From contig PMZT01000262.1 in assembly GCA_003170085.1 (NCBI GenBank), positions 1 to 51,436 of the forward strand: a stretch of 51,436 bases of DNA, written 5' to 3'. The stretch is from Planctomycetia bacterium. Its GTDB lineage: Bacteria; Planctomycetota; Phycisphaerae; FEN-1346. A model generated the notes under the pieces. That model ran no database searches and was not told the DNA's origin. It saw only the letters and a program-made list of their open reading frames with translations. Shown in pieces: positions 1 through 51,436 of this stretch (position 1 is the first letter of the stretch; each line of letters starts with the position of its first letter). The translations under genes and the position numbers were made by a program.

Positions 1-1016
1 ACGTGCATGAAGCGGTCGGGGTAGATCTTCTCGGTGACAACGCTGATGCCGTCGGCCACCGTCAGCATGGCCATGAACTGGGCCTGAAGGTCCGTCGGGA
101 AACCGGGGAACGGCAGCGTTGTCACGTCGACGGCCCGCAGGCGGTGCCGGGCGCGGACGTGGATGGTGTCATCGAAATGCTCGACCTCGGCGCCGGCCTC
201 GCGCAGCTTGTGAACGAGGGCGAAGAGGTCGTTCCAGCGGGCGCCCTCGATGGTGACATCGCCCCCGGTGGCGGCGCCGGCCACGAGGAGCGTTCCGGCC
301 TCGATGCGGTCGGGAATGATCGTGTGCTCGGCGCCCGAGAGGTGGTCGACGCCCTCGATGACCAGCCGCGGGCTGCCGATGCCCTGGATGTGGGCGCCCA
401 TCTTGACGAGCATGCGGGCGAGGTCCTGGACCTCGGGCTCGCAGGCGGCACACTCGATGACGGTCGTGCCCTTGGCAAGGACCGCCGCCATCAGGATGTT
501 GGCCGTGCCGGTGACGGTCGATCCGAACGGGCCGCCCATATACATTTCGGTGCCGCGCAGGCGTTTGCAAGAGCTAAAGATATAGCCATGTCTGACGTCC
601 AGTTTCGCGCCCAGCGCCTTCAGGCCCTTCATGTGAAGATCGACGGGCCGGTCGCCGATGGCGCAGCCGCCCGGCAGGCTGACCTCGGCCTTGCCGCGCC
701 GGGCCACGAGGGGTCCGAGCACGCAGATGCCGGCGCGCATGGTCCGCATGATTTTGTACGGTGCCACGATTTTCGACGGGGCCACGTTTTCGAGGCGAAT
801 AGCGCCGCTCTTCTCCTCGCGTTCGACGCGCATGCCAAGCTCGCGCAAGAGGCGCATCATCGTGCGGATATCCACCAGGTCCGGCACATTTTGCAGGCGC
901 ACCGGGCCGTCGGCCAGGAGCGCCGCCGCCATGATCGGCAGCGCCGCGTTCTTGGCCCCGCCGGCCCGCACGCGGCCCTTCAGTCGCCGTCCTCCCGTCA
1001 CCACCATCGCATCCAT
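1..1016 (-). CDS. murA: UDP-N-acetylglucosamine 1-carboxyvinyltransferase MurA, C-terminus cut by window edge
   Basis: First committed enzyme of peptidoglycan synthesis: transfers enolpyruvate from PEP to UDP-GlcNAc in the cytoplasm. The reading frame stays open to the left edge, so 338 of roughly 420 residues are visible. The N-terminus reads MDAMVVTGGRRLKG, followed by the GAKNAALPIMAAALL signature. The catalytic, fosfomycin-sensitive cysteine is present at about residue 118 in SLPGGCAIGDRPVDLH. The ATG at 1016-1014 is preceded by GGAAGGTGAAG. It lies 72 bp downstream of prmC on the same strand, forming prfA-prmC-murA. The last visible residues are YPDRFMHV. Confidence 0.95.
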   Translation of the reverse strand, partial: MDAMVVTGGRRLKGRVRAGGAKNAALPIMAAALLADGPVRLQNVPDLVDIRTMMRLLRELGMRVEREEKSGAIRLENVAPSKIVAPYKIMRTMRAGICVLGPLVARRGKAEVSLPGGCAIGDRPVDLHMKGLKALGAKLDVRHGYIFSSCKRLRGTEMYMGGPFGSTVTGTANILMAAVLAKGTTVIECAACEPEVQDLARMLVKMGAHIQGIGSPRLVIEGVDHLSGAEHTIIPDRIEAGTLLVAGAATGGDVTIEGARWNDLFALVHKLREAGAEVEHFDDTIHVRARHRLRAVDVTTLPFPGFPTDLQAQFMAMLTVADGISVVTEKIYPDRFMH

Positions 1017-1088
1017 CGTCTTCACCTTCCCCTGGGTTCGGCGCGGGGGCGACCGCGCCGCATCAGTTCCGTTGTCATCGGCGCCAGT

Positions 1089-2015
1089 TTAGCTCGCGGC
1101 CTCTCGCCGGGCCATAAGGATTCGGTCGAGGCCCGCATAATCTTTCAGAATCCGCACGTCCGTCAGGCCGCGCGTGGCGGCGGCCGCGGCGGCAACGGCC
1201 GGCCCCTGCTCCGCCCCGATCTCCACGAGCATCGTGCCGCCGGGCTTGAGGTAGGCGGGGGCGCCCTTGAGGATCCGCTCGACGACCTCCGTGCCCGTAG
1301 GCCCGGCAACGAGGGCCTGGCGCGGCTCGTGGTCGCGGATCTCGGGCTCGAGCCCCGCCCAATCGGCCTCGGAAACGTACGGCGGATTCGCGAGGAGAAA
1401 ATCGGCCGGCTGCACATCGGCCGCATCGAGCGGCGCGAAAAGGTCGCCCTCGAGAAACGCCACGCGGTCGGCCACGCCGTGCGCCTCGGCGTTCGTTCGG
1501 GCCACCTCGAGCGCCGCCGGCGAGATGTCGGTCGCCGTCACGCGCCCGCCGGGCATGTACGCAGCCAGGCTGACGGCTACGCACCCGCATCCGGTGCAGA
1601 GTTCGATGACGGTCGCGGTCGTGACCGGCGACTCGCCGGGCGCGGCACCGGCCGGGCGGCGCTTGATGCCCGCCAGGCGCAGCGTTTCCTCGACGAGCAT
1701 CTCCGTCTCGGGCCGCGGAATGAGGGTGGCGGACGTGACTTTGAACGCGAGCGACATGAACTCGTTCGTGCCCACGAGGTACCGCGTAGGCTCACGCTCG
1801 GACCGGCGGCGAACGAGCTCGCGAAAGGCGGTGCGCTCGGCCTCGCCGACCGCCTGGTCGTACTTCATGTAAAGGTCGATGCGCTCGATGCCAAGGATGT
1901 GGGCCAGGAGAATCTCGGCTTCAAGGCGCGGCTGCGCGATGCCCTTCTTCTCGAAGAAGCCCCGCGTCCACTCGATGATTTTGCCGATGGTCCACTCGGC
2001 TGATTCGCCGGCCAT
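1089..2015 (-). CDS. prmC: Peptide chain release factor N5-glutamine methyltransferase PrmC (HemK)
   Basis: Methylates the glutamine of the GGQ motif in release factors, using S-adenosylmethionine. 308 residues. The SAM-binding loop is about residues 138-151 (ELCTGCGCVAVSLA), and the substrate-glutamine motif NPPY is at about 210-213. The family RPETE stretch is near residue 101. A longer in-frame extension is open to about 2228, but the ATG at 2015 has GGGGGAGA upstream, and the extension would run through the repeat at 2116-2206, so the short form is chosen. It sits between prfA and murA; pairing with prfA is widespread because RF1 is its substrate. Confidence 0.95.
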   Translation of the reverse strand: MAGESAEWTIGKIIEWTRGFFEKKGIAQPRLEAEILLAHILGIERIDLYMKYDQAVGEAERTAFRELVRRRSEREPTRYLVGTNEFMSLAFKVTSATLIPRPETEMLVEETLRLAGIKRRPAGAAPGESPVTTATVIELCTGCGCVAVSLAAYMPGGRVTATDISPAALEVARTNAEAHGVADRVAFLEGDLFAPLDAADVQPADFLLANPPYVSEADWAGLEPEIRDHEPRQALVAGPTGTEVVERILKGAPAYLKPGGTMLVEIGAEQGPAVAAAAAATRGLTDVRILKDYAGLDRILMARREAAS

Positions 2016-2115
2016 GGCGCCTGTCTCCCCCACATGCCGGGGCCGTTTTACCTTCTCGCCACGTGCGTGGCAAGACCAAAGCGCCGGGGAAGAGGTAATG
2101 CCAGTTGCGAGTACC

Positions 2116-2206
2116 GGGTGGCATGCCCACGCCGCTGTTTGCGTGGGCATGTTCTGCCCCGGTCGCACATCATGCCCACGCAACGGACGGCGTGGGCATG
2201 CCACCC
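2116..2206. repeat. 91-bp palindromic intergenic repeat, family 1, copy A
   Basis: Element between prmC and prfA that begins GGGTGGCATGCCCACGCC and ends with the inverse of that sequence. Inside are two hairpins, each built on CATGCCCACGC / GCGTGGGCATG. A second 91-bp copy lies in the opposite orientation at 25446-25536, differing at about ten positions by hand alignment. One difference pair keeps a stem (CCCACGC/GCGTGGG here, CCCAGGC/GCCTGGG there). No ORF or transposase is attached, so it resembles a REP/BIME-like or MITE-like element. Confidence 0.85.
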
Positions 2207-2240
2207 GACTCAACGGGATCGCAAGCACCCATAGCGGGTT

Positions 2241-3359
2241 TTACTCGGCCAGTTCGATGGCGCCCAGCTTGGCGGCGCGGTCGGCCTCGAGAAGGGCGTT
2301 GACCACGGCGTCGAAATGGCCTTGCATGACCTGGTCGAGGTTGTAGGCGGTGAAGTTGATGCGATGGTCGGTCAGGCGGTTCTGCGGGAAGTTGTACGTG
2401 CGGATGCGTTGGTTGCGGTCGCCGGAGCCGACTTTGGACTTGCGATCGGCCGACCGTTCGGCCCGCTTCTCGGCCTCGTACAGATCGAACACGCGGGCCG
2501 ACAGGATACGCAGGGCCTTTTCGCGATTGCGGTGCTGGCTCTTCTCGTCCTGCATGTGCACGACGACGCCGGTGGGCTTGTGCGTCATGCGGACGGCGCT
2601 CGAGGTCTTGTTGACCTTCTGGCCTCCGGGCCCGGAGGACCGCATCGTCTCGATCTCGAGGTCCTCTTCCTTGATCTGCATATCGAGCGCCTCAGGCTCG
2701 GCCATGACGGCGACCGTGGCGGCGGAGGTGTGAATACGGCCCTGGGCCTCGGTCTCGGGGACGCGCTGGACGCGGTGGCCGCCGGACTCGAACTGGAGCT
2801 TGCGGAAGACGTTCCTGCCTTCGAGGGCAAAGACGATTTCGCGGAAGCCGCCCAGGTCGGTCGGGCTCGCATTCAGGAGTTCGCGCTTCCAGCCCTGGGC
2901 TTCCGCGTAGTGGCAGTACATCTGGTAAAGGTCGCGGGCGAAGAGCGCGGCCTCCTCGCCGCCGGTCCCGGCGCGGACCTCAAGGATGATGCGCGTGGCG
3001 TCGGTGCCTTCCTCGCGGTCGAGCAGGCGCTGCTGGATCTCGTCTTTCAGTCGCTGCTGCAGGTCGCCCTGGACCTCGATCTCCGTCTGGGCAAGGGCTC
3101 GCAGGTCCTGGTCGTCGGTCTCGGCCTTGAGGAGTTCTTCGGCCTCGCGTTTGGCCTCGCGCGCCGCCCGCCACTTGCGGTAAGGATCGACGATCGACAC
3201 GAGCTTGCCGCGCTCGCGCATAAGGGCGCTCATCTTGGCCGGATCGCTCGCCACCTCGGGGAGCGAAATGAGCGTGTCGATCTCGGTCATTCGTTTATCG
3301 AATTGCCCAAGCTGGGCCACGAGCGGCTGCGGGTTTTTCTGCTGATTCTCGGCCATCAT
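2241..3359 (-). CDS. prfA: Peptide chain release factor 1 (RF1)
   Basis: Class I release factor that reads UAA and UAG and triggers peptidyl-tRNA hydrolysis. 372 residues. The catalytic GGQ is at about 245-247 within SSGPGGQKVNKTSS. The stop-codon motif is the RF1-type PxT (PET at about 201-203, in QRVPETEAQGRIHTS), not the SPF of RF2. Two adjacent ATGs (3359 and 3356) follow GGAGGCAG; the second has the better spacing, so the protein may start one residue later. It is transcribed toward prmC and murA. The leader holds a strong hairpin and an AUG-UAG start-stop pair, and a good promoter lies at 3559-3586. Confidence 0.97.
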   Translation of the reverse strand: MMAENQQKNPQPLVAQLGQFDKRMTEIDTLISLPEVASDPAKMSALMRERGKLVSIVDPYRKWRAAREAKREAEELLKAETDDQDLRALAQTEIEVQGDLQQRLKDEIQQRLLDREEGTDATRIILEVRAGTGGEEAALFARDLYQMYCHYAEAQGWKRELLNASPTDLGGFREIVFALEGRNVFRKLQFESGGHRVQRVPETEAQGRIHTSAATVAVMAEPEALDMQIKEEDLEIETMRSSGPGGQKVNKTSSAVRMTHKPTGVVVHMQDEKSQHRNREKALRILSARVFDLYEAEKRAERSADRKSKVGSGDRNQRIRTYNFPQNRLTDHRINFTAYNLDQVMQGHFDAVVNALLEADRAAKLGAIELAE

Positions 3360-3378
3360 CTGCCTCCAGAACGACCGC

Positions 3379-3397
3379 GTGGGTGCAGAGCACCCAC
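3379..3397 (-). promoter_or_regulatory. Hairpin in the prfA leader
   Basis: Perfect 8-bp stem GTGGGTGC / GCACCCAC with a 3-nt loop. It begins two bases after the UAG of the upstream start-stop pair and ends 11 nt before the prfA Shine-Dalgarno. It has no U-tract, so it is unlikely to be a simple terminator. It could affect access to the prfA ribosome site, or be a fragment of a dispersed palindrome. Confidence 0.5.
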
Positions 3398-3398
3398 C

Positions 3399-3404
3399 CT
3401 ACAT
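3399..3404 (-). promoter_or_regulatory. AUG-UAG start-stop codon pair upstream of prfA
   Basis: On the minus strand an ATG is followed at once by TAG. The ATG is preceded by GGAGG with a 6-nt spacer (CAGCCC), as good a ribosome site as that of prfA itself, which lies 40 nt downstream. The Shine-Dalgarno context TGGAGGCAG is repeated in front of the real prfA start, so the arrangement could come from a small duplication. UAG is decoded by RF1, the product of the downstream gene. The sequence is directly visible; a regulatory role is inference. Confidence 0.4.
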
Positions 3405-3558
3405 GGGCTGCCTCCAGGAAGCCTCCCACCGTTTCCACGGCGGGCACGAGAACAGGCGAAAAAGTGAGGGCGAAGCGGCGCTTGCGCGCACCTTCGCCCC
3501 GATCGTTTTCCGCCGCCCTAATACGCGTAGCTGAATGGAATGCTTGTCATCGCGTTAC

Positions 3559-3586
3559 ATTGTACCATCGCGCCGCCATTCTGCAA
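3559..3586 (-). promoter_or_regulatory. Predicted promoter of prfA-prmC-murA
   Basis: TTGCAG, 16-bp spacer, TACAAT on the minus strand. The inferred start is near 3552, giving a leader of about 190 nt that carries the start-stop pair and the hairpin. Apart from these and the half repeat at 3607-3624, the 3360-3673 gap holds nothing else recognisable. Confidence 0.6.
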
Positions 3587-3606
3587 GGGCCAGAGTGGAG
3601 AACGGC

Positions 3607-3624
3607 GGGTGGCATGCCCACGCC
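3607..3624. repeat. Half copy of the family 1 palindromic repeat
   Basis: An exact match to the first 18 bases of the 91-bp repeat at 2116-2206 (GGGTGGCATGCCCACGCC), then unrelated sequence. It lies between the end of the HD-GYP gene and the prfA promoter, and looks like a decayed or truncated copy. Confidence 0.6.
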
Positions 3625-3673
3625 GGCCTTAAACTCCCGGCACGGCAGGGCTGCTTCGTGCGATGACGCTGAT

Positions 3674-5515
3674 TCACGATGTAGCCAGCGCGGCTTCCTC
3701 GACGGCCATGCCGGCCAGTTCGTCGCCCAGGACGCGCAGGAACGCATCGACGACGTCCGGCGCGAACTGCGCGCCGCTGCAATGCCGCAGTTCGGCAACG
3801 GCCAGTTCATGCGACATCGCCGGCCGGTACGCGCGGACCGTGGTCATGGCATCGTACGCGTCGATGACGGCCAGGATCCTGGCCTCAAGCGGAATCCGGT
3901 CGCCCTTGAGGCCGTCGGGGTATCCGGTGCCGTCGTAGCGTTCATGATGATGAAGGATGGCCGGCTGCGCATCCTTCAGAAACGTCAGGTGCTTGATCAG
4001 TTCGACGCCGCGCCGCGGGTGCTCGCGCATGATCACCCATTCAATGTCGGTCAGCCGGCGCGGCGCCTGAAGGATGCTGTCCGGCACCGCCAGCTTGCCG
4101 ATGTCGTGGAGTTCAGCCGCATAGGTCAGCATCTTCAGTTGCGTCCCCTCGATGCCCAGCCTGCGCCCGGCGGCGTCCGCCCACCGACGCACGCGGACCG
4201 AGTGGCCGTTGGTGTACGGATCCTTGGCCTCCATGGTGAGGGCGAGCGTGACCAGGGCGGAGAAGTTGGCCCGTTCCAGGTCATCGCGCATCTGTTGGCT
4301 CGCGAGGCTGATGGCGGCGGCCTCGGCGATGAACTCCAGTTCGGCCAACTCGGCGGGTGAGAACTCGCCGCCCGGCACGTCGGTCGCGTTAATGACGCCG
4401 ATCTTGCGGCCGGCGGCGCTCATCTGGGCCGCCACCAGCGGGTACGAGGCCACCGCGCCGCTGGCGCCCTGGAGGCCGAGCGCTTCGTGAGGACGCTCTG
4501 AAAGGATGTTGCGCATCACGACCGGGCGTCCGCTGGAAAAGACGCGGCCGCAGATCCGCTCGCCGATGGGCACCGAGGTCTGGCGTACGGTCTCCTCCGG
4601 AATCCCGCGCGACGCGGCAATGTGCAGCACGTTCTCATCGGCCACCATGATGCTGATGCGACGGGCCTTGAGCGTCGCCTCGGCAAAGGCCACCGTTTCC
4701 TCGGCCACGCCCCCGACCGACTCGGCCAGGGCCAGACGCTTCAGGAAGGCACACCGATCATCGGCCCGGCGCTCGGCGTCGGCCAGCCCTTCGAGCGAGA
4801 TCACGAGGTCCTCCGTCTGACGCGTAATGGCCAGGCCCAGCGCGACGACGGCGATGATGCTCATCGGCACAAGGACCTTCGAGACCACCGGCTCCAGCGA
4901 CGCCGTCAGCAGGAAGGCGATCACCAGCAGGAGCGCCATGAGGAGCGAGGTCTGGAGGGCGCAACAGGAGCGGATGCTGGGCAGGTTGCACCACGTGCAG
5001 CGGTGGTACGGGGCCTGGCCAAGCGACCGGCAGATCATGCAGTTGGGGTTACCCGCACCGGCAGAAACCGCGGCGCTGCCCGCCCGGCGACGGCGGAACA
5101 CCCGGTCCACCACGCTCTTCACCGCGGCGTAAAACACGGTGACGAAAGAGAAGCTGGTGGTTGCCGCAAGGATGGCGATCGAAGAGGCGGCCAGGACCGG
5201 GAGCCACCCTATCGGCTGGTGCTTGAGCAGCAGCGCGAGGCCGCCGCCGAGCAGGATCGCCCGCACGGCCTCGTCCGAACGATGGACGCCGTGATAGAAC
5301 GCCAGCAGCGTGGGCCGCTCTTCCACCGGCCGGAAGAGGCTCCACAACTGGCCGACCACGATCAGGCGCACCGAGAGCAGCGCCGCCAGCGAAAGGAACA
5401 CGGCCACCCACACGGGGGCGTCCCAACCGATGACGTACGCCGCAACAGGAATGGCCCCGGTCACGAACTGGTGCAGGCGCGCACCGGAACCAGGCTTGAG
5501 GGAATGAACGGTCAT
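3674..5515 (-). CDS. Membrane GAF/HD-GYP protein with Cys-rich loop (predicted c-di-GMP phosphodiesterase)
   Basis: 613 residues. HD-GYP domains hydrolyse cyclic di-GMP. The N-terminal ~230 residues hold several hydrophobic segments (DUF4395-like; YHGVHRSDEAVRAILLG). Before the last segments comes a Cys-rich loop: C159-x2-C162, C173-x2-C176 and C184-C185. A GAF domain spans about 265-400. The HD-GYP domain spans about 420-600, with HDIGK (H470, D471), HHHERYDGTGYPDGLKGD (GYP 531-533) and DAYDAM intact. The ATG at 5515 follows GGGAGGATCGAAG; a 22-codon extension upstream has no ribosome site. The Cys loop could bind metal or sense redox state (inference). It is a single gene, about 320 bp upstream of prfA. 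Confidence 0.88.
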   Translation of the reverse strand: MTVHSLKPGSGARLHQFVTGAIPVAAYVIGWDAPVWVAVFLSLAALLSVRLIVVGQLWSLFRPVEERPTLLAFYHGVHRSDEAVRAILLGGGLALLLKHQPIGWLPVLAASSIAILAATTSFSFVTVFYAAVKSVVDRVFRRRRAGSAAVSAGAGNPNCMICRSLGQAPYHRCTWCNLPSIRSCCALQTSLLMALLLVIAFLLTASLEPVVSKVLVPMSIIAVVALGLAITRQTEDLVISLEGLADAERRADDRCAFLKRLALAESVGGVAEETVAFAEATLKARRISIMVADENVLHIAASRGIPEETVRQTSVPIGERICGRVFSSGRPVVMRNILSERPHEALGLQGASGAVASYPLVAAQMSAAGRKIGVINATDVPGGEFSPAELAELEFIAEAAAISLASQQMRDDLERANFSALVTLALTMEAKDPYTNGHSVRVRRWADAAGRRLGIEGTQLKMLTYAAELHDIGKLAVPDSILQAPRRLTDIEWVIMREHPRRGVELIKHLTFLKDAQPAILHHHERYDGTGYPDGLKGDRIPLEARILAVIDAYDAMTTVRAYRPAMSHELAVAELRHCSGAQFAPDVVDAFLRVLGDELAGMAVEEAALATS

Positions 5516-5701
5516 CTTCGATCCTCCCAGCGCAGTAGGAAGCCTTGGCGGACGGTTGCCCGTCTCATGCCAACAACCCATCCCAAGGTCTTATCGCCGC
5601 GGAGGGGGGATGACTAAAACTATTTATTCCGGCCAATTGCCAGGATGCACGCCACTGGTGCGCACGCAAGACGCATGACCGCATTGAGTTCTGTAGCAAC
5701 C

Positions 5702-7417
5702 TCAGCGCACCGTGGCCAGATCCTGCTGATAATCCTGGAGGCTGCGGACGGTCGGCTCTTCACGCGACATCTCTTCGAGGCCCAGGACCACGGCCGAGGC
5801 GCCGCTCAGGGTCGTCACCAGCGGAATGCCCAGCCGCACGGCCGTCGCGCGGATCGAGACCTCGAACGGCCGGCAGTGGCGGCCGCTGGGCGTGTTGATC
5901 AGGAAGGCGATCTCGCCGTTCTTCATCCGGTCCACGATGTTCGGCCGCGCGCCCTCCTGCACCTTCGGCAACTCCTCCACCTCCATGCCGCTGGTGCGCA
6001 ACACCTGGGCCGTTCCGTGCGTCGAGACGAGCGTGAACCCGAGTGCCGTCAGCCGCTTGGCCACCGAGATGATGTCGCGTTTGTCGTGGTTGTTGACGCT
6101 GACGAACACCTTGCCCTTGAGCGCCCACGCATTGCCCGCGGCGATCTGGCTCTTGGCGAAGGCCACGCCGAACTTCCGGTCGATGCCCATGACCTCGCCC
6201 GTCGACTTCATCTCCGGGCCCAGCATCGGGTCGACCCCCGGGAACCGCGACCACGGGAACACCGGCGCCTTGACCGCGGAATACGGCGGCCGTATCTCCT
6301 GGGTGACGCCCAGCTCGGCCAGCGTCTTACCCAGGATCACTTTCGTGGCAATGCCGGCCCACGGCACACCGGTCGCCTTGGCCACGAACGGCACCGTCCG
6401 CGACGCCCGCGGGTTGACCTCCAGCACGTAGACCGTGTCGCCGCGCAACGCGTACTGCACGTTGATCAGGCCGCGCACGTCCAACTCGGCGGCCATCTCG
6501 CGGGTGCTTGCCTCGATCTCGGCCACGATGTTGTCGGCCAGGGTAAAGGGAGGCAGTGCGCAGCAGGAGTCGCCGCTGTGGATGCCGGCCTCCTCGATGT
6601 GCTCCATCACGCCGCAGATAACCGTCCGCTCACCGTCGCTGACGGCGTCGACGTCGATCTCGACGGCGTCTTCCAGAAACTTATCGACGAGCACCGGCCG
6701 GTGCGGCGACGCCATCACCGCCCGCTGCATGTAGTCCTTGAGCTCGTCGTCGGAATACACGATCTCCATCGCGCGGCCGCCCAGGACGTACGACGGCCTC
6801 ACGAGGACCGGGTAGCCCAGGCGCTTGGCGATGCGCAAGGCCTCTTCGGGGCTGCGCGAGGTGCCGTTGGGCGGTTGGCGGAGGCCCAGCTTCGTCAGAA
6901 GGACCGCGAAGCGCTTGCGGTCCTCGGCCCGGTCAATCGCCTGGGGCGAGGTGCCGAGGATATTGACGCCCGCCTTCTGAAGCGGAATCGCCAGGTTCAG
7001 CGGCGTCTGGCCGCCGAACTGCACGACCACGCCGATCGGCTGCTCGACCTCGACGATGCCCAGCACGTCTTCCAGCGTCAACGGCTCGAAGTAGAGCTTG
7101 TCGGACGTGTCGTAGTCGGTCGAGACCGTCTCGGGGTTGCAGTTGACCATGATGCTCTCGAAGCCTTCTTCGCGACAGGCAAACGAGGCATGGACGCAGC
7201 AGTAATCGAACTCGATGCCCTGGCCGATGCGGTTCGGACCGCCGCCCAGGATGATGACCTTGCGGCGCCCGGCCGGCACGGCGCCATTGCGACGGCGCGG
7301 CACGACCTTGGCCCGGTTCCGCGGCCGCCGGGCTTTGCCGGCCGGCTTGGGCCGATGATCGCTACCGGCAGAGCCGTCGCGCGATGCGTCTGACCGATCG
7401 GCGCGCAAGTTATCCAT
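5702..7417 (-). CDS. carB: Carbamoyl-phosphate synthase large subunit, C-terminal half only
   Basis: 571 residues against about 1,070 for full CarB. After ~52 Arg/Pro-rich residues the protein starts at the second synthetase half (GGGPNRIGQGIEFDYCCVHA, about residue 58). It continues through the carbamate-phosphorylating ATP-grasp region (RPSYVLGGRAMEIVY, EVNPRASRTVPFVAKATGVP) and ends in an MGS-like allosteric domain. The carboxyphosphate half is absent. The start is credible: ATG at 7417 after AAGGAG, with a promoter-like site upstream, so this is not simply a cut fragment. Split carB genes are known from Aquifex and some methanogens. A partner gene for the N-terminal half should exist outside this window; otherwise this is a remnant. 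It would act in pyrimidine and arginine synthesis with CarA. Confidence 0.88.
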   Translation of the reverse strand: MDNLRADRSDASRDGSAGSDHRPKPAGKARRPRNRAKVVPRRRNGAVPAGRRKVIILGGGPNRIGQGIEFDYCCVHASFACREEGFESIMVNCNPETVSTDYDTSDKLYFEPLTLEDVLGIVEVEQPIGVVVQFGGQTPLNLAIPLQKAGVNILGTSPQAIDRAEDRKRFAVLLTKLGLRQPPNGTSRSPEEALRIAKRLGYPVLVRPSYVLGGRAMEIVYSDDELKDYMQRAVMASPHRPVLVDKFLEDAVEIDVDAVSDGERTVICGVMEHIEEAGIHSGDSCCALPPFTLADNIVAEIEASTREMAAELDVRGLINVQYALRGDTVYVLEVNPRASRTVPFVAKATGVPWAGIATKVILGKTLAELGVTQEIRPPYSAVKAPVFPWSRFPGVDPMLGPEMKSTGEVMGIDRKFGVAFAKSQIAAGNAWALKGKVFVSVNNHDKRDIISVAKRLTALGFTLVSTHGTAQVLRTSGMEVEELPKVQEGARPNIVDRMKNGEIAFLINTPSGRHCRPFEVSIRATAVRLGIPLVTTLSGASAVVLGLEEMSREEPTVRSLQDYQQDLATVR

Positions 7418-7471
7418 CCGAAAGGGCTCCTTGTGAACCTTGGGTGGGCCACCATCAAGTGGACCTGCGGT

Positions 7472-7499
7472 AGATTACCATCCGAACCGATTTCCGCAA
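7472..7499 (-). promoter_or_regulatory. Predicted promoter of the half-length carB
   Basis: TTGCGG, 16-bp spacer, TAATCT on the minus strand, about 55 bp before the ATG. Its -35 box lies inside the inverted repeat at 7489-7516. Confidence 0.45.
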
Positions 7500-7516
7500 A
7501 GCATTTTTGCGAAATC
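7489..7516. promoter_or_regulatory. Inverted repeat overlapping the carB promoter
   Basis: GATTTC(C)GCAAA / TTTGCGAAATC: an 11-bp stem with one bulged C and a short loop. It sits between the end of the DUF5107 gene (7547) and the carB start. It may be an operator over the -35 box or a weak terminator for the upstream gene; it lacks a U-tract on either strand. Confidence 0.4.
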
Positions 7517-7546
7517 GCGACGCGGGCGAGCGCCGGCAGAACGGAA

Positions 7547-9613
7547 TCACGGCCGGGGGATGCCGGGCCAGATGCCCTGCCGGGCCTCCAGCAAGAGCGC
7601 CTCGAAATCCCGCCGGGCCTGCTCGTTTCGCTGGAATAGCCGTTCGGCATCGGCCCGGAAGTCGTACGCCTTGGTCGGCTGGTCGGCTTTCGTATAGGCC
7701 TCGCCCAGCAAGGCCAGCGCCTCGGGACGACCCGGATCGTAGAGCAACAGCCGCTCGAGCGCCGGTATGGCCGTGGGTAGCCGCTTCAGCTCAATCGCCT
7801 GCGCTGCCGCAAGAAGCGTCGGCCACTCGCCGCCGATGGTGCTTGCCGGATGGAGGCGATTGTTGCCCTCCAGATCGTCATCCCCCAGGCCCATGGCCAC
7901 CGGCGGCGCCGTCGCCACACATTCCTGCCAGAGCGTTATGGCCCTGGCGGGGTTGGCGGCAACAGCGTCGAGCGCCAGCAGGTACTGAGCGCCCGGCATT
8001 TTCGGCACGGTCGAAAGATACTTGACGGCCTCCGGCGGCATCCGCCCCGACGTTTCCATGGCCATCATCATGCCGAGATACTCCGCGGCGTGCCGGTTCT
8101 TGCTGCCGCGCGCCACCGCCGTATCGAGCGCGTTCCGGACCAGGCGCCATCGCTCGGAGCCCGGCGGCTCGGCCCGCATAATGACCCGCGCCGCCTGAAG
8201 CACCTGGGCGGGTTTGTCGGACGAGAGGCCGTTCGTCAGCGCCGCCGCGGCCTCCGCCAGGTTGGGCAGGTTGTGCCGTCCGGGCGTCCAGTCCGCGAGT
8301 TCCATCGCCACCGGTCCCCAGGGCTTCATCTCCGCGGCAATCGCCTGGAACGATTCGGGCGACGTGGGCGCCGGCCGCCAGGGGAGCGTAACGGTCGCGA
8401 GTTCCTCGTCCTTGCCCTGCACGACCGAAACGGCCACCGACTCGGGTCGCTTGGCGAATTCCACAAAGAGCGGACGACCCGGCACGAGCGGCCCTTCGGC
8501 CTTCACTACCTCGGTCCCGGCCTGGGCCTCGAGGGTGCAGACGGGCCGATCCTGAAAGGTCGCCACGCCGATGCGAACGCCCTCACCGCGCACCTCGTAC
8601 GAGATGGCCACATTATCATTCGTCCACTGGATGCGGCCGATGCCGGTCACAAGCGCCAGCCGGAGCGGCAGCGTATAAGTGCCGAACGGCGGAAGGAAGT
8701 GCCCAGGATGCGCCACCGTCGGGTTCGAGCCGACCCAGCACTCCAGACGGTCGCCGGCCGGACTGGCCTCGGCATCCGATGCAGCGGCCTGCCGGCGGGC
8801 GTAAAGGCGAGTGCCGGGCGCGGTATAACGCGGGCGGAGGACCAGGTGATTGGCGTCGCCCTGCGGGTAGTACACGCCGAACCAGTCGCCCTGCGGCTCC
8901 ACGCCGAAGACGTCGAGTTGCGCTGCGTCGCCGCGGAGGGGCCACGGTTGCTGGGTCGTGGCCTCCGCATCGGTCACCGAGGACACCGGCATGAGCAGCG
9001 CCGCGCCGGAGACCCGCGGAAATGCCGCGACGCCCCACAGGCGGAATCCGTGCGCAAGCGGCAGGCGATTGTCGAGCCGCGCCGTGTACTCGAGCACGCT
9101 CGTTCCCGGGCGCAGCGTCACGAAGACGGCCTGGCGCAGGGTCGAGAACTGGCCCGCCGCCCGCGGCCCCGTGTACTGCGTGAACCGCATGTCCATGGCG
9201 ACCGTTGCGCCGCCGTCGATCAGCCGGGCGATGCGCCAACCCGCCGCCGAGTCCGCCGCGGCGCGGTCGTACGGCGGCAGGGCAAAGCGTGCGCCGCCCA
9301 TCGGCGAGGTCTCGCTGCCCACAACATCATTGACGCAGAAAAGGTCGCGGCCGGTCTGCTTGAACGTGACGCGCGGCAGCCGCGCCGCAAACTCGGGCAG
9401 GATGATCGCCTTGATGTACTCGTTTTCGAGAACGATGGCGTCGGTCGCGCGGCTTTCCTTCGCGGTCGCCGACCCCACGGCGTAATACGCCTTCTCAACG
9501 CGGGCCTGGACCAGCACTGGCTCGGCCACGGCGGCCGCCGACCCATCCGCCGCCCACCCATCCACCGCCATTCCCAGCAGGACAAGCCCGATGGCAAATC
9601 CGTGACCTCTCAT
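7547..9613 (-). CDS. Secreted DUF5107-like protein with C-terminal TPR-like repeats
   Basis: 688 residues. An N-terminal signal peptide (MRGHGFAIGLVLLGMAVDGWA) predicts export. About residues 50-320 resemble the DUF5107 beta-sandwich, related to aldose epimerases: VLENEYIKAIILPEFAARL, then a TGRDLFCVND stretch. The last ~200 residues are helical and TPR-like (AIPALERLLLYDPGRPEALALLGEAY). DUF5107 proteins often occur with carbohydrate-active enzymes, so binding of a sugar is a guess; no catalytic site can be named. The ATG at 9613 follows GGAGGTTAGCGT. It lies 246 bp downstream of tonB across a repeat-filled gap, so it may or may not belong to the B12 transcript. Confidence 0.75.
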   Translation of the reverse strand: MRGHGFAIGLVLLGMAVDGWAADGSAAAVAEPVLVQARVEKAYYAVGSATAKESRATDAIVLENEYIKAIILPEFAARLPRVTFKQTGRDLFCVNDVVGSETSPMGGARFALPPYDRAAADSAAGWRIARLIDGGATVAMDMRFTQYTGPRAAGQFSTLRQAVFVTLRPGTSVLEYTARLDNRLPLAHGFRLWGVAAFPRVSGAALLMPVSSVTDAEATTQQPWPLRGDAAQLDVFGVEPQGDWFGVYYPQGDANHLVLRPRYTAPGTRLYARRQAAASDAEASPAGDRLECWVGSNPTVAHPGHFLPPFGTYTLPLRLALVTGIGRIQWTNDNVAISYEVRGEGVRIGVATFQDRPVCTLEAQAGTEVVKAEGPLVPGRPLFVEFAKRPESVAVSVVQGKDEELATVTLPWRPAPTSPESFQAIAAEMKPWGPVAMELADWTPGRHNLPNLAEAAAALTNGLSSDKPAQVLQAARVIMRAEPPGSERWRLVRNALDTAVARGSKNRHAAEYLGMMMAMETSGRMPPEAVKYLSTVPKMPGAQYLLALDAVAANPARAITLWQECVATAPPVAMGLGDDDLEGNNRLHPASTIGGEWPTLLAAAQAIELKRLPTAIPALERLLLYDPGRPEALALLGEAYTKADQPTKAYDFRADAERLFQRNEQARRDFEALLLEARQGIWPGIPRP

Positions 9614-9625
9614 ACGCTAACCTCC

Positions 9626-9742
9626 ACGCCACGGCGTCATCTCTGGCAACACGCTTGCGTCGGGCGGCATGCCCGTAAGCCCCCGGCACTGCCGGGGGAA
9701 CGCCACGGCGTCATCTCTGGCAACACGCTTGCGTCGGGCGGC
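9626..9742. repeat. Two perfect 43-bp direct repeats with a hairpin between
   Basis: The 43-base unit starting ACGCCACGGCGTCATCTC occurs at 9626-9668 and again, unchanged, at 9700-9742 (74-bp period). Between them is a perfect hairpin, CCCCCGGC-ACT-GCCGGGGG (9680-9698). It fills the gap between tonB and the DUF5107 gene. No coding function is seen; the identity suggests a recent duplication. Confidence 0.8.
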
Positions 9743-9859
9743 CGACTGAAGGCGCAGCCTTTGCGCAAGAACGCAGTATCCGCCCGTCCTATACATCGGC
9801 TGTTTGTGTTTGCGGCAGAAAAGATTCACAAGATGCGCATCGGGGGACTTCAGACGTGC

Positions 9860-10894
9860 TCAGGAATCGGCATCTTCCAGGCGGAAGGTGATCGCCAGCT
9901 TCTTGACCGAGGCCACTGCCCGGTTGCCGCGCTTGGCGGGCATGAAACGGGCCTTCTTGACCGACTCGATCGCGGCCTCATCCAGCCGCGCGCTGCCGCT
10001 GCGCTTCTTGATCTCGATGCAGCCCAGCGTACCGTCGGCCAGGACCTCGACCTCGAGGACAACCGTCCCCTCCTCGCCCAGCCGCCGCGAGGCCTGCGGA
10101 TACAAGACCTTGACCTCGCCCACCGTACGGGCGGGCACGAAAACGCCGTAGCCGTCGGAGTCGCCCTCCGACGTGAACGCCCCGGTGCCCGAGCCGGCGC
10201 CGCTGCCGCCGCCGCGGCCTCCCGCGCCTGAGCCGGAAGCGCCTCCTCCGCCGCCGCTGCCCGTGCCTCGTACGCCCGATCCCGTGCCGCCCGGTTTGCG
10301 GACCGCCTCAAACGCAATCGTCACCGGCGCCGCCGCCGGGCGCGACAACTCGGCCGGCCTGGTCGCAGTCTCAGCGGCCGACACGCCGGCCGACGACGGC
10401 GCCCGCGCCGGCGGACTTACCCTGGCCACCGGCGAGGGGGCGGGCAACGCATCGAGCGCGTTCTTCGCCGCGGTCTGGAGGACGGGCTCCGGCAGGACCG
10501 CCACCGGAGGCGGCGGAGGATCCTGGCGGGCCACCTGCGGCGGCGCGGGCGGAACCGGCTCGACCTTAGACAGATCGGGCATCGGCGGAGCAACCGAGGG
10601 CGGGGCGGCGGGCGGCTCGTTGACCGGCGCCGCCGGCGCGGGGCCAGCCGCCGGCGACTCAGGGCCGGGCGCCTTCGGGCCGCCGCGCGCCTCGGCGCGC
10701 AACCGGCTCGTCGACTCCATGGGCACCAGGCTCACCTGGGTCACAACCTCGCGGTGAGCGGCGGACAACGCCGGAAACGGCGTGCGGCCGAAGTCCGATC
10801 CGCCGAGACCCTGCCACAGAGCGACCGCCACCAGCAGGGATACATGGATCCCCGCCGATGCGAATAACGCCAGTCGTGACAAGCCGCTTCGCAT
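9860..10894 (-). CDS. tonB: TonB-family energy transducer
   Basis: 344 residues. An N-terminal membrane anchor (about 5-25, RLALFASAGIHVSLLVAVAL) is followed by a long Pro/Ala-rich periplasmic spacer, a Gly/Ser-rich stretch and a C-terminal TonB domain from about 265 (VLYPQASRRLGEEGTVVLEV ... ARFMPAKRG). It couples the inner-membrane proton motive force (through ExbB/ExbD, not in this window) to outer-membrane receptors. It lies 61 bp downstream of btuB, so it is probably a receptor-dedicated TonB. The ATG at 10894 begins the anchor directly; a longer in-frame start would run back into btuB. The ribosome site is weak. Confidence 0.9.
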   Translation of the reverse strand: MRSGLSRLALFASAGIHVSLLVAVALWQGLGGSDFGRTPFPALSAAHREVVTQVSLVPMESTSRLRAEARGGPKAPGPESPAAGPAPAAPVNEPPAAPPSVAPPMPDLSKVEPVPPAPPQVARQDPPPPPVAVLPEPVLQTAAKNALDALPAPSPVARVSPPARAPSSAGVSAAETATRPAELSRPAAAPVTIAFEAVRKPGGTGSGVRGTGSGGGGGASGSGAGGRGGGSGAGSGTGAFTSEGDSDGYGVFVPARTVGEVKVLYPQASRRLGEEGTVVLEVEVLADGTLGCIEIKKRSGSARLDEAAIESVKKARFMPAKRGNRAVASVKKLAITFRLEDADS

Positions 10895-10908
10895 GGTAAT
10901 CCAATCTG

Positions 10909-10940
10909 TTGCGCGGCGGGTCGCGAGATCCGCCGTGCAA
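10909..10940. repeat. Palindrome with GCGGCGGGTC module between btuB and tonB
   Basis: TTGCGCGGCGGGTC / GATCCGCCGTGCAA form a 14-bp inverted repeat with two G:T-type mismatches around GCGA. The same module occurs at 13432-13462, 17414-17441, near 26620 and 26745, and at 37861-37886. In an operon gap it could attenuate or stabilise the btuB segment of the mRNA. Confidence 0.6.
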
Positions 10941-10955
10941 CGTGCCTCCCTGAAA

Positions 10956-12920
10956 TTAGAAGTCCGCCTTGATGCCCGCATAGACCGCGGCGCCCGAAAC
11001 ACCGTAGCCCTTGATCTCCTCGTATGTCGCGTTGAAGGCGTTCTCGATCCGTCCGAAGATCGAAAGCTTCTCCGTCAACTGGTACGCCGCCGTAAAGTTC
11101 CACACCTGGTAAGAATCCAGTGTGACGCGCGGCGCGGGCCAGAGATTGGCGTCCACGTCGCGCCGCTGACCGACGAAGATCGCGGCCAGGGTGAACGTCA
11201 GCTTGTCGGTGGCGAAGTACGTGACGTCGACGCCGCCCTTGTTGCGCGGGCGCCGGAGGAGCGCGAGGCCGGTCGTCTCGTCGGTCGCCTGGGTGTACGT
11301 GTAGTTGCCGCCGAACTGGATCTCCTTGCTCGGCCGGTACGTAAGGCTGAGCTCGACGCCCTTCGACGTCGCTTCGCCGACATTCAAATATTTATTCGTC
11401 GCGAAGCTGTAATCGATCAGGTTCTGGAACCGGTTCGAGAAGTACACGGCCTCGGCCGTCAGCGTCTTGTCGAAGAAGCGCTGCTCGACGCCCGCCTCCC
11501 ACCCGAGGCTCGTCTCCGGCTGGAGCGCCGGGTTGCCGAACGACGAGAAAAGCTGGTAGAGCGTCGGGGCCTTGAAGCCCGTGCCGAGGGCGCCCTTGAT
11601 CTTGGTGTCGGTCTCCTTGATATAGTAGGCGGGGGCGACGCGCCACGTGGCCTTGTCGCCGAACATGTCGTTGTCGTCCAGCCGCGCGCCCACCGTCGCG
11701 AAGAACGCGTCGTTGACGTTGATCTTGTCCTGGATGTAGTAGCCGGTGTTCCGCTGCGTCTCGCGCGGGAACAGGCTCGTGAACGCGAACGGCGCGATCT
11801 CGCGGAACTCCGAGCTGCCGGACTGCTCCTCGGTCTCGGCGCCCAGGGTCAGCGTGTTCGTCTTGTCGAGGAACAGGTTGTGCTGCCAGTCGAATTTCGT
11901 GCGGCTGCCGGTGTAGTTGCTGCGGAGAAACTGGGCGTTGCCCGGGTTGGGGTTGTCGTTGTCGCTGCGGAGGTTGGTAACGTACGAGAATCCGAACTTC
12001 TGCTCCCACTTGCCGTCGGCCAGCAGCAGGCGGTTCTCATTGCGGAAGAGGACCTCGCGGTTGCGCACGATGCGGTTGGGATCGTCGCCGCCCGCGCCGC
12101 CGTGGTTGTCGATCTGGGCCGCGGCATTGAAGGTCTTGAACACGATCGTCGACTCGAACGCCTCGCACGGACGCCACCCGAACTTGCCCGCGAAGTTCGT
12201 GACCCCGAACGGATCGTTCTCGTGGTTGCCGTACTGCTTGCCGGCGGACGAGATGCCGCCCGTGTCCATGCGGCCCACATCCATGAAGTAATCGAACTGT
12301 TTGATCGCGCCCGAAACGCACACGTTCTCGCGGAACGTCTTGAAGGAGCCGCCCTCGAACTTCACATAGCCGTGCGGGTCGCCCTTGCCGCGCTTCGTGA
12401 TGATGTTGACGACGCCGCCGATGGCGTCGGAGCCGTACAGGACGCTCTGCGGCCCGCGGATGATCTCGATGCGTTCGATATCGTCGGTCGAGAGCTGTCC
12501 GAAATCGAAGCCGCCGCTGGGGCTGATCGGGTCGTTGACCCAGATGCCGTCGATGATGACCTTGGTGTGGTCGGAATTGGCCCCGCGGATGAAAACCGTG
12601 GCCACCTGCCCCGGCCCGCCGGCCTGGGCCACCGAGAGGCTCGGCACCTGGCGCAGCACCTCGATGACGCTCGTCTGCTGCTTCCGGGCCATTTCCTCGG
12701 CCGTGATGACCGTGATGGAACTGGCGACCTCGCGCTTCGGCGTTTCGAGGCGCGTGGCCGTCACGACGATCTGCTCGGCCTCGTCACCCTTTTCCGGCGC
12801 GGCTGCCGACGGCGCAGCCACCGTGTCTTTCGGCGCCGCAGGGGCGGCGGCGTCCTCGGCGACCACGGGAGCCGCCAAGGTCAGAAGCAATCCCAGGAGC
12901 AGTATCGTGTGGCGAAGCAT
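10956..12920 (-). CDS. btuB: TonB-dependent vitamin B12 receptor BtuB
   Basis: 654 residues; an outer-membrane beta-barrel that imports corrinoids using TonB energy. A signal peptide (MLRHTILLLGLLLTLAAPVVA) precedes a linker and the TonB-box region EQIVVTATR. The plug domain (about 60-175) carries VFIRGANSDHTKVIIDG and ERIEIIRGPQSVLYGSDAIG. The rest is barrel strands ending in F (YAGIKADF). The ATG at 12920 is preferred over a TTG one codon upstream; the ribosome site is weak. Specificity for B12 rests on the riboswitch in its leader and on the divergent btuFCD. It is followed by tonB. Confidence 0.94.
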   Translation of the reverse strand: MLRHTILLLGLLLTLAAPVVAEDAAAPAAPKDTVAAPSAAAPEKGDEAEQIVVTATRLETPKREVASSITVITAEEMARKQQTSVIEVLRQVPSLSVAQAGGPGQVATVFIRGANSDHTKVIIDGIWVNDPISPSGGFDFGQLSTDDIERIEIIRGPQSVLYGSDAIGGVVNIITKRGKGDPHGYVKFEGGSFKTFRENVCVSGAIKQFDYFMDVGRMDTGGISSAGKQYGNHENDPFGVTNFAGKFGWRPCEAFESTIVFKTFNAAAQIDNHGGAGGDDPNRIVRNREVLFRNENRLLLADGKWEQKFGFSYVTNLRSDNDNPNPGNAQFLRSNYTGSRTKFDWQHNLFLDKTNTLTLGAETEEQSGSSEFREIAPFAFTSLFPRETQRNTGYYIQDKINVNDAFFATVGARLDDNDMFGDKATWRVAPAYYIKETDTKIKGALGTGFKAPTLYQLFSSFGNPALQPETSLGWEAGVEQRFFDKTLTAEAVYFSNRFQNLIDYSFATNKYLNVGEATSKGVELSLTYRPSKEIQFGGNYTYTQATDETTGLALLRRPRNKGGVDVTYFATDKLTFTLAAIFVGQRRDVDANLWPAPRVTLDSYQVWNFTAAYQLTEKLSIFGRIENAFNATYEEIKGYGVSGAAVYAGIKADF

Positions 12921-13049
12921 CAAAGACCCCGATTCGTGTGCCGGGCCGGTCCAGACAATCGCCGCGGCGCGACCGCTGAAGCCGGCGCCGCACGGTGCGC
13001 AAGTGTCGTGGTGCCGGCCACGGGGCCATCAACTCTTCCGCCGGAAGCC

Positions 13050-13089
13050 AAAAGAAAAACCTTCGGCTCCCGCAGAGGAGGCCGAAGGT
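13050..13089 (-). terminator. Riboswitch-controlled intrinsic terminator in the btuB leader
   Basis: Stem ACCTTCGGC / GCCGAAGGT (9 bp, perfect) around a 13-nt loop, followed on the minus strand by TTTTTCTTTT. It lies about 56 nt beyond the riboswitch aptamer and 129 nt before the btuB ATG. This is the expected position for transcriptional shut-off when cobalamin is bound. Confidence 0.9.
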
Positions 13090-13145
13090 CACGCGCAAAG
13101 GATCGTGCCGGCCATTCCCTATCCGCGAGGAATGCCATGCAAATG

Positions 13146-13312
13146 GAACCGGGGGAGGTCTTCTGGCTTGCGATTCGTCCTACTCGGCCGGCCTTCCCGT
13201 CTCGCGGGGCCTTGACAGCGCCTCGCAAGACAGTGGCCACGTACGGCCTTTCGTCCTCGCTTACAGCGGCGGGACCGCGGCGGATTTTAACCGCCTTCCC
13301 TGTCCCCGGTTC
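13146..13312 (-). ncRNA. Cobalamin riboswitch
   Basis: All core elements appear in order on the minus strand: P1 5' arm GAACCGGGG; the GGGAAGGCGGTTAAAATCCG segment; CGGTCCCGCCGCTGTAAGCG; GGCCACTG; CGGGAAGG; and the B12 box AAGCCAGAAGACCTCCCC (canonical GACCTGCC reads GACCTCCC here). The P1 3' arm is CCCCCGGTTC. Binding of adenosyl- or other cobalamin should fold the leader so that the terminator at 13050-13089 forms, reducing btuB-tonB expression. Its own promoter is at 13335-13362. Confidence 0.97.
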
Positions 13313-13334
13313 ACTATTCAATTGTCAGAAAGTC

Positions 13335-13362
13335 AATATAGCGTCGGCGTTTTCCCTGTCAA
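13335..13362 (-). promoter_or_regulatory. Promoter of the btuB leader
   Basis: TTGACA, 16-bp spacer, TATATT on the minus strand: one mismatch from sigma-70 consensus. The inferred start near 13328 places the riboswitch P1 about 15 nt into the transcript. Confidence 0.8.
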
Positions 13363-13371
13363 GCCTCATCT

Positions 13372-13488
13372 TGACGCTGCGCGGTCGCCGCGGCGACCGC
13401 GTTTCAGTCGCGCGACGCGGCCGCCGGGAACGCGGCGGGTCGGGAGACCCGCCGCGCATAGGGCTACGGGCACGCGTGAATTGCTCTA
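13372..13488. repeat. Family 2 palindromic element, copy lacking its left end
   Basis: Shares about 115 bp with the full element at 37771-37918: TGACGCTGCGCGGTC, then a central palindrome, TTTCAGTCGCGCGACG, a GCGGCGGGTCGGGAGACCCG hairpin, GGGCTACGGGCACGCG, and the right terminal repeat GTGAATTGCTCTA. The left 17-bp terminal repeat is missing. The central palindrome differs from the other copy (GCGGTCGCCG/CGGCGACCGC here) but is still perfect. It lies between the divergent btuB and btuF promoters. Confidence 0.85.
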
Positions 13489-13493
13489 ATTGC

Positions 13494-13521
13494 TTGACCG
13501 GGGCGCCGGGTAACCTAAAAT
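13494..13521 (+). promoter_or_regulatory. Promoter of btuFCD
   Basis: TTGACC, 16-bp spacer, TAAAAT. The -10 box ends 9 bp before the btuF ATG, so the predicted transcript starts within a few bases of the start codon. The -35 begins 5 bp after the right end of the family 2 repeat. Confidence 0.65.
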
Positions 13522-13530
13522 CGCTCGTCT

Positions 13531-14475
13531 ATGCAGCATCGCGCTGGTCAGGTCGTCCTGGCGGTTGCCCTTGCCGCGCTTGTGGCGGCGGGGTGCGCGT
13601 CGAGTGCGCCTTCGCCGGCCCCGCGCGCGGCCGACGGCCCCCTGCGCATCCTCAGCCTTACGCCGAACATCACCGAGATCCTCTTCGCGATGGGCCTCGG
13701 AGACAAGATCGTCGGGCGGTCGAACTTCTGCAGCTACCCGCCCGAAGCCCTGGCGATCCCGTCGGTCGGCGACACGCTCCAGATGAACCAGGAGAAGGTC
13801 ATCGCCCTGCACCCGACCCTGGCCTTCGTGATCACGCGCCGCGGCGACGTCATCCGGACGCTCGAGAGCCTGAAGATCCGCACCGTGCCGCTGAACTCCG
13901 ACCGCATGGACGAGCTGCTCGCCTCGATCCGGATCATCGGCCGCGAGACCGGCCGGCCCGACGCCGCCGAGGCCCTCGTGGCCCGCATCCAGGCTGAGTT
14001 GGCGGCGGTGCGCGAACACGTCCGGGGCCTTGGGCGGCCGAAGACGCTCTTCGCCTTTCCGATGACCATCGGCTCGGCCCAGATGACCGTCGCCGGGCGT
14101 GGCACGTTTGTCGATCAGTTGCTGGATGTCGCCGGCGCCGAGAACGCCTTCCCCGATGTTGCCAACTGGCCGCAGATCAGCCCGCAGCGGGTCATCGCGT
14201 TCGGGCCGGAACTCGTCATTGTCAACGCCGTGGGCGACGAGGCGGCGGCCGACCGGCAGCAGGCCATCCGCCGGGCCTGGGCCAACTGGACAAGCGTCCC
14301 CGCGGTCGCTCACGGCCGCATCGTCATCCTGACCGAGGCCTGCCTCACGATCCCCGGGCCGCGCGTGGGCCTTGCGGCGCGGCGCCTGGCCGACGTCATT
14401 CATCCCCCTGCCGCCGCCGACACGTCTCCACCCGCTGCCCCGCCACCGGCCACGCCGGGGGAGGCGGCGCGATGA
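13531..14475 (+). CDS. btuF: Vitamin B12 ABC transporter, substrate-binding lipoprotein BtuF
   Basis: 314 residues. A lipoprotein signal peptide ends in the lipobox VAAGC (Cys22), so the protein is membrane-anchored on the periplasmic side. The body is a class III binding protein: RILSLTPNITEILFAMGLGD, then a long helix and a second lobe (GTFVDQLLDVAGAENAFPDV), with a Pro/Ala-rich tail. It delivers corrinoid to BtuCD. No Shine-Dalgarno precedes the ATG and the promoter -10 is only 9 bp away, so translation is probably leaderless. Its stop overlaps the btuC ATG (ATGA). B12 rather than siderophore specificity is inferred from the adjacent riboswitch and btuB. Confidence 0.9.
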   Translation: MQHRAGQVVLAVALAALVAAGCASSAPSPAPRAADGPLRILSLTPNITEILFAMGLGDKIVGRSNFCSYPPEALAIPSVGDTLQMNQEKVIALHPTLAFVITRRGDVIRTLESLKIRTVPLNSDRMDELLASIRIIGRETGRPDAAEALVARIQAELAAVREHVRGLGRPKTLFAFPMTIGSAQMTVAGRGTFVDQLLDVAGAENAFPDVANWPQISPQRVIAFGPELVIVNAVGDEAAADRQQAIRRAWANWTSVPAVAHGRIVILTEACLTIPGPRVGLAARRLADVIHPPAAADTSPPAAPPPATPGEAAR

Positions 14476-15470
14476 CCCTGCGGCCCCTTACAGCCCGCTC
14501 GTACATTCTGACCGTGCTCCTGTGGATGTTCGTCTGGGCGGTCGTCTCGGCCGGCGCGCTGGCCGTCGGGGCCGAGAACATCTGGAAATGGCAGTCGTGG
14601 GAGCAGGTGCACAACGTCCTGGGCCTGCGCCTTTACTCGGTGCTCTCGGCGAGTGCCGTGGGCGCGGCCCTGGCGCTGGCGGGCCTGGCGCTTCAGGCGC
14701 TGCTTCGGAATCCGCTGGCCGATCCGTACGTGCTGGGCGTTTCCGGCGGCGCGAGCCTCGGCGTTATCCTTTCGAGCCTCTGGCTCACGGTCATCGCGGC
14801 GCCGCTGTTCGGGTTCATCGGCGCCCTCGTGACGGTCGGCATAATCTACGCGGTGGCCCAGCGGCGCGGGCGGCTCGAACCGTACACGCTCCTCCTGACC
14901 GGCGTCATCGTGAACGCGTTCTACGCGGCGGCCATCATGCTCGTCAATTCGCTCGTCGATCCCGCGCGGCGCGGCGACATCGCCTACTGGATGATGGGCA
15001 GCATCAACACGTTCGACCCGCAATGGAAGATCGTCATCATCGTGGGCGCCCTGGCCACGGCGGCCTGCATCGCATTCGCGCTCTTCGCCAAGGGGTTCAA
15101 CCTCGTGGCCGTGGGCGAAGACACGGCCGGCGCCCTGGGCGTGCGCGTGGGACGGCTGCGGGTGGTCACGCTGATCATCGCCAGCCTCGTGACGGGCGCA
15201 TCGGTGGCCCTGGTGGGGCCGATCGGCTTCGTGGGGCTTATCTGCCCGCACCTGCTGAGGCTGGCCTTCGGGCCCGATCACCGCCGCCTCGTGCCGGCGA
15301 CGTTCTTTTTCGGCGCCACCTTCTTGGTATTGGCCGATCTGGCAACGCGGTTGCTGGAAGGCATCGGCGGCCAGACGCCCCCGGTGGGCGTACTCACGGC
15401 CATGGCGGGCGTACCGTTCTTCGTGTACCTCTTGAGGGCGCGATGGCGCAAGGCAGCGGAACTCCGATAG
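14472..15470 (+). CDS. btuC: Vitamin B12 ABC transporter, permease BtuC
   Basis: 332 residues, FecCD family inner-membrane permease with about ten hydrophobic segments. Family landmarks are ALALAGLALQALLRNPLADP and GVSGGASLG near the first third, and GPIGFVGLICPHLLRLAFGP (the loop that contacts the ATPase) near residue 240. It starts in an ATGA overlap with btuF, and its end overlaps the btuD start by 28 bp, so all three are translationally coupled. Confidence 0.94.
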   Translation: MTLRPLTARSYILTVLLWMFVWAVVSAGALAVGAENIWKWQSWEQVHNVLGLRLYSVLSASAVGAALALAGLALQALLRNPLADPYVLGVSGGASLGVILSSLWLTVIAAPLFGFIGALVTVGIIYAVAQRRGRLEPYTLLLTGVIVNAFYAAAIMLVNSLVDPARRGDIAYWMMGSINTFDPQWKIVIIVGALATAACIAFALFAKGFNLVAVGEDTAGALGVRVGRLRVVTLIIASLVTGASVALVGPIGFVGLICPHLLRLAFGPDHRRLVPATFFFGATFLVLADLATRLLEGIGGQTPPVGVLTAMAGVPFFVYLLRARWRKAAELR

Positions 15471-16303
15471 GCGGCGCCGCGGCGCCGAAGGTCGAAGGCG
15501 ACCTGACCGGTCAGGGCGGACCGTACCTCTCCGCCACCGACCTCGTGTTCGCCTACGGCTCGGCGGCGCCCGTGCTGCGCGGCCTCTCGATGACCGTGGG
15601 TCGCGGCCGCCTTGCCAACGTGCTGGGGCCGAACGGCAGCGGCAAGTCGACGCTGCTACGGATCCTCGTCGGCCTTCTCGACCCCGCCGAGGGCCAGGTG
15701 CGGCTGGGCGGAATCCCGCTGGCGGAGTATCCGCGGGCGGCGCTGGCCCGGCGGGTGGCTTACGTGCCGCAGGAGACGGCCACGATGGGCGGCTTCTCGG
15801 TCCTCGAAACCGTCCTGATGGGCCGTTCGCCGCACACCGGGGCGCTCGGGTTCGAGTCGGCCGGCGACTGGCATGCGGCGCGAGAGGCCCTGCGCCTGAC
15901 CGACAGCGAACCGTTGGCCGAGCGCAGCCTGGACGAACTTTCGGGCGGCGAGCGCCAGCGGGTTATTGTCGCCCGGGCGCTGGCCCAGGAGCCCGACCTC
16001 ATCCTGCTGGACGAACCCACCACATTCCTCGACATCAAGCACCAGCACGCGATCTACGGGCTGCTGCGGCGGCTCGTGCGGGAGCGCAGCCTGACGGTCG
16101 TGTGCGTGAGCCACGACCTGAACCTTGCGGCCGCCTACGCCGACGACCTCGTGCTCCTCGACGCCGGCCGCGTCGCCGCCGCCGGTGCGCCCGCCGACGT
16201 GCTCAGGCCGGAGATCCTGTCGCCCGTATACGATACGCCGATCGAGGTGCGGACCGATGAAGTAACCGGCCGCCCGTACCTGTTGCCGCGCCCGCCGCTG
16301 TAA
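15443..16303 (+). CDS. btuD: Vitamin B12 ABC transporter, ATPase BtuD
   Basis: 286 residues. Walker A is GPNGSGKST, the Q-loop YVPQET, the ABC signature LSGGERQR, Walker B LILLDEPTT, and the switch histidine lies in CVSHDLNL. All catalytic residues are present. It drives corrinoid import through BtuC. The ATG at 15443 has GAGGG just upstream, inside the end of btuC; longer in-frame starts lie far inside btuC and are not credible. A ~25-residue tail ends LLPRPPL. Confidence 0.94.
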   Translation: MAQGSGTPIGGAAAPKVEGDLTGQGGPYLSATDLVFAYGSAAPVLRGLSMTVGRGRLANVLGPNGSGKSTLLRILVGLLDPAEGQVRLGGIPLAEYPRAALARRVAYVPQETATMGGFSVLETVLMGRSPHTGALGFESAGDWHAAREALRLTDSEPLAERSLDELSGGERQRVIVARALAQEPDLILLDEPTTFLDIKHQHAIYGLLRRLVRERSLTVVCVSHDLNLAAAYADDLVLLDAGRVAAAGAPADVLRPEILSPVYDTPIEVRTDEVTGRPYLLPRPPL

Positions 16304-16415
16304 AAAGTCGGGCGGCACGGCCTTGCCGCGCCATCGCCGGATAGCCGTGGCAAAACCGGCCGGGAAGACGTATAAGTAAATGGAATCGGCAAGGACCTGC
16401 GATAGAGGGATTCCG

Positions 16416-17387
16416 GTGGCTACCGCGAAACCGGATGTGCATCGTATTCGGCCGACCCCGGGTGCCGGCCTTCGCGACCCCTTTGCCCTCGTGCCGGTAT
16501 ACCCGCTGGACCCGTTCATCCCCCTGCCCGGCCCGCACACGGCTTGGGCCGTCCTTTGCCCCGCCGAGTGCGGCACGGAGCTGGTCATTCCGCCGGAGTA
16601 CTCGGGCGCACAGGTCGAGTGCCCGACGTGCGGGTTCATATTCACCGCCCCGCGCCCGCCCAAAGAGCGGACGGTGAAACGGGCACGCCTTCTTACCGGC
16701 CGCGCCGGTCCGACGGAAGAGGCGGTTGCGACAAGGCTATCGGCCGCGTTGCAGCCAAGCGTCGGCCTGGTGGCCCTCGCTCAACTGGCCGACCCTCAGG
16801 TGCCGGTGGCAAAGGCGACGACCGGTGCCGAGCCGTCACCGCCGCTGGCAAGCTTGGAGACGGAGCCCGAAACGCCGCAGCCCGCAGCGCCCGTGGCCCG
16901 GGCGGTCCAGGCGCCTACCGCGGAAGTGGTCGGCGAACCGCCGGCGCGGCTGGACATTCCGCAAGAGGAAGAGGCCGTCCATCCGAAGTTCAGCGAGGCG
17001 CTCACGGCCCTGGCGGAGCCGCCGCCGCCGCGGCCCCACCGTTCTTCGGCAGTGGCTCCGGCGGCTTGCGCAGCGCCGGTCGCTCGCGCCAAGCAACCGA
17101 TTGTCGGCGGCCCCCCGGCCCGGCGACCGGGCGGCGGGCCCTCAACCAAGCCATCGACCGCCGGCGCCCGGCGAGCCAAGCGACCGGTTGTCGTCGCCGC
17201 ACCGTCGCCCCGGCGCGGAGTTCGCGCCGGCTTTGTGCTGGCATGGGTCATTGCATTGGCGGCGGCCGCGGAGATCGTTGCGATCGGCGTGGCCAACGAC
17301 ATGCTCTACATCGAACTTGGGGCGATTCTACCCATCGGCCTGGTAGCCGCCGGCACAGTCCTGCTACTGCCTAAACACCACGAGTAG
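16416..17387 (+). CDS. Zinc-ribbon protein with Pro/Ala-rich linker and C-terminal membrane segments
   Basis: 323 residues, function unknown. A short zinc ribbon lies near residues 48-72 (C48-x3-C52, then C69-x2-C72, in LCPAECGTELVIPPEYSG and VECPTCGFIF). It is followed by a ~200-residue low-complexity Pro/Ala/Arg linker and two hydrophobic segments at the end (FVLAWVIALAAAAEIVAIGV; LPIGLVAAGTVLLL). The ribbon resembles that of the three genes at 20-23 kb. Start: GTG at 16416 follows GAGGGA; an in-frame ATG at 16380 has no ribosome site and overlaps a possible -10 (TATAAG, 16371-16376). It lies 112 bp after btuD and faces the beta-propeller gene. Confidence 0.7.
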   Translation: MATAKPDVHRIRPTPGAGLRDPFALVPVYPLDPFIPLPGPHTAWAVLCPAECGTELVIPPEYSGAQVECPTCGFIFTAPRPPKERTVKRARLLTGRAGPTEEAVATRLSAALQPSVGLVALAQLADPQVPVAKATTGAEPSPPLASLETEPETPQPAAPVARAVQAPTAEVVGEPPARLDIPQEEEAVHPKFSEALTALAEPPPPRPHRSSAVAPAACAAPVARAKQPIVGGPPARRPGGGPSTKPSTAGARRAKRPVVVAAPSPRRGVRAGFVLAWVIALAAAAEIVAIGVANDMLYIELGAILPIGLVAAGTVLLLPKHHE

Positions 17388-17413
17388 TGCGACAGCACAG
17401 GTTCTCAGGTTTT

Positions 17414-17441
17414 GCGCGGCGGGTCTCCCGACCTGCCGCGC
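17414..17441. repeat. Palindrome between convergent genes (GCGGCGGGTC module)
   Basis: GCGCGGCGGGTC / GACCTGCCGCGC with one mismatch, around TCCC. It occupies most of the 58-bp gap between the zinc-ribbon gene (ends 17387) and the beta-propeller gene (ends 17446), where a bidirectional terminator would be expected. Confidence 0.7.
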
Positions 17442-17445
17442 CAAG

Positions 17446-18720
17446 TTACTTCGCGGCCCGCAGGTCCAGGCAAAGCAGGCTGGTCTCGTTGCGGATGTAC
17501 AGCAACCCGTTGGCGAGAACCGGCGGCGCCCAGCACGGGCCGTCAAGAACCCGTATGCGTTTCTTCTCGACATACCGGTCCGGGTTGACATCGATCAGCA
17601 CCAGGTCGCCCCGCCCACCCAGCGTGATGAAATGCCCCTGGGCCATGAGGAACGTCAGCCACCCCAGGCTGCGCGGGGCGGACCAGCGGACCTCGCCAGT
17701 CTTCCAGTCGAGGCATCGGAGTACCGTGTCCGGCTCCTGCCGGCCGTGGGCGCCGTAGAGGCAGCCATCGTGATAGAGGCTCGTGGCCCAGTGGTTCTCC
17801 ATGTTCTTCTTGTCGCGCCAGAGGCACTTCAGCCCGTCGGGCGCCACCTGGAGGGCCACCGACCCCACGTAGTACGCCGCCGACAGGAAGATGACGTCAT
17901 CGACCACCACCGGCGAGGCCGCGTTCACCGATTCGTGAAGGACCGAGCGGAAAGGGTACTCGTAAAGGACCTTCCCCGTCTCCGGCGCCACGACGAGCAG
18001 GCCCGCCTTGGTAAGAAAGATGGCCATGCGTTGATTGCGAATCGTGACCACCAGGGGCGTGCTGTAGCTGGCCCCGCAATCGCCCGCCTTCCACACCGTC
18101 TCGCCCGTCTTCTTGCCCAGGCCCACGACCCCGGCGCCGTCGGGCCCGCCGGCGTTCAGCAGGATAAGGTCTTTCTCGATGATCGGCGGCACGCCGACCC
18201 CGAAAAAGTCCTGCGGCACCCGCAGGTCCTTGTTGAGCGCCCGCTGCCAGACCTTCTGGCCGGTGGCGAGTTCGAGGCACGTGAGCACGCCCTCGGCGCC
18301 GTAGGTGTAGACGCGGTCGCCGTCGATGGTCGGCGAGGAGCGCGGCCCGCCGTTGTAGGCGTAACGGTCGGCGTAGTGCGTGGGATAGCGGAAACTCCAG
18401 AGCGCCGCGCCCGTCCGCGCGTCGACGCCCTCGATCACTTCCTCGTCGCCGATGCGGTGGAAGGCGACGAGCTTGCCCGCGGCTACCACGGGCGGGCTGT
18501 AGGAGCGGCCCAGGCGCTTGCTCCACAAAACGGGCGGACCGTCGGCCGGCCAGTCCAGGAGGAGGCCGGTCTCGGCGGACGTGCTGTTCTGGTGCGGCCC
18601 CAGGAACACCGGCCAATCATCGGCCCTGGCCGAGGAACCGATCAGGCCGCACGCCCCCGCCGCCGCAAGGAGCGCAGCCGCCAGGAGTGCCCCGACGAGC
18701 TTTGGCACACGTATCTTCAT
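17446..18720 (-). CDS. Secreted PQQ-like beta-propeller repeat protein
   Basis: 424 residues. A hydrophobic signal peptide (about 1-33, possibly a lipoprotein: AAAGACG near residue 24) is followed by WPVFLGPHQNSTSAETGLLL and PQQ/BamB-like blades with repeated G-x-x-[LV]-W motifs (RTGAALWSF, TGQKVWQRA, KTGETVWKA, KTGEVRWSA). This family is abundant in planctomycetes. Most members lack PQQ-binding residues and their substrates are unknown, so no enzymatic activity is claimed. It sits 36 bp downstream of the ThuA gene in the same direction, probably one operon. Confidence 0.85.
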   Translation of the reverse strand: MKIRVPKLVGALLAAALLAAAGACGLIGSSARADDWPVFLGPHQNSTSAETGLLLDWPADGPPVLWSKRLGRSYSPPVVAAGKLVAFHRIGDEEVIEGVDARTGAALWSFRYPTHYADRYAYNGGPRSSPTIDGDRVYTYGAEGVLTCLELATGQKVWQRALNKDLRVPQDFFGVGVPPIIEKDLILLNAGGPDGAGVVGLGKKTGETVWKAGDCGASYSTPLVVTIRNQRMAIFLTKAGLLVVAPETGKVLYEYPFRSVLHESVNAASPVVVDDVIFLSAAYYVGSVALQVAPDGLKCLWRDKKNMENHWATSLYHDGCLYGAHGRQEPDTVLRCLDWKTGEVRWSAPRSLGWLTFLMAQGHFITLGGRGDLVLIDVNPDRYVEKKRIRVLDGPCWAPPVLANGLLYIRNETSLLCLDLRAAK

Positions 18721-18756
18721 GGGTTCTTTGACGCACTTCGCGGGAGAGGCAAGCCG

Positions 18757-19719
18757 CTACTTCGCCTTCTCGGCCGCAGGAGCCTTTTCAGCCACAGGGG
18801 CCTTTTCAGCCGACGGCGCCTTCTTGGCCGGCTCGGCCTTCGCGGGAGTGGCGGCCTTCTTCACTTCCTCGCCCAGCGGGCTGCCCACGGTCGGCCAGTC
18901 GGCGGGGATCGGAATCGTTACCTTGCCCGTGGCGGCCCACTCGGCGCCGCGGAGCATGAGGGTCCTGAAGCCGACACCGTCCATCGGTTTGGGGTCATGG
19001 CCCATCGCGTTGTGGAAAACGCGGCCCTTGCCGAACTCCGTCACGACGATCATCGGCTCCTTCTCGCCGCTGCCGCCCATGGCCTTGTCGGAGAAAGTCG
19101 TGGCCAGCACCTTGCCCGTCGCATGCAGAAGCTGGCGATGGTAAAGCTCGTCCTTGACGTGCTGAAAGTCCTTCATGCCCTGCGTGATCGGGTGGTCCTT
19201 GTCCACGAGGGTCACCGCGAAGGAGTGCTGCGCGCCGTGGCCGCTGATGTTCTTACCGGTGGCCTTGTCCTTCTGCCACGTGAGGCCGATGAGGTCGGTG
19301 AACTCCGGCCAGTCGGCCCACGCCGTGCTGGCGGCATGAAAGAGCACGAAGCCGTGGCCGGCGGCAACGTAGTCGAGGAAGGCCTTCTCGGTGGCGGCGG
19401 GCCAGCGCTGGCCGTCGACTACCGGATACGTCGTGTAGTTGCTGACGAGACAGTCGTACTTGGCGAAGTCGGCGGCCGTCAGCGCCGGAACGTTCTCGGT
19501 CACGTCAACGGTGAACCGGCCGCTGTCCTCGTACATCTTCTTGAGGACCGGCGTCGTGGCCTTCCAGAGATGGTTATTGGCCCCGCTGAGGATGAGAAGG
19601 CGGATCTTGCCGCCGGCCGCATCGCCCGCCTTCGCCGGATCGTCGGCCGCCTGCGCAGCCCACGCCCAGGCCAGGATTCCCGTTAGGAGGACGAGTGTTC
19701 GCAACGCGTGTCTTAACAT
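18757..19719 (-). CDS. Secreted ThuA-domain protein
   Basis: 320 residues. A signal peptide (to about residue 25, AWAAQAADD) precedes a ThuA-like, glutamine-amidotransferase-fold domain (about 37-265): IRLLILSGANNHLWKATTPV, HGFVLFHAASTAWADWPEF, GKGRVFHNAMGHD. ThuA was named for trehalose use, but these exported versions have no proven reaction. The tail is a low-complexity Lys/Ala/Glu/Pro run with several EKAP units, perhaps a cell-wall or linker segment. The ATG at 19719 follows AGGATTTGTAA. It is the first gene of a two-gene unit with the beta-propeller protein. Confidence 0.85.
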   Translation of the reverse strand: MLRHALRTLVLLTGILAWAWAAQAADDPAKAGDAAGGKIRLLILSGANNHLWKATTPVLKKMYEDSGRFTVDVTENVPALTAADFAKYDCLVSNYTTYPVVDGQRWPAATEKAFLDYVAAGHGFVLFHAASTAWADWPEFTDLIGLTWQKDKATGKNISGHGAQHSFAVTLVDKDHPITQGMKDFQHVKDELYHRQLLHATGKVLATTFSDKAMGGSGEKEPMIVVTEFGKGRVFHNAMGHDPKPMDGVGFRTLMLRGAEWAATGKVTIPIPADWPTVGSPLGEEVKKAATPAKAEPAKKAPSAEKAPVAEKAPAAEKAK

Positions 19720-19832
19720 TTACAAATCCTTATCTGATGATTCCCGCTTGACCTTTCGAGCGCCTGTAACCCGCGGCTATCCGCGGAGGCCCGCCACGGC
19801 AGGCGCCGTCACCCGACGGTTCCATACGCCGG

Positions 19833-19862
19833 AGTATACCCCCGCGGGCGCCGCGTTGCCAA
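19833..19862 (-). promoter_or_regulatory. Predicted promoter of the ThuA / beta-propeller unit
   Basis: TTGGCA, 18-bp spacer, TATACT on the minus strand, about 110 bp upstream of the ThuA ATG. Confidence 0.55.
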
Positions 19863-20058
19863 GGGGTTCGCGGGGGATATTAATCCTCAGAAGTTAGTGG
19901 GGGCGCAAACTTCGCCCCGGGTGGCACCCGCCGTGGCGAAGATCCACCGTGGCGGACATGCCGTGCCTTGAATCGCAGAGCGGTGTGCCACGGCCGGTCT
20001 TGCCCGGCCGTGAACCTCAAGTCCTTAACGCCCCGCCGGGGCATTGATCTGGGAGATT
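19863..20058. repeat. Non-coding stretch with GGCCGG hairpin repeat
   Basis: Rest of the 339-bp gap between the ThuA gene and the zinc-ribbon cluster. It contains GCCACGGCCGG-TCTTGC-CCGGCCGTG near 19989-20013; the same module recurs at about 26669-26692. A short GC palindrome (GCCCCGCCGGGGC) lies at 20030-20042, and there is an imperfect GGGTGGCACCCGCC resembling the family 1 repeat start. No gene is seen. Confidence 0.55.
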
Positions 20059-20973
20059 TCAGCGCAATCTATTGACGAGGATCATGAGCCATAGCAAGAG
20101 AGTGATGAATCCGACGATGAGTCCTGCTATGGCCCAGCCCCTTCCATCCTTATTGGACGATGTTGACATCCCATTGAGGGCGAGGCCACACATAATAAGG
20201 CCGACAATCGCCGCAGGGCCAAAACACAAACCGCAAAACGAGAGCCAGTATCCCGTTACGGCCTTTCCCTTGAAACTCGGTCCCGCACGTTGAGCGTAGG
20301 AGGGTGGTGACGATTGTTGAAATGGGGCGCTTGCCGCTGCTGGTGAGAAGGAGGCGGCAACGGAAGGATGTGCCACTGCCGCCAGAGACCAAATACGGTC
20401 TGAAATCTGCGTGACCTTGTTCTTGCAGACACCGAACGTGTCGAAAGCCTGGGCGAGAGTTGCTGTAACTTCCGCTTGCGTCATTCCGGCATCCGAATAA
20501 AATATACACGTGACGGTGATTCCGGATGATCTGATGTCGGGCTTACATTTCCCCATTAGGAGTCCCTTTTCAGGGGAACGTTCCTTGATTTGCACTTCAC
20601 ACTCCGACATTGCACGTTCAACGATAGCGTAGGCTTGGTCATACGGGCACGAGAACGCAAAGTGTCCCTCCCTGATCATCTGTGCAATCGGCGGCGTAGC
20701 GGCGACTACTGACCTGCTCCCGTCGAGAAATTCCCCGCAGTGTTTACATTTCTTTGCAGTGGCAAGGATGAGTTCGCTGCAAAAAGGACAAGCCTTCTGT
20801 TGCGGGGCGGATTGCTGTGGCGTTGATGCCGTCGAGGCAGGAGTGCTGATCGGCGAAAGGCGGGGCGCAGTCACATAGGCATCGCACTTCTTGCACTTCC
20901 CGCTACATCCTGCCATGTTGTCTGGAACAGCAAGATTTGCGCCGCATTCTGGACAGGAAAAGCGAATGGTCAC
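20059..20973 (-). CDS. Double zinc-ribbon, DUF4190-like membrane protein
   Basis: 304 residues, function unknown. The N-terminal ribbon has C7-x2-C10 and C27-x2-C30 (SCPECGANLAVPD). A second ribbon has C62-x2-C65 and C76-x2-C79 (CPFCSELILATAKKCKHCG). A ~100-residue soluble domain follows, with its own cysteines. The end is a DUF4190-like pair of membrane helices (FGPAAIVGLIMCGLALNGM; WAIAGLIVGFITLLLWLMIL). GTG start at 20973 after GGAGGTAAGCC. It shares near-identical DNA over the first ~25 codons with the two genes upstream (21731, 23034). G+C is visibly lower than in flanking genes. Confidence 0.75.
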   Translation of the reverse strand: MTIRFSCPECGANLAVPDNMAGCSGKCKKCDAYVTAPRLSPISTPASTASTPQQSAPQQKACPFCSELILATAKKCKHCGEFLDGSRSVVAATPPIAQMIREGHFAFSCPYDQAYAIVERAMSECEVQIKERSPEKGLLMGKCKPDIRSSGITVTCIFYSDAGMTQAEVTATLAQAFDTFGVCKNKVTQISDRIWSLAAVAHPSVAASFSPAAASAPFQQSSPPSYAQRAGPSFKGKAVTGYWLSFCGLCFGPAAIVGLIMCGLALNGMSTSSNKDGRGWAIAGLIVGFITLLLWLMILVNRLR

Positions 20974-21089
20974 GGCTTACCTCCCTATTCCCAAGCGACC
21001 ATTCTCGGATCGAGTTCAAGGCCGCATTCTTCGCACCTGGGATTTGCCGGCGAGACCTTGCCTTACTCGCAATGGGGACAGACATCCGC

Positions 21090-21731
21090 CTACCTCTTGG
21101 CTCCAACGGCAAACATAATGACTCCAGAGACGAAAAACGCTGCGCCGATAATGACGCCGTTGGTTCGTGCATTGACTAGCCCCGCATTAATAATATTAGA
21201 ATCAGGATGGCAAATTTCAAAGGTATACAAGAAATAATTAGCGACAAAGAATCCGACCACCATAAAAAGCACGCCAAGAAACACCATTAGGTAGTTGACG
21301 GTTCCTCCGGTCTCTCTTGTTGGCGGTGGGGCGAAGGGAGCTGAGCCATTTGGCAATGCCGGAACGGCAGGACGCTCAATCCATTCTCTACAAGACTTGC
21401 ATTTTTTGGCGGTCTCGGAAATTTCTCCATCACAGTACGGGCACGTTCTGTGCGCGGCTTTTTCACCAGTACCTGGCCCTTCGTCATCAGCAAGGAAAGA
21501 ACAATCAAGAACCGGAGTTTGGAGTTCAACCCTTGGACGATCATCTGGCCTATTCGCTTTCAAGTCTCCGATTGGCTTGGTTAAGGTCTGTCTCGCATTT
21601 GCGGTGGATGGAGAAGATTTCGGAGCGGTGACATCGGCATTGCATTTCTTGCACTTACCCGTGCGTCCAGCCAGGTTGTCCGGAACAGCAAGATTTGCGC
21701 CGCATTCCGGACAGGAAAAGCGAATGGTCAC
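21090..21731 (-). CDS. Double zinc-ribbon membrane protein
   Basis: 213 residues, function unknown. The N-terminal ribbon (C7, C10, C27, C30) is almost identical to that of its neighbours. The second ribbon is at C97-x2-C100 / C111-x2-C114 (CPYCDGEISETAKKCKSC). Two hydrophobic helices follow, at about 146-168 and 190-210, the second near the C-terminus (GAAFFVSGVIMFAVGAKR). GTG start at 21731 after GGAGGTAAGCC, the same ribosome site and spacing as the downstream paralogue. It lies between two relatives with 116-118 bp gaps. The ribbons could bind nucleic acid or protein, tethering a complex to the membrane (speculative). Confidence 0.72.
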   Translation of the reverse strand: MTIRFSCPECGANLAVPDNLAGRTGKCKKCNADVTAPKSSPSTANARQTLTKPIGDLKANRPDDRPRVELQTPVLDCSFLADDEGPGTGEKAAHRTCPYCDGEISETAKKCKSCREWIERPAVPALPNGSAPFAPPPTRETGGTVNYLMVFLGVLFMVVGFFVANYFLYTFEICHPDSNIINAGLVNARTNGVIIGAAFFVSGVIMFAVGAKR

Positions 21732-21783
21732 GGCTTACCTCCATACAATTCCGGGGACACCCACAACCGTGCCCGTCAAGCCC

Positions 21784-21799
21784 AAACGGTACACTGTTT
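21784..21799. promoter_or_regulatory. Possible operator upstream of the middle zinc-ribbon gene
   Basis: AAACGGTACACTGTTT is a partly symmetrical 16-mer (AAACnGTnnACnGTTT), 53 bp before the GTG at 21731. GGTACACT recurs at 21816-21823. It looks like a regulator site, but nothing links it to a particular protein. Confidence 0.25.
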
Positions 21800-21849
21800 C
21801 CACCATGTAGACAATGGTACACTATTCTCGGAATACCTGCAGAAGATGT

Positions 21850-23034
21850 TCACCTCTCATCCAACTTTCCCGGATAATGGGACAGTTCCCTACTATAAGT
21901 GCCCCTCGTGTTATCGTTGAAAAGGTCCACCTTGACTTCCCCGCGACCGTCAACCGGAACCAGCCATTCGATGACTTGGACGGATGTCTCTGTCATAGCA
22001 TAAACAAAACAAGGGCCATCAACCTCGCAAATGATCTCATAGGCTCCACTTGCGTCCGTGTGAGTTGAACCAACTACGCCTGAGGGCATTATCTTCTTCC
22101 ATAAAGCATCTTCCCTTACAGAACGGGCGGGGCTCTTTACGGATCCGTCCGCCATGAGGGAGTTGAGGATGCGAATGGTCCTACACGCTAGGTCTGTGCT
22201 GATACCCGTATGTGTGTACTCCTCTCCTTTTAGGTGATCAAGCATGGTTCGTATTGTTACGATACCCTTCTCATCCAACTCGAGCGTTTTGCGCAAGACT
22301 GGAGCCCCCGTCCTCCACCCAGATTCCTCTTCCCCCTTGACCATCGCCAACTCGCGTTCAAGGCACTGCTCAAGGCTGGCTTTGCAGGATTGCCATATTG
22401 AGGGGTCGTTTCCCAACCGCTCCTTAATAACATAGATACTCAAGCCTCGCAAGACCGTCGAGTCACCACTTTGCTTTGTCAGCCAGGCGCTCCCTTTCAG
22501 CTTTATCCGTTGAGATGTGACCTTGGATGCGAGTTTCTTAGTCGAGGCTTCCTTGTTGGTCCTTGCGTAATCGAGAATGGCCCGAAGAGAAATGTCTTCA
22601 AGAGTTCTGGTGCCTATGAAAGTTGTGATTTCATCGCACTTCGCCAACGACCGTTCATAATCGCCCTTGACACGCGATGTCTCTGCTTCGGCTTTCATTG
22701 CGACAAGTTTTTGAGCGTTGTCCCGCTCCCAGTTTTCTCTTGGCCAGAAGAGATACGCGAGCAACCCGATGACAATGAGCCAAGCCACCAAAGCAAAGAC
22801 TTTTGCGTAAACGGGGAAGCTTCCTTTCTTCTGCGGTCTCTCGGCTTGTTCCGGTGAACTTGGCACCGGGGGACTTCTTGCGGCTGGTTCTTCTCGGATA
22901 ACGGAGGTGTTTAGGGAGGACTGAGGAACGATGGCGTTGGCGCCACATTTCACGCACTTTCCGCTACGTCCTGCCATGTTGTCCGGAACAGTAAGATTCG
23001 CGCCGCATTTCGGGCAGGAAAAGCGAATGGTCAT
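21850..23034 (-). CDS. Zinc-ribbon single-pass membrane protein with large C-terminal domain
   Basis: 394 residues, function unknown. The N-terminal ribbon matches its two neighbours (C7, C10, C27, C30). A Pro-rich linker and one membrane helix (about 79-98, VFALVAWLIVIGLLAYLFWP) precede a ~295-residue domain. That domain has a helical part, a short beta-like stretch (KGSAWLTKQSGDSTVLRGLS) and a late segment VGSTHTDASGAYEIICEVDG that resembles carboxypeptidase-regulatory-like beta folds. ATG start at 23034; the ribosome site is weaker than in the other two genes. By eye G+C is near 50%. It is divergent from the XRE regulator gene. Confidence 0.72.
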   Translation of the reverse strand: MTIRFSCPKCGANLTVPDNMAGRSGKCVKCGANAIVPQSSLNTSVIREEPAARSPPVPSSPEQAERPQKKGSFPVYAKVFALVAWLIVIGLLAYLFWPRENWERDNAQKLVAMKAEAETSRVKGDYERSLAKCDEITTFIGTRTLEDISLRAILDYARTNKEASTKKLASKVTSQRIKLKGSAWLTKQSGDSTVLRGLSIYVIKERLGNDPSIWQSCKASLEQCLERELAMVKGEEESGWRTGAPVLRKTLELDEKGIVTIRTMLDHLKGEEYTHTGISTDLACRTIRILNSLMADGSVKSPARSVREDALWKKIMPSGVVGSTHTDASGAYEIICEVDGPCFVYAMTETSVQVIEWLVPVDGRGEVKVDLFNDNTRGTYSRELSHYPGKLDER

Positions 23035-23152
23035 GGCAAATGCCCCCCATCGACTGGTTCGATAGTAGAGTCCAATTGTTCATTGTGCCAAGTCCCAACG
23101 ACACTTCAAGAACTTTCCGCAACCGACCCACCTTCGGTGCTCATTCTATGTC

Positions 23153-23171
23153 TGACACGGAACTCGTGTCA
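23153..23171. promoter_or_regulatory. Perfect inverted repeat, probable operator of the XRE gene
   Basis: TGACACG-GAACT-CGTGTCA: 7-bp arms with a 5-bp spacer, ending 26 bp before the ATG of the XRE gene and 119 bp from the divergent zinc-ribbon gene. Size and placement suit a dimeric HTH repressor acting on its own promoter. Confidence 0.5.
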
Positions 23172-23197
23172 AGGGGCCAGGTGCTTATGATTCCGGC

Positions 23198-23437
23198 ATG
23201 GCACCGAAGGCCCAGCACGATGCGCAGTACCTTTCACTTCCGGTTCTTCTGCGCACCCTGCGTAAAGAGGCGGGGATGACCCAACGGCAGCTCGGGGCGA
23301 AGATGGGAAAGCCGCAGTCCTGGATCCATAACTGTGAGGTAGCCAACCGCCGAGTCGATGTGACCGAGTTCATCCGCTGGGCCAAGAAATGTGGCGCCGA
23401 TCCGCTCGAAGCGTTCAAGAGGGCGATGAGGCTGTAA
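23198..23437 (+). CDS. Small XRE-family helix-turn-helix regulator
   Basis: 79 residues, a single HTH_3 (Cro/C1-type) domain: LRTLRKEAGMTQRQLGAKMG is helices 1-2, and KPQSWIHNCEVANRRVDVTE the recognition helix and following turn. No effector or dimerisation domain is added. No partner toxin is visible, so an antitoxin role is not supported. The ATG at 23198 has no clear Shine-Dalgarno. A perfect inverted repeat lies just upstream, suggesting autoregulation and possibly control of the divergent zinc-ribbon genes. The next ~150 bp (23438-23589) hold nothing recognised. Confidence 0.8.
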   Translation: MAPKAQHDAQYLSLPVLLRTLRKEAGMTQRQLGAKMGKPQSWIHNCEVANRRVDVTEFIRWAKKCGADPLEAFKRAMRL

Positions 23438-23589
23438 GAGGCGCAAGGCGCAAAATTCCCCGTCCTCTTCTCCTTCTGAAAGACACCCCCAGTATGCCTT
23501 GCAAAGCCTGCACCAAGGGATGCGATGGGCAGTTGCCCCCGAAAGACGGATCCCATAGCCGTTCAACGCGGGTCACATGGTTTGTGATT

Positions 23590-23632
23590 TACAGAAAAGA
23601 AAGTGCCGTAACCCACTACGGTTACGGCACTT
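23590..23632 (-). terminator. Intrinsic terminator of tRNA-Ala
   Basis: 13-bp perfect stem AAGTGCCGTAACC / GGTTACGGCACTT with a 6-nt loop (23601-23632), followed on the minus strand by TCTTTTCTGT. It lies 6 bp beyond the CCA end of the tRNA. Confidence 0.9.
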
Positions 23633-23638
23633 GGCTTC

Positions 23639-23714
23639 TGGTGGAGGTGAAGGGGTTCGAACCCATGACCTCCTGGATGCCATCCAGGCGCTCTCCCAGC
23701 TGAGCTACACCCCC
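23639..23714 (-). tRNA. tRNA-Ala, anticodon GGC
   Basis: 76 nt with encoded CCA. Acceptor GGGGGTG pairs with CACCTCC (one G:U). The D-arm GCTCAGCTGGGAGAGC is present. The anticodon stem CCTGG/CCAGG encloses the loop ATGGCAT (anticodon GGC, reads GCC/GCU), and the T-arm contains GGTTCGAACCCC. The discriminator is A. It is a stand-alone unit with a consensus promoter and a strong terminator. The lower-GC zinc-ribbon island lies on its 3' side. Confidence 0.98.
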
Positions 23715-23742
23715 AGAGGTTCTGCCGGTCACAGAGCGGGTG

Positions 23743-23770
23743 ATTATAGCAAAGTGCGCCGCAGTGTCAA
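23743..23770 (-). promoter_or_regulatory. Consensus promoter of tRNA-Ala
   Basis: TTGACA, 16-bp spacer, TATAAT: both boxes match the sigma-70 consensus exactly. The -10 ends 28 bp before the mature tRNA 5' end, leaving a short 5' leader for RNase P. Confidence 0.88.
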
Positions 23771-23803
23771 CGCCGAACGATTACTTCTACTTCATGCCGA
23801 ACA

Positions 23804-24634
23804 TTACTTCATCTTCTTCTCGATCTTCTTGATGCTCTCGGCGGTGCGCTTGAAGACCTCCTTCGGATCCATCGCCCAGACGTCCTTGTCGTAAAGCTCG
23901 AGCGAGAAGTAACCGTTGTACTTCGTCCGCTTGCGGATTTCGCCCAGGAGGCCCGGCACGTCGATCCGCCCGTCGCCGGGGAAGCAGCGGTGCTCGCAGC
24001 CAAGGACCTCCATGGGGCGCCGCTGGGCATCGTCGACGTGCACGAGGAAGAGCTTCTTCTTGGGCAGCCGCGCGAGTTCCTCCACGTGGCTGGCGCTCGT
24101 GTAATAGTGGCACAGGTCGATCAACATGCCCAGCGACGGGTGGTTGATCTTCTCTACGAGGTCGATGCACGAGCCCATCGTGCCGTTCACCGGCAGGCCG
24201 CCGAGGAACTCGAGGTTCAGCAGCAGACCCCTCGCCTTGGCCATCTCGGCCACGCCACGGAGCTTGTCGGACAGCCGCTGGTACTCCATCGACAGGTCGT
24301 GGCCGCGCTTCCCCAGGACCACGAGCGTGAGCGACGGCGCCCCGAGGGCCACGCTCACGTCCATCCGCTCGATGAGTTCTTCGCGCTCGTGCCGCGGATC
24401 GTGCCCCTCGCTGTGGGTCCACACAACGGCCGGCGCGACGCCGATGGGCCGGATGCCGGCATCGTGCATCTGCTGGCCGAGCTCGGCGCACGTGCGGCCC
24501 TTGTCCATGCAGGCCTTGATCTTGTCGAACCAGAGTTCAACGGCCTTCCACTTGTACTTTTTCCAGAGGGCGAATTCCTCGTCCCACTCCGCGTTCATCA
24601 CGCTGGCGCTCGCGAAGGCCCACTTGAGTTTCAT
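23804..24634 (-). CDS. Sugar phosphate isomerase/epimerase family protein (xylose isomerase-like TIM barrel)
   Basis: 276 residues, an AP_endonuc_2 / xylose-isomerase-like barrel. Metal-ligand-type residues are seen in LLLNLEFLGG (Glu), MLIDLCHYYTS (Asp, His), FLVHVDDAQ (His, Asp) and YFSLELY (Glu). Relatives isomerise or epimerise sugars or inositols; the substrate here is unknown. No signal peptide, so cytoplasmic. The ATG at 24634 follows GAGGAGACACC. It lies 22 bp downstream of nth and probably shares its transcript. It ends in a lysine-rich stretch, KKIEKKMK. Confidence 0.82.
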   Translation of the reverse strand: MKLKWAFASASVMNAEWDEEFALWKKYKWKAVELWFDKIKACMDKGRTCAELGQQMHDAGIRPIGVAPAVVWTHSEGHDPRHEREELIERMDVSVALGAPSLTLVVLGKRGHDLSMEYQRLSDKLRGVAEMAKARGLLLNLEFLGGLPVNGTMGSCIDLVEKINHPSLGMLIDLCHYYTSASHVEELARLPKKKLFLVHVDDAQRRPMEVLGCEHRCFPGDGRIDVPGLLGEIRKRTKYNGYFSLELYDKDVWAMDPKEVFKRTAESIKKIEKKMK

Positions 24635-24656
24635 GGTGTCTCCTCGCCGTTTGGGG

Positions 24657-25328
24657 TCACGACCCTTTCGACTTCTCGAAATGCGGGAATTTGAACGCCG
24701 ACGGGCACAGATCGCCCGCCACGCACTTATCGCACGCGGGTTTCCTGGCGGCGCAGACGGCGCGGCCGTGAAAGAGGATGGCGTGGCTGAACTTCGACCA
24801 GTGCTCCTCCGGCAGGAGCGCCATCACGTCCTGCTCGATCTTCTCGGGCCGCTCGTTTTCGGTCAGGCCCAGGCGCTGCGAGAGGCGGATGAAGTGCGTG
24901 TCGGTAATGATCGCGGGCAGGTCGTACGCCGTGGCGCGGACGACGTTGGCGGTCTTCCGGGCCACGCCAGGGAGCTTCAGGAAATCCTCCATGTTCACCG
25001 GCACGCGGCCGCCGAAATCCTTGACGAGCATCTGGCTCATGCCCCTCACAGACTTCGCCTTGTTGTGGTAGAAGCCCGTGGAGCGGATGGCCTTTTCGAG
25101 CTCCTCAATCGGCATCTTTGCGAACTGCTCGGGCGTGTGGGCCTTCTTGAAGAGGTCGGCCGTGACCTTGTTGACCCTGTCGTCGGTGCACTGGGCCGAA
25201 AGGATCGTGGCCACGATGAGCTCAAACGGGGTGGTGAAATTGAGGCGGCACGTGGCGTCGGGGTATTCCTTGATGAGCCGCCGGCAGATCTCGGCTGCGC
25301 GATCGCGAAGGGCTTGCGGCATCGCCAT
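24657..25328 (-). CDS. nth: Endonuclease III
   Basis: 223 residues; a bifunctional DNA glycosylase / AP lyase for oxidised pyrimidines. The helix-hairpin-helix is LPGVARKTANVV with the catalytic lysine, and the catalytic aspartate is in TDTHFIRLSQRLGL. The [4Fe-4S] ligands follow the family spacing C-x6-C-x2-C-x5-C (CAARKPACDKCVAGDLC). The ATG at 25328 is chosen for GGGAGG about ten bases upstream; another ATG lies two codons later. A frame open further upstream runs into the palindromic repeat and is not coding. TATAAT occurs about 40 bp upstream, without a clear -35. Confidence 0.95.
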   Translation of the reverse strand: MAMPQALRDRAAEICRRLIKEYPDATCRLNFTTPFELIVATILSAQCTDDRVNKVTADLFKKAHTPEQFAKMPIEELEKAIRSTGFYHNKAKSVRGMSQMLVKDFGGRVPVNMEDFLKLPGVARKTANVVRATAYDLPAIITDTHFIRLSQRLGLTENERPEKIEQDVMALLPEEHWSKFSHAILFHGRAVCAARKPACDKCVAGDLCPSAFKFPHFEKSKGS

Positions 25329-25445
25329 GGCGTCCCGTCCTCCCGATGGCCCGAACGGCTTTATTATAACCCCCTCGCCCGAGGGCCGCCAGCAGGAGAA
25401 ACGCAAGCGCTGTGCCTTCTTACGGGTGCTTGTACCCTCTGCGCC

Positions 25446-25536
25446 GGGTGGCATGCCCACGCCGTCCTTTGCGTGGGCATGCTGTGTGAGCGGGGCAGAA
25501 CATGCCCAGGCATAAGGCGGCCTGGGCATGCCACCC
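25446..25536. repeat. 91-bp palindromic intergenic repeat, family 1, copy B
   Basis: Same length as copy A (2116-2206) and in opposite orientation. Both outer ends read GGGTGGCATGCCCA, inverted. It lies in the 376-bp gap between the divergent nth and mtnP. The paired change CCCAGGC/GCCTGGG relative to copy A keeps the hairpin. Nothing else is recognised in the gap. Confidence 0.85.
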
Positions 25537-25704
25537 ACCGTACGCACGCAACCGGCATTACAGGGCAAACTCAGGGCGGCGCGGCAACATCCCGATTGAC
25601 CGCCCCGCTGCGCTTTGGTAGCGTACCGCCGTCGAAAGACGGGGCGGCAAGGCCGCGGCGTGCGGCCTTTTCATCGGGATCTGCAAAGCAAGAGGAGAGA
25701 CCAC

Positions 25705-26592
25705 GTGAGCAGCGTGATGGTCGGCCTGATCGGTGGCTCGGGGCTCGGCGATGCCCTGACCCGGGAAGTGCGCGGCGAAAAGATCGAGGTCGAGACGCCG
25801 TTCGGCAAGCCCTCGGCCCCGATCATCCTGACGGAGGTCGGCGGGCAGAAGGTGGCGGTGCTCGCGCGGCACGGCGTGGCCCACCAGTTCAACCCGTCGA
25901 GGATCCCCTACCGCGCCAACCTCTTCGCCCTGAAGAAGCTGGGCGTTACGCACATTCTGGCATCGGGCGCCACGGGCATCCTGCGCGAGGCAATCGCCCC
26001 GCGCGACCTCGTCATCTGCGACCAGGTCATCGACAAAACCGTGCGGCCCGGCCGCACGTTCTTCGAGGAATTCGTCGTCCACATCGAGTTCGCGCACCCG
26101 TTCTGCGGCGGCCTGCGGCGGCTTCTCATTGATTGCGGCAAGGAGATGGCGGCCACGGTCCACCCCGAGGGCACATACATCTGCATGGAAGGGCCGCAGT
26201 TCTCGACGCGGGCCGAGAGCCTGATGCACCGCGAGTGGGGCGGCGACCTCATCGGCATGACGTGCATGCCCGAGGCCAAGCTCGCCCGCGAGGCCGAGAT
26301 CTGCTACGCCCTCATCGGCATTCCGACCGACTACGACTGCTGGCGCGGGCACGAGCCGGGCATCTCGGCCAACGCGGTCCTCGAGAGCATCATTGCGAAC
26401 CTCTCGGCCGGCACCGCCAACGCCATCGACCTGATGAAGCGGGCCGTGCCGAAGATCGCCGCGGCGGCCACCGCCGACTGCCCCTGCCGCCACGCGCTCG
26501 AAAAGGCGATCTGGACGAATCGCGCCGCCATCGATCCCAAGGCCGTCCAGAAACTCGAACCGCTGGTGGGAAAGTACCTGGGGGCGAAATAA
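25705..26592 (+). CDS. mtnP: S-methyl-5'-thioadenosine phosphorylase
   Basis: 295 residues. Cleaves methylthioadenosine with phosphate to adenine and methylthioribose-1-phosphate (methionine salvage and polyamine by-product recycling). Family marks: GLIGGSGLGDAL at the start, LARHGVAHQFNPSRIPYRAN, ASGATGILREAIAPRDLVICDQ, and the MTAP-type MEGPQFSTRAESLMHREWGG. Phosphate-binding and purine-site residues appear complete. GTG at 25705 follows AGGAG by 7 bp; an ATG four codons later is an alternative. Purine nucleoside phosphorylase activity on other nucleosides cannot be excluded. Confidence 0.92.
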   Translation: MSSVMVGLIGGSGLGDALTREVRGEKIEVETPFGKPSAPIILTEVGGQKVAVLARHGVAHQFNPSRIPYRANLFALKKLGVTHILASGATGILREAIAPRDLVICDQVIDKTVRPGRTFFEEFVVHIEFAHPFCGGLRRLLIDCGKEMAATVHPEGTYICMEGPQFSTRAESLMHREWGGDLIGMTCMPEAKLAREAEICYALIGIPTDYDCWRGHEPGISANAVLESIIANLSAGTANAIDLMKRAVPKIAAAATADCPCRHALEKAIWTNRAAIDPKAVQKLEPLVGKYLGAK

Positions 26593-26614
26593 TACGGCAG
26601 CGCTACTTGTGACT

Positions 26615-26826
26615 TTGCGCGGCGGGTCTCCGCACCGTATGTGTTCAGCGTGATCCTCCTCCGCGTGCCACGGCCGGTCTTGTCCGGCCGTGCGAACGGG
26701 CAGCGGCGCACCGCATGGCGGGGGGCGCGAGGACTTGTGCGGCGGGTCTCCGCACCCGCTGCGCAGCCCGTATATTCGACCGCGCCAACACGGCTTCGTT
26801 GCGCGGTCGCCGCGGCGACCGCGCAA
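26615..26826. repeat. Mosaic of palindromic repeat modules between convergent genes
   Basis: Most of the 321-bp gap between the convergent mtnP and sugar kinase genes. In order: TTGCGCGGCGGGTCTCCGCA (26615-); GCCACGGCCGG/CCGGCCGTG (about 26669-26692, also at about 19989); another TGCGGCGGGTCTCCGCAC near 26741; and a perfect 28-bp palindrome at 26799-26826 starting TTGCGCGGTCGCCG. The last matches the central palindrome of the family 2 element at 13381-13400. No ORF is credible. Confidence 0.75.
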
Positions 26827-26913
26827 AGGCCCAAGTGGCGTTGTAGTGCTAAGGACGCAGGCAGGAACGGCGACACCGCCGGCGCTGGGGAATTCCATCG
26901 GACGGACGGCCGA

Positions 26914-27870
26914 TCACTTCACGGGCTCGAGTTCAACCTTCTCGAGGCACGCCTTGACGTCGTAGGGATTGACCATGCCGGCGCGAAGCTGGAAGGTGGC
27001 GGCAGCGCCCACGGCAACGCCGTACTTCAGGCAGTCGGCCGGGCGTTTTCCGGCGGCGTGGCACTGGACGAACCCGGCCATCAGCGCATCGCCGGAGCCG
27101 ACGGTCTTGACGACCTCGACGTTCTCGATATGCGGCCGCGCCCGCCAGACGCCCTCGCGGCAGAAGAGGTAGGCCCCGTCGGCGCCCAGCGTCACGACGA
27201 TCTGCTCCACGGACTTCAGGAGCGGCTCGACGGCCGCGCGGATATCGGCCTCGGTCTCGACCGGACGGCCGGCGATTTCGCCCAGCTCCTCGCGGTTGGG
27301 CTTGATGAGCCAGAGGTTCCTGACGCGGCGGATCGCGGCCAGACCTTCGCCGCTCGAGTCCACGGCCAGGTAAACGCCCTTGCGGTTGCAGACCTCGATC
27401 AACTTCGCGAAGCCGTCGGCCGTCATTCCGGGCGGAAGGCTGCCGGCGAAAATCACGTGCGACCCCTTCTGGGCCAGGATCGCCAGCTTCTTCGAGAGGC
27501 GCGAGAGGTCGTCGGCCGTCAGCTCGAACCCGACGTCGCGGATGTGCGTCTCCACGCCGCGCTTCGGGTCGACCAGCGTGATGTTCTCGCGCGTGGGGCC
27601 GCGGCCCTCGAAGATCTCGACGTGGACGGGCGTCTTGGCGAAGCTCTGCTCGAACCGGTCGCGGTCGCCCTCGCCCACGACTCCCGTCAGGATGCACGGC
27701 GTGCCCAGGATGCCGAGCAGCCGCGCCACGTTGACGGCCTTGCCCGCGGGCTGGATGGAAACGAGCTTGCCGCGCGCGTGCGCGCCGATCTCAAGGCCGG
27801 GAACCTGCAGCGTCCGGTCAATAGCCGGATTCAGGGCGACCGCAACGATCGGAGGGGTCTCTCGGGCCAT
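26914..27870 (-). CDS. 1-phosphofructokinase-family hexose kinase (PfkB)
   Basis: 318 residues, PfkB-family sugar kinase of the FruK/LacC/PfkB2 type. N-terminal ALNPAIDRTLQV and PAGKAVNVARLLGILG; the C-terminal anion-hole/catalytic motif TVGSGDALMAGF (Asp base). It would phosphorylate a sugar phosphate (fructose-1-P, fructose-6-P or tagatose-6-P); sequence alone does not separate these. Two bp separate it from lptB upstream, so they are co-transcribed. No PTS gene is near, so a role in fructose PTS is not supported. Confidence 0.88.
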   Translation of the reverse strand: MARETPPIVAVALNPAIDRTLQVPGLEIGAHARGKLVSIQPAGKAVNVARLLGILGTPCILTGVVGEGDRDRFEQSFAKTPVHVEIFEGRGPTRENITLVDPKRGVETHIRDVGFELTADDLSRLSKKLAILAQKGSHVIFAGSLPPGMTADGFAKLIEVCNRKGVYLAVDSSGEGLAAIRRVRNLWLIKPNREELGEIAGRPVETEADIRAAVEPLLKSVEQIVVTLGADGAYLFCREGVWRARPHIENVEVVKTVGSGDALMAGFVQCHAAGKRPADCLKYGVAVGAAATFQLRAGMVNPYDVKACLEKVELEPVK

Positions 27871-27872
27871 GG

Positions 27873-28622
27873 CTACTCGTCGGCAGCCTCGCCGAACTCG
27901 TCGCCGCGGAACGTGGCGCCCAGGTAGACCCGCTTGACGTCCGGGTCGTTGATGAGTTCCTGGTTCGTCCCGTGGCGGAACACCTTGCCTTCGTTGATGA
28001 TGTAGGCCCGGTCAACGATGCTCAGGGTGGCGTGTACGTTGTGGTCGGTCAGCAGAACGCCAATGCCGCGGTTCTTGAGGTTCTTGATGAAGCCCTGGAT
28101 GTCGAAGATGGCGATCGGGTCGACACCCGTAAACGGTTCGTCCAGCAGGATGAGGCTCGGCCGCGTAACGAGGGCTCGCGCGATTTCCAGGCGCCGCCGC
28201 TCGCCGCCCGACAGCGTCCGGGCGTGTTGCCTCGCCAGGTGGGTGAGGCCGAAGTCCCGCAGCAGTTCGGCCACGATGGCGTGCCGCTCGGAACGCGAGA
28301 GGTGCATCATCTCGAGGATCGCCAGCAGGTTCTCCTCGACCGACAGCCGCTGGAAGATGCTCGGCTCCTGCGACAGGTAACCCATGCCGCGCCGGGCTCG
28401 TTGGTACATGGGCAGGCGGCTGACGTCCTCGCCCTCGAAGATGACGCGGCCGCCATCGGTCGGAATCATGCCCATGGTCATCTTGAAACTGGTAGTCTTG
28501 CCGGCGCCGTTCTTGCCGAGCAGGCCGACAATCTCGGCCTCATTGACGCTGAACGAAACGTCATCGACGACCTTGCGGCCGCTGTAACATTTCATAAGCC
28601 CCGTCACATTGAGGAGTTCCAA
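27873..28622 (-). CDS. lptB: LPS export ABC transporter ATPase LptB
   Basis: 249 residues; the cytoplasmic ATPase that powers LPS extraction from the inner membrane with LptFGC. Walker A is GKNGAGKTT, the Q-loop SQEPSIFQRLSVEENLLA, the signature LSGGERRR, Walker B LILLDEPFTGVDP, and the switch region LTDHNVHATLSIVDRAYI, all typical of LptB. A TTG start at 28622 is chosen: it follows GGAGAG and gives MELLNVTGL; an upstream extension would give an atypical N-terminus. Other lpt genes are not adjacent. It implies an LPS-bearing outer membrane. Confidence 0.93.
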   Translation of the reverse strand: MELLNVTGLMKCYSGRKVVDDVSFSVNEAEIVGLLGKNGAGKTTSFKMTMGMIPTDGGRVIFEGEDVSRLPMYQRARRGMGYLSQEPSIFQRLSVEENLLAILEMMHLSRSERHAIVAELLRDFGLTHLARQHARTLSGGERRRLEIARALVTRPSLILLDEPFTGVDPIAIFDIQGFIKNLKNRGIGVLLTDHNVHATLSIVDRAYIINEGKVFRHGTNQELINDPDVKRVYLGATFRGDEFGEAADE

Positions 28623-28710
28623 GGAGACTCTCCGAACACTCCACCGGCCCGCGACCGCCTTGTGCAAAACCCGTGGAAAACCCCACTCCGCCCCTGGGGT
28701 TCGCCCGTTT

Positions 28711-28797
28711 GTGGCACAGCCGCCCTCGGCTGTGCTTTTCGGCCGTGGCCCACCCGCCCTCGGGTGGGCAATGCACAGCCGGGGGCGGCTGTGCCAC
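28711..28797. repeat. Nested inverted repeats upstream of lptB
   Basis: An outer pair GTGGCACAGCCGCC / GGCGGCTGTGCCAC spans 87 bp. Inside it are CAGCCGCCCTCGGCTGTG and CCCACCCGCCCTCGGGTGGG hairpins. It lies in the 390-bp gap between lptB and lepB. The rest of the gap (28623-28710, 28798-29012) shows no gene. Confidence 0.75.
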
Positions 28798-29012
28798 AGT
28801 CCGTGGCTGCCATTATGCGCAAAATCCCCCGGAATTCAAGGCCCCCCACCCTTCAAGGCCCGAAAGTTGCTTGGCACCCGCCCAGGCAGCCCTCTGGCAA
28901 ACAAACCCGTGGCTTGCCACCCCTCCCCGCCACCGTTGTGGATAAGATGTAGCCGCGCGATATCCAAACCTTTGCCAGAAGACCACTTACGAAGAAGAAC
29001 TCGTGCGGACTC

Positions 29013-30494
29013 TCAATGGACCAGTCGCCATCCTGTGGGATCGGGCGCCACCGGAATGCCATAGCGCCAGCCCGCCGACGGCCAGTAAACGAAGAATGCC
29101 TTGCCAACGAGGTTGCGCTCAGGCACCACGGGGCGGTCGAGGCCCCACAGCCGGGAATCGAATGACTTGGGGCTGTTATCGCCGCACACGAAGTACTCAC
29201 CCGCCTCAAGATGGAAAGGATTGCCCTGGCTGGCCCGCCCCGGCTCCTGAACGATACGACCGCCGTGGATATCCTCGTTCAGGTAGTACACGTCGCGATC
29301 CAGCCGCAGATAGGCGAACTTGGCCGGGCCGCCGCGCACCCCGATCCTGACCTCGGTCGCCATGTGTCGGAGGTCCTCGTCGGGCGGATCGTCGTACCGG
29401 TCGCGTTCCTCCTGGGTCAGATGCCTGGGTTCATAAGTCACGTCGCCTTCGGGAGTGGTTTCGAAGGCGGTCTCGCGGGCCACGCGGGCGCCATCCACCA
29501 GGAGCATGAGCTTATGATCGACGTTGGCGACCTCGATATCGGCTGCGCGGCCAACCGGCAAGGCCCCGCCGGCTCCATGCGCCACCAGCTTATCGTTGAT
29601 CCATATGCGGCAGGGTTGGTCTGAGCCTTTGGGCGACAACTCGAACTTGAACCGATCCTTGTACGCCCGCATCTCGGCCACAACGACCGACGCCAGGGAC
29701 ATGACGGTAACCCGGGAATGCAGCCCCAGGTCGGTCACGACGACCGGCAGCGTGCGCGAGTCGCTTCCGCCGGTGTTGTAGGCGTAGAAATCGGTGATGT
29801 TCGCCGGTCGGCCTTGCCCATTCCGATGCCGATAGGTCAGCCACGCCGCCTTCGGCCCTTCAGGGACTTTCTCCAGAACGTAGCCGGCGTCCCGCACCTT
29901 CCACTCGCTGTCCGCCAGCCAGCGCGGTTCCCATCCGCGGCGGGTGGGCCGGTTACGGGTATCGTGGACCACCATCCAGAGGGCTTCCTGGGCGACATCG
30001 GTCTTGTGGGCGATGCGGCCGTTGATCGTGATGTTGCCATCGACGAGTTCCAGCGTCTCGTCCGGCAGCGCGATCAGCCGCTTGATGTAGTTCTGCGACG
30101 GATCGTTGGGATTGTGAAACACAATGACGTCCCATCGCTGGGGCGGCTGGAAGTCGTAAAGGTACTTCAGCACCAGGAGCCGGTCGCCGCTGAAGACGGT
30201 TGTTCGCTCGGGCACCGTTTGTTCGAGGAAGCAGTTGGGGCAGACGGGAGCCCTCACGAGGCGGCCCTCCACACCGACGGCAAACTCGTAGCCGCACTCG
30301 CACCTGAACTCGGCGTGAGCGCCGTAGAGGGTCGGGGCCATCGAGCCGGTGGGGATGACAAACGCCTCGACGATGAAGGCCCTGAAGATAAACGCGAGCA
30401 CGAACGCGACGACGATCGACTCGAGCGTCTCGAGGAGCGACTCGCGGTTCTTGCGGCGCTGATGGACCTTCTGAAGATCTTCCTCGGGTCTCAA
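29013..30494 (-). CDS. lepB: Signal peptidase I, enlarged, with Cys motif
   Basis: 493 residues, well above the 200-320 usual for LepB. Cleaves signal peptides at the outer face of the inner membrane. One membrane helix (about 26-45) leads into the catalytic Ser51 (IPTGSMAPTL), with Lys138 in NYIKRLIALP; the late box GDNSPKSFDSRLWG is intact. Between Ser and Lys lies a ribbon-like C65-x-C67 ... C85-x2-C88. Between about 170 and 405 is a large insertion with beta-rich character (SLASVVVAEMRAYKDRFKFE; KLMLLVDGARVARET). The start is a TTG at 30494 with no strong ribosome site; no later start precedes the helix. Confidence 0.92.
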   Translation of the reverse strand: MRPEEDLQKVHQRRKNRESLLETLESIVVAFVLAFIFRAFIVEAFVIPTGSMAPTLYGAHAEFRCECGYEFAVGVEGRLVRAPVCPNCFLEQTVPERTTVFSGDRLLVLKYLYDFQPPQRWDVIVFHNPNDPSQNYIKRLIALPDETLELVDGNITINGRIAHKTDVAQEALWMVVHDTRNRPTRRGWEPRWLADSEWKVRDAGYVLEKVPEGPKAAWLTYRHRNGQGRPANITDFYAYNTGGSDSRTLPVVVTDLGLHSRVTVMSLASVVVAEMRAYKDRFKFELSPKGSDQPCRIWINDKLVAHGAGGALPVGRAADIEVANVDHKLMLLVDGARVARETAFETTPEGDVTYEPRHLTQEERDRYDDPPDEDLRHMATEVRIGVRGGPAKFAYLRLDRDVYYLNEDIHGGRIVQEPGRASQGNPFHLEAGEYFVCGDNSPKSFDSRLWGLDRPVVPERNLVGKAFFVYWPSAGWRYGIPVAPDPTGWRLVH

Positions 30495-30575
30495 GAGGCA
30501 AGTTCCATGTTCACGGTTCCACGTTCAAAGCCGACAAACGCACGGCGGGCGCACTCCGCCCGCCTGAAAACGTTG

Positions 30576-30604
30576 ATATTAGGCCGCCGCGCGACCCCCG
30601 GCAA
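30576..30604 (-). promoter_or_regulatory. Predicted promoter of lepB
   Basis: TTGCCG, 17-bp spacer, TAATAT on the minus strand. The inferred start near 30569 places a GC hairpin (GCGGGCG-CACTC-CGCCCGC, about 30545-30563) at the very 5' end of the lepB mRNA. Confidence 0.6.
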
Positions 30605-30695
30605 GACAATTTCGGACGAAGACAGTTTCGGATAGCACGCGCGGGCCGCCCGCCTTAGAATGGCGTCGCCGGGCCATCCTCTTCGGAAGCGAACT

Positions 30696-31619
30696 ATGAC
30701 TAAACCGCGCATCCTTGTCATCGGCAGCGTCAACATGGACCTCGTGGCCCGTGTGGAACGCGCGCCGGCGCCCGGCGAGAACGTCCGCGGGTGGGATCTC
30801 CGCACCATTCCCGGCGGCAAGGGGGCCAACCAGGCCGTTGCCTGTGCCCGCCTGGGCGCCGACACGTACTTCCGCGGCCGCGTGGGCGACGACGAGTTCG
30901 GCCCCCGCCTGGTCCGCAGCCTTTCGGAGGCCGGCGTGCGGACCGACACCGTAACCGTCACCGACGGCTGCGCCAGCGGCGTGGCCATGATCCTGGTCGA
31001 TGCCCGCGGCCAGAACAGCATCATCGTCACCCCCGGGGCCAACGGGCGTCTGACGCCGGAAGACGTCACGGCCGTCCGAAAGCTTTTCGAATGGGCCGAC
31101 GCCGTGATCCTGCAACTCGAAATCCCGCCCGAGACGGTCGCACGGATCATCCACCTTGCCGCCGAAACGGGCACGCGGACGGTCGTCGATGCCGGGCCGC
31201 CGCGCAAGTCCGCCGACGCCTCGTTGTTTCAGTGCACGATCCTGACCCCAAACGAGACCGAGGCCGCGGCGCTCCTCGGCTGCGCCCCCGGCAGCCGCAC
31301 GGCCGAGGCCATGGCCGAGGAACTCCTGGGCCGCGGGCCGAAGGCCGTCGTCATCAAGGCGGGCGCGGGCGGCGCCGTCGTGGCCGATGCCGGCCGCATC
31401 GTCCGCGTGCCGGCGTTCCCGATCACGCCCGTCGACACCACGGCCGCCGGCGACGCGTTCACGGCGGCCCTGGCCATCGAGTTCATCCAGGACGTAGACT
31501 TGCTGGAGGCGGCGCGGGTGGCCAACGCCGCCGGCGCGCTCGCGTGCCTGCGGCTCGGTGCCCAGCCGAGCATGCCCACCGCCGCCGAGGTCGATGAGTT
31601 TCTGGCGAAGCACTCGTAA
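30696..31619 (+). CDS. rbsK: Ribokinase
   Basis: 307 residues, PfkB family, ribokinase branch: IGSVNMDLVARVERAPAPGE, PGGKGANQAVACARLGAD and ILQLEIPPETV are typical. The catalytic motif reads DTTAAGDAF where DTTGAGDAF is usual; the Asp base is kept. It would phosphorylate D-ribose or a related sugar to the 5-phosphate. No ribose transporter is nearby. The ATG at 30696 follows GGAAGC; longer in-frame starts lack a ribosome site. It leads a plus-strand run ending at tsaE. Confidence 0.88.
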   Translation: MTKPRILVIGSVNMDLVARVERAPAPGENVRGWDLRTIPGGKGANQAVACARLGADTYFRGRVGDDEFGPRLVRSLSEAGVRTDTVTVTDGCASGVAMILVDARGQNSIIVTPGANGRLTPEDVTAVRKLFEWADAVILQLEIPPETVARIIHLAAETGTRTVVDAGPPRKSADASLFQCTILTPNETEAAALLGCAPGSRTAEAMAEELLGRGPKAVVIKAGAGGAVVADAGRIVRVPAFPITPVDTTAAGDAFTAALAIEFIQDVDLLEAARVANAAGALACLRLGAQPSMPTAAEVDEFLAKHS

Positions 31620-31657
31620 TTTGTCGTTCCATGAACCGCGGTGAAACGAAAGGCATC

Positions 31658-32848
31658 ATGCGCTACCTGACTGAAGGCATGCCCGGCACCGGCGGCGAGA
31701 TCAAGGTCCACCCGGCCGATTTCCGCGTCACCGAGATCCCCAAGTACGAGCCCTCCGGCACAGGCGACCACGTGTACCTATATATCGAGAAGGAGGGCAT
31801 CGGGTCGCTCGAGGCCGCGGCGCGCATCGCGCAGGCCCTCGGCCGGCCGCGCTACGTGGTGGGGCTGGCGGGGCTTAAGGATGCGCAGGCGATCACGCGC
31901 CAGTGGGTGAGCATCGAGCGGACCGATCCGGACAAGGCCGCGAAGCTGCACCTGCCGAACATCAAGATCCTGAACGTCTCGCGCCACCGCAACCGCCTGA
32001 AAATCGGGCACCTGACGGGCAACCGCTTCGAGGTCCGCATCCGCGGTTGCCGCCCGCAAGCCCGCAAGCTGGCCGAGCGGATCCTTGCGGTCCTCAGCGA
32101 GCGCGGCATGCCGAACTGGTTCGACCGCCAGCGCTTCGGCATGCGCGGCGACAACCACCTGCTGGGCCGGTCGCTCGTGCTCCGCCAGGCCATCGAGTTC
32201 TGCGACCGCTTCCTCGGCCGCCCGGCCGACGTCGATTCCGCCCGGCTCCGCCGCGCCCGCGCCTTATACGACCAGGGCGACTACGACGAGGCCAAGACGC
32301 ACTTCACCGGCCACCCCGATCACCTGCGAGTGCTCATGACGCTGGCCCGGACCCGGAACCCCGCGCGGGCCATGCGGGCGCTGCCGAAACAGCTCGCGCG
32401 GCTGCTGGTGAGCGCGTACCAGTCGGACCTTTTCAACGCCGTCCTCGACCGGCGCCTGGACGCAATCGACCGCGTCGAGGCCGGCGACATGGCGTACATC
32501 CACGGCCGCGGCGCTGTGTTTCTCGTTGAACATCCGGAAGACGAGGCCCCGCGGGCCGCACGCTTCGAGATCAGCCCGACCGGCCCGATCGTGGGCCACC
32601 GCGTGACGATGGCTTCCGGCCGCCCCGGCGAGATCGAGCGCGCGGTGCTGGCCGAAAAGAACACGAGCCCCGCCGACTTCGAGTCGGTCAAGGCCCTGCG
32701 CCTGCGCGGCGAGCGGCGGCCGCTGCGCGTGCCGCTGTCGGACATCGCGGTCCGCCCGATCGGCGACGATATCCTGGTCTGCTTCACCCTGCCCTCCGGC
32801 GCCTATGCGACGATCGCCCTTGCGGAAATCACAAAATCCGACATTTAA
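31658..32848 (+). CDS. truD: tRNA pseudouridine synthase TruD
   Basis: 396 residues. Makes pseudouridine-13 in tRNA-Glu-type tRNAs. The catalytic aspartate lies in GLAGLKDAQAITRQWVS, and NWFDRQRFGMRGDNHLLGRS is the second family signature. The N-terminal EIKVHPADFRVTEIPKYEPS is standard. ATG at 31658 is chosen (AAAGG upstream, begins MRYLTEGMPG); an in-frame ATG at 31631 would add nine residues without a ribosome site. It lies about 40 bp after ribokinase and 116 bp before the htrA-type protease. Confidence 0.94.
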   Translation: MRYLTEGMPGTGGEIKVHPADFRVTEIPKYEPSGTGDHVYLYIEKEGIGSLEAAARIAQALGRPRYVVGLAGLKDAQAITRQWVSIERTDPDKAAKLHLPNIKILNVSRHRNRLKIGHLTGNRFEVRIRGCRPQARKLAERILAVLSERGMPNWFDRQRFGMRGDNHLLGRSLVLRQAIEFCDRFLGRPADVDSARLRRARALYDQGDYDEAKTHFTGHPDHLRVLMTLARTRNPARAMRALPKQLARLLVSAYQSDLFNAVLDRRLDAIDRVEAGDMAYIHGRGAVFLVEHPEDEAPRAARFEISPTGPIVGHRVTMASGRPGEIERAVLAEKNTSPADFESVKALRLRGERRPLRVPLSDIAVRPIGDDILVCFTLPSGAYATIALAEITKSDI

Positions 32849-32964
32849 TTTCGGGCGGCGCCCGTCTATTCTTATAGCGGACGCACTGCCCCGCTTCGGG
32901 CGACGCAGGCACAGGCTCGTTGGGGTTCGACGCGCTCTCGGACCATACAGAAGATGAGGTCGCC

Positions 32965-34347
32965 ATGAGCAGGAAGTGGTTACAGCTCGTCAGTCTTATC
33001 GCGGTCCTGGCGGGGGCGGCGCTCGCGCGGGCATCGGCGCCGGTCGATACCGATCCGCTCGCCGACCGCCGCACGCCGGTCGTACGGGCCGTCGAAAAAG
33101 CCAAGCCGGCCGTCGTCAACATCTCGACCAAGCAGACGCGCATGGTTCGTCCGAATCCGTACTTCTGGATGAACATGCCCGAGGTTTTCAAGGAGAAATT
33201 CCCCGACCTCTTCAAGCCCCAGCGCCAGGTCACCGGCAGCCTTGGCTCGGGAGTCCTCGTCAGCACCAAGGGTTACATCGTCACCAACGCGCACGTCGTG
33301 CAGCAGGCCGACGAGATCATCGTGACGCTGGCCGACGAGTCGCAGCACAAGGCCGAGCTCGTGAGCGCCGACCCCGAGGCCGACCTGGCGATCATCAAGA
33401 TGGAGGTCGACCCCGCCAAGAAGCCGTTTGCCGCCATCAAGATGGGCATCTCGTCGGACCTCATGATCGGAGAGACCGTCATCGCCGTCGGCAACCCGTT
33501 CGGATACCAGCACACCGTGACGACGGGCGTCGTCTCGGCCCTCGACCGCACGATCGAGCCGTCGCCGGACCTCAAGTACCAGGGCCTGATCCAGACCGAC
33601 GCGCCGATCAATCCCGGCAACTCGGGCGGGCCGCTGCTGAACATCCGCGGCGAACTCATCGGCATCAACACGGCCATCCGGGCCGGCGCCCAGGGCCTGG
33701 GCTTCGCCATTCCGGTCGATAAGATCCGCAACATCATGATCGGCCTGCTGGCGGTGCGACGGCAGGGCCACGCGTGGCACGGGCTGAAGTTCGACCCGTC
33801 GAAGCCGGCGGCCGTGGTCCTCGACGTCGAGAAGGGTTCGCCCGCCGCCAAGGCCGGCATCCTCAAGGGCGACTACATCGAGTCGCTCGGCGGCCTGCGC
33901 ATCCCCGACGTTATCGAGTTCGAGACCGCCATGCTGGACCACAAGATCGGCGACACCATGCAGTTGGGCGTTCGCCACGGCGACAAACTGGCGGAAGTCA
34001 AGGTCACGCTGACCGAGGCCCCGAAGCCCGACGGCGCCAAGTTCGCCAAGGCCCAGTTCGGCCTTCAGGTGCAGAAACTCACCGCGGAAATGGCCGGCTC
34101 TCTTCACCTGGCCGTCGACCACGGCCTGCTGGTGGCCGGCGTGGATCCCGACACCCCTGCCGCCACCGCCGCGTTCGCACACGGCGACGTCATCGTCCAG
34201 CTCGACCGCTATCGGATCGACGATCTCGATGCCCTGGGCCTCCTCCTGGCGCAGGTCAAGAAAGGCGATCGGATCCTGTTCTACGTCGTCCGCGGCCAGA
34301 CGGTGCTCCGGGCCATCCTGCCCGCCCGCGGCCCGGCGTCCGAGTAG
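32965..34347 (+). CDS. Periplasmic trypsin-like serine protease with two PDZ domains (HtrA/DegP family)
   Basis: 460 residues. A signal peptide (LVSLIAVLAGAALARASA) predicts export. The catalytic triad is intact: His110 (IVTNAHVV), Asp140 (PEADLAIIKM) and Ser220 (NPGNSGGPLLN). PDZ 1 spans about 275-360 (GSPAAKAGILKGDYIESLGG) and PDZ 2 about 370-455 (GVDPDTPAATAAFAHGDVIV). The domain plan fits DegP/DegQ envelope quality control. The LA-loop region contains NPYFWMNMPEVFKEKFPDLF, typical of the group. The ATG at 32965 follows GAGGT. Confidence 0.92.
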   Translation: MSRKWLQLVSLIAVLAGAALARASAPVDTDPLADRRTPVVRAVEKAKPAVVNISTKQTRMVRPNPYFWMNMPEVFKEKFPDLFKPQRQVTGSLGSGVLVSTKGYIVTNAHVVQQADEIIVTLADESQHKAELVSADPEADLAIIKMEVDPAKKPFAAIKMGISSDLMIGETVIAVGNPFGYQHTVTTGVVSALDRTIEPSPDLKYQGLIQTDAPINPGNSGGPLLNIRGELIGINTAIRAGAQGLGFAIPVDKIRNIMIGLLAVRRQGHAWHGLKFDPSKPAAVVLDVEKGSPAAKAGILKGDYIESLGGLRIPDVIEFETAMLDHKIGDTMQLGVRHGDKLAEVKVTLTEAPKPDGAKFAKAQFGLQVQKLTAEMAGSLHLAVDHGLLVAGVDPDTPAATAAFAHGDVIVQLDRYRIDDLDALGLLLAQVKKGDRILFYVVRGQTVLRAILPARGPASE

Positions 34348-34384
34348 AACATTCTGCGGTCCGGTTACAACGAAACGAGATAGC

Positions 34385-35542
34385 ATGCGCGTTCTGGTGG
34401 CACCCGCGTCGTTCAAGGAATGCCTCTCGGCCGCCGAGGCGGCCCGCGCCCTGGCCGAGGGCGTCCGCCGCGCGGGCGCCGAGGCCGTCCTCCTTCCGCT
34501 GGCCGACGGCGGCCGCGGCACCGCCGACTGCGTCGTGCTTGCCCTCGGCGGGCGCACCGTAGCCGTCCGCGTTACCGGTCCGCTGGGCGAAAGCGTGGCG
34601 GCGGCGCTCGGCCTCGTGGACGCCGGCCGGACGGCCGTCCTCGAGATGGCCTCGGCCAGCGGTCTGGCACTCGTCCCGCGCGAGCGGCGCGACGCCCTGC
34701 ACGCCACGACGCGCGGCACGGGCGAACTCCTGCGGGCGGCGCTCGACGCGGGCGCGCAAAAGATCTTCCTCGGCATCGGCGACTCGGCCACGAGCGACGG
34801 CGGCGCCGGCGCCGCCCAGGCGCTCGGTTTCCGCCTGCTCGACGCGGGCGGCCGCCCCATCGGCCCCGGCGCCGCGGGCCTCGAGACCCTGGCCCGCATC
34901 GACCCGGGCGGGAAGGACCCGCGCCTTGCGCAAACCGAGGTCGTCGTGGCGTGCGACGTCGACAATCCGCTCCTCGGGCCGCGCGGCGCCGCCCGCATCT
35001 TCTCGCCGCAAAAAGGCGCCGGCCCCGCCGAGGTCGAACGCATCGAGGCCGCCCTCGCCCGCCTGGCGGAGATCGTCCGGCGCGACCTCGGCGTCGACGT
35101 CCTCGGCCTTGCCGGCGGCGGCGCGGCGGGCGGCCTGGGCGCCGGCGCGGTCGCGTTCCTGGGAGCCCGGCTCATGCCCGGCGCCGAGTGGGTCATGGAC
35201 GTCCTCGCGATCGACGCCCGCCTGCACGAGGTTGACCTCGTCCTGACGGCCGAGGGGCGCTTCGACGCGCAAAGCCTCGGCGGCAAGGCGCCGATGGCCC
35301 TCGCCCGCCGCGCGCGGGCCGCGGGCGTTCCGTGCGCGGTCATCCCCGGCAGCCTCGGCCCGGGCTATGAGCCGGCGCTCGCGCAGGGCGTGACCGCGAT
35401 ATTCCCTCTTGTGCGGGAAAATGTTACACTGAGAGAAGCGATGGCCGAGGCGCCGGCGCTGCTGGCGGCGCGAGCCGAGGAGGCGGTGCGCCGCTGTGCC
35501 GCGGGTGCCGGGCCTGACCGAGGAGACGCCCGATCGAGATGA
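34385..35542 (+). CDS. glxK: Glycerate kinase (GarK/GlxK type)
   Basis: 385 residues; phosphorylates D-glycerate to 2- or 3-phosphoglycerate. Family marks: VAPASFKECLSAAEAA, GIGDSATSDGGAGAAQALGF, CDVDNPLLGPRGAARIFSPQ and TAEGRFDAQSLGGKAP. The usual ADGGEGT reads ADGGRGT, an unusual change in a conserved loop. It overlaps the next gene (a sugar isomerase-like barrel) by ATGA, consistent with a glyoxylate/hydroxypyruvate-glycerate route, although the isomerase substrate is unproven. The ribosome site is weak (GAGA). Confidence 0.9.
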   Translation: MRVLVAPASFKECLSAAEAARALAEGVRRAGAEAVLLPLADGGRGTADCVVLALGGRTVAVRVTGPLGESVAAALGLVDAGRTAVLEMASASGLALVPRERRDALHATTRGTGELLRAALDAGAQKIFLGIGDSATSDGGAGAAQALGFRLLDAGGRPIGPGAAGLETLARIDPGGKDPRLAQTEVVVACDVDNPLLGPRGAARIFSPQKGAGPAEVERIEAALARLAEIVRRDLGVDVLGLAGGGAAGGLGAGAVAFLGARLMPGAEWVMDVLAIDARLHEVDLVLTAEGRFDAQSLGGKAPMALARRARAAGVPCAVIPGSLGPGYEPALAQGVTAIFPLVRENVTLREAMAEAPALLAARAEEAVRRCAAGAGPDRGDARSR

Positions 35543-36366
35543 AACTGGCTTTCAGCACGAATGCTTTCAAGCAAGTCAGCCTCGAGGAAAGCCTGCGCCA
35601 GATTGCGGCGTGCGGCTACTCGGGCGTCGAGATCATGGCCGACGTGCCCCACGCCTACCCGCCCCACATGGACCCGCGCCGCCGCAAGGCCGTCGTGGAC
35701 CTGTGCCGCGAGCTTCGCCTGGCAATAACGAATCTCAATGCGTTTACACTCTTCGCGCAGGGCGACACCTGGCACCCGTCGTGGATCGAGCCCGACCCGG
35801 CCGCCCGCGCGCGCCGGATCGAGCATACGCTCGGCGCCCTCCAACTGGCCCGCGACCTCGGGGCCCCCGGCATCAGCCTGGAGCCCGGCGGCCCGCTGCC
35901 CGAGGGGATGGATCGCACGGCCGCGATGGCCCTCTACCGAGACGGCCTGAAGGCCGTGCTGCCGGCGGCGGCGCAGTGCGGCGTGGACCTCCTGGTGGAG
36001 CCCGAGCCGCACCTCCTGATCGAACGGCCCGAGGAGTTCGAGGAACTCCTGGCGGGCCTGTCGCACCCGCGCCTGGGCCTGAACTTCGACATCGGGCACT
36101 TCTATTGCGTGGGCGTGGACCCGGCGGCGGCGGCGCGGCGCCTGGCCCCGCACATCCGCCACGTGCACCTGGAGGACATCGCCGCCTCGCGCGAACACCG
36201 GCACCTGGTGCCGGGGCGCGGCACGATTCCCCTGAAATCCGTTCTGGACGCACTCGCCGACGTCGGCTACACTGGTTGGATCACGGTTGAACTGTATCCC
36301 TATGAGGCCCAGGCGCGGGAGGTGGCCGAGGAAGCATTTCAATATCTGTGGAAATGGTTCCGATGA
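35539..36366 (+). CDS. Sugar phosphate isomerase/epimerase family protein, possibly hydroxypyruvate isomerase-like
   Basis: 275 residues, xylose-isomerase-like TIM barrel. Candidate metal ligands: GISLEPGG (Glu), LLVEPEPHLLI (Glu), LGLNFDIGHFYCVG (Asp, His), IRHVHLEDIA (His, Glu) and WITVELYPY (Glu). It starts within the stop of the glycerate kinase (ATGA) after GAGGAGACGCCCGATCGAG, and its own stop overlaps thiL. The neighbour suggests hydroxypyruvate or tartronate-semialdehyde chemistry, but this is guilt by association. Confidence 0.83.
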   Translation: MKLAFSTNAFKQVSLEESLRQIAACGYSGVEIMADVPHAYPPHMDPRRRKAVVDLCRELRLAITNLNAFTLFAQGDTWHPSWIEPDPAARARRIEHTLGALQLARDLGAPGISLEPGGPLPEGMDRTAAMALYRDGLKAVLPAAAQCGVDLLVEPEPHLLIERPEEFEELLAGLSHPRLGLNFDIGHFYCVGVDPAAAARRLAPHIRHVHLEDIAASREHRHLVPGRGTIPLKSVLDALADVGYTGWITVELYPYEAQAREVAEEAFQYLWKWFR

Positions 36367-37304
36367 AGGCGGACAAAGGCGAATGGAAGCTGATTGAGTG
36401 GATTCGCAGCCACACCCGGCTGGATCCCAACGTGGTCCCGATCGGGCCGGGCGACGACATGGCCCTCGTCAGCCTGGGCGGCGAATCGCAGTGCCTCCTC
36501 ACGATCGACGCGCTCCTCGAAGGCACCCACTTCGACCTCTCGAAGGCCACGCCGCGCCAGGTCGGGTACAAGGCCCTCGCCGTCAGCCTTTCCGACGTGG
36601 CGGCCATGGCCTCCAAGCCCGTCGCCGCGCTGGCGTGGGTCGGCCTGCCGAGCGACCGCGACATGAAGTTCGCCCAGGACCTGAGCGCCGGCATGGCCGA
36701 TGCCGCCGTGAAGTTCGCGTGCCCGGTCGTCGGCGGCGACATCACGAGCTGGAACCAGCAGTTGATGACCGTGGGCACGGCCGTCGTCTCGCGGCCGGCC
36801 GGCATCCGCCCCGTGCGCCGCTCGGGCGCCAAGCCCGGCGACCTCCTCTTCGTTACCGGCGAACTGGGCGGCTCGCTCCTGGGCCGCCATCTCACGTTCA
36901 CGCCGCGCATCCAGGAGGCGCGGCAGCTTGCGGCCCTCGTAACGATTCACGCGATGATGGACCTCTCGGACGGCCTCTCGACCGACCTCAACCACATTTG
37001 CCGCGAGAGCGGCGTGGGCGCCGAGATCGTGGCCGAGGCCGTTCCGGTCTCCGAGGACGCCCGCAAGCTGGCCAAGGCCGATCACAAGGAACCCATCGAG
37101 CACGCCCTCAACGACGGCGAGGACTTCGAGCTGCTGCTGGCGGTGGAGCCCGTCGATGCGCAGGACCTCCTGAAGCAGAACCCGCTCACAGGCGTCAAGC
37201 TGACATACATCGGTAAGATCGTCGAGGGCAGCGGCGTCGTCATGGTCACGGGCGACGGCAAGCGCGTGCCCGTGGCGCCCCGCGGTTACGAGCACTTCAA
37301 ATGA
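36363..37304 (+). CDS. thiL: Thiamine-monophosphate kinase
   Basis: 313 residues. Phosphorylates thiamine monophosphate to thiamine pyrophosphate. Family marks: IGPGDDMALV, TIDALLEGTHFDL, LSDVAAMASKPVAAL, VVGGDIT, MMDLSDGLSTDLNHICRESG and LNDGEDFELLLA, all complete. The ATG at 36363 overlaps the preceding TGA (ATGA); GTG 36348 and ATG 36354 are possible but add atypical residues. The gene ends in ATGA with tsaE. Confidence 0.94.
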   Translation: MKADKGEWKLIEWIRSHTRLDPNVVPIGPGDDMALVSLGGESQCLLTIDALLEGTHFDLSKATPRQVGYKALAVSLSDVAAMASKPVAALAWVGLPSDRDMKFAQDLSAGMADAAVKFACPVVGGDITSWNQQLMTVGTAVVSRPAGIRPVRRSGAKPGDLLFVTGELGGSLLGRHLTFTPRIQEARQLAALVTIHAMMDLSDGLSTDLNHICRESGVGAEIVAEAVPVSEDARKLAKADHKEPIEHALNDGEDFELLLAVEPVDAQDLLKQNPLTGVKLTYIGKIVEGSGVVMVTGDGKRVPVAPRGYEHFK

Positions 37305-37774
37305 GCGGCGCCTGGACCGTTGAGACGCACGGCCCCGACGAGACGCTCGACGTGGGCCGTCGCCTCGGCCGCGCCGCCCGCCCGGGCAACGTGTTGGCGC
37401 TCCTGGGCGACCTCGGCAGCGGCAAGACCGTCCTTGCCAAAGGCGTCGCCGAGGGCCTGGGTGCCGCGAGCGCGCGCGACGTCATCAGCCCCACGTTCGT
37501 CCTCTGCAAGGAGTACCTGGACGGGCGGATTCCGTTCTACCACTTCGACGCGTATCGCCTGCGGAGCGCCGCCGACATGGAGGCGATCGGCTCGGCCGAG
37601 ATCCTGGAGGGCGACGGCCTCTCGGCCGTCGAGTGGGCCGACCGCACGCCCGAGGCCCTGCCGCCCGACCACCTGGAGATCCGCTTCGAGGTCACCGGCC
37701 CCACCGCCCGCCGGCTGACGTTTGCCTCGCGCGGCCCGCAGTCGGAGCGGTTGCTGGCGGCCGTGGCGCCCTAG
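37301..37774 (+). CDS. tsaE: tRNA threonylcarbamoyladenosine biosynthesis ATPase TsaE
   Basis: 157 residues. Works with TsaB/TsaD to make the t6A37 modification. Walker A is GDLGSGKTVLAKGV. SPTFVL, FYHFDAYRL and AVEWADR are family signatures. The start overlaps thiL by ATGA. Its TAG stop (37772-37774) lies inside the left terminal repeat of the palindromic element at 37771-37918, so the last codons may have been trimmed by that insertion; the length is nevertheless normal. Confidence 0.94.
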   Translation: MSGAWTVETHGPDETLDVGRRLGRAARPGNVLALLGDLGSGKTVLAKGVAEGLGAASARDVISPTFVLCKEYLDGRIPFYHFDAYRLRSAADMEAIGSAEILEGDGLSAVEWADRTPEALPPDHLEIRFEVTGPTARRLTFASRGPQSERLLAAVAP

Positions 37775-37918
37775 AGCAATTCACGCGCGGCTGTAGCTGA
37801 CGCTGCGCGGTCCCGGCGCGCCGGGACCGCTTTCAGTCGCGCGACGCGGCCGCCGGGAACGCGGCGGGTCGGGAGACCCGCTGCGCATAGGGCTACGGGC
37901 ACGCGTGAATTGCTCTAG
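37771..37918. mobile_element. 148-bp palindromic element with perfect 17-bp terminal inverted repeats (MITE-like)
   Basis: Ends CTAGAGCAATTCACGCG (37771-37787) and its exact inverse (37902-37918). Inside: a perfect 24-bp palindrome at 37807-37830 (arms GCGGTCCCGGCG), TTTCAGTCGCGCGACG, and GCGGCGGGTC-GGGA-GACCCGCTGCGC. A copy lacking the left end is at 13372-13488. It fills the whole gap between convergent tsaE and the GspE-like gene, and its ends supply the TAG stops of both. Non-coding; it could be a non-autonomous insertion, a bidirectional terminator, or both. Confidence 0.8.
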
Positions 37919-39657
37919 CGCCGGTCGGGGGCTGCCGGGTCGGCCGTATCCATCTCACCGGGGCAACCTTCCAGGGCGGTCATAACTTCGTCGAGCGAGG
38001 TGATGCCCGCGCGGACCTTGTTGATGCCGTCGACCCAGAGCGACGGCAGCCCCGCGGCGCGGAACGCGGCGCGCCACGCCTTGCGGTCGGCCCTGGCCCG
38101 GACGAGGGCCGGCAGGCTGCCCTCCATCGGGATCAGTTCGAACAGGCCGATCCGCCCCAGGAGGCCGGTGCGCGCGCACGAGGCGCAGCCGCGACCCTTG
38201 ATGTACTCGGTCACCGGGCCGAAGACCTCGGCGATGTGGTTCCGCAGGCCCGCCGGCGGCTCGCAGGGCCGGTGGCAGTGCGGGCAAACCGTCCGCACCA
38301 GCCGCTGCGCCAGGATGCCGCGCAGGGCCGACGCCAGTCCTTCGACGGGGGTCTGCGCGGTCACCCGCACAATCGCATCGGCGGCATCGGTCCCGCCGAC
38401 ACGGGCCAGGACCAGGCACCCGTCGAGCGCCGCCTCGACGGCCGTGGCCATGGCGTGGCCGCTCAGTTCGCAATCGAGAATCAGAACGTCGGGCCGCTGC
38501 GCGAGCAGCCGCGCGATGGCCACCGCCGGGTCGGCCAGGCCGCAGGTCGCCAGCGAGAACTGGCTCACGCCGGGCAGATTGAAGTTGATGGTCGTTTCAA
38601 ACGTGCAGATGTTATACCGCACGGGGTCGAGCGCTTGCAGCGTGCTGTAGAGGGTGGTCGAGATGCCGCTCCAGCGCGGCCCGGCCACGAGGACCAGCCC
38701 GCGCATGGGCGTGACGAGGTCGCGGTAGCGGGCCAGCAATCCGAACTCGCAGCCGAGTTTTTCGAGCGGTCGCAGGGCCTCGTCATCGCGTACAATACGC
38801 ACCAGCGTGCGCGGCCCGAACGCGCCGCCGAGCGACGCCATGTGAAGCTGGACCGTGCGGCCCTGGACAAGGAGGCGGGCGCTGCGCTGCACGCCCTGGG
38901 CGGCCGGCGTCCGGTTGGGGAACCCCATCATCTCGTCAAACGCGCTCAGCAGGCCGGTGGCCAGTCGGACCGGCGGCCGCATGACCACGTGCAACACGTC
39001 GTCGATGCTGAAGCGGATGCGAAGCACCTTCTCATCGGGCTCCATGTGAATGGCCGTGGCGCGCGACCGCACGGCTTCGTGCACCAGAAGGCTCGCCACT
39101 TTTTCGGGCGGCCAGTCGCCGTAGACGGAGTCGTAATCGTCGGAGAGGATCAGCTCGCCGCCGAGTTGAGGCTCGGCCACGGCGCCCTCGGCCGACGGCC
39201 CTCCCTCGGCGCCGGCGTAGGTGTTCTCGATCATCTGGTAGATATTGTCGGACGTAGCGGTCACGATCTGCACGTGCATGCCGGCCGCGTGCGTCACTTC
39301 GTCCACGAGGAAGAGGTTCGAGGGTTCCGCCACGGCCACGGTCAGGACGTCGCGGACCCGGAACAGCGGCAAGACGCCGTGCTTCTGGATGAAGGCCTCG
39401 GGCAACGTGCCTCGGATCGAGGAATCGACGAGTGACGGCACGAGGCAGGCGAACGGCACACCGTAGGCCTCGGCCACGGCGGCCATGACCCGCTCGCGCG
39501 TGGCATAGCCGAGTTCGACGAGGATCTCGCCGATAAGCCGCTGCTGCTGGCCCCGCTGCTGGGCCGCCAGCGCCACCGTGAGCTGCTCCTGCGTGATCAC
39601 GCCGTGCGCGATCAGGAGGTCGCCCAGTCGGGCCCGAGTTTTGGTTGCCGTGACCAT
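37915..39657 (-). CDS. GspE/PilB-related protein with degenerate Walker A (probable pseudo-ATPase)
   Basis: 580 residues. An N-terminal GspE-N domain (about 8-150: RLGDLLIAHGVITQEQLTVA, IGEILVELGYATRERVMAAV) precedes the T2SS/T4P ATPase fold, recognisable from IHMEPDEKVLRIRFSIDDVL onward. The P-loop reads GPRWSGISTT (326-335) in place of GPTGSGKSTT, so the ATP-binding lysine is Ile332. The Asp box (VEDPIE) reads FETTIN, and the Walker B/His-box region is changed (ILDCELSG; VLARVGGTDAAD). The Cys ribbon (CPHCHRPC, CASC) remains. ATP hydrolysis is unlikely; a signalling or scaffolding role is inferred from the HD-GYP, receiver and STAS genes upstream. A paralogous active ATPase may exist elsewhere. 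Confidence 0.87.
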   Translation of the reverse strand: MVTATKTRARLGDLLIAHGVITQEQLTVALAAQQRGQQQRLIGEILVELGYATRERVMAAVAEAYGVPFACLVPSLVDSSIRGTLPEAFIQKHGVLPLFRVRDVLTVAVAEPSNLFLVDEVTHAAGMHVQIVTATSDNIYQMIENTYAGAEGGPSAEGAVAEPQLGGELILSDDYDSVYGDWPPEKVASLLVHEAVRSRATAIHMEPDEKVLRIRFSIDDVLHVVMRPPVRLATGLLSAFDEMMGFPNRTPAAQGVQRSARLLVQGRTVQLHMASLGGAFGPRTLVRIVRDDEALRPLEKLGCEFGLLARYRDLVTPMRGLVLVAGPRWSGISTTLYSTLQALDPVRYNICTFETTINFNLPGVSQFSLATCGLADPAVAIARLLAQRPDVLILDCELSGHAMATAVEAALDGCLVLARVGGTDAADAIVRVTAQTPVEGLASALRGILAQRLVRTVCPHCHRPCEPPAGLRNHIAEVFGPVTEYIKGRGCASCARTGLLGRIGLFELIPMEGSLPALVRARADRKAWRAAFRAAGLPSLWVDGINKVRAGITSLDEVMTALEGCPGEMDTADPAAPDRR

Positions 39658-39666
39658 CGCCCTGCC

Positions 39667-40002
39667 CTAATTGAAATTTTTGACGGCTTCGTGAACGTTC
39701 TCGAAGACCTCGAATTTCTTGTCGAACCGGACGATCTCGAAGATCTTGCGGCAGTGGCCTCTCAGGCCGGCCACCTTGATGAGCCCGCCCGCCGCTTCCA
39801 CCTGCTCCTGGAACCAGAGCAGCTCTTCAAGGCCCTGGCTGTCCAGAAGTCCGGCCCGCGCGAGGTCGAGGATGAACCACCGGCCGCCGGCCTTGATCTG
39901 GGCCGCGGCAACGCGGCGGAACTCGTCGGCCTCCGCCTTGGTCAGGGCGGGCTCGATCGAGAGCACCGTCATACTTCCATAGGCATCGGCCGTGGTGGGC
40001 AT
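39667..40002 (-). CDS. STAS-domain protein (anti-sigma factor antagonist-like)
   Basis: 111 residues, a single STAS fold: ADEFRRVAAAQIKAGGRWFI, then LDLARAGLLDSQGLEELLWF (the Ser in DSQG sits at the usual phosphorylation site), AAGGLIKVAGLRGHCRKIFE and FEVFENVHEAVKNF. Such proteins switch partners by phosphorylation, but no anti-sigma kinase is seen here. The ATG at 40002 (GAGGAA upstream) is chosen to avoid overlap with the HD-GYP gene; a 17-residue longer form is open. It lies 9 bp before the GspE-like gene. Confidence 0.83.
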   Translation of the reverse strand: MPTTADAYGSMTVLSIEPALTKAEADEFRRVAAAQIKAGGRWFILDLARAGLLDSQGLEELLWFQEQVEAAGGLIKVAGLRGHCRKIFEIVRFDKKFEVFENVHEAVKNFN

Positions 40003-40015
40003 GGCCTGGGCTTCC

Positions 40016-41527
40016 TCAACCAGCGCCGAGGCCGACCGTCGGCCGCTCGGCAAACTCTTTCATCAACTGGGTCATGTCGAGGCTGAGCAGGGCCTCCGCG
40101 GCGCGAACGTCGAACTGGGTGCCGATGCACCGCTCGATTTCCTTCTTCACGTACTCCATCGGCAGCATCGGCCGATACGGCCGGTTGCTCGTCATGGCGT
40201 CAAAGGCGTCGGCAATGCCGACGATGCGGGCCAGCAGCGGGATCTCGTCGCCCTTAAGGCCCGCCGGGTATCCCTTCCCGTCAAGGCGTTCGTGGTGGCT
40301 GAGGACCACGTCGCGGATCGACTCGAGCTTGCGGATCCCCGCCAGGATGCGGTGGCCGACTGTGGGGTGCTGCTTCATGATCCGCCACTCTTCAGCCTCC
40401 AGCTTGCCCTCTTTCCGCAGGATCTGCTCGGGCGTGCCGATCTTGCCGATGTCGTGCAGCAGCCCCGCCAGGTAGATCTGCTCGACCTGCTCGGCGGGCA
40501 GACGCATCTGGATGGCAACGCGGCGGGCCGTGATGGCCACGCGCTCGCTGTGACCGCACGTATAGGGGTCCTTGGCGTCGATGCTCGACACGAGGGACCG
40601 CACGAGGTCCAGCATCAACTCCTGGAGTTCGCGGTACAGCCGGCGGTTCTCGATGACGATGGAGGTGACGTTCGACGTAGAGCGGATGAGCTTGGCGTCG
40701 GGGCTGCCGAACTCCTCGGCCTCGCGGTTGATCGCCGCCAGCGCCCCGCGCCGCCCTTCGCTCAGCTCGATCGGGACCAGGGCCACGCGTTTCATGCCGG
40801 GCGCGAGGCCGGCGAGCGCCGGGTCCTGCTGACAATAGTTGTGGATGACGATGCACGCCTCGCCGGACGCCCCTTCGAGAAGTTGCATCATGATGCGCGG
40901 CAGATCGGCGGCCGGGAACGGCAACTGCCCCGCAACAACCGTTTCCGGCGCCCCTTCTTCGGCCTCGGGCAGGAAGGCCACGGCCGCCTCGGCATCGACG
41001 GTCTCGCGAAGTTCGTTACAGGCGTACTTCAGCAGTTCCGTCACCGGGCGGCTGACGCGAAGGACTTCGCCAAGGTGGTGCAGCAGGCTGATCTCCTCGA
41101 AACTCTGGAGGAGCGTTTCCGACACCGCCTCGCACTCCGTGCGTGCCTCGGTGGTGCACAGGTGGGCGCGCACCGCCTCGGCCACGGCGGCCAGAAGTCG
41201 CCGGCCCAGGTCCGGCCCCTGTTCGCCGGAGACCGGCACCTCGGCGGCAGCCACGAGGACCGTCCGCGACCGCACCCTGATCGGCCACGCGGCACGGACC
41301 CAGCCCGCCGACGCGACAACCTGGTCCTCGCCGGTCTTGAACGCCTCGCCGACCAGTTGCCTCAGGGTTTCGTTGAGCGTCTCAAGGGCCTGCGCAGCAA
41401 CTTCGCCGGCGGCCTGTCCGTCGGGACCGTAGAACGTGACAGCCACGCCGGTCCGCCGGAGCATGTCGGGCGCGAGTCCGGACGGGACCTCGAAGGTCGC
41501 GGCCGGGGTTGCCTGGGTGACGTCCAT
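40016..41527 (-). CDS. GAF/HD-GYP protein (predicted c-di-GMP phosphodiesterase)
   Basis: 503 residues, soluble. About 140 N-terminal residues without a recognised domain, a GAF-like domain (about 145-295), and an HD-GYP domain (about 305-490) with LLHDIGK (H358, D359), MKQHP, LSHHERLDGKGYP (GYP 419-421), GLKGDEIP and ADAFDAM, all metal-site motifs intact. It should degrade cyclic di-GMP near the secretion/pilus machine. The ATG at 41527 follows GAGGGACTGACC. It lies between a receiver (22 bp upstream) and the STAS gene. Confidence 0.92.
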   Translation of the reverse strand: MDVTQATPAATFEVPSGLAPDMLRRTGVAVTFYGPDGQAAGEVAAQALETLNETLRQLVGEAFKTGEDQVVASAGWVRAAWPIRVRSRTVLVAAAEVPVSGEQGPDLGRRLLAAVAEAVRAHLCTTEARTECEAVSETLLQSFEEISLLHHLGEVLRVSRPVTELLKYACNELRETVDAEAAVAFLPEAEEGAPETVVAGQLPFPAADLPRIMMQLLEGASGEACIVIHNYCQQDPALAGLAPGMKRVALVPIELSEGRRGALAAINREAEEFGSPDAKLIRSTSNVTSIVIENRRLYRELQELMLDLVRSLVSSIDAKDPYTCGHSERVAITARRVAIQMRLPAEQVEQIYLAGLLHDIGKIGTPEQILRKEGKLEAEEWRIMKQHPTVGHRILAGIRKLESIRDVVLSHHERLDGKGYPAGLKGDEIPLLARIVGIADAFDAMTSNRPYRPMLPMEYVKKEIERCIGTQFDVRAAEALLSLDMTQLMKEFAERPTVGLGAG

Positions 41528-41549
41528 GGTCAGTCCCTCATCCTCTAAC

Positions 41550-41915
41550 TCAGTTGCCCAGCGCCGCCTGGACCGCGGCCAGGAGTTCGCGCGGGCTGAA
41601 TGGTTTGGTCATGACGCGCTGGATAGGCAGGCCCTCAAGGGCGGTGTCGCCCAGCTCGAAGCCCTTGGCCGTCAGCAGGATCGTCGGAATGGCCTTGTCC
41701 AGCTCGCGAGTGAGGCGCGCACACAGTTCGAGTCCGGTCATGCCCGGCATCTGGAGGTCGGTGATCAGGAAGTCCGGCCGGACGGCCATGGCCTGCTCGT
41801 AGGCCTCCTGGCCGTCGCGCGCGACAACGACCTCCAGGCCGGCGCCACGCAGTTTCATGGCAACGACGTTGGCAATCGGCGCTTCGTCCTCAGCCACCAG
41901 AATTCTTTTCGGCAC
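41550..41915 (-). CDS. Single-domain response regulator
   Basis: 121 residues, a stand-alone CheY-like receiver. The acidic pocket is in VAEDEAP, the phosphoacceptor is Asp53 (LITDLQMPGMTG), Thr is in ILLTAKG, and Lys in MTKPFSP. No output domain, so it must act through a partner, plausibly the adjacent HD-GYP protein or the GspE-like protein. GTG start at 41915 after GGGGTGAG. The probable kinase gene is 141 bp upstream. Confidence 0.93.
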   Translation of the reverse strand: MPKRILVAEDEAPIANVVAMKLRGAGLEVVVARDGQEAYEQAMAVRPDFLITDLQMPGMTGLELCARLTRELDKAIPTILLTAKGFELGDTALEGLPIQRVMTKPFSPRELLAAVQAALGN

Positions 41916-42056
41916 TACTCACCCCTCTGATCCGCGCCACGTCCGTCCGCACCCCCGGCCGACACCGCGATCAACTGTCCCGCCCCCCAACATTTCCCGT
42001 TGCCGTTCACCACAAGCCCTGAACTTCACCCTGCGAACCGTCTTTGCAGGCCGTCT

Positions 42057-43502
42057 TTATCTCACCGCCGGCAGGAGGATCCGGAACGTCGATCCCTTGC
42101 CGACCTGGCTCTCGAGGGTCACTCGCCCGCCGTGAATCACCTCGACCACGTGCTTGACGAGCGGCAGGCCAAGGCCCGTGCCCGGCGCCACCTTGCTCGA
42201 CACGCGCGCCCGGTAGAACTTCTCGAACACCCGCTGCAACTCCTCCGCGGGAATGCCGTAGCCCGAGTCGGTCACTTCGACAACCACCGAGCCGTCTGAG
42301 AGGTAGGTCGAGATGCGCACCTTGCCGCCCTCGGGCGTGTACTTGACCGCGTTCGACACGACGTTGAGCACCGCCTGGTACAACATGTCGCGGTCGCCGT
42401 TGACACGGAAGAAGACCGGCGCCAGGTCGACCTCAAGGCGGATATTCTTCTGGGCGGCCTGCGGCGTCATGACCTCGCCCACGTCGCGGAGGATCTCGGT
42501 CACGGCCAGGTCGGTCTTATTGACCGGGACAAGGCCGGATTCCAGCCGGCTCAGGTTCAGGATGTTCTCGATGAGCCGGTTCAGCCGGTCGGTCTCGGCC
42601 CCGATCGTCTGGAAGAACTCGCGGCACTGGGCCGGCTCGTGAACGTCGCCGTCGAGAAGCATCTCGATGTAGGCCTTGATGCTCGCCAGGGGCGTCTTCA
42701 GCTCGTGCGTGACGTTCGAGACGAAGTCGCTCTTCATCCGGGCGATCTCCTTCTCCTTCGTCACGTCGTGCAGAACCACGACGACGCCGCTCAGGCGGTC
42801 GCGCTTCTTGCCCTCGACCACCGTGTTCAGCACTACACGCCACGCCAGCGACTGGCCGCCGCGATTCTGCACCCACTCGACCGTCCGGTGGGGGATGAAC
42901 AGACCCGTCTCGCGCATCTCGTGCAGGAGCGCCAGGAACGTCTTGTCGGTGATGACCTCGTCCACGGGCTTGCGGACCGCGGCATCGAAGCGGAAGCCGA
43001 AGATGCTCTCGGCGGCGCTGTTCGCCTGGAGCAGATCGCCAAAGGCACCGGTCACCAGCACGCCGTCGCTGATGGCATGGATGACCGACTCGACGTGCCG
43101 CCGCTCGGCCTCCAGCACCTTGATCTGGATCTGCCGCTCCTTGGCGGTGATGTTCGTCTGCTCGATCTCGTCCTTGACGAACGCCAGATACCGGTTAACG
43201 GCGTGGCCGAGGCGGCCCAGAGCGTCGGCCTCATTATCGGCAACGACCAGGCCGAGGGTCCCGCGGCGCACCATGGTCTCCAGGTACTCCGCGACGTGGT
43301 TGATGCGTTCCTTGGGAAGACGGGCCACCAGGAACCCGCCGATGATCCCGAGCACCGCCAGCGCCAGGCCGCAACTCAGCGTCATGGCCATGATGGTCGC
43401 CGACTGATCCGTTTCGCGCAGCGGGGTCATGAGCAGGTGCAGGCCGACCCCTACTCCCAGGAACAACAGAATGACCGCGATGGCGCGACGTAGTTCAATC
43501 AC
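42057..43502 (-). CDS. Membrane PAS-domain sensor histidine kinase
   Basis: 481 residues. Two membrane helices (about 8-25 and 38-60), a HAMP-like/coiled stretch to about 140, a PAS domain (about 141-255, ISDGVLVTGAFGDLLQANSA), a HisKA domain with phosphoacceptor His266 (SNVTHELKTPLASI), and a HATPase_c domain (N box VLNVVSNAVKYTPEGG, G1 DSGYGIP, G2 GTGLGLPLVKH). The layout resembles PhoR/WalK-type kinases. A GTG start at 43502 fits GGAGGT eight bases upstream. Its partner is most likely the receiver at 41550-41915. Confidence 0.93.
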   Translation of the reverse strand: MIELRRAIAVILLFLGVGVGLHLLMTPLRETDQSATIMAMTLSCGLALAVLGIIGGFLVARLPKERINHVAEYLETMVRRGTLGLVVADNEADALGRLGHAVNRYLAFVKDEIEQTNITAKERQIQIKVLEAERRHVESVIHAISDGVLVTGAFGDLLQANSAAESIFGFRFDAAVRKPVDEVITDKTFLALLHEMRETGLFIPHRTVEWVQNRGGQSLAWRVVLNTVVEGKKRDRLSGVVVVLHDVTKEKEIARMKSDFVSNVTHELKTPLASIKAYIEMLLDGDVHEPAQCREFFQTIGAETDRLNRLIENILNLSRLESGLVPVNKTDLAVTEILRDVGEVMTPQAAQKNIRLEVDLAPVFFRVNGDRDMLYQAVLNVVSNAVKYTPEGGKVRISTYLSDGSVVVEVTDSGYGIPAEELQRVFEKFYRARVSSKVAPGTGLGLPLVKHVVEVIHGGRVTLESQVGKGSTFRILLPAVR

Positions 43503-43548
43503 AACCACCGACCTCCGCAGTAACCACCTGACTCCTCCTTGCGCCCCC

Positions 43549-44637
43549 CTACTGCTGGGCTCGCGCCAAGAGCTTTTCAACCGTGGCGCGGCCACTAAAA
43601 TGCTCGTCCTTCATGGCGAGGGTCAGATGCGGCACCGCCTCGCCCTTCTTGCCCGTAACCACCAGCACGTAACCCATCAGGCCGTTGGCCTCGACGTGCT
43701 GCGCGTCGCGCGCCAGCGCTTCGGCCAGGAACTTCTCGGCCGACGCCAGCCGGCCCTCCATCAGATCGCACTTGGCCTGCCCCACAAGCCCGTCGATACC
43801 GGCGCGCCCGGCACGAACCAGCCCCTGATAAATGGAGCGGGCCTCTTTCGGCCGGTTCAAGGCCAGCAGGCACTCGGCCCGCATGCGCAGCACCCAGCCC
43901 GTGGCAAAGGCCGGCTGGCACTCGGCCAGTTCCGCCAGCTTCGGCTCGGCCTCGGCGTACGCGCCACTGCAGAAGAGGGCCGTGGCCAGACGCTCCGTGA
44001 GCTCCGGCCGGTTCGGCTCCAGGCGTATGGCGATGCGGTAACACCCCACCGCCTCGCCGTCACGTTTGAGGGCCGAGAGGACGTCGCCGCGCGCCGCGTA
44101 GATTTCCCAGCGGCCGGGCATCTGGGTCGCGGCCTCGTCGAGCGCCTGGGCGGCGATGTCGGCCTTGCCCTGCGCCACGAGGAGTTCCACGGCGGCCAGA
44201 ACGAACTTCGGCTGCTTCGGGTCGAGCCGCGCAGCCTCGGCGTATTCCTCGAAGGCGATGTCTCCGTGACCGAGCGTCTGTTCGATCGTGCCGAGCACGT
44301 ACCGCGCCTCGGCCGATTTCGGGTCGATGGCCTTGGCGTTCTCGGCGTAGGTGCGGGCCATGTCGAGATCGCCCTTCTCGGTCGACAGGCGCGCCGCCAG
44401 GACGTACATCGGGGCGTACGGGGCGCCGTTGCGGATGCATTCCTCAATGTGTTCGCGTGCGCGGCCGAATTCGCCGCGCTGGAAACATCCCTCGCCCAGC
44501 CGGGTCGCCATCTCGGCCCGCGTGGTATTCCACCGCTTGGTCGCCTCGGCCCGCGCCACGCTTTTTGTGCAACCGACCGTAAGAAGAACGAGCGCGAACG
44601 CCGAAAGGCCCAGGAGCATCCGAAGGGAGTTATTCAT
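43549..44637 (-). CDS. TPR-repeat lipoprotein
   Basis: 362 residues. Lipoprotein signal with lipobox LTVGC (Cys23), then tandem tetratricopeptide repeats throughout (RLGEGCFQRGEFGRAREHIE, ARYVLGTIEQTLGHGDIAFE, AANGL-type helices to the end). In type IV pilus systems a TPR lipoprotein (PilF/PilW/Tgl) helps the secretin assemble in the outer membrane; position right after the secretin supports that role here. The ATG at 44637 overlaps the secretin stop by 8 bp, with GGAGGAG inside the secretin gene. Confidence 0.87.
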   Translation of the reverse strand: MNNSLRMLLGLSAFALVLLTVGCTKSVARAEATKRWNTTRAEMATRLGEGCFQRGEFGRAREHIEECIRNGAPYAPMYVLAARLSTEKGDLDMARTYAENAKAIDPKSAEARYVLGTIEQTLGHGDIAFEEYAEAARLDPKQPKFVLAAVELLVAQGKADIAAQALDEAATQMPGRWEIYAARGDVLSALKRDGEAVGCYRIAIRLEPNRPELTERLATALFCSGAYAEAEPKLAELAECQPAFATGWVLRMRAECLLALNRPKEARSIYQGLVRAGRAGIDGLVGQAKCDLMEGRLASAEKFLAEALARDAQHVEANGLMGYVLVVTGKKGEAVPHLTLAMKDEHFSGRATVEKLLARAQQ

Positions 44638-46636
44638 GTTTCGGCTCCTCCGCCTTGGGCGCCGCCGGTGCGGCCGGCGCGGGTGCGTTGTTCGCCTTCT
44701 CCTCGGCGTCCTGCCGTTTGGCTTCGTCCATGTCGCGCAGCCTGTCGTTGATGCTGTCCCAGATGGTCCAATTAGGCGGCTCCACCGGCTCGCCCCGCTT
44801 CTCGGAAAGGATCTCGTCCTTCAGGCGGATGCCCTTGAGGTCGTTCGGGCTGATGTTCAGCGCCAGTTGCACGTTCCACCAGGCCTGGTCGAGGTCCTTG
44901 GGCGAGCGCGTTTCCTGGAAGCGCTGCCACGCCTTGTCGGCCTCCTGCATGTGGAATGAGGTCAGGCGCTCGCCGCTGAAGCAGGCGAATCCTTCGCGGA
45001 GGCCCAGCAGGCGGCGCTTGGCGTCGTCCCATGCGGCCTTGCCGAGTTCGTTGGCCGCATCATCGTTGTCGATGATGTGCGGCGTCAGCAGGACGATGAC
45101 CTCGCTACGTATGGTGGAATCCCCATTGCTGCGGAAGAGCCACCCCAGGATGGGGATGTTGCCCAGCCCAGGCACCTGCGACCGGGTGACCGACGTGTTT
45201 TCGTCAAACAGGCCGCCGATGACGATCGTGTGCCCGTCCTTGACCATCACGTTAGCGGTGCACTCCGTGGTCTTCTCGCCCGGCAGGGGGGCCGAAGTCG
45301 TCCCGTACTGCACGTAGCTCGAGACCTTGGGATGGATCTCAAGGCGGACGTAGCCATCATCGCTGATGAACGGCCGGAAGATCAGCTCGGTGCCGACGTC
45401 CAGAAAGCTCACCGTCTGGACGGCCGTCGTCTCGGTGTTCGTCGTCGTCACGAACGGAACGCGCTGGCCAATGATGACGTTGGCCCGCTGCTTGTTGAGC
45501 GCCAGGACTTTCGGGTTCGCCAGGATGACGGTGTCGGTCACCAATTCGAGCGCGTTGATGAAGACGGCCACGTTGTTGGTCAGGACGCCGATGTTCAGCC
45601 CCTGCCCGGGCACAACACCCGTCTGCGTGTTGATGTGTGCCCAGTCGGTGAAGTTCTTCGCCACCGTCGTGGACGAGGCGTTGGCGTTGGTCGTGGGGTT
45701 GGTCACCGGGGTGGCGCTGGTCGTCGTCAGGTCGCGGAAATCGAGGCCGGCGAGCGCGTTGAAGTTCACGCCGAGGCTCGTCGTGTCAGTGAGCTGGACC
45801 TGAAGAATCACGGCTTCCACGAGGACCTGGCGCGGCCGCGCGTCCATCTGCTTCAGGATCTTGCGAATCTGCTCGAGGTTCTCCGGGAAGTCCCGCACGA
45901 TAACGTAGTCCTGCAGGCCGAAGGCATTGGCCCCCGTGCTGCCGCCCGTCCCGGAAGGAATGCCCTTCTCGGTCGCCGTATTGGAGGACGTGGTGGCCAG
46001 CTTCGAGAGGACCGGCGTGATGATCTTGAGGGCGTCGTCGGCGTTCAGGTAGTTCAGCGGGAATACCTCGGTCACCAGGCGCCCCTCGTCCTGCTTGATC
46101 GCGCTGCCTTCCTCGGCGGTGTACACGTAGATCGCCCCCTGCTCGCGCGACCACTTGAGGCCGCTGGCGCGGCAGATCGCGTCGAGCACCTGGTCGATCG
46201 TCACGTTGTACAGGTCGGCCGTGACTTTGCCCTTGGTGCCGCGCGACGCGATGATGTTCAACTGGTACTTGCGCGACAGGAGTTCGAGGATATTGGCGAT
46301 ATCCTCGTTCTTCATGTGGAGGCTTTCGATCTTGCCGTCGGCCGCCATCGGGCTCAGCGTCACTTCGCCCGGGTTGGCGGTGGCCGGCGTTTCGTCAGGC
46401 TCCGGCGCCGGTGGAGGCTTGACCAAGGCCGCGGGTGGCGCCGGCGCCAGCGCCGCAGGCAACGGCTTTGCAGGCCCCGCCTTGGGGGCTGTCTTGGCCG
46501 GCGGCGTTCCCGCCGGCGGCGTTTGGGCCAGCGACGCAGTGGCCGTCAGTGCCACCGCCGCTCCGATAACAGCGTATAGGGCGGCCATGGCGATGGCCGC
46601 GAGGCGTCGACGGCGATGATGGTGTCTCACTCTCAC
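44630..46636 (-). CDS. Type II secretion / type IV pilus secretin (GspD/PilQ family)
   Basis: 668 residues. Signal peptide (to about 37, ALTATASLAQ), Pro/Ala-rich linker, an N-domain (IESLHMKNEDIANILELLSR; TADLYNVTIDQVLDAICRAS), a second short N-domain (VFPLNYLNADDALKIITPVL), and the secretin core (QVLVEAVILQVQLTDT; VPGLGNIPILGWLFRS). About 120 residues follow the core, longer than in many secretins, ending in an Ala/Pro/Lys-rich tail. It forms the outer-membrane gate. GTG start at 46636 after GGAGGGA gives a positively charged signal peptide. PilQ versus GspD cannot be settled from sequence. Confidence 0.92.
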   Translation of the reverse strand: MRVRHHHRRRRLAAIAMAALYAVIGAAVALTATASLAQTPPAGTPPAKTAPKAGPAKPLPAALAPAPPAALVKPPPAPEPDETPATANPGEVTLSPMAADGKIESLHMKNEDIANILELLSRKYQLNIIASRGTKGKVTADLYNVTIDQVLDAICRASGLKWSREQGAIYVYTAEEGSAIKQDEGRLVTEVFPLNYLNADDALKIITPVLSKLATTSSNTATEKGIPSGTGGSTGANAFGLQDYVIVRDFPENLEQIRKILKQMDARPRQVLVEAVILQVQLTDTTSLGVNFNALAGLDFRDLTTTSATPVTNPTTNANASSTTVAKNFTDWAHINTQTGVVPGQGLNIGVLTNNVAVFINALELVTDTVILANPKVLALNKQRANVIIGQRVPFVTTTNTETTAVQTVSFLDVGTELIFRPFISDDGYVRLEIHPKVSSYVQYGTTSAPLPGEKTTECTANVMVKDGHTIVIGGLFDENTSVTRSQVPGLGNIPILGWLFRSNGDSTIRSEVIVLLTPHIIDNDDAANELGKAAWDDAKRRLLGLREGFACFSGERLTSFHMQEADKAWQRFQETRSPKDLDQAWWNVQLALNISPNDLKGIRLKDEILSEKRGEPVEPPNWTIWDSINDRLRDMDEAKRQDAEEKANNAPAPAAPAAPKAEEPKHE

Positions 46637-46664
46637 GTCATCCCTCCCCACTGTAGTGACCCCC

Positions 46665-47360
46665 TCAGTCCATCCGCAGCAGACAGATGGCACCTGCCTG
46701 TTGCAGCTTGACCTTGCCTTCCTGGATCTCAACGATCTCCAGTCCGGCAACCGTGTCCCCTGCTCTGTAATTCTTCCCGTTGATCACAGCCCACCGCTCT
46801 CCAGAGGGAGCAATCAACGTAATCTCGAGTTTGAGGCCCTTCGCGACGTTCAGAATGGCCGTGGCGCTCATCGCGCCGGCCTGCGCCGCGGGCGCTGCCG
46901 GAGCAGGCGCTGCCGGAGCAGGCAACTTCTCCGCGACCGCGGGCGGCTCAGCCGCGGGGGCCGCCGGGTGCGCCGCCGCCTGCGTCGCCTCGACCGCGTG
47001 AGATTCACTTGTCGTACCCAGCAAAAACGGGTTGCGGCGGAGCGGCGCCGGCGCGGCGTCGGGCGTATCGCCGCAGAGTTTCTCGACATCGGCCGCAGCC
47101 GCCCGAATTCGCCCTGTGTCCATCCCACCCGCCAGGCTGATGGCGGCACAGTCGCCGCCGGGCGAGGTCCACGGCTGAACCAGCGCCAGGGCCCACGCCG
47201 AGAGGCCCGCCAGAACGAGGCACATCGTCAGCACCACCTGGACCCACCTTCCACGCGTGGTGGCCCAACGGCCGCGCGGGCGCGCCGCCAGCCACGCCTG
47301 CACGCCGGCAAACCACTGAGCCTTCGGCTCGCAAGTTGCCCGGGTTTCCAGTTCCGTCAT
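46665..47360 (-). CDS. PilP/GspC-like inner-membrane protein
   Basis: 231 residues. One membrane helix (about 40-61), a periplasmic linker rich in Ala/Pro, and a small C-terminal beta domain (WAVINGKNYRAGDTVAGLEI, VEIQEGKVKLQQAG) resembling the PilP/GspC homology region that contacts the secretin N-domain. Its ATG overlaps the PilO-like stop by ATGA and it is followed by the secretin, matching the pilMNOPQ order. Sequence support for PilP itself is modest; context is stronger. Confidence 0.75.
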   Translation of the reverse strand: MTELETRATCEPKAQWFAGVQAWLAARPRGRWATTRGRWVQVVLTMCLVLAGLSAWALALVQPWTSPGGDCAAISLAGGMDTGRIRAAAADVEKLCGDTPDAAPAPLRRNPFLLGTTSESHAVEATQAAAHPAAPAAEPPAVAEKLPAPAAPAPAAPAAQAGAMSATAILNVAKGLKLEITLIAPSGERWAVINGKNYRAGDTVAGLEIVEIQEGKVKLQQAGAICLLRMD

Positions 47361-47977
47361 CCTTGCACCGCCCCCGCCTTCGCCTGCGAGGCGGTCTCCG
47401 TCTTCTCCACCGCGGGCGCCACACCGGGCAGGTAGTACACGAGGAGTTCGGCCTCGGCAACCACCGACCCGGCCTCGTCGGCCCGCTGGATATGAACCCG
47501 CCGGAACCGATTCAACCGATCCAGCGCCTCGACACGGGCCAGGCACCGATGGACGCCCTCGTACGGACCGGTCAGCCGCAGCCGCACCGGCACCGCCGCC
47601 ATTTTTCCGGACGTCTCGGGCGCCGACTGCTGGATCTCATGGGCCACCCCCGGCTCGGCCTGCGCGCAACCGGTTACGGCCTGGAGGAAGTCCGCCAGGC
47701 GTGGCTCGTCGGGCAGCCGGCGTTCCAGTTGCGACTGGACCTTCCGCAGCCCCGCCAGGCGGGCCGACACGTAGATGCCCTCGTGACTGGTCTTGACCTT
47801 CTGGCTGACCAGGTCGCGCTGGCGCGTGACGGCCGTTCCCAGGTCGGTCAGCTCGAGCTGCTTCGGCCACAGGATGAGCAGGCAGAAGCTGCCCACCATG
47901 ACTGCCGCGACCAGCAGGATGAGGAACTGCTGCCGGTCAACCGCCAGGCGTTTACGCGCACCCACGGGAGAAGCCAC
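47357..47977 (-). CDS. pilO: PilO/GspM-like protein
   Basis: 206 residues. A short cytoplasmic start, one helix (about 18-37, FLILLVAAVMVGSFCLLILW), a coiled segment (LTDLGTAVTRQRDLVSQKVK), then a ferredoxin-like periplasmic domain (VPVRLRLTGPYEGVHRCLAR). It pairs with PilN to link cytoplasmic PilM to the secretin. GTG start at 47977 after AAGGAG; longer in-frame starts overlap the PilN-like gene. Assigned mostly from fold pattern and gene order. Confidence 0.78.
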   Translation of the reverse strand: MASPVGARKRLAVDRQQFLILLVAAVMVGSFCLLILWPKQLELTDLGTAVTRQRDLVSQKVKTSHEGIYVSARLAGLRKVQSQLERRLPDEPRLADFLQAVTGCAQAEPGVAHEIQQSAPETSGKMAAVPVRLRLTGPYEGVHRCLARVEALDRLNRFRRVHIQRADEAGSVVAEAELLVYYLPGVAPAVEKTETASQAKAGAVQG

Positions 47978-47981
47978 GCTC

Positions 47982-48557
47982 TTACTCCTTCGGCAAAGCG
48001 GTCGCCGACACGCTCGCCTCGATGACAAAAGACCGGCGTCCGACATCGGCGCTCGTTACCGGCTTCGATTCCACCAGGGTCACCCGTTCAAACAGGGGCA
48101 ACTCCTCGATCAGGCTCAGGACCCGCATGACCGCCGCCTCGTTCTGAGCCGTCCCCACGACCCGCAGTGTCGCGTGGCTACGGCCCGTAGGCTCCGGCTG
48201 ATCCAGGGTGACCTCGTCGAGCACCGCGCCGGCCGGCAACAACTCGGCCAGGCTCGTCATGACCTTGCTCGCCGTGAGCTGCGGCCATAGCGCCTGGAGA
48301 CACTCGATGCGGCGGTTGTAGGACTCGGCCTCGGCCCGCTGCGTGCGAACGCGGATGACGTCGGCGTCAACGGCGCTGCCGGTGCCCTGGAGGGCCGCCA
48401 GTTCAGCCTTGGCATCGCGCACCCACGCGCCCATTTGCAGGCTCCAAAGGACCATGGCCAGGCCCAGCGCCAGCAGCAGCCACGAACGAATGAAGCCGAT
48501 GCGCCGCTGGAAGCGGGCTCGGATGTAATCCGCCGGCAGGAATTCGAGTTCACGCAC
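47982..48557 (-). CDS. pilN: PilN/GspL-C-like protein
   Basis: 191 residues. The N-terminus MRELEFLPADYIRARFQRR resembles the short cytoplasmic INLLP motif by which PilN binds PilM. One helix (about 24-42) and a periplasmic coiled/ferredoxin-like domain (LAELLPAGAVLDEVTLDQPE; LRVVGTAQNEAAVMRVLSLI) follow. GTG at 48557 has GGGAGG eight bases upstream; a GTG six codons earlier touches the PilM stop and has a poorer site. Confidence 0.8.
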   Translation of the reverse strand: MRELEFLPADYIRARFQRRIGFIRSWLLLALGLAMVLWSLQMGAWVRDAKAELAALQGTGSAVDADVIRVRTQRAEAESYNRRIECLQALWPQLTASKVMTSLAELLPAGAVLDEVTLDQPEPTGRSHATLRVVGTAQNEAAVMRVLSLIEELPLFERVTLVESKPVTSADVGRRSFVIEASVSATALPKE

Positions 48558-48575
48558 AGCTTCGACCTCCCGCAC

Positions 48576-49697
48576 TCAGGCCCCCATCCCAACCGCCAAC
48601 TCCTCGGCCAGGTGGAACCCTTTCAGGCTCAGCCCAAACGCCGTTGTCCACTCGCACAACGAGCCGCGCCGGTCCAGGATCGGCCCCAGATGGTCCGTCC
48701 GCACGCCTCGCAGAGGGTCGATGGCCTGGCCCTCGATGCCCAGGCGGTCGGCCAGCAACGCCGGAATATCCTGGTTGTGCGATTCGCCGCCCGTGAACCC
48801 GATGCTCTCGGGCTTCGGCCCACGAAACGTCACGCTGTAGTACCGAAGGCACAGCGTGATCTCGTTCGCTAGGTCCTCCAGATGGGGCCGGATGGCATCG
48901 GCCACCGCCCGGCACACACGGTCCGTCTCTTCGCTTTCGGTGGCGTCCTTGTCCGCCGACGTGCCCCGCGCCCGGCGGCCCAAGCGCCGCCGGAGGGCCT
49001 CGGCCTCGGCCGGCGCCACCTCCAGGCATTCGGCCACGGCCCGGTTGAACAACGCCCCGCCGATCGGGATCGTCTTGATGAACACGATGTCGCGTCCGCG
49101 GCCGATCACCACCGTGGTATGCGCCCCGATATCGGCCAGCACGGTCACCGCCGCATCGTCTTCGCGGCGGCGCAGGAACCGCTCGTACCCGCGGAAGATC
49201 GCGCACGGCTCGGCGTCGAGGCTCACCAGGTCCAGGCCCGCTTCACAGGCCAGTTGGACCTGGGCGTCGACCTCCGCCCGCGGCGCCGCCAGCAGGATGA
49301 CCTCGTCGAGCGCCTGCTCGCCCTGGCGGACTTCGCCGGCCCGCAGGTGCTGGATGACGGCCGTCGCCGTATCGAACGGGAACTTGTTCTGCGCTTCCCA
49401 GTTGACCGCCGTGGCCAGCTCCTCATCGGCCATCTTCGGCAACCGGATGTTGCGGATCGCCAACTGCTCCGATGCCAGCGCCACCACGGCTTCGCGGCCG
49501 CGGAAATGATGCTCGCGAACCATCCGCCGGATCGCCTCGACGATCACCTCGCGGCGGCGCTTCGCATCGGCCTTCACTTCCTGCGGAATGACAAACTTCG
49601 TTGCGTCCAGCACCGACAGGTCCCGCCCATGGCCGCATACTTGCAGCAGGCGGACGGTTGTCGTCCCGATATCCAGCCCAATCGGTAGCGGCTTCAC
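48576..49697 (-). CDS. pilM: PilM, actin-like type IV pilus assembly ATPase
   Basis: 373 residues, FtsA/actin fold. The first phosphate loop is GLDIGTTTVRLLQV. LASEQLAIRNIRLPKMADEE and NWEAQNKFPFDTATA match PilM. The second phosphate loop region is VLADIGAHTTVVIGRGRDIV, and the adenosine-side motif GFTGGESHNQDIPALLADRL. It sits in the cytoplasm and recruits PilN. GTG at 49697 follows GGAGGAGAG; the extension upstream overlaps the pseudopilin end. It leads pilMNOP-secretin. Confidence 0.92.
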   Translation of the reverse strand: MKPLPIGLDIGTTTVRLLQVCGHGRDLSVLDATKFVIPQEVKADAKRRREVIVEAIRRMVREHHFRGREAVVALASEQLAIRNIRLPKMADEELATAVNWEAQNKFPFDTATAVIQHLRAGEVRQGEQALDEVILLAAPRAEVDAQVQLACEAGLDLVSLDAEPCAIFRGYERFLRRREDDAAVTVLADIGAHTTVVIGRGRDIVFIKTIPIGGALFNRAVAECLEVAPAEAEALRRRLGRRARGTSADKDATESEETDRVCRAVADAIRPHLEDLANEITLCLRYYSVTFRGPKPESIGFTGGESHNQDIPALLADRLGIEGQAIDPLRGVRTDHLGPILDRRGSLCEWTTAFGLSLKGFHLAEELAVGMGA

Positions 49698-49717
49698 GCC
49701 GACTCTCCTCCGGCCAC

Positions 49718-50236
49718 TCAGGGAACCGTGGTGACCGCGATATTGCCCGTCAGCGCCTCGACCGACACCTGCTTTTTGCACCGGCCCGATTGCAACGTCA
49801 CGCTCCAGGCCGCCGCGGGGTCACCCAGCGGCTGAAACGTCACGTACTGCGTGCCGCTGCTGTTCACGTCGGTCACCAGCACGGCGTTCATGCCATTCAG
49901 GCTCGCCAGGAACACCTCGTAGTTCTGCTTGGCATAAATGGGGTGCGGCACCGGCGTGGTCGCGGCATACGACGTGGCGGCGTAGTTCACGGCCACCTTG
50001 TAGGACTTCTTGTCGGGGCTGAAGAGCAGCGTGTACGGCTTCTGCGTCGTCACGGCCAGGCTGCGTACCACGTCGAGATCGGACTGCACCACCCGGGCGG
50101 CGCTGATCACCTGGGAATCCTGCGCCGAGCCGATCCGCGGAATCACGATCGCCGCGGAAATCGCCATGACGAGAACCACCAGCAGGATCTCGACCAGCGT
50201 AAACGCCGCCCTGCTCGTTACCGGATATGTACGCAT
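49718..50236 (-). CDS. Type II secretion / type IV pilin-like pseudopilin
   Basis: 172 residues. A class III prepilin signal: short basic leader MRTYPVTSRAA, then FTLVEILLVVLVMAISAAIV. Glu at +5 is kept, but the -1 residue is Ala, not the usual Gly. The C-terminal ~130 residues resemble GspH-type minor pseudopilins (VVQSDLDVVRSLAVTTQKPY; TLQSGRCKKQVSVEALTGNI). It would be processed by a PilD-type peptidase and join the pseudopilus tip. It lies 20 bp upstream of pilM. Confidence 0.88.
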   Translation of the reverse strand: MRTYPVTSRAAFTLVEILLVVLVMAISAAIVIPRIGSAQDSQVISAARVVQSDLDVVRSLAVTTQKPYTLLFSPDKKSYKVAVNYAATSYAATTPVPHPIYAKQNYEVFLASLNGMNAVLVTDVNSSGTQYVTFQPLGDPAAAWSVTLQSGRCKKQVSVEALTGNIAVTTVP

Positions 50237-50247
50237 GAAATCCCGTC

Positions 50248-50571
50248 CTAGTCCTGAGCCTTCTGCTTGTTCGATTTCGATTCGATGGTCTGGATCACGA
50301 AGGCGCCTTCGCGGAAGCCGCGTTCAAGGTCCGCCATCTTCCGGTTGAGCGAGTCGAGCGACTCGAACGTCAGTTGCCGCTGCTTGCCGGCATCGGGCAG
50401 ACCGGGCCCCACGTCATAGCTCGGGCTGGTGGTCGTCGTGCGGCTTGTCTGCGCCTGCGCCCGCGTCTCGAGGGTGTCCACGCGGAGCCAGAGCGCGGCG
50501 GCAATCAGACCCAGCATGATCGCGTTCAGGATCAGGCCGTGAGCGATGATCCGAAGGTATTTGGCTTCCAT
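50248..50571 (-). CDS. Small single-pass membrane protein, unknown
   Basis: 107 residues. One helix (about 9-29, IAHGLILNAIMLGLIAAALWL), then a Thr/Ser-rich linker and a charged, probably helical end (LTFESLDSLNRKMADLERGF). No family recognised. The ATG at 50571 follows GGAGGTTCGGAAAA, a strong site, and it sits 11 bp from the pseudopilin gene inside the pilus/secretion run, so it is probably an accessory component. Confidence 0.7.
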   Translation of the reverse strand: MEAKYLRIIAHGLILNAIMLGLIAAALWLRVDTLETRAQAQTSRTTTTSPSYDVGPGLPDAGKQRQLTFESLDSLNRKMADLERGFREGAFVIQTIESKSNKQKAQD

Positions 50572-50867
50572 TTTTCCGAACCTCCCCTATTCCCTATTTT
50601 CCCAGCGTAAGAGCCAGAAAAGGCACCGCGCGCAAACCTTCCACGCCATATCGGGTTTATCGGCAGGTATCGGCGGATTGCTTCAGGGATTCGTCAATGT
50701 GGAACGCGTCGAAGAAGGTGTCCTGGGTGAGACGCCGAGGCCTCGTCCGTCGGCCCTTGCGGGGCCACTTCCGAACTGTCACTTGTCACCCGTCACTTGT
50801 GACTTGCAGTTGTCGTCAACTCTGAACTTGAACCCTGGAACCTGCCACTGCCGCAAGAAACACCCGA

Positions 50868-50932
50868 GGGCAGCCGACGCACCGAGCGTCGCTGCCCCCG
50901 GGCCCATACCTCTTCGCCCCTACACGAAGAGG
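50868..50932 (-). terminator. Probable terminator hairpins after the major pseudopilin gene
   Basis: Two hairpins downstream of the gene at 50963: CCTCTTCG/CGAAGAGG (50909-50932), then GGGCAGC(C)GACGC/GCGTCGCTGCCC (50868-50897), followed on the minus strand by GGGTGTTTCTT. They could separate the abundant pseudopilin from the downstream operon. The rest of the 391-bp gap (50572-50867) has only GTCACTTGT-type short repeats near 50780-50800 and no gene. Confidence 0.55.
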
Positions 50933-50962
50933 CTGGCGGTCACCGCTGCGCACCCACAGCGA

Positions 50963-51436
50963 TTAAAGAGCGTTGTAATTCGTGCCGTCCGGCGTCTTGT
51001 TGATGGCCGAGGTCGTCAGGTCAGCCCTGAACTCGCCCGTGCCGCTGTTGAAGTACCAGCCGGCATCCGCCGCACAGGAGAACGTCGCCGTCGGATCCGT
51101 CACCACGCGCACCGTCGCGATGCTCGACATCGGGTTCGCCGGAATCGCCTGGAGGTACGGTCCAAGCGTGTGCGTCGCATCGGGCGTCGCCACGGCCGTG
51201 CCGGCCGAGTTCGTGTACTGCGTCATCTGCGTGACGAAGTTCGTCGGATACGCCTCGTTATCATGCTGCATCTTGTACAGCAGGAGTTGGCTGCGCATCG
51301 TCTGGAGGTTCGTCTTCAGGTTCGAGACCCGCGCTTGCGTGGACGCTTGCGTGAACTGCGGAATCACGATCGCGGCCAGGATGCCCAGAATGATCACGAC
51401 GATCAGAATTTCGACCAACGTAAAGCCCTTTTTCGC
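50963..51436 (-). CDS. Major pseudopilin / type IV pilin-like protein (GspG type), 5' end outside window
   Basis: The frame is open to the right edge, so the leader start is missing. The visible N-terminus is AKKGFTLVEILIVVIILGIL, a canonical prepilin cleavage site (G|FTLVE) with Glu at +5. The next ~40 residues (AAIVIPQFTQASTQARVSNL) form the GspG/PilA N-terminal helix. The C-terminal domain (~110 residues) includes YLQAIPANPMSS and AGWYFNSGTGEF, typical of GspG-like pseudopilins. It is the first gene seen of the pilus/secretion cluster and is set apart by a 391-bp gap with hairpins. Confidence 0.9.
   Translation of the reverse strand, partial: AKKGFTLVEILIVVIILGILAAIVIPQFTQASTQARVSNLKTNLQTMRSQLLLYKMQHDNEAYPTNFVTQMTQYTNSAGTAVATPDATHTLGPYLQAIPANPMSSIATVRVVTDPTATFSCAADAGWYFNSGTGEFRADLTTSAINKTPDGTNYNAL

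Follow-up and report, generated by a model that had tools for sequence, protein, structure and literature searches.

Why would a type IV pilus operon keep, as its final gene, an extension motor from which the catalytic residues have disappeared? The question is raised by a gene on the minus strand of the window, by which we mean the whole stretch of 51,436 nucleotides that was analysed; the organisms hosting this gene are uncultured planctomycetes represented by MAGs. A sequence-only reading had assigned the product, here called pseudo-PilB, to the fold of the secretion and pilus motors, and this assignment is borne out. The protein matches the Pfam families T2SSE (E=9.6e-56) and MshEN (E=4.9e-15), its closest PDB sequence is that of Geobacter PilB (5tsg, E=9e-73), and its AlphaFold model, based on a 37-row alignment, has a mean pLDDT of 85.5 (superseding a run on an 8-sequence alignment, which gave 64.9) and reaches a TM score of 0.90, normalised to the target, against chain E of PilB structure 5tsh. 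The protein has the PilB architecture, i.e. an MshEN domain, an N2D domain and a RecA-like CTD with a tetra-Cys zinc motif. Its score against the PilB model TIGR02538 is 258.9 bits, under the cut-off of 675.65, and the intact orthologues of the sister family (f2) also fall slightly under that cut-off (634.8 and 640.4). Against the TfpB model NF053534 it scores 217.8 bits, the cut-off being 850, and the intact active site expected of that family is likewise missing.

The gene and its neighbours in the window are the following:

37915..39657, minus strand: pseudo-PilB (580 aa), an orthologue of the motor for pilus extension with a dead active site
39667..40026, minus strand: STAS domain protein with a DSQGL motif
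40016..41527, minus strand: HD-GYP protein, predicted c-di-GMP phosphodiesterase, with HDIGK and HHERLDGKGYP intact
41550..41915, minus strand: receiver-only response regulator
42057..43595, minus strand: PAS-HisKA-HATPase sensor kinase
43549..44637, minus strand: TPR protein
44630..46750, minus strand: PilQ/GspD-like secretin, whose true start may be internal
46665..47435, minus strand: PilP/GspB-like protein (Pfam T2SSB, barely over the cut-off)
47357..48046, minus strand: PilO
47982..48575, minus strand: PilN
48576..49781, minus strand: PilM-like ATPase, so called on the basis of its sequence and the gene order
49718..50236, minus strand: FimT/GspH-like minor pilin with an FTLVEI signal, named from sequence and gene order
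50963..51436, minus strand: type IV pilin with a GFTLVEI signal, named from sequence and gene order, reaching the contig edge

With pseudo-PilB as its final gene, this run forms a type IV pilus operon ordered pilin-FimT-PilM-N-O-P-Q-TPR-HK-receiver-HD-GYP-STAS-PilB. The earlier description of a gene encoded with receiver, HD-GYP and STAS proteins rather than with PilC and PilT holds for the immediate locus, but misses that the same minus-strand run continues upstream with PilM, PilN, PilO, PilP, PilQ and the pilins. The absence of PilC and PilT beside pseudo-PilB is due to their loss from the operon's end. Both genes are gone from the locus in the family to which the protein belongs (f1): no PilC follows the dead gene in the three genomes where the contig continues beyond it (that of the window, G001 and G002).

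Two further observations concern the surroundings of the gene. The kinase-receiver-HD-GYP-STAS block stands right before PilB in the pilus operon of most families of the class that were examined (L048-L054, L060-L062; window 39667-43595), and the PilB of the second pilus cluster (G000:C255) likewise has a STAS gene before it; a link between STAS and PilB seems worth testing. On the other side, a 148-bp palindromic element (window 37772-37919) separates the pseudo-PilB gene from tsaE, which converges on it, and provides the TAG stops of both genes. Its single-strand fold has a z of -8, several near-full-length and dozens of partial copies occur across the same genome (one at window 13372-13488), and it looks like a MITE or REP-type repeat.

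The extent of the catalytic loss was assessed by a residue audit in which the GmPilB numbering of PMC5424180 was transferred to pseudo-PilB by alignment. The relevant segments are:

38653..38685, minus strand: dead Walker A, AGPRWSGISTT, residues 325-335 (TGPTGSGKSTT in active relatives)
38581..38607, minus strand: dead Asp box, CTFETTINF, residues 351-359 (TVEDPxEF or near in active relatives)
38470..38493, minus strand: altered Walker B, PDVLILDC, residues 389-396, with Gly replaced by Asp in 6/6 genera and the catalytic Glu gone
38386..38421, minus strand: dead His box, GCLVLARVGGTD, residues 413-424
38176..38286, minus strand: tetra-Cys zinc ribbon, kept (C458, C461, C491, C494)

The Walker A Lys is Ile (I332), as the sequence-only reading had stated, and is V, L or I across the six genera of the family, while it is Lys in 24/24 active orthologues. 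That reading was also right that the Asp box has no acidic residues, since T355 replaces the Asp and N358 the Glu (E357 in GmPilB), both being gone in 6/6 genera and present in 24/24 active orthologues, and that the His box is unrecognisable, C414 and G421 replacing both His in all six. The catalytic Glu (E395 in GmPilB; here C396) is absent in 6/6 genera, and one Arg finger (R271 in GmPilB; here H272) is H or Q throughout. All told, eight catalytic or nucleotide-sensing positions are lost in every one of the six genera and kept in all 24 orthologues at the same gene position. The substitution of a conserved Gly by Trp, also pointed out earlier, is present here, but it is private to this genome, the other five having E or D. 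What stayed is likewise shared: the second Arg finger (R286 in GmPilB; R287 here) is present in 6/6 genera, a Ser/Thr still follows the lost Walker A Lys, and the zinc cysteines occur in 5/5 family orthologues that include the region, in agreement with the claim that the N-terminal domain, which has its MshEN match, and the Cys ribbon remain. In addition, the dead clade has acquired invariant residues of its own, namely R290, R328 within the P-loop, and D395 in place of the Walker B Gly.

From the residues lost we infer that pseudo-PilB would neither bind nor hydrolyse ATP in the manner of PilB. ATP hydrolysis through an unusual site might be read into the regained classical Walker B Asp (D395, 6/6) and the Ser/Thr that follows the position of the Lys, but we consider it extremely improbable: nothing is left of the Lys, the Asp-box Glu that binds Mg, the catalytic Glu and the two His, one Arg finger is missing as well, and engineered loss of the Lys alone strongly lowers ATP binding by PilB (PMC5544727).

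The order offers eight available genomes, six from family f1, each of a different genus, and two from the sister family f2. All six f1 genomes contain a pseudo-PilB orthologue (60-63% identity), in an identical gene order wherever the locus is assembled; in G003 and G004 the gene is split over contigs. At the same position, f2 and other families of the class have a gene whose P-loop, GPTGSGKS/T/N, is intact (24/24). These active orthologues also sit after the HK-RR-HD-GYP-STAS block (at least one block member went undetected in a few), and they are mostly followed by PilC, often with PilT in between. The sequence-only reading would have taken such intact relatives as a sign of a local mutation or a sequencing error. 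They do exist, in other families, but that conclusion fails, as the loss of the P-loop is common to all members of f1. An error of sequencing, assembly or binning might be suspected since the window derives from a MAG, and its probability is negligible: the same loss, in open frames, is found in six independent MAGs of different genera, and this agreement also rules out a local mutation. In a phylum-wide profile search for additional members of the dead clade, only the window's copy has a dead P-loop among the top 20 loci examined. A contig scan for further relatives matched only known family members, all Planctomycetota MAGs.

A tree of 65 T2SSE proteins unites the six dead ones in a single clade (100/100), nested within that of the operon PilBs (100/97), and the gene position likewise marks descent from the PilB of the PilMNOPQ operon. 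Gene order and tree together rule out a degenerate paralogue unrelated to the pilus. The tree gives no resolution as to the exact sister of the dead clade among the operon PilBs. The stem of the dead clade measures 1.62 changes per site against 0.24-0.36 for its tips. In our reading, PilB turned into a pseudo-motor in the common ancestor of f1, in a single burst of rapid change that was followed by ordinary rates.

Could the gene simply be decaying, having become dispensable once a second motor, PilB2, had taken over? The loss of catalysis and of the adjoining PilC and PilT, together with the long stem branch, would fit such a course of events. Nonetheless, the dead PilBs are under purifying selection: Nei-Gojobori estimates of dN/dS for pairs of the six lie at 0.24-0.40, and at 0.18-0.42 when only the ATPase core is considered, figures of about 0.2-0.4 that are rough owing to GC-biased third positions and are far under 1. 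None of the six genera has internal stops in the gene (two copies are cut by contig ends), and identity within the family is 64% for the dead PilB, against 61% for PilQ, 67% for PilM and 54% for HD-GYP among its neighbours. As R328 and D395 are new and invariant in 6/6, and as the N-terminal part of MshEN is conserved beyond the active paralogues (see below), we disfavour decay as very improbable; the dN/dS values and the novel invariant residues rule out a decaying pseudogene. The sequence-only reading had proposed that the motor fold was reused as a regulator, and what stands of this is reuse without catalysis, as indicated by the loss in 6/6 genera, the purifying selection and the intact predicted fold.

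The distribution of conservation along the protein indicates which part is being retained. Two segments are relevant here:

39208..39657, minus strand: N-terminal MshEN (N1) domain, residues 1-150 (Pfam MshEN and NCBIfam NF053729)
39559..39630, minus strand: c-di-GMP motif I, 24 residues, RLGDLLIAHGVITQEQLTVALAAQ, complete when compared with the motif in PMC5013675

The best conserved segment among the dead orthologues of the family is formed by residues 8-62, which lie in MshEN. In the active operon orthologues the core, with 72% identity, is among the best conserved regions and the first 55 residues of MshEN reach 51%; in the dead clade this relationship is reversed, with 74% for the N-terminal part of MshEN and 63% for the core. 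The ratio of the two identities is 1.18 in the dead clade and 0.71 +/- 0.035 in active orthologues, the latter baseline being taken from random sets of six, of which 0/5000 reached the dead-clade value. Two groups of active paralogues (four sequences each, mostly from f1) have ratios of 0.71 and 0.65, with 58-61% identity in the N-terminal part of MshEN and 86-88% in the core. The N-terminal part of MshEN is held more tightly in the dead PilB than in its active paralogues and therefore is no mere leftover.

The motif by which MshEN domains bind c-di-GMP consists of two 24-residue repeats (PMC5013675). Motif I is complete in 4/5 family orthologues that include the region, the fifth having substitutions that include G to D, and in none of these five does motif II have the consensus Arg and Gln, which are also absent from motif II of the active f2 relatives. 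Against the c-di-GMP domain model NF053729, with a cut-off of 38, two dead PilBs score 49.5 and 45.8, and active f2 orthologues score higher (58.2 and 65.9). A link of pseudo-PilB with c-di-GMP is plausible because the operon has an intact HD-GYP gene, whose signature residues are retained in all six genera, the NF053729 scores exceed the cut-off, and conservation has moved to the N-terminal part of MshEN. Binding of c-di-GMP by pseudo-PilB is possible; the gaps in motif II and the domain scores below those of the f2 relatives speak against it, and docking to PilM alone could also be the source of the conservation.

If pseudo-PilB does not drive pilus extension, the power would have to come from elsewhere. 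Genomes of the family encode, away from this operon, a PilM-PilN-PilO-PilB2-PilT-PilC cluster whose motor is intact. PilB2 was found in G000 (in fragments, C136 and C86), G002, G004 and G005, which are the more complete f1 genomes, and was not found in the other two, which are 74-75% complete. No secretin was found on the contigs of up to 115 kb that carry PilM-PilN-PilO-PilB-PilT-PilC (G002:C227, G005:C31 and G007:C110; L093, L096 and L095), and these secretin-less PilB2 clusters may make use of the one encoded in the other operon. Judging from gene content, PilB2 and its PilC would serve the secretin and pilins of the pseudo-PilB operon. We also considered that the operon PilC had been relocated within the family, and rejected this since, among the PilC copies compared, not one clusters with the operon PilC of f2; the closest is the copy linked to PilB2. 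As to the order of events, genome G007 of the sister family has PilB2 as well as an intact operon PilB, and G006 has an intact operon PilB and no close match to PilB2, which suggests that PilB2 arrived first and freed the operon copy.

The presence of two motors brings up the main rival view, namely that a dead PilB ring, or one mixed with PilB2, would sit at the pilus base either as an adaptor that couples the active motor to the platform or as a dominant brake, as the sequence-only reading had suggested, that blocks it. The predicted fold matches PilB chains that form hexamers, and the Arg finger R287 is present. In other bacteria, PilU can drive retraction with a PilT devoid of ATPase activity, an active motor is blocked when its dead counterpart is over-expressed (PMC6821130), and two extension motors cooperate in Acinetobacter (PMC8213720). 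We nevertheless regard this view as rather unlikely, as it is the ring-forming ATPase core that fell in conservation (63% versus 86-88% in the active paralogue groups), and mixed rings are less likely because pseudo-PilB is only about 32% identical to PilB2. Another view is that pseudo-PilB acts off the pilus altogether and regulates another pathway, e.g. exopolysaccharide or a STAS partner switch. PilB of M. xanthus controls EPS without a pilus (PMC5544727), and STAS and HD-GYP genes adjoin pseudo-PilB; against this, pseudo-PilB is always the final gene of the PilMNOPQ-pilin operon where the locus is assembled far enough, and such an exclusive role away from the pilus is improbable.

We therefore favour, with a probability of roughly 60%, the reading that pseudo-PilB would serve the pilus machine as a subunit for docking and signalling, working via its N-terminal domain, with the motor work outsourced. 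In this arrangement the protein would stay permanently nucleotide-free within the machine, and the power for extension would be supplied by the intact PilB2-PilT-PilC set encoded elsewhere. Its working part would now mainly be the N-terminal domain, which would dock to the PilM ring and/or read c-di-GMP, and it would act in concert with the products of the operon's HD-GYP, STAS and two-component genes. A more specific version, which we put forward only tentatively, is that pseudo-PilB would be a natural nucleotide-free PilB, a motor turned into a c-di-GMP-reading signalling or gating subunit and fixed in the whole family once the second motor cassette had taken over, which would make it the counterpart in evolution of the M. 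xanthus PilB mutant K327A.

The same genomes contain a second GspE/PilB-like family without a P-loop, which occurs in all eight genomes of the order and whose homologues extend to many further families of the class (G000:C105:14633-15997, i.e. L055:9607-10998, plus strand; L116, L117, L118, L120, L122, L123, L125; L163-L184). It has no MshEN match, and the one copy read in this respect (L120) has hydrophobic N-terminal segments. The P-loop Lys is replaced in every readable copy (GPKDSGLTTT, GPRGSGVTTT, GPPRSGRTVS), and the gene mostly adjoins a PilT-like gene, whose loop is intact where readable. In the tree this family is a clade separate from the operon pseudo-PilBs, and hence catalysis is predicted to have been lost independently, more than once, in the T2SSE proteins of this class.

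The PilB fold and family are already known, and among the open-licence papers searched we found no description of a natural PilB without a P-loop or of a family-wide pseudo-PilB. Direct regulatory inputs into PilB have been reported in M. xanthus only (review PMC11656802), and the case for ATP-independent signalling by PilB comes chiefly from laboratory mutants of a single species. A family-wide loss of catalysis under retained selection provides an independent natural experiment, which shows the part of PilB that matters without motor work, namely the MshEN N-domain, and these proteins permit binding tests without competing effects of ATP.

Compared with known systems, pseudo-PilB resembles PilB (TIGR02538; Geobacter 5tsg/5tsh) in its domain order MshEN-N2D-CTD, zinc ribbon, fold, operon position and descent; it differs in that the active-site residues are gone, it scores 259 versus 635-640 in its sisters, and PilC and PilT do not adjoin it. 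It shares with MshE of V. cholerae (PMC5013675) the family of the N-terminal domain, a complete motif I and an NF053729 score over the cut-off, but motif II is degenerate in pseudo-PilB (no Arg, no Gln). Acinetobacter baylyi, with TfpB and PilB, also has two PilB-type proteins per pilus system, one of them away from pilC (PMC8213720); there both are functional, whereas here one is dead and scores 218 against the NF053534 cut-off of 850. ATPase-dead PilT of V. cholerae still lets PilU retract pili (PMC6821130), and thus offers a case of a dead motor that is still needed while a second, active motor provides the power; that PilT is an engineered retraction motor, whereas pseudo-PilB derives from an extension motor and no PilU-type partner is known here. 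A functional parallel may be found in the K327A and M388I variants of M. xanthus PilB, which have the MshEN N-domain in common with pseudo-PilB (PMC5544727). The K327A protein binds ATP abnormally, has no ATPase activity and does not support pilus assembly, yet it drives EPS signalling more strongly than the wild type, and the nucleotide-free form of PilB has been proposed as the signalling conformation (PMC5544727). These variants are laboratory mutants of an active motor, whereas the loss in pseudo-PilB is natural, extends over eight positions and is fixed in an entire family.
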